A stretch of 37,944 bases of DNA, taken from NCBI GenBank assembly GCA_013792075.1, contig VMSR01000190.1, positions 1 through 37,944 on the forward strand. The letters run 5' to 3'. Positions 1-37,944 of this stretch are shown piece by piece. The DNA comes from Desulfobacula sp. Lineage in GTDB: Bacteria; Desulfobacterota; Desulfobacteria; Desulfobacterales; Desulfobacteraceae. The position numbers and the translations under genes were made by a program. The notes below the pieces were generated by a model. It saw nothing but the letters and a program-made list of their open reading frames with translations. It made no database searches and had not been told where the DNA came from. The number at the start of each line of letters is the position of its first letter. Positions within the stretch are counted from its first letter, which is position 1.

Positions 1-102
1 TGGATGTCAGAAAAAACAGGGGGCGCAGTTGCGATTGAAATGTCATGGCGTTATTCATACAGGGTCCGATCTGCTGTTCGTCCCGTCAGGGACGAAGATT
101 AA
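1..102 (+). CDS. C-terminal end of an unidentified protein (partial)
   Basis: Frame 1 is open from the first base to a TAA at 100-102 and gives 33 residues ending in YRVRSAVRPVRDED. The Arg/Val-rich tail resembles the ends of DUF1566 (Lcl-like) or formylglycine-generating-enzyme-like domains, but 33 residues are too few to assign a family. The reading frame and the clean stop suggest the end of a gene that begins left of the window. Chance openness over 100 bases is the alternative. Confidence 0.4.
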   Translation, partial: WMSEKTGGAVAIEMSWRYSYRVRSAVRPVRDED

Positions 103-411
103 TCAAGCAATTTTGAAAGCGGCAACCGTTTGATACTTTCGGAGTGATAGGCAAGATTTGCCTGACCCAGACCCTTTTTGTATTTTTCACTCTTCATGAA
201 AATTAATTCTCTTTTAATTTATTTGGCTAATCCCTCAGTATGAGCAGAGTGACCCTCCCCGATATTTTGGGCACTCAATCAATCCATTTTTTATATCATA
301 TGAAAGTATTTCCGAGGTCAAGGATTTTATCCGAAGATGAAGTATTTGAATGCCGGAATACTCAAGGATCCCAAAACAATACGTCACTGATCTTTCCCAC
401 AAAAAAAGTGA
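103..411. other. Gene-free, AT-rich stretch with one IS-end-like repeat
   Basis: I see no convincing gene here. A short open frame at 240-452 on the plus strand has no family likeness, and part of it is simply the repeat copy at 250-311 read through. A weak inverted repeat (stem aggcaa/ttgcct near 150-164) has no T-run directly after it, so I do not call it a terminator. Confidence 0.5.
250..311 (+). repeat. Copy 1 of a diverged 62-bp direct repeat (IS-end-like)
   Basis: Aligned without gaps to 2844-2905, it matches at about 50 of 62 positions by my count. The best blocks are the first 21 bases (TGAYCCTCCCCGATATTTTG onward) and the last 19 (atatcatatg...agtattt). The TG-initial, C-rich opening resembles terminal inverted repeats of IS3-like insertion sequences. 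That identification is an inference; no transposase reading frame follows it. Confidence 0.6.
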
Positions 412-855
412 CTAAATCCTGTGTCCATTTTTTTGGGGTAGGATCAATTTAGAAAAAATATAATCTTCTTGAATATCAGATCCCAAAGCAAAGGTTGTTG
501 AGCCGGCAATCTCAAATTTCATTTTGCTATAGAAGGCATTTCCTCTGATATTTTTTTTCCAGCTGCTCAACCAAATGGATTTAAATGAATTGTCCCAGGC
601 ATGTTCTATGCATTTTCCCACCAGGGCGGGGCCAATGCCACAACCCCAATACTGCTGCAATGAATAAAGCCTGCAGAGCTCAATTGTTGGCAATGGTCGA
701 ACACATTCAGGCGCTGGGCTTTGGAAAAGCTTTGCATATCCAACCCATTTATCTTTTAATTTGGCAATATAGAAGAGAGACGCACTATCAGAGATTTCTG
801 TTGTGATTACACTGCAAATACTAAAAAGAAAGGTTTTTGTCCATGGGGTGGGCAG
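412..855 (-). pseudogene. GNAT-family N-acetyltransferase remnant, N-terminus lost
   Basis: Read on the minus strand, the frame between an in-frame TAA (856-858) and the stop at 412 encodes most of a GNAT fold: a beta-strand region with VGYAKLF, then IELCRLYSLQQYWGCGIGPA, which carries the acetyl-CoA pyrophosphate-binding Q-x-x-G-x-G-I/A pattern, and then the usual YSKMKFE segment. No ATG lies in this frame. The only alternatives are a TTG at 693, which would remove the first half of the fold, and a CTG just after the stop. The family normally has roughly 40-50 more residues before this point, so the gene looks truncated. A non-standard start or a sequencing frameshift could mimic this. It sits inside the repeat-flanked accessory stretch. 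Confidence 0.6.
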
Positions 856-967
856 TTACGCTTTGAAACAGTGTTTTTTACCCTTGAGGTTTGGCAGAAA
901 ATCCGCCATGGTCAATCTTTATCTGATTAAGATACTATCTGGGCAGGCTCAGGAAAGGAAAAACCAT

Positions 968-1828
968 ATGAAACCAGCACCTCAGACCCCGCCGCCGGCT
1001 GATGCCGATGCCCGCAAAGCTGTTGCTCCCGTGGTCTGCTATCCCGTGGACACCTTGCCTCCGCCGGATATGGATCTCTACAAAAGGGCCAGGAAGGCGT
1101 TGGAAAAAGTGGAAGAGATATTTGTGCAACCCAGAGATGCCAATACCTTTAAAGTGCCTGCCGGACATTTTTTCAGGATTATCAGCATTGAAGGTCCCCA
1201 AGTGGGAGACCTTAACCTCTGGGCACAAGGCGATCTGACCGAGCGGTTTTACAGCGGTAAAACCCGGGCGCTCCACGGCACCCACCTTGGTGTCGGAGAC
1301 CGTATGTGGAGCAGTTTCCCATATTTGCGGCCCTTGGCCACCATCACCCATGACACCCTGGACTGGTATGGGTTTAACGAATTCGGAGGCGCTGTCCATG
1401 ATGTGATTGGCACCCGCTGCGATCCATACACAGGACTTCTCCTTAGCGGGGATGACTACCACTTCTGCTGTCATTCCAATTTGATTCGGGCCTTGGCTGC
1501 CGAGACCGGACTGCCTCCCGAACAGGCTGAACCCCACGTCCATGATGTGCTCAATGTATTCATGTGCACGGGATTCACAAAGGATACCCACCAATATTTC
1601 ATGAAAGCAAGCCCTGTGCGACCAGGAGATTTTCTTGAGTTTTTTGCGGAAATTGATCTTTTGGGTGCTTTGTCTGCCTGTCCGGGCGGGGACTGCAGCG
1701 CTGAGCATTCCAGTGATATGGCTGCCTGCTATCCTTTAAAAGTGGAAGTTTTCAGGCCTGAAAAAGGTGCCTTGGACGGCTGGATGCCGCCCGTTCCGTC
1801 TGCCTATTGCGGCAGTCACGGGCTTTAA
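968..1828 (+). CDS. DUF1989 / urea carboxylase-associated family protein
   Basis: The 286-residue product matches the DUF1989 (urea carboxylase-associated) family. It has a GDLNLW segment, then HGTHLGVGDRMWSSFPYLRP, then a Cys/His-rich centre (GTRCDPY, FCCHSNLIRAL) and the HDVLNVFMCTGF and PVRPGDFLEFFAEIDLL blocks. The conserved His and Cys residues suggest a metal site. Relatives often lie beside urea, amide or amine catabolism genes, but the biochemical role is not settled. I chose the ATG at 968 because AGGAAAGGA lies just upstream; the frame extends back to 803, but that part has no family likeness. It converges on a nitrilase gene that ends 40 bases downstream, which may point to nitrogen scavenging (inference). 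Confidence 0.88.
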   Translation: MKPAPQTPPPADADARKAVAPVVCYPVDTLPPPDMDLYKRARKALEKVEEIFVQPRDANTFKVPAGHFFRIISIEGPQVGDLNLWAQGDLTERFYSGKTRALHGTHLGVGDRMWSSFPYLRPLATITHDTLDWYGFNEFGGAVHDVIGTRCDPYTGLLLSGDDYHFCCHSNLIRALAAETGLPPEQAEPHVHDVLNVFMCTGFTKDTHQYFMKASPVRPGDFLEFFAEIDLLGALSACPGGDCSAEHSSDMAACYPLKVEVFRPEKGALDGWMPPVPSAYCGSHGL

Positions 1829-1868
1829 AAAAACAATATCGCTAAAAAATCCGATAAGGGTATGTTTT

Positions 1869-2834
1869 TTATGTATCAAATGATTCAGAAATCTTGATTG
1901 CCGTCTGGCGGGTTCGATTCAATTTTAACTCCAGTACATCCGGCCGGGAATAATGGCCAGCCGGGTCAAAATTTTGTCTTTCTGCTCTGACACGCTGATG
2001 ATCAATTTCAGCGGTAATTAATTGTTCTTCTTCAATAATTGGCGCAACCACCCACTCACCGTCAGGTCCGGCAATACAGGAACCTCCATTGGCCAAAAAA
2101 CCGGTGCTGTTGGATAGAATTTTATCCAGATGCGGTGTGGTGTGGGGGAAATCCTGGGGCCGCATGATTGCGGAGGCTGAAATTATATAAGATCTGGATT
2201 CCCTTGCCATGAACCGGGTGATATCAGATGTGTTATGTATCCCGCCCGGCCACAGGGCGACATGGAGATCTTCTCCCTGGGCATAGAGTGACGCCCTTGC
2301 CAATGGCATCCAATTCTCCCAGCAATTCAACCCGCCAATGGTAAATGCGCCCAGTTTGTGAACCCTTAACCCATGGCCGTCACCAGGGGCCCATGTCAAC
2401 CGCTCTTCGTAAGTGGGCATCAGTTTCCGGTGCACGGATTGGATGCCTTTCTGAGGATCAATATAAACCATTGTACAATAAAGGCTGTGTCTTCCCCGGT
2501 CAGCAGCCTTATCAATACAACCCAGATAAACAGCGATATTGCTTTTTGATGCAGCTTCACAAAGAGGGTCAAGATCACCGGCATCAATATCGACGGACTG
2601 ATCTATATAATGGGCATGAAGATCCTTTTGGATTTTGGAATTGAACTTTGCACCATTGGTTCGTTCAATCCAGAAGGGATAACCGGGAAGTAATGCTTCT
2701 CCGAAAGCAACCAACCGGCACCCCTCATTTCCAGCCAATTCTGTATAGTTTAGGATCTTTTTCAGGGTTTGGTCCCTGTTTAACCATACCGGTGCAACCT
2801 GTGCGATACCGACTTTTATACTGTTTCCCAACAT
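1869..2834 (-). CDS. Nitrilase / carbon-nitrogen hydrolase
   Basis: This 321-residue enzyme belongs to the nitrilase superfamily, which hydrolyses nitriles or amides to acids and ammonia. The catalytic triad is visible: Glu46 in AFGEALLPGYPFW, Lys137 in HRKLMPTYEERLTW and Cys171 in GGLNCWENWMPLAR. The GGLNCWEN motif and the length are typical of true nitrilases (aliphatic, aryl or cyanide-related) rather than the shorter amidases. The ending (DPAGHYSRPDVLEL) is also typical of nitrilases. Substrate cannot be read from sequence. Its 3' end faces the DUF1989 gene, and its start lies 10 bases before repeat copy 2, on the opposite strand. The gene may have arrived with the accessory stretch. Confidence 0.93.
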   Translation of the reverse strand: MLGNSIKVGIAQVAPVWLNRDQTLKKILNYTELAGNEGCRLVAFGEALLPGYPFWIERTNGAKFNSKIQKDLHAHYIDQSVDIDAGDLDPLCEAASKSNIAVYLGCIDKAADRGRHSLYCTMVYIDPQKGIQSVHRKLMPTYEERLTWAPGDGHGLRVHKLGAFTIGGLNCWENWMPLARASLYAQGEDLHVALWPGGIHNTSDITRFMARESRSYIISASAIMRPQDFPHTTPHLDKILSNSTGFLANGGSCIAGPDGEWVVAPIIEEEQLITAEIDHQRVRAERQNFDPAGHYSRPDVLELKLNRTRQTAIKISESFDT

Positions 2835-2843
2835 GTCCCTATT

Positions 2844-2905
2844 TGATCCTCCCCGATATTTTGGATACTAGGTTAAGCTCTTTTTCATATCATATGGAAG
2901 TATTT
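2844..2905 (+). repeat. Copy 2 of the diverged 62-bp direct repeat (IS-end-like)
   Basis: This is the same orientation and length as copy 1 at 250-311, with 50 of 62 positions identical and no gaps. It lies in the upstream region of the nitrilase gene, beginning 10 bases past its start codon. With copy 1 it brackets about 2.5 kb carrying the GNAT remnant, DUF1989 and nitrilase. The sequence after the repeat (2906-2957) does not resemble the sequence after copy 1. Confidence 0.6.
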
Positions 2906-2957
2906 TTTGAGAGCTGATTTTTTTTTAAGATACCAAATTATTCTTTTGTTTATAGCG

Positions 2958-3854
2958 TCAGGTCTTTATGGCGTATTTTTCAGCATCCCAAGAGACGATA
3001 CCTTCATTGATTAATTTTGTAAGATGCTTTTTCATATGTACTTTTTCTCCAAACTCAAAAAAGAATCTGGGTTCTCTTTTTTTTCGATAGATGATGCAGG
3101 CGTCTATAATCTGTTCTATTGTTCTTGGCGTTTGTAGAAGATCCAATAGTTTTTGCTCACGAATTTTGATAACATCACAATACTGATCCCATAATTCTCC
3201 GGGTTCTTGTTCAAAAATGCCTTTTTCATGGGACGTCAGCCAAATCTTTGCCGGAATTGTCCGAACCTTGTTCACAGATGAAATCGTTTTTTCAATGCTT
3301 GAATTGACATCCCCATACCAGGGGCCGAATTTAGACAGGTCATAATCCCCCATAAAAAGAAGTTGAGGGGCTTCAAAAAACAATGCCATGTGTCCGGGTG
3401 TGTGCCCGGCGGCGTTGATGATTTTTACCTTCGTAGAACCCAAATCAAGCCATTCATCTTCTTTTAAGAACCGGGACGGCTTTCGGGGCTTGAAATGGAA
3501 TGTACTATTTAATACAGAACGCCAGTCATTTTTAAATTTTTCGTCAATCCCATAAGCATCTAATAAAATTTCAAGATCGGACAAGGGATGCGCATCCGCC
3601 GCCATCATGCAGAGTGGAATTTCATCAAACAGGTCCAAGTGCATGAAATGATCTTCGTGCCAGTGACTGAGCCAGATTTCTTTAACCCCGTTTTCATTCT
3701 TTAATTCTAAAAGACGCTTACGATCAGATGATGGGTCAATCAAAATTTTGGCTTCTTCAATATAGATTGAATGACAATAAGGATACCGTCCTTTATTTTC
3801 ACCGGGTATAAACCAGACCGGTCCGAAATGTTTTTCTTCCATTAAATTTGGCAT
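2958..3854 (-). CDS. Metallo-beta-lactamase-fold hydrolase with C-terminal winged-helix-like domain
   Basis: The product has the metal-binding signature SHWHEDH of the metallo-beta-lactamase superfamily, followed by AAGHTPGHMALFF (third metal His), a MGDYDL segment (bridging Asp) and TSHEKGI (last His). This is the glyoxalase II-like arrangement of a hydrolase binding two metals. About 60 C-terminal residues (from LLQTPRTIEQIID to the end) look like the small helical or winged-helix cap of LACTB2/MBL-type proteins. Substrate is unknown. The frame opens at a TTG (3911), but that extension is uncharacteristic. ATGs at 3854 and 3842 are the realistic starts, and neither has an ideally spaced ribosome binding site. 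The gene is visibly more AT-rich than its neighbours. It is divergent from the aldo/keto reductase gene. Confidence 0.85.
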   Translation of the reverse strand: MPNLMEEKHFGPVWFIPGENKGRYPYCHSIYIEEAKILIDPSSDRKRLLELKNENGVKEIWLSHWHEDHFMHLDLFDEIPLCMMAADAHPLSDLEILLDAYGIDEKFKNDWRSVLNSTFHFKPRKPSRFLKEDEWLDLGSTKVKIINAAGHTPGHMALFFEAPQLLFMGDYDLSKFGPWYGDVNSSIEKTISSVNKVRTIPAKIWLTSHEKGIFEQEPGELWDQYCDVIKIREQKLLDLLQTPRTIEQIIDACIIYRKKREPRFFFEFGEKVHMKKHLTKLINEGIVSWDAEKYAIKT

Positions 3855-4027
3855 TCCTGTTAAATTTTTTATAAGAGCCGATATATTAAATTTCCATATG
3901 ATTTTTGTCAATAAACAAGCAACCAGCCAAAAAGGTTATAATTGTGATTCATCATGTTTCAGGTATAATGGATTCAATCGATACATGCTCAATTGATAAC
4001 AAAAGGAGTTCACCAGGGGGGGGCATC

Positions 4028-4897
4028 ATGAAAGAACCAGGCATTCAGACAATAGAACCAACGGCATTCCCAAAATCCGGCAAGCAAATCACCCGGGTGG
4101 GTCTGGGCGGAGAAGGAATCCTCAGGACGACCGGAAATGCAAAAAGGGCACAAGCGGTTATTCACCAGGCTGTTGAACAGGGCATCACCTACTTTGACTC
4201 AGCCAGGGTCTACATGGATAGCGAACTCTATTATGGCGAATATTGGAAACATCAACCCGGGAAAAGAGAGGCCATCTTCCATACCAGCAAGTCTGCCCAG
4301 AGGACCAGAGCCGGGGCATTGGCAGATCTGACCCAGACCCTGGAACGATTAGAAACCCCGTATCTTGATTTGTGGCAAATCCACGATGTGAGGGATGAAA
4401 AGGATCTTGCACTTATTTCACAAAAAGGCGGGGCACTGGAAGCATTTGTGGAAGCCCGGGAGATGGGACTTGCCAAACACATCGGTGTTACCGGGCACCA
4501 TGATCCCGACATCTTGACCCAAGCGATTGAGCAATGGCCGGTGGATGCGGTGCTCATGCCGGTTAATCCAGTGGAAAAGGTGATCGGAGGCTTTTTGACA
4601 CACACGCTTTCAGCTGCCCACAAAAAAGGGATAGCCGTGATTGGTATGAAGGTATTGGGCGGCAAACACTATATTGCAAAAGATCAAGGAATCACTGCAG
4701 GTCTGTTAACCCGGTTTGCCCTGTCCCATGATATAACGCTTGCCATTGTCGGCTGCAGTACACCGGATGAAGTTAAAGAACTTGCCCTTGCCGGAAAAGA
4801 GAACACCCCCTTGACCGCTGCCGAGCAGAAAGAAATCACAAAACCCTTTCTGACCAGTGCCAGGGAACTTGCCTATTACCGGGGCAGTGTTTTTTAA
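4028..4897 (+). CDS. Aldo/keto reductase family protein
   Basis: The 289-residue product has the AKR TIM barrel with its catalytic tetrad: Asp57 and Tyr62 in YFDSARVYMDSE, Lys88 in FHTSK, and His119 in LWQIHDVRD. The C-terminal part (AIVGCSTPDEVKEL) is the usual cofactor phosphate-binding region. AKRs reduce carbonyl groups with NAD(P)H; no substrate can be assigned. There is no C-terminal CxxC-type ferredoxin domain, unlike many anaerobe AKRs. The frame is open back to 3905, but a G-rich stretch just before the ATG at 4028 and the family alignment favour that start. It converges on nrdJ across a 111-base gap in which I see no clear terminator. Confidence 0.88.
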   Translation: MKEPGIQTIEPTAFPKSGKQITRVGLGGEGILRTTGNAKRAQAVIHQAVEQGITYFDSARVYMDSELYYGEYWKHQPGKREAIFHTSKSAQRTRAGALADLTQTLERLETPYLDLWQIHDVRDEKDLALISQKGGALEAFVEAREMGLAKHIGVTGHHDPDILTQAIEQWPVDAVLMPVNPVEKVIGGFLTHTLSAAHKKGIAVIGMKVLGGKHYIAKDQGITAGLLTRFALSHDITLAIVGCSTPDEVKELALAGKENTPLTAAEQKEITKPFLTSARELAYYRGSVF

Positions 4898-5008
4898 CAT
4901 TCTCGGATCATGAGAAATCCATTTAAATTCAAGCGAATTTCTCCTAGTACAGGACCCTTGCGTTATAATGCGCTTTTAAAAAACATGGGCGACGCAACCG
5001 AACGCACC

Positions 5009-7249
5009 CTAACTGCATTTGGTATACCCGCATGCATGGCAGGTTTTACATCCTTCTTCAAAGGTTATGGTCTGGCCGCATTCCGGGCACAGATCCGGCT
5101 TAAGGCTGTTCTGATACTGTTTTTTCCCGTTTCCATTTCTCCTGGGCAGATATCTTTTTTCCAATACTTTGGCAATGGCATCCGGAATCGAGTAAACAAG
5201 ACCCCCTTCCTGAAAAACAGCGTGCTCACCGCGAATCCCGCTGATCTGTTCAATGATTTCATCCACTTGAATTCCGGATCTCAGAGCCAGGGAAATCAGC
5301 CGGCCGATGGCCTCTGTTTTTGCCTGGGTTGATTTTCCCGATTTGCCCACTGTTGCAAAAAGTTCAAACGGTCTGCCTTTGTATTCAGAAACCGTCACAT
5401 AAAGAACGCCCATTCCTGTTTTGATTCTTTCGGTAAATCCTTCAAGAATCTGTGGCCTTTCCTGACCCGCCATGAGGAAATCGTCCTGTTCCAGGGTCTT
5501 TCCGGTTTTTGAAACCGAAAGCACCTGGTTGGCCTTGCTGCCGTCCCTGTAAATGGTCACTCCCTTGCACTTTAGTTTAAAAGCCTGGTCATAAATAAAC
5601 CGGACATCCTCTTGTGTGGCTTCATGGGGAAGATTCACCGTTTTCGAAACAGCGTTGTCCGTGAATCTCTGGAACGCGGCCTGCATTTTTATATGATGTT
5701 CGGGCTTGATATCATGGGATGTGACAAAAATTTTTCGAAGATCAGAAGGCACATTGAGGTTCCCTTTGACGGTACCATTTTCAGCAATTTCCTCCATCAA
5801 GGCATCAGAGTAGAAGTCTTTTTCAATGGCCAACTTTTTAAAAACCGGATTCACTTCAATCAACCGGTCATTGTCCATGACCGTTCTCACATAACTCAAT
5901 GCAAATGCAGGTTCAATACCACTGGAGCATCCGGCAATAATGCTCAGGGTTCCGGTGGGAGCAATGGTCGTGGTTGTGGCATTGCGCATCAGCCGATCTT
6001 TTTGATCCTTATAGATGCTCAGGTCGAAATTGGGAAAAACCCCCCTGGTTTTTGCCAGGTCGCAGGAGGCTTTGTGGGACTCTTTCTGAACAAAAGACAT
6101 GATATCCCCGGCAAGCTTCAGGGCTTCTTCTGCGTCATAGGGGATACCGAGCAGATAGAGCAGGTCGGCAAATCCCATGATGCCCAGACCGATTTTCCGA
6201 TTTCCCTTGACCATTTGATCTATCTGATCAATGGGATACCTGGACATGTCTATGGTATTATCCAAAAATCGAACCGACAGATGGACGGTCTTTCCAAGTT
6301 CTTCATAGTCCACCTGAACTTTTTTGTTCTTTTTCGTGATAAACCGGGTCAGGTTTATGGATCCCAGGTTGCAAGCTTCCATGGGCAAAAGCGGTTGTTC
6401 TCCGCAGGGATTGGTTGATTCAATTTCCCCTATACCCGGGGTTGTATTAAACCGGTTGATTTCATCCAGAAAAATAATTCCCGGATCTCCCGTCTCCCAT
6501 GCCTGTTTGACCAACTCACTGTATACGGCAGCCGCACTCAGACGGCCTGTTATCTGCCCTGAATGGGGAGCAATCAGGTCATAATCCTCTTTTTGCTTGA
6601 CGGCTGCCATGAACGCATCTGTCACCCCCACGGATATGTTAAAATTATTCAATTCGTTTTTATTGCTTTTACAGGTGATAAAGCTCATGATATCCGGGTG
6701 GTCCACCCGAAGGACAGCCATATTGGCCCCTCTCCTGGTCCCACCCTGCTTGATCTGTTCTGTTGCCGTATTAAAAATTTTCATGAAGGAAACCGGGCCG
6801 GATGCCACACCGCCGGTGGAACCGACCTTGCTGTTTGCAGGGCGCAGCCTGGAAAAGGAAAACCCGGTTCCGCCGCCGGATTTATGTATGGTTGCCGCAT
6901 TTTTAACCGCGCCAAAGATGCCGTCAATGCTGTCTTCCACCGGAAGGACAAAACAGGCTGCCAGCTGGCCCAGGGACCTGCCCGCATTCATCAGGGTCGG
7001 GGAATTGGGCAGGAACCTGAAGTCGGCCATCAGGTTGTAAAATGCATCTTCTGTTTTTTTGATATCTGCATTTTTATCATAGTTCTTCTCCGCTTTTGCA
7101 ATGTGGGCGGCAACCCGCCGGAACATATGTTCCGGTGATTCACAGACCTTTCCCGATGCATCTTTTTTCAGATAACGCCTTTCCAAAACGGTTCTGGCAT
7201 TTTCTGTCAAAAATTCTATCTGATCTGTATCCTTTTTTCCATCCCTCAT
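5009..7249 (-). CDS. nrdJ: Coenzyme B12-dependent (class II) ribonucleoside-diphosphate reductase
   Basis: This 746-residue enzyme reduces ribonucleotides to deoxyribonucleotides using adenosylcobalamin instead of an oxygen-requiring diiron radical, which suits an anaerobe. Landmarks are FLPNSPTLMNAG, the redox Cys99 (LAACFVLP), GGTGFSFSRLRP, and the active-site block STNPCGEQPLLPMEACNLGS with Cys282, Glu284 and Cys293. ATTTTIAPTGTLS and a C-terminal zinc-finger-like tail (CPECG...CHACGYTKC) complete the class II pattern. AAAGGAG lies 8 bases before the ATG. An NrdR-box-like palindrome lies about 85-100 bases upstream, suggesting control by the NrdR repressor. The gene appears to be transcribed alone. 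Confidence 0.96.
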   Translation of the reverse strand: MRDGKKDTDQIEFLTENARTVLERRYLKKDASGKVCESPEHMFRRVAAHIAKAEKNYDKNADIKKTEDAFYNLMADFRFLPNSPTLMNAGRSLGQLAACFVLPVEDSIDGIFGAVKNAATIHKSGGGTGFSFSRLRPANSKVGSTGGVASGPVSFMKIFNTATEQIKQGGTRRGANMAVLRVDHPDIMSFITCKSNKNELNNFNISVGVTDAFMAAVKQKEDYDLIAPHSGQITGRLSAAAVYSELVKQAWETGDPGIIFLDEINRFNTTPGIGEIESTNPCGEQPLLPMEACNLGSINLTRFITKKNKKVQVDYEELGKTVHLSVRFLDNTIDMSRYPIDQIDQMVKGNRKIGLGIMGFADLLYLLGIPYDAEEALKLAGDIMSFVQKESHKASCDLAKTRGVFPNFDLSIYKDQKDRLMRNATTTTIAPTGTLSIIAGCSSGIEPAFALSYVRTVMDNDRLIEVNPVFKKLAIEKDFYSDALMEEIAENGTVKGNLNVPSDLRKIFVTSHDIKPEHHIKMQAAFQRFTDNAVSKTVNLPHEATQEDVRFIYDQAFKLKCKGVTIYRDGSKANQVLSVSKTGKTLEQDDFLMAGQERPQILEGFTERIKTGMGVLYVTVSEYKGRPFELFATVGKSGKSTQAKTEAIGRLISLALRSGIQVDEIIEQISGIRGEHAVFQEGGLVYSIPDAIAKVLEKRYLPRRNGNGKKQYQNSLKPDLCPECGQTITFEEGCKTCHACGYTKCS

Positions 7250-7304
7250 TTGTCCGGCTCCTTTAGAATCATTGACCCATTAACAAGAATAATAGGGAAG
7301 GAAT

Positions 7305-7349
7305 ACGCCATATAGAGAATAAAAGCAATACAGACACAATATATAGTGG
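7305..7349 (-). promoter_or_regulatory. NrdR-box-like operator upstream of nrdJ
   Basis: The site acacaatatatagtgg at 7334-7349 matches the NrdR box pattern (acaCwAtATaTwGtgt) at 15 of 16 positions. A second, weaker half-match (acgccatatagagaat, about 11 of 16) lies at 7305-7320, a 29-base offset, slightly less than the usual roughly three helical turns. Read on the minus strand, the strong box covers a plausible -35 (TTGTGT) and the weak box a plausible -10 (CTATAT) separated by 18 bases. This would let NrdR block nrdJ transcription. Confidence 0.6.
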
Positions 7350-7410
7350 GTCAAATCCGGCGCAGGACCGAGATGGGCTGGCAAAAAAAGGATATCCCCT
7401 GAAGCTGAAA

Positions 7411-7445
7411 AGACCCGACACTCTATGAGTGTCGGGTCTTTTTTT
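7411..7445. terminator. Rho-independent terminator hairpin
   Basis: A perfect 13-bp stem (agacccgacactc / gagtgtcgggtct) with a 3-base loop at 7424-7426 is followed on the plus strand by seven T residues. On the minus strand four Ts follow the stem. It sits 18 bases past the stop of the minus-strand gene 7464-7763, so it probably ends that transcript and insulates it from nrdJ. Confidence 0.8.
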
Positions 7446-7463
7446 GTGAAAAAATCGGGGAGA

Positions 7464-7763
7464 TTACATTTTCAGAACCATGAAAATATAATCTCCCTGG
7501 TTGATATCAATGGTCAGGTTGGCACCCCTTCCTTCCGCATACCGTATCCAGAAAGGCCTGTCGTTAATTCCGCATTCATAATTGGGATAGGATTCTCCTG
7601 TTTTACCGTTCTTCCAGGAAAGAATCATGGGATAATCGCATTTTTCAAATGCTGTCTGCTTTGCCAGCTGCTTGGCTTTTAAAAAATTAAACCCTGCTTC
7701 TGGTATGTCAAATTTTATATATTCCTGGGACGAATTTCCCGTCATTTTAAGGATTTGCACCAT
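7464..7763 (-). CDS. Small AF1514-like conserved protein
   Basis: This 99-residue cytoplasmic protein has the segments YPMILSWKNGKTGESYPN, ECGINDRPFW and NLTIDINQGDYIFMVL. That pattern (a hydrophobic strand with SW, a Cys, and an ending in TIDI..GDYIF) resembles the small AF1514/DUF5619 family found in sulfate reducers and archaea. I recognise it from memory and am only moderately sure. No function is known to me. It has no signal peptide or membrane segment. GGGGG precedes the ATG. It is monocistronic, with a strong terminator just downstream. Confidence 0.7.
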   Translation of the reverse strand: MVQILKMTGNSSQEYIKFDIPEAGFNFLKAKQLAKQTAFEKCDYPMILSWKNGKTGESYPNYECGINDRPFWIRYAEGRGANLTIDINQGDYIFMVLKM

Positions 7764-7849
7764 TAAAACCCCCTTTTGCTAGGTGTTTTCTCATTTACCC
7801 CGGTAATTTTTGAATTTGGGGTATATGACAAAGATAAGAGCGAATTGGG

Positions 7850-7892
7850 AATTGACAATACAATTGACAATACAATGGATTCAACATAGAAA
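7850..7892 (+). promoter_or_regulatory. Candidate mtgA promoter with tandemly duplicated -35
   Basis: A perfect 12-bp tandem repeat (aattgacaatac, 7850-7861 and 7862-7873) places two consensus -35 hexamers (TTGACA at 7852 and 7864) one helical turn apart. The second is followed after 17 bases by TAGAAA (7887-7892), a 4-of-6 match to a -10. Transcription would start about 12 bases before the mtgA ATG. The first TTGACA has no good -10 partner. Confidence 0.45.
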
Positions 7893-7911
7893 GCTTTACC
7901 AGAGGACCTAA

Positions 7912-8613
7912 ATGAGAATAATAAATGAAATAAAACACATGGACCGGATTTGGAAAATCTTTCTTGCGTCTATCCTCGTCCTGATTCTTCTTTCCCTTTC
8001 CCAAGTTCTGATTTTCAAGTATGTGGATCCTCCCGGAACCGTCAACATGGTCTGGGAACGAATGATTTCCCCTATCATGGGAACCGAATATATCCCCTCG
8101 AAATATTCATGGCAGCCTTTTGAAAAAATCTCTCCCCACCTTAAACGCGCGGTTCTGGCATCCGAGGATCAGCGATTCCTCAGCCACAGTGGATTTGATT
8201 TTGAAGAAATGAAGATTGTGGTTGAAAACATCATCTCCCGGCAGCGGTTCAGGGGGGCCAGCACCATCAGTATGCAGGCAGCAAGATCCCTTTTTCTTCC
8301 CGCCAGCAGGTCCTTTCTTCGAAAGATTGCCGAGGCGTGGTATACCATATTAATCGAGCTTTTCTGGGACAAACGAAGAATTTTTGAAATTTACCTGAAC
8401 ACCGTGGATTGGGGGACCCATCTTGTGGGAGCCCAGGCAGGAGCCCAGGCCTATTTTTCCTGCAATGCAGGACAATTGACACGGCACCAGGCCGCCCTGA
8501 TGGCTGCTGTTTTACCCAGCCCCCACAAATGGTCTGCAAAGAATCCCAGCCCTTACATCCTGAAACGCCAGCAGCGCATCCTGAAGCAAATGCCGGCCAT
8601 GCCGCGGTTCTGA
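7912..8613 (+). CDS. mtgA: Monofunctional peptidoglycan glycosyltransferase (transglycosylase)
   Basis: The 233-residue product is a GT51 glycan-chain polymerase that links lipid II units into peptidoglycan without a transpeptidase domain. One N-terminal transmembrane anchor (about residues 14-34) is followed by the GT51 motifs: the catalytic Glu85 in ASEDQRF, then GASTISMQAARSLFL, then KRRIFEIYLNTVDWG and the AALMAAVLPSP segment. Length is normal for MtgA. AGAGGAC precedes the ATG at 7912; the later Met at codon 10 is less well placed. It ends one base before the stop of the convergent cyclophilin-FKBP gene, so there is no room for a terminator between them. Confidence 0.95.
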   Translation: MRIINEIKHMDRIWKIFLASILVLILLSLSQVLIFKYVDPPGTVNMVWERMISPIMGTEYIPSKYSWQPFEKISPHLKRAVLASEDQRFLSHSGFDFEEMKIVVENIISRQRFRGASTISMQAARSLFLPASRSFLRKIAEAWYTILIELFWDKRRIFEIYLNTVDWGTHLVGAQAGAQAYFSCNAGQLTRHQAALMAAVLPSPHKWSAKNPSPYILKRQQRILKQMPAMPRF

Positions 8614-8614
8614 C

Positions 8615-9682
8615 CTATTTAAACGCCACCAGCTCCACATCAAAAATCAAAGTGGCTTTGGGCGGAATAACACCCGGATATCCTGCTTCACCATAGGCCA
8701 GGGGATAGGCGAGCAACAGCCGCCGCATTTCTCCTTTTTTCATGCCGCTAATGCCAAGATCCCAACCTTTGATAACCTCCCCCTTTCCAAGGACAAACCC
8801 AATGGGTTCACCCCTGTCCCGGGAAGAATCAAATTTTTTTCCATCTTCCAGTACGCCTGTATAATGGACTTTTACCTGGTCCCCGGCCTTTGTGGCAGGT
8901 CCGGCCCCCGCTTTAAGGGGCACATACATGAGTCCGGATTGAATTTTCAGGACGTCGGGATGCTTTCCCATCATTCTTTTCTCAAATGCAGCCACATCTT
9001 CTTTGACCTGTATCCCTTGCTGGGCAGACAATTTATCACGGACGGCATCAACACTTGCCTGGTCGGTTTTAAAGGCCATGGCATCCTCGCCTTTTCGTAT
9101 AATGACCAGGTGTTCGATTCTGTCTCCCTGCTGGATGGTATTGACCACTTCCTGGCCGTCCACCACCCTGCCGAAAACCGAGTGCTTAAAATCCAGCCAT
9201 GGTGTTGCCTTGTGGGTGATAAAAAATTGACTCCCGTTGGTGTTGGGGCCGGAATTTGCCATGGAAAGGATTCCGGGACCATCATGGGTCAGGGAGGGAT
9301 GAAACTCATCGGCAAATTGATACCCCGGCCCCCCCCGGCCGGTCCCGTCCGGATCCCCGCCCTGGATCATGAAATCAGGAATCACCCGGTGAAAGATCTG
9401 GCCGTCATAAAATTTTATCCCCGGCTCCTTGTTTGACGCCTTTGTGCCCTGGGCGAGCCCCACAAAATTGGCCACTGTCATGGGAACCTGCTTATAATAG
9501 AGTTCAACCAGAATCGTTCCCCGATTTGTTTTAAACTCGGCATAGATCCCATCTCCAAGTTTTCCAGGGTCTGTTGTTGCCCAGGAAAAGGAGGGTATAA
9601 ATAAAAAACCCAAAAACAGACAGGCTGAAAACAGCCGAATCAAGAAAATCGATGATTTGTTTTTAACGGCAGATGTTACCAC
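8615..9682 (-). CDS. Exported cyclophilin-FKBP fusion peptidyl-prolyl isomerase
   Basis: This is a 355-residue protein with two unrelated prolyl isomerase domains. Residues about 1-35 form a signal peptide (hydrophobic core, then FSWA as the likely cleavage site), so it acts in the periplasm. Residues about 43-200 are a cyclophilin: [19 protein letters not shown] with the catalytic Arg, then [10 protein letters not shown] and [10 protein letters not shown] helical linker follows (about 205-250). Residues about 258-355 are an FKBP domain: [18 protein letters not shown], then [18 protein letters not shown] and the [12 protein letters not shown] ending. It probably helps fold outer-membrane or periplasmic proteins. 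Such dual-family immunophilins are known but uncommon; usually these domains are separate genes. Confidence 0.93.
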
Positions 9683-9779
9683 GGGCGTATCCCTTTCATT
9701 ATGGTTATCTTAAAAGTATGGCTATCACTGTTATGTTTGTCTGAATCATACGGACACCAGGAATCTGGAAAGGAAAGAA

Positions 9780-9856
9780 TGGGGTGAGCGACGGGGGTCG
9801 AACCCGCGACCACCAGGACCACAACCTAGTGCTCTGCCAACTGAGCTACGCCCACC
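9780..9856 (-). tRNA. tRNA-His (GTG anticodon)
   Basis: The minus strand folds as a cloverleaf. The acceptor stem is GTGGGCG/CGCTCAC with one G-U pair. The D-arm contains AGCTCAGTTGGCAGAGC, the anticodon loop holds GTG for histidine, and the T-arm contains GGTTCGACCC. The extra G at the 5' end (9856) opposite C73 is the hallmark of histidine tRNA. The 3' CCA is encoded (to 9780). The cyclophilin-FKBP gene follows on the same strand about 100 bases further. Confidence 0.96.
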
Positions 9857-10020
9857 TCAAAAAAACTTTCTCTAACTATCAGAAGCAAAAAATTTTATCA
9901 ACTCTTTTTTTATTGTTCTGCATAATATATCGGATCATGAATCTTATATTTAAGATTGACCTTGATCCCTTGTTTGACTATTATCCCCTGGTATTGGAAT
10001 TTAATGAAAGGACCCATCAC

Positions 10021-10191
10021 ATGAACGCATTGATTGTTTTTCTGGTAAAGCTCATTTTGGGCCTTACCTTTGGTATTATTCTGATCCGCTTGTTCAGGCC
10101 CGAGTGGGGTATTTACCACGGGGTGGTAACCGGCGTCATCCTGGTTGCCCTCTCCTACGGCTTAGGTTATTTCAGGAAAAAACAACAATAA
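10021..10191 (+). CDS. Small two-helix membrane protein, function unknown
   Basis: This 56-residue protein is nearly all membrane: a first hydrophobic helix (about residues 3-21, ending before RLFRPEWG), a short polar turn, and a second helix (about 28-48, VVTGVILVALSYGLGYF), finishing in RKKQQ. The basic tail suggests the C-terminus is cytoplasmic. AAAGGAC lies 8 bases before the ATG, which I prefer over an upstream ATG at 9937 with no such site. It ends 24 bases before selB and probably shares its transcript. I do not recognise the family. Confidence 0.65.
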   Translation: MNALIVFLVKLILGLTFGIILIRLFRPEWGIYHGVVTGVILVALSYGLGYFRKKQQ

Positions 10192-10215
10192 CATACCGCC
10201 CTGGAGGGGTTTGCA

Positions 10216-12129
10216 GTGGAAAATATTATTTTAGGAACCGCCGGTCATATCGATCATGGCAAGACGAGCCTGGTAAAGGCATTGACCGGTGTGGAAACCG
10301 ACCGGCTCAAGGAAGAAAAAGAAAGGGGGATCACCATAGAGCTTGGCTTTGCCTCCCTTGATCTTCCCGACGGGAGGCACATCGGAATTGTGGACATGCC
10401 CGGCCATGAAAAATTTGTCAAAAACATGGTGGCCGGCTCCAGCGGCATTGATGTTGTGACTATGGTCATTGCAGCAGACGAAGGCGTGATGCCCCAGACC
10501 CGGGAACACATGGAGATCTGCAATCTCATGGGAATCCGGCACGGCATCATCGCCCTGACCAAGACAGACCTTGTGGACGAAGACCTCCTGGAACTGGCCC
10601 TTGACGACATCAACGATTTTGTCCAGGGCACCTTTCTGGAAGGCAAACCCATCATTCCCCTCTCTTCTGCAACAGGCCAGGGCCTGGACAAATTTATTGC
10701 CACCCTTGAATCTGTTTGCAACGAAATACCGGAACGAAAATTTTCTTCTATTTTCCGGTTGCCCGTGGACCGGGTCTTTTCCATGAAAGGGTTTGGCACT
10801 GTGATCACCGGGACCCTGACATCCGGCGTCATCCACGTGGGCGATGATATCATGGTTTATCCCAAACGAATCGTTTCCAAGGTCAGGGGTATCCAGGTTC
10901 ACAGCAACAGTGTGGACAGTGCCCCGGCCGGCACAAGGACTGCCATCAACTTCCAGGGACTTGACAAGGACACTGTTTTCAGAGGAGATATTCTCTCCAC
11001 GCCCGACACCCTCATTGAAAGCTATATGGTGGATGCCCGGTTTCATTATTTGAAAAGCAATGCCAAACCTGCCAAACCCAGAACCCGGGTTCGGTTTCAT
11101 TCGGGTACCAGTGAAATCCTGGGGTATATGGTTCTTCTGGACCGGGAAGAATTGTTGCCCGGAGACGAGGCACCGGTTCAATTTCGCCTGGAGTCCCCTG
11201 TCTGCTGCATCAAGGACGACCGCTACGTGATCCGAAGTTATTCGCCTGTAAAAACCATTGGCGGCGGGGCCATCCTGAACCCGGTTTCCCAGAAGCACAA
11301 ATTGTTTGACAAAAAAGTGATTCAGGGCCTGGATGAACTCCTGCTGGAGGACGGTGAACAGACCATATCCTTTTTTCTGTCTTTAAAAGGATTTCTGGGG
11401 CTTTCCCTGAACCAATTGCGGGTCATGACCAACATCCCGGATAAACGGCTGGCCACAACCCTGCAAAAGATGCTGGCCAAACAGGCCATCGTCCAGACGG
11501 ACAAAGAACGGCAGATCTATGTCAACGGGGCCATTTTTGATGAATTCAAGGAAAAAGTCCTTAAGAAAATTGCCGCCTACCATGCTGCCAATCCCTTAAA
11601 AGAAGGCATGCCCACCCAGGAACTCAAATCCAAGTTCCGGTATATTGAGGATGCCAAATTTTTTAATATTCTGTTTGCCAAACTGGCCAGGGAAAACATC
11701 ATTGCCCAGGACAAAAACATTGTAAAACTTGTTGATTTTAAAGTTGCCCTCAAGGTGGACCAGCACGAAGTCAAAGAAAAAATCACCCAAATATACCAGA
11801 CTGCGGGCTTAACCCCCCCGTTTTTCAGAACCATCTGCCAGGACCTGAACCTGGACCAGAAAACAGCCAAAGATGTGCTTCAGATCCTTTTTGATGAACG
11901 CGTGCTTGTAAAAGCCAAAGATGACTTAAATTTTGATGCCCGGGCAATTGCCGGCCTTGAGGAGAAGATCATTGCCCATTTAAAAGAAAAGGAAACCATC
12001 ACCACCCCGGAGTTCAAAGATATGATCGGGATTTCGAGAAAATTTGTGATCCCCCTGATCGAATATTTTGATTCCACCAACCTGACCATCCGGGTGGGAG
12101 ATACCCGCCACCTGAGAAGAAAAATTTAG
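10216..12129 (+). CDS. selB: Selenocysteine-specific translation elongation factor
   Basis: SelB brings selenocysteyl-tRNA to the ribosome at UGA codons marked by a SECIS hairpin. The 637-residue product has the EF-Tu-like GTPase: G1 GHIDHGKT (10-17), the RGITIELGFA region, G3 DMPGH (60-64) and G4 TKTD (115-118). Two beta-barrel domains and a long C-terminal half of winged-helix domains, which read the SECIS, follow. The RGITIELGFA sequence and the winged-helix tail separate SelB from EF-Tu. It starts with GTG, with GGAGGGG upstream. Its TAG overlaps the stop of the convergent hemW gene. A UGA-interrupted HesB gene at 35024-35341 is a likely user of this factor. No selA, selC or selD is visible in the window. 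Confidence 0.96.
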   Translation: MENIILGTAGHIDHGKTSLVKALTGVETDRLKEEKERGITIELGFASLDLPDGRHIGIVDMPGHEKFVKNMVAGSSGIDVVTMVIAADEGVMPQTREHMEICNLMGIRHGIIALTKTDLVDEDLLELALDDINDFVQGTFLEGKPIIPLSSATGQGLDKFIATLESVCNEIPERKFSSIFRLPVDRVFSMKGFGTVITGTLTSGVIHVGDDIMVYPKRIVSKVRGIQVHSNSVDSAPAGTRTAINFQGLDKDTVFRGDILSTPDTLIESYMVDARFHYLKSNAKPAKPRTRVRFHSGTSEILGYMVLLDREELLPGDEAPVQFRLESPVCCIKDDRYVIRSYSPVKTIGGGAILNPVSQKHKLFDKKVIQGLDELLLEDGEQTISFFLSLKGFLGLSLNQLRVMTNIPDKRLATTLQKMLAKQAIVQTDKERQIYVNGAIFDEFKEKVLKKIAAYHAANPLKEGMPTQELKSKFRYIEDAKFFNILFAKLARENIIAQDKNIVKLVDFKVALKVDQHEVKEKITQIYQTAGLTPPFFRTICQDLNLDQKTAKDVLQILFDERVLVKAKDDLNFDARAIAGLEEKIIAHLKEKETITTPEFKDMIGISRKFVIPLIEYFDSTNLTIRVGDTRHLRRKI

Positions 12130-13343
12130 AGAATCTTGTCGGCAAAGGCTTCCACAATATTGTCCAGGCGGGCCCTGCCCGAAAGGGTCAGGTGAAACTG
12201 TTTTCCAGGACCGGTTTCAAACACCCCCAATCCCTGGGTTTCAAGCCGGGACAACAGGGGAGCAAACACCCTTGAAAAATCCTGTCCCCATATTTTTTCA
12301 ACTGCCGTGATATCAATACCGTCACTGGTTCTCAGACCCAGCATGACCCGCTCCAGCACTTGCTGCTGCAAGGAGAGCGCTTCGCTTTCCCGGACCGGAA
12401 GCCGACCGGATACAAGGGTTTCAATATAGGCGCTCACATTGGCCGTGTTCCAGGATCTCACCGGAAATGCCAGGCCGGCGTCCTGCCCTTTGTCCGTCAT
12501 GGCATCAAATGAATGGGCAGAGGGGCCAAATCCGTCATAGGACCTCATCTGCCAATAGTTTGAATTGTGACAGGACCTGTTTTTCCTGCCCCTGGCAAAA
12601 TTGGATATTTCATAGTGTTCATAACCGTTCTGGCCAAGAAAAACAGAGGTTGCCATAAAAAGATCGGAAAGGGTTTCCGGGTCCGGCAATGAGAAACAGC
12701 CTTGTTCATGCCGGGCCTTCAAGAAAGTGCCGGGCCCAAGGGTCAGCATATAACAGGAAAGATGGGATACCCGGAATTCCAGGGCGCGTTTAAGGTCCTG
12801 TATCCAGTTTTCCCATGTTTCATCAGGAGTACCATAGATCAGATCGCAACCGATATTGTCAAACCCGACCGCTTTGGCCGCCTCAATGGTATCAACCGAC
12901 TGACCAATGGTATGGATCCTTCCCAACACCTTTATTTTAGCGGCATCAAATGACTGGACCCCGATACTGAGACGATTAATACCAAGATTTCTTAAGCCTT
13001 CCAGATAAAGCCTGTCCACCGTACCCGGATTGACCTCAAAGGTAATTTCAGCATCCTTTGCCACCCGGTAAGAGGTAAAAAGCGTTTCCAGAATTTTTTT
13101 AACCGCTTCCAGAGGCAGAAGAGAAGGGGTTCCCCCGCCGAAATAAAGTGTCCGGGATTTTTTAGGGGGCAAAAAAGGCTGGGCTGAGGGGCTGGACAGG
13201 CGAGTTCGAATCCCAATCTCCTGTTGAAGACTTTTCACATAGGCCGGCAGAAAAGAAAGGGTATCTGTCGAATAAAAATCACAATAACTGCATTTTTTAA
13301 TACAAAACGGAACATGGATATAAACACAAACATTTTCAGACAA
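12126..13343 (-). CDS. hemW: Radical SAM heme chaperone HemW (HemN-like)
   Basis: This 405-residue radical SAM protein starts with the HemW-type cluster motif C14-x3-C18-x2-C21 (PFCIKKCSYCDF). It then has YFGGGTPSLL, EVNPGT and RLSIGVQSF, followed by the HemN C-terminal domain (from about residue 300). HemW proteins bind heme and act as heme chaperones. True coproporphyrinogen dehydrogenase HemN is longer and has a further N-terminal segment and an extra Cys that I do not see here. The start overlaps the end of the upstream radical SAM gene by 8 bases, indicating one transcript. Confidence 0.9.
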   Translation of the reverse strand: MSENVCVYIHVPFCIKKCSYCDFYSTDTLSFLPAYVKSLQQEIGIRTRLSSPSAQPFLPPKKSRTLYFGGGTPSLLPLEAVKKILETLFTSYRVAKDAEITFEVNPGTVDRLYLEGLRNLGINRLSIGVQSFDAAKIKVLGRIHTIGQSVDTIEAAKAVGFDNIGCDLIYGTPDETWENWIQDLKRALEFRVSHLSCYMLTLGPGTFLKARHEQGCFSLPDPETLSDLFMATSVFLGQNGYEHYEISNFARGRKNRSCHNSNYWQMRSYDGFGPSAHSFDAMTDKGQDAGLAFPVRSWNTANVSAYIETLVSGRLPVRESEALSLQQQVLERVMLGLRTSDGIDITAVEKIWGQDFSRVFAPLLSRLETQGLGVFETGPGKQFHLTLSGRARLDNIVEAFADKIL

Positions 13344-14502
13344 AGCGTTTCATCAATTCATTAATGATGGTATCCACATTTTCCGGCGTGACCCCGTAAT
13401 GGGCGCAGGCCTGTTTCACCTGGCCCAGGTGGGGGCTTTCCTTCATGTCTTCGGGTCCCCGGAAAAATCCCATGCGCCGGCCCACCTGGTACAAAACCTG
13501 TTGATCCTTTGGAAGATCAAAAAACGAATCAATGATATGGATGAGCCGTTCCTTATCTTCGGGCAGTTTGCCGTTAATGGTTTCAAACAGATTCAGGATA
13601 TGATCGCTTTTCACATAAGACTGTATATTGTCAAGGCTTTCGAGAAAAAGCCTGAGTTCCTTGGCCATCATGGCATCGCTGGGTTTTTCAAATACTCCCT
13701 GCTCACATTCATGGGCAAGGGCGGTTCCGTTGGTCACAGCCAGGGTGCGGATACGGATAAAATCCGGATTAATGCTGTTCAGTGCAGATGCCGTTTCCAT
13801 GGCATGCTCTATGGACAGCTCAATGCCGCCAAGGCCGGGCATGACGTATTCAGACAATTGTATGCCGGCCTCTTTGACCTTCAGGCCGGCCCTGATATGG
13901 GTCTCTTTGGTGGTTCCCTTCCGGATCCGTTTCAACACCTTGTCTGATCCCGACTCCATGCCCACATGGATGCGGTTGAGACCGGCATGGGCCATGCGGT
14001 TAAGGTCCGAATCCTTGATACGGACAAGGGTATGGCTTCTGGCATAGGAAGTGATCCGGGACGTTTTGGGAAAACATTTTTTAATATGCCCAAGAACAAA
14101 AACCAGGTCATCGGGATTCATGATCATGGAATTTGCATCCTGCAAAAATATAGATTCCATGCCCGACGCATACCAGTTCATGGCGGCATTAAAGGCCACC
14201 CGGTCCTTAATTTCAAACCGGTTATAAAGGGTGGTTATGACATCCTGATCCACGGGTCCGCCTGGTTTTATGACCTCCCGGATACGGTTCGTATAGGTAT
14301 AAATAAGGTCTATATCCTTGATAATATTTTCAACAGACCTCAGGGAAAATTTTTTGCGCTTATAAATACTGCAAAAGGTACACAAATTCCAGGGACAATT
14401 ACGGGTCAGCCGAATGAGCAGGCTGTAAGCTTCACTTGGCGGACGGATGGCTCCCTGCTCAAATCCCGTATAGGTATCTTCCCTCTGTTGTTTTTTTTCC
14501 AT
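13336..14502 (-). CDS. Radical SAM protein of unknown substrate
   Basis: About 388 residues long from the ATG at 14502 (MEKKQQRED). The cluster motif is C-x4-C-x2-C in NCPWNLCTFCSIY, rather than the common C-x3-C-x2-C. Later motifs include LQDANSMIM, RIHVGMESGSDKVL and a GLGGIE segment, placing it in the COG1032-like radical SAM group. No B12-binding domain precedes it. The reading frame extends to 14580, but the extra residues are not family-like. It overlaps hemW by 8 bases. The pairing suggests a shared transcript, not necessarily a role in heme. I cannot name a substrate. Confidence 0.85.
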   Translation of the reverse strand: MEKKQQREDTYTGFEQGAIRPPSEAYSLLIRLTRNCPWNLCTFCSIYKRKKFSLRSVENIIKDIDLIYTYTNRIREVIKPGGPVDQDVITTLYNRFEIKDRVAFNAAMNWYASGMESIFLQDANSMIMNPDDLVFVLGHIKKCFPKTSRITSYARSHTLVRIKDSDLNRMAHAGLNRIHVGMESGSDKVLKRIRKGTTKETHIRAGLKVKEAGIQLSEYVMPGLGGIELSIEHAMETASALNSINPDFIRIRTLAVTNGTALAHECEQGVFEKPSDAMMAKELRLFLESLDNIQSYVKSDHILNLFETINGKLPEDKERLIHIIDSFFDLPKDQQVLYQVGRRMGFFRGPEDMKESPHLGQVKQACAHYGVTPENVDTIINELMKRFV

Positions 14503-14651
14503 CCTGATCAAACCCCCTGTTGTGCCATTTACATATGCTGATCTGCCTATGGTGTCCCGCTGGCTTTTGGTATCTTCCAACGAATCTATTTTATAGACAA
14601 CACAAATATTAAAGTCAATTTATTTGGGCAGATCTTGAAACTTGGGACAAT

Positions 14652-14674
14652 AGTGTGATATTTATCCTCACACT
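14652..14674 (+). promoter_or_regulatory. Inverted repeat in the kdnA upstream region
   Basis: A 7-bp perfect inverted repeat (agtgtga / tcacact, 9-base spacer) lies 37 bases before the kdnA start, in the divergent gap between kdnA and the radical SAM gene. It could be a repressor or activator site, or a weak leader hairpin. A run of A, not T, follows, so it is not a plus-strand terminator. Confidence 0.3.
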
Positions 14675-14710
14675 TATAAAAAAAACCAAAACAATCCAAA
14701 GGAGCATGCC

Positions 14711-15898
14711 ATGCCGGGTTTTGAAATATTTGGTGATGAGGAAAAAAAAGAAGTAATGGACGTCCTTGACACCGGGGTTCTGTTCAGGTACGGATTTGAG
14801 GGGACCCGAAAAGGCCATTACAAGGCCCTGGAATTTGAAAAACGACTGGGAAACATTACAGGGGCAGGTTTCAGCCATCTTTGCTCCAGCGGAACAGCCG
14901 CCCTTTGCACCGCCCTTGCCGCCTGCGGCATCGGTGCAGGAGATGAGGTCATTATCCCGCCCTTTACCTTTGTGGCAACCTTTGAGGCAGTGATCTCTGC
15001 CGGTGCAATCCCTGTGTTTGGCGAAATAGATGAAACCCTGTGCCTGAACCCCGACCGGCTGGAAGCAGTCTGTACCCCCCGAACCAAGGCGGTGGTGCCG
15101 GTGCACATGTGCGGCGCCATGGCCCGTATTGATGAAATAAAAAAATTTTGCGACCAAAAAGGACTTATCCTGCTGGAAGATGCCTGCCAGTCTTTGGGGG
15201 CCTCTTTCCAAGGCAAGGCCCTGGGGACCTTCGGCCTTGCAGGCTGCTTTTCCTTTGATGCCGTAAAAACCGTTACCTGCGGCGAAGGCGGGGGAATCGT
15301 CACCGACAGCCGTGGGGTATATGACCTGTGCGATCAGTTTTCCGACCACGGCCATGACCATTTGGGAGGCCCTGACCGGGGCGCCGACGACCATCCCATC
15401 ATCGGCACCAATTACAGGATCAGCGAATTAAACGCCGCAGTGGGGCTTGCCCAGCTGAACAAACTTCCCCTTATTCTGGATATCCAGAGAAAAAACAAAA
15501 AAGCCATCAAAGACGCCATGACAGACCTGCCCGGTGTGAGCTTTCGCTACCTGCCCGATCCCTTTGGGGATTCTGCTTCTTTTTTAAGTTTTTTTCTGCC
15601 CACACAGGAACGGGCCCGGCAGGTGGCTGCCAACCTTGCGGCAAACGGAATCCCATGCCCCTATTGGTATGACAACAACTGGCATTATTATAAAAAGTGG
15701 CACCACTTAAAGCAATTAAAAGGACCGGCCCGCCTGGCCCTTGAGCTGGCCGATAATTTGCCGGACTATAAAAACCTGGTGCTGGAAGAATCCGATGCCA
15801 TCATGAAACGGACCATTTCCATGCAGATCATGCTCTCCTGGTCCCAGACGGATATCGACCGGCGGATCCAGGCCATCGTTAAATCATTTAAAGCATAA
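14711..15898 (+). CDS. kdnA: 8-amino-3,8-dideoxy-manno-octulosonate (Kdo8N) transaminase
   Basis: This is a DegT/DnrJ/EryC1-family PLP aminotransferase of 395 residues. The cofactor Lys186 lies in SFDAVKTVTCGEGG, the Asp of LLEDACQSLG contacts the PLP ring, and CSSGTAAL binds the phosphate. Sugar aminotransferases of this fold are common. The specific call comes from the gene directly after it, which closely resembles KdnB, and from the KdsB gene next in line. Together these make KdnA, which aminates the 8-oxo form of Kdo to Kdo8N. AAAGGAG lies 7 bases before the ATG. It is the first gene of the operon. Confidence 0.86.
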   Translation: MPGFEIFGDEEKKEVMDVLDTGVLFRYGFEGTRKGHYKALEFEKRLGNITGAGFSHLCSSGTAALCTALAACGIGAGDEVIIPPFTFVATFEAVISAGAIPVFGEIDETLCLNPDRLEAVCTPRTKAVVPVHMCGAMARIDEIKKFCDQKGLILLEDACQSLGASFQGKALGTFGLAGCFSFDAVKTVTCGEGGGIVTDSRGVYDLCDQFSDHGHDHLGGPDRGADDHPIIGTNYRISELNAAVGLAQLNKLPLILDIQRKNKKAIKDAMTDLPGVSFRYLPDPFGDSASFLSFFLPTQERARQVAANLAANGIPCPYWYDNNWHYYKKWHHLKQLKGPARLALELADNLPDYKNLVLEESDAIMKRTISMQIMLSWSQTDIDRRIQAIVKSFKA

Positions 15899-15917
15899 TC
15901 AATTATAAGGATACCCC

Positions 15918-16985
15918 ATGTTTAGAAATTTCAAACTAGTCCCCAATGTCATTTTTGGAAGGGGCTGTTTTTCCCAACTGGATGAAATCATTGAACGACA
16001 ACGGACTGATACGGATGCCTGGGCGGTTTTTGTCATTGATGATGTGTTCCGGGGAAAAGACCTGGAAAAAAGAATCCCCCTCCACGACAAAGATCTTCTC
16101 CTCTGGGTCAATGTGGATGACGAACCCAAAACTTCCTATGTGGATCAGCTGACCCTTGAGGTAAGAAACACCAGGCCCACCCTGCCCTGTGCCATCATCG
16201 GCATCGGGGGCGGCAGCAGTATGGATCTTGCAAAGGCCATTGCCCTGATGCTGACTAATGCTGGGTCTTCCACCCTCTACCAGGGATGGGATTTGATTAA
16301 AAACCCGGCCGTCTTCCACGCTGCCGTGCCCACCCTGTCCGGAACCGGGGCTGAAGTTTCCCGGACCACCGTACTCACCGGCCCTGAAAAAAAGCTGGGT
16401 ATGAACTCGGATTACACGGTCTTTGACCAGGTGGTCCTGGATCCGGAACTGATCCGGGACGTGCCCCGGGACCAGCATTTTTATACGGGAATGGATTGCT
16501 ACATCCATTGTGTAGAATCCCTTCAAGGCACTTTTTTAAATGAGTTTTCCAAATCCTACGGAGAGAAATCCCTGGATCTTTGCCGCCAGGTTTTTATCGA
16601 CAACCACCCGGACAAGGATGACAAATTAATGATGGCCTCCTTTTTCGGCGGGATGAGCATTGCCTATTCCCAGGTCGGGGCCTGCCATGCCCTTTCCTAT
16701 GGTCTGTCCTATGTCCTGGGAACCCACCACGGGGTCGGCTGCTGCATCACCTTTGACGTGCTTGAAGAATACTATCCAGACGGGGTCAAAGAGTTCCGGA
16801 CCATGATGGAAAAAACAGGGGTGGACATTCCCAGGGGCCTGACCCGCAACCTTACAGATGCCCAGATGGAGACCATGATTACCGTTGCCCTAGGACTTGA
16901 TCCTTTGTGGGAAAACTGCCTGGGCAAAGACTGGAAAACAATCATGACCCGGGATAAGGCCAGATCCCTATTCCTCAAATTATAA
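15918..16985 (+). CDS. kdnB: 3-deoxy-manno-octulosonate (Kdo) 8-oxidase
   Basis: This 355-residue iron-type alcohol dehydrogenase is nucleotide-binding through GIGGGSSMDLAKA (about 95-107), with PTLSGTGAEVSRT. Metal ligands are expected at Asp193 and His197 (MDCYIHCVESLQG), His257 and His271 (ACHALSYG, GTHHGVG). The start MFRNFKLVPNVIFGRG and the middle block MDCYIHCVESLQGTFLNEFS are the pattern I remember from Shewanella KdnB, which oxidises C8 of Kdo before KdnA aminates it. It begins 19 bases after kdnA. An ordinary alcohol dehydrogenase is the alternative, made unlikely by the operon. Confidence 0.87.
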   Translation: MFRNFKLVPNVIFGRGCFSQLDEIIERQRTDTDAWAVFVIDDVFRGKDLEKRIPLHDKDLLLWVNVDDEPKTSYVDQLTLEVRNTRPTLPCAIIGIGGGSSMDLAKAIALMLTNAGSSTLYQGWDLIKNPAVFHAAVPTLSGTGAEVSRTTVLTGPEKKLGMNSDYTVFDQVVLDPELIRDVPRDQHFYTGMDCYIHCVESLQGTFLNEFSKSYGEKSLDLCRQVFIDNHPDKDDKLMMASFFGGMSIAYSQVGACHALSYGLSYVLGTHHGVGCCITFDVLEEYYPDGVKEFRTMMEKTGVDIPRGLTRNLTDAQMETMITVALGLDPLWENCLGKDWKTIMTRDKARSLFLKL

Positions 16986-16997
16986 AAAGAGCTGACA

Positions 16998-17732
16998 ATG
17001 ACAATAGCTGTTATTCCATCACGGTTTGGATCCAGCCGGTTTGAGGGGAAACCTTTGGCAATGATTGCCGGAAAATCCATGATCCAACGGGTGTATGAAC
17101 AGACCCAAAAATCATCTGTTGTCACCCGAACCATCGTGGCAACAGATGATCTGCGGATACTGGATGCGGTGAAGGCATTCGGAGGGGAAGCTGTCATGAC
17201 ATCGGACACCTGCAGATCCGGAACCGACCGGGTGGCGGAAACAGCCAATATCCTGAATCTTGCCGACCATGAGATCATCGTGAATATCCAGGGGGACCAA
17301 CCGGTTTTCAACCCCTTGACCATTGATGACCTGGTCCTCCCTTTTAAAGAGGACCCAAGCCTTTCCATGTCCACCCTTGCATTTAAAATCCAGGACAAGC
17401 GGGAAATCACCGATCCCAAGGATGTAAAGGTAACCTTTGACATCAATGGATTTGCCATGTATTTTTCCCGGGCCCAGATCCCCTATCCCCGGGATGGACA
17501 AACAGGGGTTGACTTTTACAAGCACCTGGGGTTTTATGCCTATAAAAAAGGTTTTCTGGATAAAATAGTCAGTCTTCCCACAGGAACCTGCGAAAACATT
17601 GAAAAGCTTGAGCAGTTAAGGGTCCTGGAGTTTGGGCACCGGATAAAAGTGGTGATTACTGAATATGATTCACCTGAGATTGACCTGCCCGAAGATATTG
17701 AAAGGATTGAAATAAGGCTGCGAACGCCCTGA
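16998..17732 (+). CDS. kdsB: Kdo/Kdo8N cytidylyltransferase
   Basis: This 244-residue enzyme couples CTP to Kdo (or Kdo8N), giving the CMP-sugar used by WaaA. The nucleotidyltransferase start is VIPSRFGSSRFEGKPLAMI, with ATDD, RSGTDRVAE and NIQGDQPVF (metal-binding Asp) following, and FYKHLGFYAYKK near the end. These are KdsB hallmarks. It lies 12 bases after kdnB. In organisms with kdnA and kdnB, the KdsB paralogue in that operon activates the amino sugar, so Kdo8N is the likely substrate here (inference). Confidence 0.93.
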   Translation: MTIAVIPSRFGSSRFEGKPLAMIAGKSMIQRVYEQTQKSSVVTRTIVATDDLRILDAVKAFGGEAVMTSDTCRSGTDRVAETANILNLADHEIIVNIQGDQPVFNPLTIDDLVLPFKEDPSLSMSTLAFKIQDKREITDPKDVKVTFDINGFAMYFSRAQIPYPRDGQTGVDFYKHLGFYAYKKGFLDKIVSLPTGTCENIEKLEQLRVLEFGHRIKVVITEYDSPEIDLPEDIERIEIRLRTP

Positions 17733-17736
17733 CACC

Positions 17737-18894
17737 ATGCGATCTCTCTATAAGATAGTGCACACCACCTGCCATACCGGATGGGGGGGGCTGGAAAGAC
17801 GGATTTTCAATGAATCTGTTTGGATGTTAGACAAAGGACATCAGATAGTCATCATCGCCCCCAAAGACACCCCCCTTTTCACCAGGGCCCGGAAATTCGG
17901 ATTTCGTGTCTATGATATTTCCTTCAAGCCCCTGGGCATTATCAAGGACTACAATCGGCTTATACAAATCTTTGAAACCGAGCAGCCCCATATTCTCAAC
18001 ACCCACGGCAATGCCGATTCAAAAATTGCACTCCTGGCAGCCAAAAAGGCCGGCGTTCCCTGCCGTATCTTGTCCCGCCATATCAGTGCCCATGTCCGGA
18101 ACACCTGGTATAACCGGAAAATATACAAACAACTGAACCATTTTATTTTCACCACAGCAGACTATACCACCCGGCACCTTCAGCAGGTTTTCAAGCTCAA
18201 GGCCCTGAAAATTTTCTCCATGCCCAGCGGCATTATGGAGCCGGAAAGTTTAACCCCAAAGGAGGATGCCAGAAAGGCCCTTGCAGCAGAACTCTCACTT
18301 GATCCAGGCACCCGGTTTATCGGGTTTGCAGGCAGGGTTTCCACTGACAAAGGCGTTGCAACCATCCTGAAAGCCCTTCGACTGATTCAGTCAGAAATTC
18401 CCCACCACATTGCCATTGTGGGAGACGGCACTCCAATTTACCTGGCGGAACTCAAGGCGCTTGCCCAGAGACTTAACATTGGGGACAGGGTCCACTTTGT
18501 GGGTTTCAAAGAGGATGTATGGCCCTATTACCGGGCCTTTGATTGTAAGATTCTGGCCTCAATAAATAAAAACGGAATTCCCTTTGAAGGGGTACCCCAG
18601 GCATTATTGGAAGCCATGTACAGCTCGTGTCCCGTCATTGGATCAAAAAGCGGCGGAATCACGGATATCATTGTCCATCAAAAGACCGGATTGCTCTTTG
18701 ATCCCAAAAATCCTGAAGAATTGTCCGATATGATCTTAAATACCCTGAACCAGGAAGCCGCCACCATGGAAAGGGTTCATCTGGCAAGGGAACAGGTAAA
18801 AAAGCACCACACCATTGATGCCATGGGACGCAATATCACCCGGATCTACCGGCTGCACCAGGTCAAACTGGACAACCGCTATCTTCCCAGATAA
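17737..18894 (+). CDS. GT4-family glycosyltransferase
   Basis: This 385-residue GT-B glycosyltransferase has an N-terminal GGLERRIFNE loop, typical of GT4 acceptor domains, and a C-terminal domain with GFAGRVSTDKGVATIL. IVGDGTPIYLAELK, FVGFKEDVWPYYRAFD and the donor-binding FEGVPQALLEAMYSSCPVI with its E-x7-E-type spacing follow. It probably adds a hexose to the LPS core. It starts 4 bases after kdsB and is the last gene of the Kdo8N operon; it ends 18 bases before the stop of the convergent LPS operon. Donor and acceptor sugars cannot be assigned. Confidence 0.9.
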   Translation: MRSLYKIVHTTCHTGWGGLERRIFNESVWMLDKGHQIVIIAPKDTPLFTRARKFGFRVYDISFKPLGIIKDYNRLIQIFETEQPHILNTHGNADSKIALLAAKKAGVPCRILSRHISAHVRNTWYNRKIYKQLNHFIFTTADYTTRHLQQVFKLKALKIFSMPSGIMEPESLTPKEDARKALAAELSLDPGTRFIGFAGRVSTDKGVATILKALRLIQSEIPHHIAIVGDGTPIYLAELKALAQRLNIGDRVHFVGFKEDVWPYYRAFDCKILASINKNGIPFEGVPQALLEAMYSSCPVIGSKSGGITDIIVHQKTGLLFDPKNPEELSDMILNTLNQEAATMERVHLAREQVKKHHTIDAMGRNITRIYRLHQVKLDNRYLPR

Positions 18895-18912
18895 ACTCTG
18901 ATTTTACAAATT

Positions 18913-19995
18913 TTACGCTTTGTTTTTAGCCCGCAAAAAAACAAACCCATTGAGCAGGGCATAGGTCAGAAAAAACAGAATCAACTGGGCCGCCACCTTG
19001 GCGACCACCTCCCCCATGAAAAAATAGCGTATAAATATAAAAATGAGAAGAATGGAGGCTGACAGGTTAAATATTGCTACCATGATATATTTCCCGATCT
19101 CCGCAAAATTCGGGGCATCCCGGTATGAAAAGGTAAAATACTTATTGGCTGAAAAATGAATCAATACAGATAAAAACCTTGCCAGGATTGACGCACCGAC
19201 AAATCCGACGGAAAAATGTATCAAAAGAATGTAGGCACCAAAGTCTGCAATGGTAGAAAAAATACCGGAAAGGGAATATTTGAGCATCTGTTTAAAACGG
19301 AAGGCCAACCACCATAGAAGCAATGTTTTGTAAATAAGAATAGAGTCTGAAATCGGTCTGAAACTGGAGGTGCTGTTATTGTTTTCATATACAGTTGTGA
19401 TGGGAACCTCCCGCACCGTCACGCTGTCCTGAATCAGGGTGAGCAGCATTTCAAGTTCATAGGCATACCGGTCCGATGACAACCGGATCAACTGGTCCAA
19501 TCGTCCGACTGGAACCGCCCGAAGTCCTGTCTGGGTGTCTGTCACCGTTTGTCCCACAAGTCCCCTGAAAATAAGATAAGTGGCTGTATTTCCCAATCGG
19601 CTCCTGAAAGGAATTTTTCCCTTAAATTCCCTGACCCCGAGGACAAGTGCCTCGGGATGTTTTATGGCATCTGCCATGACCTTTTTCACATCCCGGGGCA
19701 GATGCTGGCCATCGGCGTCCATCGTGATAACATGGCTGCAAAGGACATTGTGTTGATTAATGTGCGCAAATCCGGTCCGAAGGGCTGCGCCTTTTCCCAG
19801 GTTACGCCCATGCTCCAGAAGCGTTATCTCATATGCTGCTGTCAGATATGCGAAAACAGCATCATATTCCGGGCCACTGCCATCATTGACCAAAAGTATC
19901 CCTGCTATATCAAACCGGCGCACCTGTTCAATGATATGGGACAAAATCTGCTGATCCGGCTTGTAGACCGGAATTAAAACCAGGGGTTTGTTCAT
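18913..19995 (-). CDS. GT2 glycosyltransferase fused to a GtrA-like membrane domain
   Basis: This 360-residue protein has two parts. Residues about 1-220 are a GT2 domain of the polyprenol-phosphate sugar transferase type: LVLIPVYKPDQQI, VNDGSG, HGRNLGKGAALRTGF, MDADGQHLP and DTQTGLRAVP. Residues about 235-355 are a GtrA-like four-helix membrane domain (LKYSLSGIFSTIADFG, then further helices to the RAKNKA tail). It probably charges undecaprenyl phosphate with a sugar at the membrane and helps flip it. I chose the ATG at 19995, 13 bases after the upstream stop; the frame extends to 20130 without family likeness. It is the last gene of the LPS operon. Confidence 0.9.
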   Translation of the reverse strand: MNKPLVLIPVYKPDQQILSHIIEQVRRFDIAGILLVNDGSGPEYDAVFAYLTAAYEITLLEHGRNLGKGAALRTGFAHINQHNVLCSHVITMDADGQHLPRDVKKVMADAIKHPEALVLGVREFKGKIPFRSRLGNTATYLIFRGLVGQTVTDTQTGLRAVPVGRLDQLIRLSSDRYAYELEMLLTLIQDSVTVREVPITTVYENNNSTSSFRPISDSILIYKTLLLWWLAFRFKQMLKYSLSGIFSTIADFGAYILLIHFSVGFVGASILARFLSVLIHFSANKYFTFSYRDAPNFAEIGKYIMVAIFNLSASILLIFIFIRYFFMGEVVAKVAAQLILFFLTYALLNGFVFLRAKNKA

Positions 19996-20008
19996 GTCTT
20001 TGTTCACC

Positions 20009-21802
20009 TTAAAATACTTTCTTAAGTGTTGCCGATTTCTGGGTATCTGAAGCAGGGAATTCCCGGTGCATAATCTGAAAAAATCCAGGGGTCTCAAGGG
20101 GGATGCCTGACAATTCCTCCGCCCAGGCACTTACCTTCTCGTCTGACCGATAAAACAATACATAGTCATATTGTGCAAGTCCCTCCATGAAACCGTCCTG
20201 GTCAGATAGGGGAAACGGGCTATAATTCACCCGGTCCGGCAGCAGGTGGTATAAAAGCTTTATACCCAAAAATTGGTCGTTCATACCCGGAATCACCCCA
20301 ATGAAATTCTGACGGTTTCGGTCCGTGTTCATGGTAATTTTTTGAGCCAGGTGCCTGGCATCAAGGTCGTGCTTGTCCGGGTGGAGCAGTTTTTCAATTC
20401 TGGAGATGCCAAGGATAAGCATCACCGCCATGGCACCGGTAAGTACTGCCTTGGGCGGGATAACCTTTTTAAACCAGAGACGTCCGACACTCATAAGGAG
20501 GGTGAATATGACCATTTGGGCAAACAAGATATTCAGATACCGGGTCAGGCCCACAATATGATCGAAATTTGCCCCCACCTTGAACACAATCACCTGGAAA
20601 AAATAATTCATCACAAGATATAAAATATAGGCACCTGCCATAATTTTTATCAACAGGCCTTGCCGGGAACGTTCTTTGGGTGTCATCCCTTTGAAAATGC
20701 GGGTCCATAAAACACCTGACAGCAGATACCAGAAAAGATAGGGCAGATTAAGACGGTCTGCCGATCCGAAAAAAATAGCCTTCACATATATCAAAAACCC
20801 ATTTTGAACAGGCCCTTTGGAAAAAATCTTAAAGGATTCCATAATCGTTTCCAAGGTTATGGCATTGCTAAAGCCTGTAAATCCCATTTCAACGCAATGC
20901 CAGGCCCAGAGCCGGTTCAAAAAAAGCAGGCCCCCTGCTATCAACATTACCAAGGCCAGGGCTTTGAACTTCCTATCTTTTCGAAAATCCCCATGGAACA
21001 GAAGGTCAAAAAAAATAATAACCAGCAACAGCAGTCCAAGCATAAAACCGATCTGTTTGATCAGAAAAAGAAAACAGATCGGGGCAGAGATGGCCACAAG
21101 TTTTAAAAAGAGTTCATCCCCGGTATAGTAAATCCAAAGAATGGCAAAAAAAAGAGTGGTGAGCAGGTAGTCCACCTGTAATTTGGTAAAAATACTACCG
21201 CAGAAAATAATCAGCAAAACAATGGCCAGGCAAAGGCGAATCACCGATCGTTCCATCCGGGGTTTTTTGATGACCACAAACAAGGCAGAGATCAGGATCA
21301 TGTTCTGGGCAAAATAGGCCAGGGAGGGTTTGTACATCCCGGTCAATCCATGGAAGAAATAATGGACCAGGGAGGTGCCCGGTGTATACATCAGGTGTTT
21401 GGGGATGATCGTGGTATCTGCATTGGGAAGATGATCGAATAAAACCAGGTATTTGCCCACAATTCCCCAGAACACAAAATCATCCACCACAGTAAAGGTC
21501 ATTTTTAAACTAAGAAAAAAAGACAGGACTATCAAGCCTGCGAATACCGCCCCGGGTGTCAGGGATATGGTATCCCGATTCTTAACGCCCACAGCCGTAA
21601 AATAGACCGCAAACACCCCCCCCGCCCCGGCAATGAGAAAGGTACCGGTCTTCAGAAAACCCGCCAGGGAAAAGCCAAACAGCAGAATACCGATCAAAGA
21701 GATGCTGAACAGGGGGGCATATCTGAAATCCAGTTTTAAAAATCTGCAGGTTGCCCCGACAATCCCCATAAAACATGCTGTCATCAAACCCAGCTCTATC
21801 AT
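20009..21802 (-). CDS. Polytopic membrane protein, GT-C-like (possible lipid-linked sugar transferase)
   Basis: The 597-residue product has roughly 12-13 hydrophobic segments in its first 460 residues and a soluble, probably periplasmic, C-terminal part. An early external loop contains VVDDFVFWG, an acidic pair placed like the catalytic loop of GT-C glycosyltransferases. The family is not clear to me. Such an enzyme would use a polyprenol-phosphate sugar and add it to LPS in the periplasm, and the GT2-GtrA protein encoded next would supply that donor. This pairing is inference. The gene is 3 bases from the preceding GT2 gene. Confidence 0.75.
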   Translation of the reverse strand: MIELGLMTACFMGIVGATCRFLKLDFRYAPLFSISLIGILLFGFSLAGFLKTGTFLIAGAGGVFAVYFTAVGVKNRDTISLTPGAVFAGLIVLSFFLSLKMTFTVVDDFVFWGIVGKYLVLFDHLPNADTTIIPKHLMYTPGTSLVHYFFHGLTGMYKPSLAYFAQNMILISALFVVIKKPRMERSVIRLCLAIVLLIIFCGSIFTKLQVDYLLTTLFFAILWIYYTGDELFLKLVAISAPICFLFLIKQIGFMLGLLLLVIIFFDLLFHGDFRKDRKFKALALVMLIAGGLLFLNRLWAWHCVEMGFTGFSNAITLETIMESFKIFSKGPVQNGFLIYVKAIFFGSADRLNLPYLFWYLLSGVLWTRIFKGMTPKERSRQGLLIKIMAGAYILYLVMNYFFQVIVFKVGANFDHIVGLTRYLNILFAQMVIFTLLMSVGRLWFKKVIPPKAVLTGAMAVMLILGISRIEKLLHPDKHDLDARHLAQKITMNTDRNRQNFIGVIPGMNDQFLGIKLLYHLLPDRVNYSPFPLSDQDGFMEGLAQYDYVLFYRSDEKVSAWAEELSGIPLETPGFFQIMHREFPASDTQKSATLKKVF

Positions 21803-21805
21803 CCT

Positions 21806-22597
21806 TTAATCCTTGGGCAGTTTTATGTCTAAAAAAGAGTCCAGCCCATTTGCTTTCAAATAAAACTTGGCATATTTATAAAAGGTTCCTTCAAAATTAC
21901 CAAGGGCAATGATAAATCCGGGCCACCCGTCCAAACACCCCAGTTTCAGGAAATATAGGGAAAAGGCCGCCCAAAATCCATGGAAAACGGCTTTAAACAT
22001 GCCAGGCGTTTTCCCGGATTCAGCCAGTTTATCAGCCCCCAGTGTGGAATACCGGTTGGCTTTGTGGATCACTTCTTCCAGATTCTTGAACGGAATCTGG
22101 TGAATAAAGGCCTTAAAATATCCGCAGGGCTTTTCACTGACCACCTCATAGCGTTCATGCACGGCATCGGGCTTAAAGACCAGGGACCCTTTTCTAAAAA
22201 GCTGGGGCTGCCGGTAATCCGGATAAAAACCAGCATGCCGGATCCATTTGCCCATGAAATAATTACGCCGGGGCACATAATAGGCATCCAGGCTGTCCGG
22301 ATCATTGATGATTTCAAGTATTTCTTGCTTTGCCCCAGGGGTGCACCGTTCATCGGAATCAAGGCTGAATATCCAGTCATGGCTGCAGGCGGCCATGGCC
22401 TCATTTCTCAGGGATCCAAACCCCTTGAAAGGAATCTGTACCACCTTTGCACCATGGGCCTGTGCAATTTGAACCGTCCCATCGGTACTCAATGAGTCGG
22501 CCACAACGATTTCATCTGCCCATGCCACGCTTGCCAGGGCGTCTTTGATTTTTTCCTGTTCATTAAAGGCAATGATATAAACCGATATTTTCCCCAT
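21806..22597 (-). CDS. GT2 LPS core glycosyltransferase (WaaE/KdtX-like)
   Basis: This 263-residue GT-A enzyme starts ISVYIIAFNEQEKIKDAL. It has WADEIVVADSLSTDGT, FSLDSDERCTP (DXD-type metal site) and QPQLFRKG, then a helical C-terminal region. This matches the WaaE/KdtX group, which adds glucose to the first heptose of the LPS core. The ATG at 22597 shares one base with the TGA of the ligase gene, implying translational coupling. A TTG one codon earlier is possible. Sugar specificity is inferred from the family only. Confidence 0.88.
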   Translation of the reverse strand: MGKISVYIIAFNEQEKIKDALASVAWADEIVVADSLSTDGTVQIAQAHGAKVVQIPFKGFGSLRNEAMAACSHDWIFSLDSDERCTPGAKQEILEIINDPDSLDAYYVPRRNYFMGKWIRHAGFYPDYRQPQLFRKGSLVFKPDAVHERYEVVSEKPCGYFKAFIHQIPFKNLEEVIHKANRYSTLGADKLAESGKTPGMFKAVFHGFWAAFSLYFLKLGCLDGWPGFIIALGNFEGTFYKYAKFYLKANGLDSFLDIKLPKD

Positions 22598-23787
22598 CAA
22601 ACCCTTCCTTTCTTCATGGGGTCCAAATGCGCCAGGAACCCATATGACATCGCCAGCATCAGCAAGGTCCCGGTATTTAGGATCTGGGTGTCAAACATTC
22701 CACCCAGAAACAGGACCAGGCCGGTGGAAAACACAAAATAACCCAACGGGTTTTCCCGGGACCGCCAAGAGCGGGAAAGCATATTCCAGAAAAGCCAAAA
22801 GAAAGCAATGATTCCAGCAATTCCAAAACTGACACCCATGTACAGAAAATTGTTATGGGGATGGTTAACCGCAGACCCTTTTGGCCGGGTGAACTCGGGA
22901 AGGCTGCCCGTACCGATACCGATGATGGGATGTTTTTTCATGGCATCAAGGGTTTGCCGGGTAATAAAAGGTCTTGGCATCTCCTTGATATCCTCACCTG
23001 TCATGATTTTGTCTCTGTTTTCATTCAACTTGGTAAAGGAATCAGCCACCCGGTTTCTTACAACCGGAGACAGGCAAAGGGAAAACACCAGGGCCACGCA
23101 GGCCAATGCTTTTATTTTTAAAGAAAACCTATGGGTGAGATCCCAGGCCACCAGGGGAGATAACAGGGCAAATATCAGATAACCGCTTCTGCCTTCCAAC
23201 ACGGTCAGGTGAAACAAAAAAAGAAAGATCAGTACAAGAAATCCTGCCTTTGCCCATAAGCCTGTTTCCCGCCTAAAATAAAAGGCGGCCATGAGAATTC
23301 CGATAAGCAAATACATGGAAATCAATGTGTGGACAATACCAAACCCCAGATAAAACACATTGACCGGCTTCACAAAGCCTGCAAACTGGAAAAGGGCTAA
23401 AATCGCGCCTGCTGACAAACCGCCCCAAAATGCACAAACAAGAATGAAAAAGCGTTTCTCGCTCAAATAGCAACCCGCAGTTATGAAGACAGCGATCCAG
23501 TATTTGGTTTTCATGGCATAGTCCATGCCAAGGTCCATGTTCTTAGAATAGGTCAGACCGATCCAGGGCAAAATGAGAAACAGAATCACCGGTCTGAACC
23601 AGGGCTGTTTCACAATAGACAGCCCCGTCATAAACTGCCCTGAAAAAATCCAGACGACACAGGCAAGTCCAATGGCGATCAATGGGGGAGCCGTACCCGT
23701 GGGCAATAACAGAAAAGTCAATACAACACACCAGAAGAGGGTTTCCTCCGGGGGGGTCTGGGACAAATACTTCTTAAATGATTTCAT
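22597..23787 (-). CDS. O-antigen ligase / polymerase family protein (WaaL-like)
   Basis: The 396-residue inner-membrane protein has about 10-12 membrane helices with a long periplasmic loop. It carries the Wzy_C/WaaL features: LTVLEGRSGYLIF (conserved Arg before the large loop) and, late in the loop, PIIGIGTGSLPEF and AVNHPHNNFLYMG with the conserved His pair. WaaL moves undecaprenyl-linked O-antigen onto the lipid A-core. A Wzy-like polymerase cannot be excluded, but the position among core genes favours ligase. Its start overlaps the preceding GT2 gene by 14 bases. Confidence 0.85.
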   Translation of the reverse strand: MKSFKKYLSQTPPEETLFWCVVLTFLLLPTGTAPPLIAIGLACVVWIFSGQFMTGLSIVKQPWFRPVILFLILPWIGLTYSKNMDLGMDYAMKTKYWIAVFITAGCYLSEKRFFILVCAFWGGLSAGAILALFQFAGFVKPVNVFYLGFGIVHTLISMYLLIGILMAAFYFRRETGLWAKAGFLVLIFLFLFHLTVLEGRSGYLIFALLSPLVAWDLTHRFSLKIKALACVALVFSLCLSPVVRNRVADSFTKLNENRDKIMTGEDIKEMPRPFITRQTLDAMKKHPIIGIGTGSLPEFTRPKGSAVNHPHNNFLYMGVSFGIAGIIAFFWLFWNMLSRSWRSRENPLGYFVFSTGLVLFLGGMFDTQILNTGTLLMLAMSYGFLAHLDPMKKGRV

Positions 23788-24598
23788 TCATCTTGCTCTC
23801 ATCATCAGTAATCAACTGGTTTAACCCGGCGTCGCAAAAAAAAGCAGAAGATGCGATTGCGTTTTCCAAGATCATATCATTTTTTTCCAAACTAGTTCGC
23901 AAATTTTGCCGGTGCCACAAATGATAACAAATGGCCCTAAAAGGGTTCTCTTTTCGCCTAAGGCCATATTTATAAAGCCGGACAACAATTTCCTGGTCTT
24001 CCCGGCCCCATCCCTGCATCTGCTGGTTATATCCGTTAACCGCCACAAGATCTTTTCTGAAAAACCCCATATTGCACCCCCGGACACCGGAAAGCTTTAA
24101 GGTCCTGTGGGCCGGCCAGAAAGGAATTCTAATAATATGATGGCTGTTTGAAATTCCCAGATTCAATGCGTGGGCCAAACGCCTGGCAAAAGAATCCATA
24201 TCCGAACAGGTAAACCGGGCTTGACTTTTTTCATTGACAATGACCCGTTTCCCCTGGAAAAAACACCCTTTTTCCGCCAGGAAAAAATGATCTTCCACAA
24301 AATGTCGTTCAGGAATACAATCTCCGTCAAGCATTAGCAGATACTCTCCCTGGGCTTTTAAAATTGCCTTGTTTCGGATCCTGGACAGGCGAAAGCCCTT
24401 ATCCTCCTGCCAGACATGGTGCACCAAAACATCTTGTCGGCTAAGATACGGGACCAGCATCCGGGCCGTCTCTCCGGTTGAACCATCATCGGCAATGATA
24501 ATCTCATGGGGAAGAAGGGTCTGACCCACCAGACCGTCCAGCACCTTTTGTAAGGCGTCTGGCCGGTTATATGTGGGAACAATGACAGAAATCTTCAT
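23774..24598 (-). CDS. GT2 glycosyltransferase
   Basis: This 274-residue GT-A glycosyltransferase runs ISVIVPTYNRPDALQKVLDG, IIADDGSTGET and FRLSRIRNKAI, then LLMLDGDCIPE (metal-binding DXD). GCNMGFFRKDLVAVNGYN and GWGREDQEIVVRLYK follow, a C-terminal block like the galactosyltransferase-type (glyco_transf_7C) motif with the acidic pair used for catalysis. It probably extends the LPS core. I chose the ATG at 24598, whose bases overlap the upstream TGA (ATGA). The frame extends to 24703, but that sequence belongs to the upstream gene's end. Confidence 0.88.
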   Translation of the reverse strand: MKISVIVPTYNRPDALQKVLDGLVGQTLLPHEIIIADDGSTGETARMLVPYLSRQDVLVHHVWQEDKGFRLSRIRNKAILKAQGEYLLMLDGDCIPERHFVEDHFFLAEKGCFFQGKRVIVNEKSQARFTCSDMDSFARRLAHALNLGISNSHHIIRIPFWPAHRTLKLSGVRGCNMGFFRKDLVAVNGYNQQMQGWGREDQEIVVRLYKYGLRRKENPFRAICYHLWHRQNLRTSLEKNDMILENAIASSAFFCDAGLNQLITDDESKMNEII

Positions 24599-25605
24599 GA
24601 TTGCTTGATTTTCTCCTGGATCACCGCCAATACCTGGGAAACACCCAGGTCCTCCATACACCGATAATGGGCGCAGGGTTTTTGCCGGTAGCAGGGCGAA
24701 CACTCAAGATCTTTTTGTATCACCGTATGAATTTTTCCATAGGGCCCTGTACGCACAGGGTTGGCCGGCCCGAAAATGGCAAATACCGGTATGTTCAGCG
24801 CCGCTGCCATATGCATGGGACCTGTGTCATTACAGATAAAATAGTCTGCACGCCCGATTACGGCCAGCAACTCCTTGAGTCCTGTTTTCCCTGCAATGGA
24901 AACAGCATTTCCCTTTGAATGAAAAACAACTTCATCGGCAATATATGCTTCTGCGGCCGAACTGATCACCACAACAGGCAGCGAAAGTTTTGAGGCCAGT
25001 TCGCCAAATTTATGGGCATGCCACCTGTTGGCCGGTTTTCCGGCAGAAGGGCTCATCACCACATAGGATTGGGGCAAGCCTTTACAGATTTCAGGAAAAA
25101 GATCATAGGGGGCAAAGGGATAAGCAATCTCATCAGTGGGGCAGCCCATGAACTGCGCTATTTTAAGATACCGGTCAATGGCATGGATGTCCATGCTGCC
25201 ATGGATTTTATGGGTATAAAAAAACGGGCTGCCTTCATCGGATTCTTTAAAGCCGAGCCTGATCCCGGCCTTTGAAAAATAAGAGATCACCCCGGACCGG
25301 AAAAGGCCGGACAAGTCAATGGACACATCATAGCCGCAAGCCCCCATCCCCCGACGAAGGTCATTGATTTCTCGAACGGTCTGTTTCAGGTTCCCCACTT
25401 TTTTCCATTGGTCTTTTTTGATCACCCACAGCCGGTTTATAAGGGGATGGCCCTCCAGAAAAGTGTGGAGACCGTGGGCCACCACCCAGTCAACCCGGGC
25501 AAGGGGAAACCCCCGCTTAACGGCATTTAAAAACGGCAACGAATGAACAATATCTCCCAGGGCACTGGGTTTGACAATCAATATATTTTTTACAGATTTA
25601 AACAG
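24595..25605 (-). CDS. GT9 heptosyltransferase (WaaC-like)
   Basis: This GT9 heptosyltransferase begins ILIVKPSALGDIVHSLP, the WaaC signature, and ends with the FICNDTGPMHMAAALNIPVF donor-binding region and a Cys-rich CSPCYRQKPC. It adds L-glycero-D-manno-heptose to the Kdo of the inner core. The start is unusual: there is no ATG or GTG between the in-frame stop and the conserved strand. A CTG at 25605 has GGAGG 8 bases upstream and gives about 336 residues. A TTG at 25581 would cut into the first beta-strand and has no ribosome binding site. A frameshift near the start is the other possibility. It overlaps the next gene by 4 bases. Confidence 0.87.
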   Translation of the reverse strand: MFKSVKNILIVKPSALGDIVHSLPFLNAVKRGFPLARVDWVVAHGLHTFLEGHPLINRLWVIKKDQWKKVGNLKQTVREINDLRRGMGACGYDVSIDLSGLFRSGVISYFSKAGIRLGFKESDEGSPFFYTHKIHGSMDIHAIDRYLKIAQFMGCPTDEIAYPFAPYDLFPEICKGLPQSYVVMSPSAGKPANRWHAHKFGELASKLSLPVVVISSAAEAYIADEVVFHSKGNAVSIAGKTGLKELLAVIGRADYFICNDTGPMHMAAALNIPVFAIFGPANPVRTGPYGKIHTVIQKDLECSPCYRQKPCAHYRCMEDLGVSQVLAVIQEKIKQS

Positions 25606-25659
25606 GATTCTTTCCTCCGTTCATTTTTGCTATTCCCTCGATCAAATCAGCTGATCAAA

Positions 25660-26706
25660 TCAGCCCAAAACAGATCTGCAGACATCCATAACCCTATCAA
25701 CGGAAACACGGGTCATGCACCGATGATCTATGGGGCATTCATCCTTCAGGCAGGGGGCACAGGGTACCGGCTCGCGGACCATGATACTGTTCTTGTTTGA
25801 AGGGGCAGTTGCAACATAATCTGTGGAACCGATGACGGCCACCTGGTTTACATTCAAGGCGGCGGCGGCGTGCATGAGCCCTGAATCATTGGTCACAAAC
25901 AAATCACAATTTGAAATCAGGGCAAAGGCCTGTAAAAGGCTTGTCCGGCCGGCTATGTTGATACAGCAATCCTTGGCCATGCCCATAATTTCTTTTCCAA
26001 GTGCACCATCTCCAGGACCGCCGAAAATCATCACCTTTGTCTGGTATTCACGGGAAAGCCTGCGGCAAAGGGCGGCATACCGGTCCGGAAACCAGCGTTT
26101 GGCCGTACCGCCCGTGGCGCCAGGGTTGATGCCGATAACAGGCCCTGAACTGCCCAGTCCGTTTTCTGCCAATACTTTTTTTGCAAATGCCATGTCCGCA
26201 TTGCCGATAACCAGGTCCAATTGCCTGCCATCCCCTTCAAGCCCTGCCCCTTTGAGGATACCCATGTAATAGTCAATGAGATGCATCTTTTTCAGGGCCG
26301 GGTCCAATCGCACACATCGGTTGAGCAGCAAAGACCTTCCATCGGTATCGTACCCCAGGCGCTCGGGAATCCGGGCCAGAAATGCCAGCAAAGCCGCCTC
26401 AAAGGCATTCTGCATGAGAATGGCCAGATCAAAGCGCCGGTGCCGTATATCCCCTGCAAGCCTCAGGGTGCCGATCCCCATGCGATGCCGGCCCAAATTT
26501 TCATAGACCATGATATCATCCACATAAGGATTATTGGCATAGACCGGAACCACCCAGGGTTTTGCCAGGACCGTTATACAAGCGTTGGGATAATTTTTGC
26601 GCACCCCCCGGATCACCGGGGTTGTCATGATGGCATCCCCCACCCAATTGGCCGCCCGGATCAGGATACGAGCATCTATACTGTCATTTAGCATAATTTT
26701 GGTCAT
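25660..26706 (-). CDS. waaF: ADP-heptose:LPS heptosyltransferase II
   Basis: This 348-residue GT9 enzyme adds the second heptose of the LPS inner core. It starts with the strand ILIRAANWVGDAIMTTPVIR and has INPGATGGTAKRWFPDRYA (middle nucleotide-sugar region), MIFGGPGD and FVTNDSGLMHAAAALN. APCLKDECPIDHRCM near the end is the Cys-rich stretch typical of WaaF in this lineage. The AANWVGDA motif separates it from the KPSALGDI form of the WaaC-like neighbour. It starts 16 bases after the acyltransferase stop. A 12-bp near-tandem repeat (gatcaaatcagc, 25640-25664) spans its stop codon. Confidence 0.93.
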   Translation of the reverse strand: MTKIMLNDSIDARILIRAANWVGDAIMTTPVIRGVRKNYPNACITVLAKPWVVPVYANNPYVDDIMVYENLGRHRMGIGTLRLAGDIRHRRFDLAILMQNAFEAALLAFLARIPERLGYDTDGRSLLLNRCVRLDPALKKMHLIDYYMGILKGAGLEGDGRQLDLVIGNADMAFAKKVLAENGLGSSGPVIGINPGATGGTAKRWFPDRYAALCRRLSREYQTKVMIFGGPGDGALGKEIMGMAKDCCINIAGRTSLLQAFALISNCDLFVTNDSGLMHAAAALNVNQVAVIGSTDYVATAPSNKNSIMVREPVPCAPCLKDECPIDHRCMTRVSVDRVMDVCRSVLG

Positions 26707-26722
26707 CGGTTTTAGGTTCGTA

Positions 26723-27619
26723 TTATTGTCTGGGATAGGGGCAATAGGGCTTTATTTTCCAACGATTGTGCACCCAGAAATACTGATCCGGAAATCTTCG
26801 CACCATGGATTCAATGGCCGTGGTATAATTCTGGGTATTGTTTTCAATGTCTTTTATCCGGTCCCCGGTCTCTTCAAGGGGAATCTCCGGTGAAAATTCA
26901 ATGAAAAATTTTCTGTTTTTGCGCATGCAGCACATGGGTACCACCGCAGTCTTTGTTCTCAAGACGAGGATTGCAAGTCCGTTGTTTGTGCAGGCGCTTT
27001 GACCAAAAAAGTCAACAAAAACGCCTTTATACCAATCCACGCTCTGATCCAATAGGGTTCCAACCACACCTCCCTGCCCTAGAATGATGTCCAGCTTTTT
27101 AGACGCCCCCCGGATGGGAACCATTGTATAGCCAAAACGCTGGCGGATTTCCAGCATCAGCCGCTCAAGGGGGGGGAAATCCATTTTTCGGTAAATCCCA
27201 TAGCCCTTCATTTGGGTTCCTTCTATGGCATGGATATTCAGCTCAAAATTGCCCAGATGTCCGGCAAGGACCATGACCCCCCGCCCCTTTGCCTGAGCCC
27301 TTTCCACATGTTCAATGCCCTTGACGGTAAAATGGGATAAAAAGGTTTCCCGGTCAAGTCCGTAGGACCAGGCCACCTCAAACAGGATGCTGGCAATATT
27401 CTTAAAAACCTGTTTTCCCATCCGCTCTATCTGGGAAGATGTCATTTGGTCACCCAGGGCCCTTTCAATGTTGTCCAGGGTAACCGTCCGGTGACGCCTG
27501 TCAAGCTTGAACCACAGCAGCCCCAAAAGATCGGAACAAAAGGTGGCAATGGGTATGGGCAAACGCCCCATCAGGTAGACCAGCAGCTTCAATATTTTGT
27601 AATTTTTTTCGTTACTCAT
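26723..27619 (-). CDS. Lipid A late acyltransferase (LpxL/HtrB family)
   Basis: This 298-residue LPS acyltransferase is anchored by an N-terminal membrane segment. It has the H-x4-E catalytic motif (His121, Glu126 in LAGHLGNFEL), GIYRKMDFPPLERLM, a VGTLLDQSVDW block and the ending FPDQYFWVHNRWK. The family adds a secondary acyl chain to Kdo-lipid A. Whether it is LpxL- or LpxM-type cannot be told. Its ATG overlaps the lpxK TGA (ATGA), so the two are probably translated together. Confidence 0.92.
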   Translation of the reverse strand: MSNEKNYKILKLLVYLMGRLPIPIATFCSDLLGLLWFKLDRRHRTVTLDNIERALGDQMTSSQIERMGKQVFKNIASILFEVAWSYGLDRETFLSHFTVKGIEHVERAQAKGRGVMVLAGHLGNFELNIHAIEGTQMKGYGIYRKMDFPPLERLMLEIRQRFGYTMVPIRGASKKLDIILGQGGVVGTLLDQSVDWYKGVFVDFFGQSACTNNGLAILVLRTKTAVVPMCCMRKNRKFFIEFSPEIPLEETGDRIKDIENNTQNYTTAIESMVRRFPDQYFWVHNRWKIKPYCPYPRQ

Positions 27620-28785
27620 TCATTTAACCTTGATCTTATAAACCCTTCAAAGGCTTTCTCATTCTCAAATCTGATCTTGATACCGATCACTGCCAGGTCC
27701 CTTTCCCATCGAAAGGTTCGGTCCAGCTTCACCCAATCTTTTTCAGTGGTGACAATCAGGTCAGCGCCAATCTGCCGGGCGCGTTCCTGTATCCATAAAA
27801 TGTCAGCCCTTTTATACATATAATGGTCTTTAAATTCAAGGTGATCCACCACATTTACACCCATTTCTTCTGCTGCTGACCTGAAGGAATCGTTCTTGGC
27901 AATCCCTGAGAACAAGAGACCCGGACGGTCCTTGAGCGTCTCCGGGGTACCGAGCGCTTGTCCTGATTTTTTTTCCCGGGGCAAAAGCTGCAACAAAAAA
28001 GGGCTGTGGCTGGTTTTAAAAAACGGGATCTCCCCATATGGACCAAATCTTTTTTCTTGCCTGAGACTGGTTTCGTGACCGCCAGGATCGGCCCCCTGAT
28101 CTTCAGTCTCTTTTTTCCCAGGGCATCGGGTCAATATGATGGCCTGGGCGCGCTCTTTTGACATGGCCGGTGTTTCCCTCAGTCTTCCCGCCGGCAGTAT
28201 TCGATTGTTTCCCAGGGGTCTGTCATGGTCAAACAAAAGGATATCCAGATCCCTTTCCAGCCCCAGATGGGAAAAAGCATCATCCAGAACAATTACATTG
28301 GGATTCAACTGCTCAACAGCCAATTTTCCAGCCAGATACCGATTTTTTCCAACCACAACAGGAAACCGTTTCCGCCGGGCCATCATATAGGGTTCATCGC
28401 CGGCTTTTTCGGCATCCAAAAAAAGTGTGGATCCGTCACTGACAATCCTGGGTCCAGGCCCAAGGCTGCCTTTATACCCCCGGCTGATCACAACAGGCCG
28501 TTTGCCCATTTTCATCAATAGTTCGGCAATATGGATGGCCATGGGGGTCTTGCCCACCCCCCCGGCCATGATATTGCCGATACTGATGACAAAACAGGGC
28601 AGGCGTCTGGACGTTAACAGACCGGACCGATACAGCCTGAGCCGAAGCTTTGAACCCAGCTGGTAAAGACCGGAAGCTGCCACCAGAACCTGCTCAAAGG
28701 AAAAAAAATCAGGCGTATACTCCTGGTCTGAAATCCGGGTGATTTTTTTTTCCAACCGGTTAAGATATGTATCAAACAAAGCCAA
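27616..28785 (-). CDS. lpxK: Tetraacyldisaccharide 4'-kinase
   Basis: LpxK phosphorylates the 4' position of the lipid A disaccharide. The 389-residue product has the P-loop GNIMAGGVGKTP (about 70-81), then ISRGYKG, VGKNRY and DDAFSHLGLERDLDI. RPLGNNRILPAGRLRE and VTTEKDWVKL come later. Most LpxK proteins have DDGFQH where this has DDAFSH (168-173). It is longer than the Escherichia coli enzyme, mainly through an insert near residues 220-270. The frame starts at TTG 28785; another TTG at 28779 has better spacing from GGAGG. It overlaps waaA by 14 bases. Confidence 0.93.
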   Translation of the reverse strand: MALFDTYLNRLEKKITRISDQEYTPDFFSFEQVLVAASGLYQLGSKLRLRLYRSGLLTSRRLPCFVISIGNIMAGGVGKTPMAIHIAELLMKMGKRPVVISRGYKGSLGPGPRIVSDGSTLFLDAEKAGDEPYMMARRKRFPVVVGKNRYLAGKLAVEQLNPNVIVLDDAFSHLGLERDLDILLFDHDRPLGNNRILPAGRLRETPAMSKERAQAIILTRCPGKKETEDQGADPGGHETSLRQEKRFGPYGEIPFFKTSHSPFLLQLLPREKKSGQALGTPETLKDRPGLLFSGIAKNDSFRSAAEEMGVNVVDHLEFKDHYMYKRADILWIQERARQIGADLIVTTEKDWVKLDRTFRWERDLAVIGIKIRFENEKAFEGFIRSRLNE

Positions 28786-30070
28786 GGGCCTCCATTTTTT
28801 TAACGGTCCTCACCACGGCACCTGCATTTTGGGAAAAAACCTTAAAACCGGCTTCTCCCATCTGTTTTGCCAGGACAGGATTCACCAGTATTTCTTCCAG
28901 CTTTTCCTGTATTTGGGATCTTGTTTCAACCCGCAAGGCCCCTTTTGCATCCACCAGCAGATCTGCAACCTGTAAAAAATCTGTCATATGGGGGCCAAAC
29001 AGAACTGGCTTGCCGAACATGGCAGGTTCAAGGGGATTATGCCCCCCAAAGGGGAGAAGAGATCCCCCGATAAATGCCAAATCACATATGGCATAGGCCA
29101 TGGCAAGCAACCCCATTGTATCAACAACAAGAATATCATGCTTTTGTACGCCTGTCCTTATTTCTGAAAACAAAACCGGCGGATGGGGGGTGCAGGGTAT
29201 CTGTCCCAGCAATTTCTCACTTCTTTTCGGGTCCCGGGGGGCCAGGATCAGCTTCAGGTGTGGTATGTTTTTTTTCACCGCGGCAAAGGCTGCCAGCAAA
29301 ATCGCTTCCTCTCCTTCATGGGTACTGCCGGCAATCCAGACCCTCTCCTGATCCAGAATGCCGAATCTGGCTTTCAGCGTTGAGATCTCCGATTCATCTA
29401 AAGTTATCAAGGTCTGGTCAAACTTGATATTCCCCAGGATGGAAATGTGGCTGTTTAAAACACCCGCTGTTTCAAACCGATGGGCATCCAGAGGCGTCTG
29501 TGCCATAACATGGGACAGGGAAGATAAAAACAGGGATGCAAACCTTCCCATCCTGAGATATCCGTTTAAGGACCTCTCTGAAAGCCTTGCATTAATCAGG
29601 GCCACCGGAATATTATGCCGGCGCATTTGATCCAGGAATCCGGGCCAGATGTCGGTTTCAATCAGACAGACCAGATCCGGTTGGATAAGGCGACATACCC
29701 GTAACATGGACACCCAAAAGTCCAAGGGGAAATACCCCATCTGGGACACCAGGGAGCCCTGCTTGGAGCAAAACAGCTGTTGGGCAGTGTCAAACCCTGT
29801 TTTTGTGGATGCGGTAAAAATAATCCGGGCCTCGGGTCTGTTTTTTTTCAGGGCACAAACAAAGGGAACAGCTGATTTAACCTCCCCCACGGACAGGGCA
29901 TGGACCCATATCCGAAATTCCCCGGTTTTTTTTCTTTTAAACCCGGTAAGTATCCCCAGCCGCTGAAAAAGATTGGCCCGTCTTTTTTCCGATAAAAGGT
30001 AAACAAGGGGAAAGACAGGCAATGCCAGGAAAAAAATGAGGGTCGACAGGATGTGGTAAATCAATATCAT
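28772..30070 (-). CDS. waaA: Kdo transferase (lipid A)
   Basis: WaaA (KdtA) transfers Kdo from CMP-Kdo onto lipid A precursor at the inner membrane. The 432-residue GT30 protein has an N-terminal membrane anchor (about 5-26), VHALSVGEVKSA with the catalytic Glu63, LIETDIWPGF and GNIKFDQ. WIAGSTHEGEE and the donor-site block GGSLLPFGGHNPLEPA follow. Given kdnA, kdnB and kdsB nearby, its true donor may be CMP-Kdo8N (inference). AGGTGA precedes the ATG. Confidence 0.95.
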   Translation of the reverse strand: MILIYHILSTLIFFLALPVFPLVYLLSEKRRANLFQRLGILTGFKRKKTGEFRIWVHALSVGEVKSAVPFVCALKKNRPEARIIFTASTKTGFDTAQQLFCSKQGSLVSQMGYFPLDFWVSMLRVCRLIQPDLVCLIETDIWPGFLDQMRRHNIPVALINARLSERSLNGYLRMGRFASLFLSSLSHVMAQTPLDAHRFETAGVLNSHISILGNIKFDQTLITLDESEISTLKARFGILDQERVWIAGSTHEGEEAILLAAFAAVKKNIPHLKLILAPRDPKRSEKLLGQIPCTPHPPVLFSEIRTGVQKHDILVVDTMGLLAMAYAICDLAFIGGSLLPFGGHNPLEPAMFGKPVLFGPHMTDFLQVADLLVDAKGALRVETRSQIQEKLEEILVNPVLAKQMGEAGFKVFSQNAGAVVRTVKKMEALGFV

Positions 30071-30088
30071 GGGGTAATTTCACCTGTT

Positions 30089-31165
30089 CTATTCTGAATT
30101 GATCAAATAAATGGACCCCATACACAAAAAAACCAGGTTGGATACCCAGGCAGCTATGACAGGCGGTAAAATTGTTGCATACCCCATGGACAGACACAAT
30201 CCATACATGACCCAATAAAAAAAGCATATCACCACCCCAATGGCAATGGCCACCGGCATATTGTGTTTAACAAAAGAACGCATCCCTGTGGCCGCACCGG
30301 CAAGGGCCATGATAATACAAATAAAGGGAAAGGCGATTTTTCCATTCATATCCACCCGATAGCTGGTGGGGTCATACCCTTCCCTCTCAATTTTTTGCAC
30401 ATAGGTCCGAAGCTCAAAATAGCTCATTTCATCGGATTTTTTGGCCACGCCGCCAAGGTCTTTGGGAGTGATCTTCAGATTGACCCGCTTTGAAGGAAGC
30501 AGTTTAACCTCAAAATCATTATTTTCTGCCTCATAAACCTGTTCAATAACCCCTTCAAAAACCCAATTCCCGTCTTCATAGCTTCCTTTTTGGGCATCTG
30601 TTCTTTCAATGATCTTAAACCCATCCCCCATGGTGGTTACGGTGATACCGGCAACTGTCAGGTTCACCGGATCAAAATAATTGATATGAATAAGCTTGTT
30701 CTCGGATCTTATCCAGATATCATTTCGACTCACAGATAGCCGGGGACCTGTCTGCATCTGGTTATAGCGAATATAATTTGCCTTTGCCATGGAGATGGGA
30801 ATCAGGGTTTCCCCCAGCAGAAAAATCAGGCCGGCTAAAAAAAAACCTGCCCAAAGTGCTGGTTTTACAAGAAAATAAACACTGATACCACTGGATTTCA
30901 AGGCGATCAGTTCATTGTTCCGGTTCATGACCCCGAAGACGACAATGACCGCCAGAAGAAGACTTGCCGGTGTGAGCTGGACAAACATGAAGGGAACTTT
31001 CAACAGCACATACCAGAGCGCCTCCAAAAGGGAAATATCGGATTTAAGGAACCGGTCCATCCTGGAAAGATAATCAATAAATACAAAGAGAACCATGATC
31101 ATCATCTGGATGATCAAAAAAAGTTTGCTAAATTCCTTTAACCAGTATTTATGAAGACGGTGCAT
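30089..31165 (-). CDS. lptG: LPS export ABC transporter permease LptG
   Basis: LptG pairs with LptF and the ATPase LptB to extract LPS from the inner membrane. The 358-residue protein has the YjgP/YjgQ topology: three helices in the first 120 residues, a periplasmic beta-jellyroll-like region (about 130-270), and three helices at the end (FICIIMALAGAATG onward). FGVMNRNNELIALKSSGIS contains the coupling helix. It starts 2 bases after lptF. The order lptF-lptG is the usual one; lptB is not in the window. Confidence 0.93.
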   Translation of the reverse strand: MHRLHKYWLKEFSKLFLIIQMMIMVLFVFIDYLSRMDRFLKSDISLLEALWYVLLKVPFMFVQLTPASLLLAVIVVFGVMNRNNELIALKSSGISVYFLVKPALWAGFFLAGLIFLLGETLIPISMAKANYIRYNQMQTGPRLSVSRNDIWIRSENKLIHINYFDPVNLTVAGITVTTMGDGFKIIERTDAQKGSYEDGNWVFEGVIEQVYEAENNDFEVKLLPSKRVNLKITPKDLGGVAKKSDEMSYFELRTYVQKIEREGYDPTSYRVDMNGKIAFPFICIIMALAGAATGMRSFVKHNMPVAIAIGVVICFFYWVMYGLCLSMGYATILPPVIAAWVSNLVFLCMGSIYLINSE

Positions 31166-31167
31166 GG

Positions 31168-32352
31168 TTATAATTTTCGTTTAAATCGTTTTTGAATAAG
31201 GGCAATTGTCCTTGTGAGCACTTTAGGGAGCTGCACCGGTTTTTCCTTTGCATTCTGTATCAAAAGATAGACACCTGCCCCGCCCATGATCACATTGGGC
31301 AGCCACATGCAGATGAAGGGCGGAAAATATCCGCTTTCCCCTGCTGACCAACCGGCTGCCAGCAAAAAATAATACAATAAAAAAAAGAAAATGCCCAAAC
31401 CAAAACCCGAAGATTTACGCAAGGACATGGACTGGATGCCCAGGGGAAATGCCAGGATTCCCAATGACAGACAGGCAAAGGGAATGGCAAATTTTTCATG
31501 GAGCACCATCAGGGCAGCAGTGTATTCGGACTTATCTTCTATACCTGCCCGTACAAATTGAACAAGGTCTTCCAGGCTTCGTTCGTCCAATTCCTTGGTT
31601 ATCTTGATGGCCCCTTCCTGCATGTTCATATCAATATTAATATCATAATGACCAAAGGTAATATTGGTTACAGAATTGTCTTTGTTGTTTACCTGGTTGA
31701 TCATGCCATTATAAAGTCGTATGGTGTAAACCATTTCATCATCCTGACGAATCAGCTTGCCCTCAGGAGCCACCGAAATACTGGTGACGCCCTGGGTCCG
31801 TCGATCCTCAATAAACACATCTTTAAGATCCCTTGTTTTCATATTCACATGGGATACGTAAATCATGATATCGGACAACTTCGAGTTGAACTGCCTCTCC
31901 TGAAGAGCGGCATCAATACTTGATCTGGCGATCTCAATGGTTTTTTTTCTAAGGGAAAAATTGCTCCAGGAGACCCCGAATACAGCCACCCACATGGTCA
32001 AACAAGTGGCCATCACACAAAAAACCACTATGGGCGGCAACAATTTGTACAAAGAAACCCCGGCCCCCTTCAAGGCGATAATCTCACTTTCACCGGACAT
32101 ACGCATGAATGTCAGCAGTACGGAGATCATAACCGACATGGGGATGGTATATTCCAAAAATTTGGGGAGGGTAAATATCACCATCATCAGGATCGAAGAA
32201 ATGCCTGTATTATAATTGACCACCATATTGGTGATTTCCGGGATCCGGGTCATCAGAAACACAAATGTCAAAAAGAATAGGCTGATGGCAAAGGGAGGAA
32301 TTAATTCTTTAAAAATATATTTATTTATAATCTTAATCGGTATCATTCCCAC
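31168..32352 (-). CDS. lptF: LPS export ABC transporter permease LptF
   Basis: This 394-residue partner of LptG is the first gene of the LPS operon. It has three N-terminal helices, with IINKYIFKELIPPFAISLFF and MRMSGESEIIALKGAGVSL (coupling helix), then a periplasmic domain (about 130-270). Three C-terminal helices follow, with FACLSLGILAFPLGIQSM. The frame begins at GTG 32352; an ATG two codons later is equally plausible, and neither has a strong ribosome binding site. It is divergent from thiN across about 100 bases, which should hold both promoters. Confidence 0.92.
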   Translation of the reverse strand: MGMIPIKIINKYIFKELIPPFAISLFFLTFVFLMTRIPEITNMVVNYNTGISSILMMVIFTLPKFLEYTIPMSVMISVLLTFMRMSGESEIIALKGAGVSLYKLLPPIVVFCVMATCLTMWVAVFGVSWSNFSLRKKTIEIARSSIDAALQERQFNSKLSDIMIYVSHVNMKTRDLKDVFIEDRRTQGVTSISVAPEGKLIRQDDEMVYTIRLYNGMINQVNNKDNSVTNITFGHYDINIDMNMQEGAIKITKELDERSLEDLVQFVRAGIEDKSEYTAALMVLHEKFAIPFACLSLGILAFPLGIQSMSLRKSSGFGLGIFFFLLYYFLLAAGWSAGESGYFPPFICMWLPNVIMGGAGVYLLIQNAKEKPVQLPKVLTRTIALIQKRFKRKL

Positions 32353-32451
32353 GGAAAATATAAGGTAGGAGTCAAAGTGTCAAGACCAAGGCAATAATAA
32401 GGGCGATAATACCTGTTTTCAATCCATCCTTTTCGTGTTAATGAAGAACGC

Positions 32452-33087
32452 ATGAATTGTATCATCGTTGCAAGCGGTACACTGGTCGACACGCCTGGGA
32501 TAAGACGCCTTTTAAACCAGGCGGATTTGATTATTGCCGCAGACGGCGGGGCAACCCATCTGAAACAAATGAATTTTATGCCCCATGTGATCATCGGAGA
32601 TCTGGATTCCATTCTCCCGGACACAAAACGTTTCTATGAAAAAAACAAAACACCCATTATTTCTTACCCTGCCAGAAAAAACCATACAGATACAGACCTC
32701 TGCATTGACTTTGCCCTGGAAAAAAAAGCCACCGAAATCACATTGCTCGGAGTGACGGGCAATCGGCTTGACCATACCCTGGCCAACCTTTTCTTGTTGC
32801 GGCGGCTTGCGGACCTGGGGATTAAAGGAAAAATTGTGGATGCAAACAACGAAATCTACCTTGTCACGAAACACCTTGAACTTACGGGCGAAAAAGGAGA
32901 TCCCTTGTCCATTATTCCAGTCTCGGACATCATAACCGGGCTTACCCTTGAAGGACTTGAATATCCACTTGAAAACGCGTCCATCCCCATGGGGTCTTCC
33001 CTTGGCATCAGCAATTGTTTCAAGGAGACAATGGCAACCATCTCCATTTCAGCAGGGATTTTGCTCGTCACAAAGTCCAGGGATTAA
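32452..33087 (+). CDS. thiN: Thiamine diphosphokinase
   Basis: This 211-residue enzyme makes thiamine diphosphate from thiamine and ATP. It has AADGGATHL (about 30-38), GDLDSIL (49-55) and HTDTDLCIDFA (78-88), the metal and nucleotide-binding motifs of the family. GVTGNRLDHTLANL and the C-terminal thiamine-binding beta-sandwich (GLTLEGLEYPLENASIPMGS, then a final strand) follow. No TPP riboswitch is evident upstream. It converges on the lipoprotein gene with only 3 bases between stops. Confidence 0.93.
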   Translation: MNCIIVASGTLVDTPGIRRLLNQADLIIAADGGATHLKQMNFMPHVIIGDLDSILPDTKRFYEKNKTPIISYPARKNHTDTDLCIDFALEKKATEITLLGVTGNRLDHTLANLFLLRRLADLGIKGKIVDANNEIYLVTKHLELTGEKGDPLSIIPVSDIITGLTLEGLEYPLENASIPMGSSLGISNCFKETMATISISAGILLVTKSRD

Positions 33088-33090
33088 CCG

Positions 33091-33963
33091 CTATTCCTTT
33101 GGTTTTTTTTCTTCGGGTAATTTTTTGTCATCCTTTTTTTCACCGGTCTCTTTTTCTGCCGCCTTTCCAGCACTCATGGTATGTTCAATGATAAATTCTT
33201 CCACCTTATCAATGGTGTTGGAAATAATCACATGCTCAATATCGATATCCTTGACAAAGCCTTCCATATAAGGATTCAGCACATCCACCAATTTTGCTTT
33301 CTGGATCTTGATCTGGTCAAAATCTTTTACATCTTCAAAAACAAGGGAACTTAAAAAAATAATGGCCGCTTCCCGGGCCTTGGGATGCATAACAGGAATG
33401 ACCTGATCCGGCATCAACTCTTTGAGCCTCATGCTCATATTCAAACACAGATATCGATCCGGGGCACTTGAACTATTCTTGTTCAGGTTCACGACAAGGG
33501 GTTTGATTGGAACGACCACTGCCGTGTCGATTTCAATATCCCCTGGTTTCTTGCTGCTGGTTTTTTTCCATTCTCCAACCCGGCCATTTTCCTCCTTGAG
33601 CAACATGACCCGGGGTCCCAGCTCAACAATTTCAAAAAAACTGGTGTCATTTTTTTCCCAAATTTCTTCAATGCTTGACGTTATTACGGTGAATATCAAT
33701 TGTTTGCCTTCCATGTGCCAGGACCCCTGGGCATCTCCTTTGGATTTCACAATTTTCGAGGTGGCATCGGCAATTCGGACCGAGGAATTCCAACTGCCGG
33801 TGGAAGATATGACCAAAAGGATATAAGCCCGGTTCCGGTATTGGGTCCAGTTGCCCAACACCAGGTCTTCATCGCCTTTTTCCTTTTCACCGCAGGCACT
33901 TAAAGAAAAAACCATGAACAAAACAAAAAATACCCAGGAAATCGTACAAAGGGGTCGGGTCAT
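33091..33963 (-). CDS. Lipoprotein with FliL-like C-terminal domain
   Basis: About 290 residues from the ATG at 33963, which has AGGA 8 bases upstream. A signal peptide ends in the lipobox FSLSAC, so Cys24 is probably lipidated and the protein exported. Residues about 30-135 (LGNWTQYRNRAYILLVISST) form a lipocalin-like or unknown beta domain. Residues about 153-250 (IKPLVVNLNKN, RYLCLNMSMRL, REAAIIFLSSLVFEDV, KLVDVLNPY) resemble the periplasmic domain of the flagellar stator protein FliL. The end is a charged Lys/Glu tail. No flagellar gene is nearby and FliL itself is normally anchored by a membrane helix, so the role is open. The FliL likeness is from memory. Confidence 0.8.
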   Translation of the reverse strand: MTRPLCTISWVFFVLFMVFSLSACGEKEKGDEDLVLGNWTQYRNRAYILLVISSTGSWNSSVRIADATSKIVKSKGDAQGSWHMEGKQLIFTVITSSIEEIWEKNDTSFFEIVELGPRVMLLKEENGRVGEWKKTSSKKPGDIEIDTAVVVPIKPLVVNLNKNSSSAPDRYLCLNMSMRLKELMPDQVIPVMHPKAREAAIIFLSSLVFEDVKDFDQIKIQKAKLVDVLNPYMEGFVKDIDIEHVIISNTIDKVEEFIIEHTMSAGKAAEKETGEKKDDKKLPEEKKPKE

Positions 33964-34055
33964 AACAGAATCCTGATTTAAAAAGTTTGCTGACATATTT
34001 TTTTTACGCTACCATGGCAAAAAATTCCGGTCAACCCAGGGGACATCTTAAATTA

Positions 34056-34085
34056 TTGTCATATTTTCCCCAGTCGGGATATAAA
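34056..34085 (+). promoter_or_regulatory. Candidate sigma-70 promoter for the exonuclease gene
   Basis: TTGTCA (34056-34061) and TATAAA (34080-34085) are 18 bases apart, 29 bases before the ATG at 34115. They fit a housekeeping promoter in the divergent gap between the lipoprotein and exonuclease genes. Confidence 0.4.
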
Positions 34086-34114
34086 GCCCATAACTTTAAT
34101 CACAAGGATAAACG

Positions 34115-34945
34115 ATGCTCATTAACACATTCAGCCACATTCCGGGTATTGGACCGTCAACAGAAAAAAAACTATGGAATGACGGCATCCGTACCTGGGC
34201 GGATGCCCTCCAAAAGCCTGGGGCTGCCGGCAAAAAAGCGTTTGCCGTTCAAAAGGGAATCCATACCTCCATGGACCACCTGGAAAAAAAAGATGCGAAA
34301 TTTTTTGAAGACCTTCTGCCGGCGAGCCAGCATTTCCGGTTTTTCCCTGAATTCAGGGGATCTTGCGCTTTTCTGGACATTGAAACCACAGGCCTTTCAA
34401 TCGGATCAACCATCACGACCATTGCCCTTTACGATGGTTCCACCATCCGCTACTATGTCCAGGGTAAAAATCTTGGCAATTTCATAAAGGACATCCAACA
34501 ATACCAGGTCCTTGTCACCTATAACGGCAAAACATTTGATCTGCCCTTTATCCAGGAATATTTTAATTGCCGACTGCCCCATGCCCATATTGATCTGAGA
34601 TATATTCTGAAAAGTCTCGGAATTGGAGGGGGGCTCAAAAAATGCGAAAAAACCCTGGGAATTGACCGCGGAGAACTGGATGGGGTGGACGGTTATTTTG
34701 CCGTGCTTCTGTGGAAAGAATACCAAAAAACCAAGAATCCCAAAGCCCTTGACACCCTTCTTGCCTATAATATCGAAGATGTGATCAACCTTGAAACCCT
34801 TATGATCAAAGCCTATAATCTGAAAATAAAAGAAACTTGTTTTTCAGATACCCATGTCATACGTGAGTCTCCCAAGGCCCTGAACCCCCTGAGGGCCGAT
34901 GCACACCTCATCAAACAACTAAAAGCCCTTTATTCAGAATGGTAA
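34115..34945 (+). CDS. HhH-containing DEDD 3'-5' exonuclease-like protein (YprB type)
   Basis: This 276-residue protein begins with a helix-hairpin-helix (IPGIGPSTEKKLWNDGI, about 9-25), suggesting DNA binding. It continues with an RNase H-like exonuclease domain: AFLDIETTG (Asp88, Glu90), TYNGKTFDLPFI (Asp142) and AYNIEDVINLE (Asp222). These are the DEDD metal ligands of the YprB/RNase_H_2 group. The substrate is probably single-stranded DNA or RNA ends; the physiological role is unknown. AAGGA precedes the start. A perfect palindrome lies 26 bases after its stop. Confidence 0.9.
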   Translation: MLINTFSHIPGIGPSTEKKLWNDGIRTWADALQKPGAAGKKAFAVQKGIHTSMDHLEKKDAKFFEDLLPASQHFRFFPEFRGSCAFLDIETTGLSIGSTITTIALYDGSTIRYYVQGKNLGNFIKDIQQYQVLVTYNGKTFDLPFIQEYFNCRLPHAHIDLRYILKSLGIGGGLKKCEKTLGIDRGELDGVDGYFAVLLWKEYQKTKNPKALDTLLAYNIEDVINLETLMIKAYNLKIKETCFSDTHVIRESPKALNPLRADAHLIKQLKALYSEW

Positions 34946-34970
34946 GGCTTTTTCTTTTCCACATATAATA

Positions 34971-35000
34971 AAGGTGTCCCGGCAATTGCCGGGACACCTT
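34971..35000. terminator. Bidirectional hairpin terminator between convergent genes
   Basis: A perfect 30-base palindrome (aaggtgtcccggcaa and its complement) lies between the exonuclease gene and the convergent HesB gene. Neither side has a long T-run (TATTAT on the minus side), so it is a strong stem with weak tails. Confidence 0.65.
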
Positions 35001-35023
35001 GTATTATAAAAAAACTTAAAATA

Positions 35024-35341
35024 TCAGTCGCCGCATGAACCGCCGGAACCGCAGCTTCCGCACCCGGACTCTCCCAGGTCCATATTGGAATCAAGATGAA
35101 ATCCCATCCCGGTAAAGTCGATTTTGATAACTTCGGCTTTTTCCATAAATTCTTTGTCAACAACAAATTTAAGCCCTTTAACATCAAAGGAATTATCTGT
35201 ATCTTTTGGCTCGTCCAGAGCCATAGCAAGAGATGGGCCGCCTCAGCCACCGGAATTGAGAAAAATTCTTATGGGCGTCGGTTCTTTCCCTTGAAAATAG
35301 TCATCGATCTGCGTTTTGGCAGGATCTGTCAAGTCAATCAT
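35024..35341 (-). CDS. HesB/IscA-like selenoprotein with in-frame UGA (Sec33)
   Basis: Two frames separated by one TGA (35245-35243) together make a 105-residue A-type Fe-S carrier-like protein. It starts MIDLTDPAKTQIDDYFQGKE and reads FLNSGGUGGPSLAMALDEP across the UGA. The UGA falls exactly where IscA/HesB proteins have the first conserved Cys in their GGC-G-P-L-LD motif, and the tail carries further Cys (SGCGSCGSGGSCGD). HesB-like selenoproteins are known in delta-proteobacteria, and selB is in this window. I chose the ATG at 35341, which has AAGGAG upstream; the frame is open to 35434. A small hairpin about 20 bases after the UGA could be the SECIS. A pseudogene is the alternative, made unlikely by the intact frame and motif on both sides. 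It probably carries an Fe-S cluster or binds redox-active metal. Confidence 0.88.
35208..35222 (-). promoter_or_regulatory. Candidate SECIS hairpin of the HesB-like selenoprotein
   Basis: On the minus strand the sequence ggctctggacgagcc folds into a 5-bp perfect stem with a UGGAC loop. The stem starts 21 bases after the UGA, so the loop lies about 26-30 bases downstream, in the window where bacterial SECIS loops are found. The loop holds GG, as bacterial SECIS loops often do. The rest of the stem-loop could extend to either side. Confidence 0.45.
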
Positions 35342-35475
35342 TTTATAACTCTCCTTATCGGTTATTTGTTCAGGTTTATTATTCCTGAATGCTTTAATTC
35401 TAACCATGTCCTTTCTTCCTGTCAATGTTATCAAGGTTGTTTTTCCCTAAATTTTACACTTTCCCCCCTAAATGA

Positions 35476-35503
35476 TTGCCAAGTTTGGCCTGATTATTAT
35501 ACA
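35476..35503 (+). promoter_or_regulatory. Candidate promoter for the U32-like gene; near-leaderless
   Basis: TTGCCA (35476-35481) and TATACA (35498-35503) are 16 bases apart. The -10 ends only 11 bases before the ATG at 35515, so transcripts would begin about 4-5 bases before it. No Shine-Dalgarno sequence is present, which fits a leaderless or near-leaderless message. Confidence 0.4.
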
Positions 35504-35514
35504 ATATCTGCACG

Positions 35515-36579
35515 ATGAAATTCTCCGTCCCCTTTATACCCGATAAGGCCTATATCAGATTCCTCACGGAAAAAATCTCTTTTTTGGAATCCGTATATTT
35601 TGGACTCCATTCAGGTCCGGTCCTGGATTCAAGAATTCGATTCACACAGATGGATCTTTCTTCCCTTGGCAAAAGCCTGATTTCCATGGAGGGAATAAAA
35701 AAATATTGTTTGCTTAACACCCGGTTTATACGGCCGGATCTGTATACAGATACCCATTTTTTAAACCAACTACTGGACAGTCTTAAGTTTCTCCATGACA
35801 AATGCCATATCAATGGCATTGTGGTGTCTGATTTTTACATGCTCAATGCCCTTGATAGGACAGGGCATGATATGGTTCCAAATTTGGAAGCCATCCCCGG
35901 AATCAACTGCATGATGGATTCTTCCCAAAAGATAGTTTCCCATATGGAAATGATTGAAAACACCCGATTCATGATGCCTGAAAAACTGGTACTTGACCGG
36001 TCCTTGAACCGGGACCCTGAAAAACTGAACAACATGATTCTCTGTATCAAATCCCTTTATCCCCATATAAAAATCGAATTGCTGGCCAATGAAGGCTGTA
36101 TTTACCATTGCCCCTTTAAACCGGCCCATGATGCCCAAATTTCCCTGTCCAACACCGGTATGGTAAAGGAAAACACCCATGCCGTTAATCGGGCAGCCGG
36201 TTGCCATGCCTATTTCCATCAGCACCCTGAAAAATTTTTCAAATCCCCCTTTATCCGACCCGAAGATGTGATCCATTATCAAGGGGTGGCCGACTCTCTT
36301 AAACTCTGCGGCAGAACCCTTGGTCCTGGTTTTTTGACCCGCTGCATCACTGCCTATTGCAAGAACGACCATGACGGAAATCTCCTTGAGCTGATGGATG
36401 CCACCCATTTTCTCGCTTCTTTTTTCCATCTGGACAACCGGCAACTGGGGGAGGGGTTCTTTAAAAAAATAACAACCTGTACAAAGGTCTGTAAAAATTG
36501 TAGCATCTGCCATGATCTTTTTTTAAACGCAGTCGAAAAAAAATCCATCACACTCAAACCCTATGGGAAAGACCAATGA
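35515..36579 (+). CDS. U32-like TIM-barrel protein, cysteine-rich, probable Fe-S
   Basis: This 354-residue protein resembles peptidase U32/UbiU-like TIM-barrel proteins. It has early barrel strands (ESVYFGLHSGPV, GIVVSDFYMLN), ELLANEGCIYHCPFKPAHDA (Cys195, Cys199), a later Cys230 and SPFIRPEDVIHYQGVADSLK with Cys265 (LKLCGRTLG). The tail holds four Cys within 11 residues (CTKVCKNCSIC, 322-332). UbiU/UbiV-type members hold an Fe-S cluster through such Cys; whether this one does is inference. It overlaps galE by 4 bases (ATGA), so the two are co-translated. No specific reaction can be assigned. Confidence 0.75.
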   Translation: MKFSVPFIPDKAYIRFLTEKISFLESVYFGLHSGPVLDSRIRFTQMDLSSLGKSLISMEGIKKYCLLNTRFIRPDLYTDTHFLNQLLDSLKFLHDKCHINGIVVSDFYMLNALDRTGHDMVPNLEAIPGINCMMDSSQKIVSHMEMIENTRFMMPEKLVLDRSLNRDPEKLNNMILCIKSLYPHIKIELLANEGCIYHCPFKPAHDAQISLSNTGMVKENTHAVNRAAGCHAYFHQHPEKFFKSPFIRPEDVIHYQGVADSLKLCGRTLGPGFLTRCITAYCKNDHDGNLLELMDATHFLASFFHLDNRQLGEGFFKKITTCTKVCKNCSICHDLFLNAVEKKSITLKPYGKDQ

Positions 36580-37604
36580 AAATACTTGTGACGGGTGGTG
36601 CCGGATACATCGGTAGCCACACCTGTGTTGAGCTGTTGAAAGACAATTACGATGTCGTGGTATTGGACAATTTTTCCAATAGCTGTCAAGAAGCCTTGAA
36701 CCGGATTCAAAGGCTGGCCAACAAAAAATTGTCCTTTTACAAGGCGGATCTGCTCGAAAGCCCCAGCGTTCGCCAGGTATTTAAAGACCATAAAATAGAC
36801 GCCGTCATCCATTTTGCAGGCCTGAAGGCCGTGGGAGAATCAACCTGCATCCCCCTGAAATATTACCACAACAATCTCACCGGCACCTTCAACCTGCTTT
36901 CGATAATGGGCGAGTTCAATGTAAAAACCCTTGTTTTTTCATCGTCTGCAACGGTTTATGGAGACCCGTCCACCCTTCCCATCACAGAAACATTCCCCCT
37001 TTCTGCCACAAACCCCTATGGCAGGACAAAACTGATGATCGAAGAAATTCTCCAGGATCTTCATACATCGGACAAGGACTGGAACATCGCGCTTCTGCGA
37101 TATTTTAATCCCGTGGGCGCCCATGAAAGCGGAGAATTAGGAGAAGATCCCCAGGGGCTGCCGAACAATCTTATGCCCTACATCTCCCAGGTTGCTGTGG
37201 GGCGTCTTCCCCGGCTCAGCGTCTTTGGGGCAGATTACGATACACCCGACGGAACAGGCGTTCGGGATTATATCCATGTGACGGATCTGGCACTGGGCCA
37301 TATCCGAACCCTTCCCAAACTGGCCGAAAAACCCGGGGTTGTCATCTACAATCTTGGAACCGGCAACGGATTCTCCGTACTTGAAATGATAAACGGATTT
37401 GAAAAGGCCAGCGGCCAAAAAATTGCCTATCAGGTAACAGACAGGAGGCCCGGCGATATTGCCGCCTGTTTTGCAGATGCCTCAAAAGCCAAAAGAGAAC
37501 TCAACTGGGAAGCCGGAAAATCTTTGGATGACATGTGCAAGGACACTTGGAACTGGCAGAAAAAAAACCCCATTGGGTATCGAACCCAGCCCAAGGAGGA
37601 ATAA
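36576..37604 (+). CDS. galE: UDP-glucose 4-epimerase
   Basis: This 342-residue extended SDR enzyme interconverts UDP-glucose and UDP-galactose. It has the NAD-binding TGGAGYIGSH (6-15), FSSSATVYGD with the catalytic Ser and Thr, and NPYGRTKLMIEE with Tyr148 and Lys152. LLRYFNPVGAHESGELGEDP and GVRDYIHVTDLALGH are further GalE signatures. It probably supplies UDP-galactose for LPS sugars, though it is separated from the LPS operon by several unrelated genes. The start overlaps the U32-like stop. Confidence 0.95.
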   Translation: MKILVTGGAGYIGSHTCVELLKDNYDVVVLDNFSNSCQEALNRIQRLANKKLSFYKADLLESPSVRQVFKDHKIDAVIHFAGLKAVGESTCIPLKYYHNNLTGTFNLLSIMGEFNVKTLVFSSSATVYGDPSTLPITETFPLSATNPYGRTKLMIEEILQDLHTSDKDWNIALLRYFNPVGAHESGELGEDPQGLPNNLMPYISQVAVGRLPRLSVFGADYDTPDGTGVRDYIHVTDLALGHIRTLPKLAEKPGVVIYNLGTGNGFSVLEMINGFEKASGQKIAYQVTDRRPGDIAACFADASKAKRELNWEAGKSLDDMCKDTWNWQKKNPIGYRTQPKEE

Positions 37605-37608
37605 CAAG

Positions 37609-37944
37609 ATGGACCTATATCTTCCGAAACTGCGACAATTGATCAAAACGGCCCAGATTGACCAGGCCCAGGAGCGCCTTTCAATTTTGTCGTCACGGCC
37701 GGTCAACGAACGACAGGAAGTGATTGAAATGCTGGCCCTGGCAACGGATAAAACAGCCCTGTGCCTGCTGTCTTTTTTGCTTGGAAAAACGACTCTGGAT
37801 GCTGAAACCCGGGAGCGCCTTTTCCAACTTACAACGGACAGGGCCCATCTGAATTTTGCCTTTGCAGGTATCCTTTTGGACCAGGCAGACAGACCCCAAC
37901 TCATTCACCATGCGCCCCTATTTAAACATATTCTATCCAAGGAA
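37609..37944 (+). CDS. Alpha-helical, HEAT-repeat-like protein (partial, runs off the window)
   Basis: An open frame starts at 37609, with AAGGAGGA 8 bases upstream, 4 bases after the galE stop, and is still open at the window end (112 codons). It begins MDLYLPKLRQLIKTAQIDQA and is rich in Leu, Ala and Glu in a heptad-like pattern suggestive of stacked helices. I do not recognise the family from this much. The strong ribosome binding site and tight spacing make it a genuine gene of the same transcript. Confidence 0.75.
   Translation, partial: MDLYLPKLRQLIKTAQIDQAQERLSILSSRPVNERQEVIEMLALATDKTALCLLSFLLGKTTLDAETRERLFQLTTDRAHLNFAFAGILLDQADRPQLIHHAPLFKHILSKE

Follow-up and report, generated by a model that had tools for sequence, protein, structure and literature searches.

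HesB-like selenoproteins are an established family whose function has stayed dark. Table 1 of one survey lists 11 members, with several deltaproteobacterial hosts in its Table 3, and the legend of its Figure 4 describes a Cys form in which a SECIS-like structure survives as a remnant (PMC1794560); Table 3 of another counts 90 HesB-like selenoproteins in 86 organisms (PMC5029168). A 2026 review gives the motif of the family as UxGP and its model as TIGR01911, and describes the functions of most selenoproteins as not clear (PMC13188914). In Methanococcus maripaludis a HesB-like selenoprotein was identified by mutagenesis and 75Se labelling; its function is described as not clear, and a disruption mutant still fixed nitrogen according to an unpublished observation cited in the same article (PMC11097638). 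A table entry elsewhere gives the function of this M. maripaludis protein as unknown, with iron/sulfur cluster assembly added as a question (PMC2933860). SECIS elements of archaea are described as lying in the 3' UTR, whereas the bacterial element is a hairpin shortly past the UGA with a small, G-containing apical loop (PMC1088965).

Here we report a gene of this family from Desulfobacula sp. (Desulfobacterales, Desulfobacteraceae; assembly GCA_013792075.1), found on a stretch of 37,944 nucleotides of contig VMSR01000190.1 that is referred to below as the window. Bacteria of this kind live as strict anaerobes, most of them by reducing sulfate. Family membership, exchange of selenocysteine (Sec) and Cys, SECIS conservation and the Sec machinery of the genome all indicate, from sequence data, that this HesB-like gene with its internal UGA almost certainly encodes a selenoprotein. 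The gene is an added member of the established HesB-like family, not a new kind, and shares with it the NF038090 model, the UxGP motif, Sec/Cys exchange and a bacterial SECIS; it belongs to the NF038090 branch and scores below the cut-off of TIGR01911, the model that the review gives (PMC13188914). To the M. maripaludis protein it can be likened by description rather than by sequence, both being selenoproteins of the HesB-like type, but that protein is archaeal and the archaeal SECIS is placed in the 3' UTR, whereas here the element lies inside the coding region. What the gene adds to a known but functionally dark family is a well-supported case with a clean SECIS signal, in which four- and six-fold degenerate codons are frozen just at the hairpin and the signal is incomplete in Cys paralogues, even in neighbouring copies.

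The gene and its reading frame

The features of the gene are as follows.

35024..35341, minus strand: gene of 105 codons and a terminal TGA, predicted to encode a HesB/IscA-like selenoprotein; passes NF038090 and PF01521 on read-through
35243..35245, minus strand: in-frame TGA, predicted selenocysteine at residue 33; TGA in 82 of 85 loci matched by a motif regular expression, Cys in the other 3
35351..35356, minus strand: ribosome-binding site AAGGAG, read directly from the sequence
34970..34998, minus strand: probable intrinsic terminator 3' of the gene, a hairpin and T-run (inverted repeat, then TTT), read directly

An earlier note on this DNA had placed the TGA in frame with the open frames on both of its sides, and direct reading agreed; under the ordinary code, no ORF of at least 100 aa is listed on this frame. 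The same note began the gene at TTG 35434, which we consider less likely than ATG 35341-35339. The latter was taken as the start because the alignment to NF038090, the best-scoring profile, begins at its Met (residue 32 of the TTG frame) and because AAGGAG (35356-35351) lies just upstream, giving a product of 105 aa. Shine-Dalgarno-like strings, any one of four loosely defined ones and counted without a chance control, occur in 81 of 85 loci. Some close relatives are similar upstream of ATG 35341 too, with tblastn matches that begin at residues 1-4 of the TTG 35434 frame, and these might reflect a longer N-terminus than that of the ATG product. The frame ends on a second TGA (35026-35024), and 25 nt past it, in the window gene to which this reading was confined, is a strong terminator-like hairpin.

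Exchange of selenocysteine and cysteine at the UGA codon

The 88 loci scanned comprised L001 and L002, 30 loci from an order-wide scan and 56 from a tblastn search of genome contigs, and the nearest named ones in sequence are from Desulfobacteraceae, Desulfobacula and Desulfotignum assemblies. The motif expression matched 85 of these, with TGA at the U33 codon in 82 and Cys in 3. It missed L025, L029 and L099, of which the first two were read afterwards, L029 being a Cys form, and the last, at 37% identity, was left out. Another 20 loci were selected on the ground that their listing showed no stop; together with L002, the first copy of L025, L029, L031 and L098 they make 25 loci without TGA (24 distinct, as L098 and L103 share identical protein and codons), and Cys occupies the U33 site in all 25, including L113 and L115, which were placed by eye and both lack GP. 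Over the order as a whole the scan gave at least 150 matches, and by hand count 135 of 150 were listed with exactly one TGA and 15 with none. The earlier note had considered that orthologues might carry a true stop or a frameshift at this site; in every locus read we instead found TGA or Cys, and the frameshift seen in L074 is downstream of the UGA. Terminal stops varied freely among the 82 UGA-form rows (TGA 40, TAA 29, TAG 13), as expected of an ordinary stop.

Codon differences tell the same about both parts of the frame. In an ungapped comparison with 31 close relatives there were 328 synonymous and 78 non-synonymous differences before the UGA, and 548 synonymous and 194 non-synonymous after it; the latter counts indicate that the 3' part is translated, and, judged from the codons, the gene is under purifying selection on both sides of the UGA.

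Both forms of the gene can be found in one genome. One relative has a Cys form and a UGA form in tandem (L025:1400-2100), and the Desulfobacula genome itself encodes a Cys paralogue (L002; G000 C96:29296-29634) with 46% identity and an NF038090 score of 102 bits.

The SECIS element

35208..35222, minus strand: predicted SECIS hairpin, stem GGCUC/GAGCC around UGGAC, an apical loop with a conserved G; pairs and synonymous sites conserved

The first base of the hairpin, GGCTCTGGACGAGCC (35222-35208, minus strand), is the 21st after the UGA, a spacing of 20 nt. This is where the earlier note had drawn it, and its proposed role is backed by conservation at synonymous sites. Of 80 unique UGA windows, 75 had standard pairing at all five positions of the GGCUC/GAGCC stem and 78 at the inner three, around a UGGAY loop (UGGAU in 72, UGGAC in 8). 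Scoring used a single fixed register, and two of the windows are duplicated, that of L024 and that of L048 each recurring in one other locus. When the 3' strand was shifted by 1-3 bases, the paired fraction fell from 393/400 to 0.04-0.51. Across 81 unique genes the codons of the hairpin are nearly invariant, with GCT for Ala+8 in 80/80, CTG for Leu+9 in 81/81 and GAG for Glu+11 in 79/81, whereas those beside it vary, Leu-5 and Leu+5 using six codons each and Gly+2 four. Some two-fold codons elsewhere are biased (Lys+13 is AAA in 70/73), and no further frozen four- or six-fold codons were found outside the hairpin in the stretch examined. Because the sequences are related, the counts do not represent independent events, but it is within the same genes that the hairpin codons contrast with their neighbours.

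Among the 23 Cys homologues scored (22 distinct, L113 and L115 lying outside the scoring) none had the complete five-pair hairpin, the maximum being four pairs. Hairpin codons were kept in part of them (GCT in 8/23, CTG in 11/23), which may reflect remnants, ancestry or codon bias, and the same could explain part of the conservation. In the tandem locus L025 the Cys copy reads GCC CTC GAT GAT and the UGA copy GCT CTG GAC GAG, so that the hairpin codons are complete in the UGA copy only. The folding stability of the UGA-hairpin region was no better than that of shuffles (z from -0.13 to -0.57 in four cuts); as these values are unremarkable, folding energy was left out of the evidence and the case for a real hairpin was built on conservation. 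With a hairpin soon after the UGA and a small apical loop containing G, the gene fits the description of the bacterial element and, by comparative sequence evidence, carries a bacterial SECIS.

A Cys form at L098:3001-3309 retains four of the five hairpin pairs, and may have exchanged Sec for Cys recently, its SECIS persisting as a remnant.

That the gene is a pseudogene or the product of a sequencing error, the TGA being a true degenerate stop in front of a decaying 3' part, would agree with the lack of a listed ordinary-code ORF of at least 100 aa on the frame, but the 82 of 85 genes, drawn from many assemblies, that have TGA at this very codon, the 548 synonymous against 194 non-synonymous differences after it in 31 relatives, and the frozen hairpin codons make this reading practically untenable.

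Selenocysteine machinery

10216..12129, plus strand: selB, selenocysteine-specific elongation factor; TIGR00475 347.7 bits, cut-off 242.25; SelB winged-helix domains

The selB gene that had been noticed in the window is present, and the remainder of the machinery was found in the genome, which measures 5.3 Mb, with completeness of 98.9% and contamination of 4.96%. SelA scored 613.6 bits (cut-off 267.9) and SelD 369 bits (cut-off 125), and one tRNA-Sec exceeded the gathering score (76.9 against 47); the tRNA-Sec model gave weaker matches in all 14 control genomes and matches over the score in 5. The earlier note would have taken a genome missing selA, selD and selC as evidence against selenocysteine; selA, selD and the tRNA-Sec were all recovered, and with SelA, SelB, SelD and tRNA-Sec above their cut-offs the host is equipped to decode Sec. 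Of the 291 genomes of the order that were sampled, 275 have a selA match (270 over cut-off). For at least six genomes (G062, G106, G108, G159, G248 and G278) a UGA-form match is listed but selA went unmatched; all of them are less than 90% complete.

The selD gene of the Desulfobacula genome (L012; G000 C238:23605-24528) has one internal, in-frame TGA, and SelD itself is probably a selenoprotein.

Since read-through alone says nothing about which residue is inserted, the UGA might instead be read through by suppression, or by a genome-wide recoding to Cys, Trp or Gly. Nine of the 28 long ORFs picked in the window end in TGA, however, and on that basis TGA is an ordinary stop in this genome; moreover, Cys is the exchange partner in every non-TGA locus read, the complete hairpin accompanies the UGA form, and the full Sec machinery is encoded. 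Together these make read-through with a residue other than Sec very improbable.

Family membership and fold

The earlier note had joined the two frames into a protein resembling A-type Fe-S carriers, and profile searches concur: the read-through protein passes NF038090 (IscA_HesB_Se; 115.3 bits, cut-off 85) and PF01521 (29.7 bits, gathering score 26.3). A PF01521 scan of the Desulfobacula genome gave no match at E 0.001; as the gene thus escapes detection by PF01521 on its own, scans relied on NF038090 and TIGR00049. The read-through protein scored below the cut-offs of TIGR01911 (HesB_rel_seleno; 33.7 vs 66.35 bits), TIGR00049 (39.7 vs 58.8), TIGR02011 (29.6 vs 150.6), TIGR01997 (30.4 vs 136.2) and the ErpA model (23.7 vs 117).

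A profile built from 54 relatives matched five PDB sequences, two of which are Aquifex AQ_1857 and E. coli IscA; U33 aligned with the Cys in the GCSG motif of IscA. The placing of U at the first Cys of the A-type motif by the earlier note thus held; the motif as it was written, GGC-G-P-L-LD, did not, the actual residues being GGU-GGPSLAMALDE, which is UxGP. The fold predicted by AlphaFold2 (pLDDT 80.9) matches IscA and SufA structures, the top match by TM being E. coli IscA 1s98 (0.69 by query length). Residues 91-102, which include two of the three C-terminal Cys, have pLDDT below 50, and for this reason the model does not establish a cluster geometry. C94, C97 and C103 are each at least 90% conserved in alignment A1 (54 rows, made up of L029 and 53 of the 84 rows listed, with the frameshifted L074 excluded) and form the pattern CxxC...C. 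In canonical A-type carriers three Cys serve as ligands, of which the last two form a CxC, and the C-terminus of E. coli IscA reads ECGCG. The protein described here therefore shares with IscA, SufA and ErpA the fold and the position of the first Cys, and differs from them in having Sec for that Cys, CxxC...C for CxC, and scores below the cut-offs of their models.

Predicted mechanism and function

In the mechanism that we propose, SelB loaded with Sec-tRNA would bind the hairpin just behind the UGA and insert selenocysteine at residue 33, and the second, terminal UGA, often TAA or TAG in relatives, would end the protein. Sec33 might then bind iron or an Fe-S cluster together with C94, C97 and C103, or might act as a selenol in thiol chemistry. 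As a carrier the protein would take clusters from NifU/IscU-type scaffolds and deliver them to client enzymes; no canonical A-type carrier was found in this organism. We put the chances that this selenoprotein is an Fe-S carrier at about even. A putative effect of having Sec in place of a cluster-ligand Cys is a change in redox behaviour, which is plausible.

Nearly as likely, at somewhat less than an even chance, is that the selenoprotein is no Fe-S carrier, and that Sec33 provides a redox or metal-binding selenol for another job; this is a functional variant of the selenoprotein reading, and its odds are not additional to it. Redox functions are thought likely for most uncharacterised prokaryotic selenoproteins in the review mentioned above (PMC13188914), and the C-terminal Cys pattern unlike that of IscA, the lack of linkage to Fe-S genes and the score under the TIGR00049 cut-off would all suit such a role. 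The A-type fold, the retained position of the first Cys and the three conserved C-terminal Cys argue for the carrier instead, as does the count of 0/291 genomes of the order with a protein over the TIGR00049 cut-off that could be a substitute carrier.

A-type proteins across the order

NF038090 has matches in 253 of the 291 sampled genomes of the order, over the cut-off in 246. The order-wide search for canonical carriers used TIGR00049 alone, which was over its cut-off in none of the 291 genomes, compared with 8 of 14 control genomes; sub-threshold TIGR00049 matches occurred in 219 of the 291, and in the Desulfobacula genome these are exactly the UGA gene and the Cys paralogue on C96. The NF038090 family may be the main A-type protein of the order, and the order-wide pattern is possibly new. 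If that pattern is what it seems, most members of the order lack an A-type protein above cut-off outside this mostly selenium-containing family, and the reason for an Fe-S carrier to use selenium becomes testable in named relatives such as Desulfospira joergensenii. Among the papers listed in literature searches on Sec-containing A-type, IscA or HesB proteins, which covered few subscription journals, none, judged by title and abstract opening, claimed order-wide replacement.

A-type carriers have been reported as absent in many Delta-Proteobacteria (PMC2682760). Truncation of genes at the UGA may have contributed to such absences, and the PF01521 scan of the Desulfobacula genome likewise found nothing. 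A bolder reading is that the mostly Sec-containing HesB-like family has replaced canonical A-type carriers in the order, that Fe-S delivery there has become largely dependent on selenium, and that the reported absences are partly an artefact of cutting genes at the UGA. We regard this replacement as unlikely; against it, some genomes, that of Desulfobacula included, also encode a Cys paralogue that passes NF038090.

A search of the Desulfobacula genome for Fe-S assembly genes found none of the SufB/SufD core family and five NifU_N matches, which suggests assembly of the NIF/ISC type rather than the SUF type.

Gene neighbourhood

The HesB-like gene converges with a gene for an RNase_H_2 protein (34115-34945), and two frames diverge from it, the first (35515-36579) an ORF that matches no Pfam family and the second (36576-37604) an epimerase gene. 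When flanking frames of the 82 UGA-form loci, whose flanks are of unequal length, were clustered, no conserved neighbour was found that ties the gene to Fe-S assembly or another function. The neighbours that recur, mostly in close relatives, are the epimerase, a lipoprotein with a FliL domain and the ORF without a Pfam family.

The latter ORF (35515-36579, plus strand) encodes 354 aa, has no Pfam match at E 0.001 and shares 4 bases with the start of the epimerase gene; members of its family are present in 22 of the 82 clustered UGA-form loci. The lipoprotein-like protein with the FliL domain (PF03748) is encoded at 33091-33996 (minus strand), near the HesB-like gene and on the same strand, and in 27 of the 82 clustered loci a member of its family is encoded downstream of the UGA-form gene. 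In L029 a protein that looks similar by eye is encoded directly behind the Cys form.
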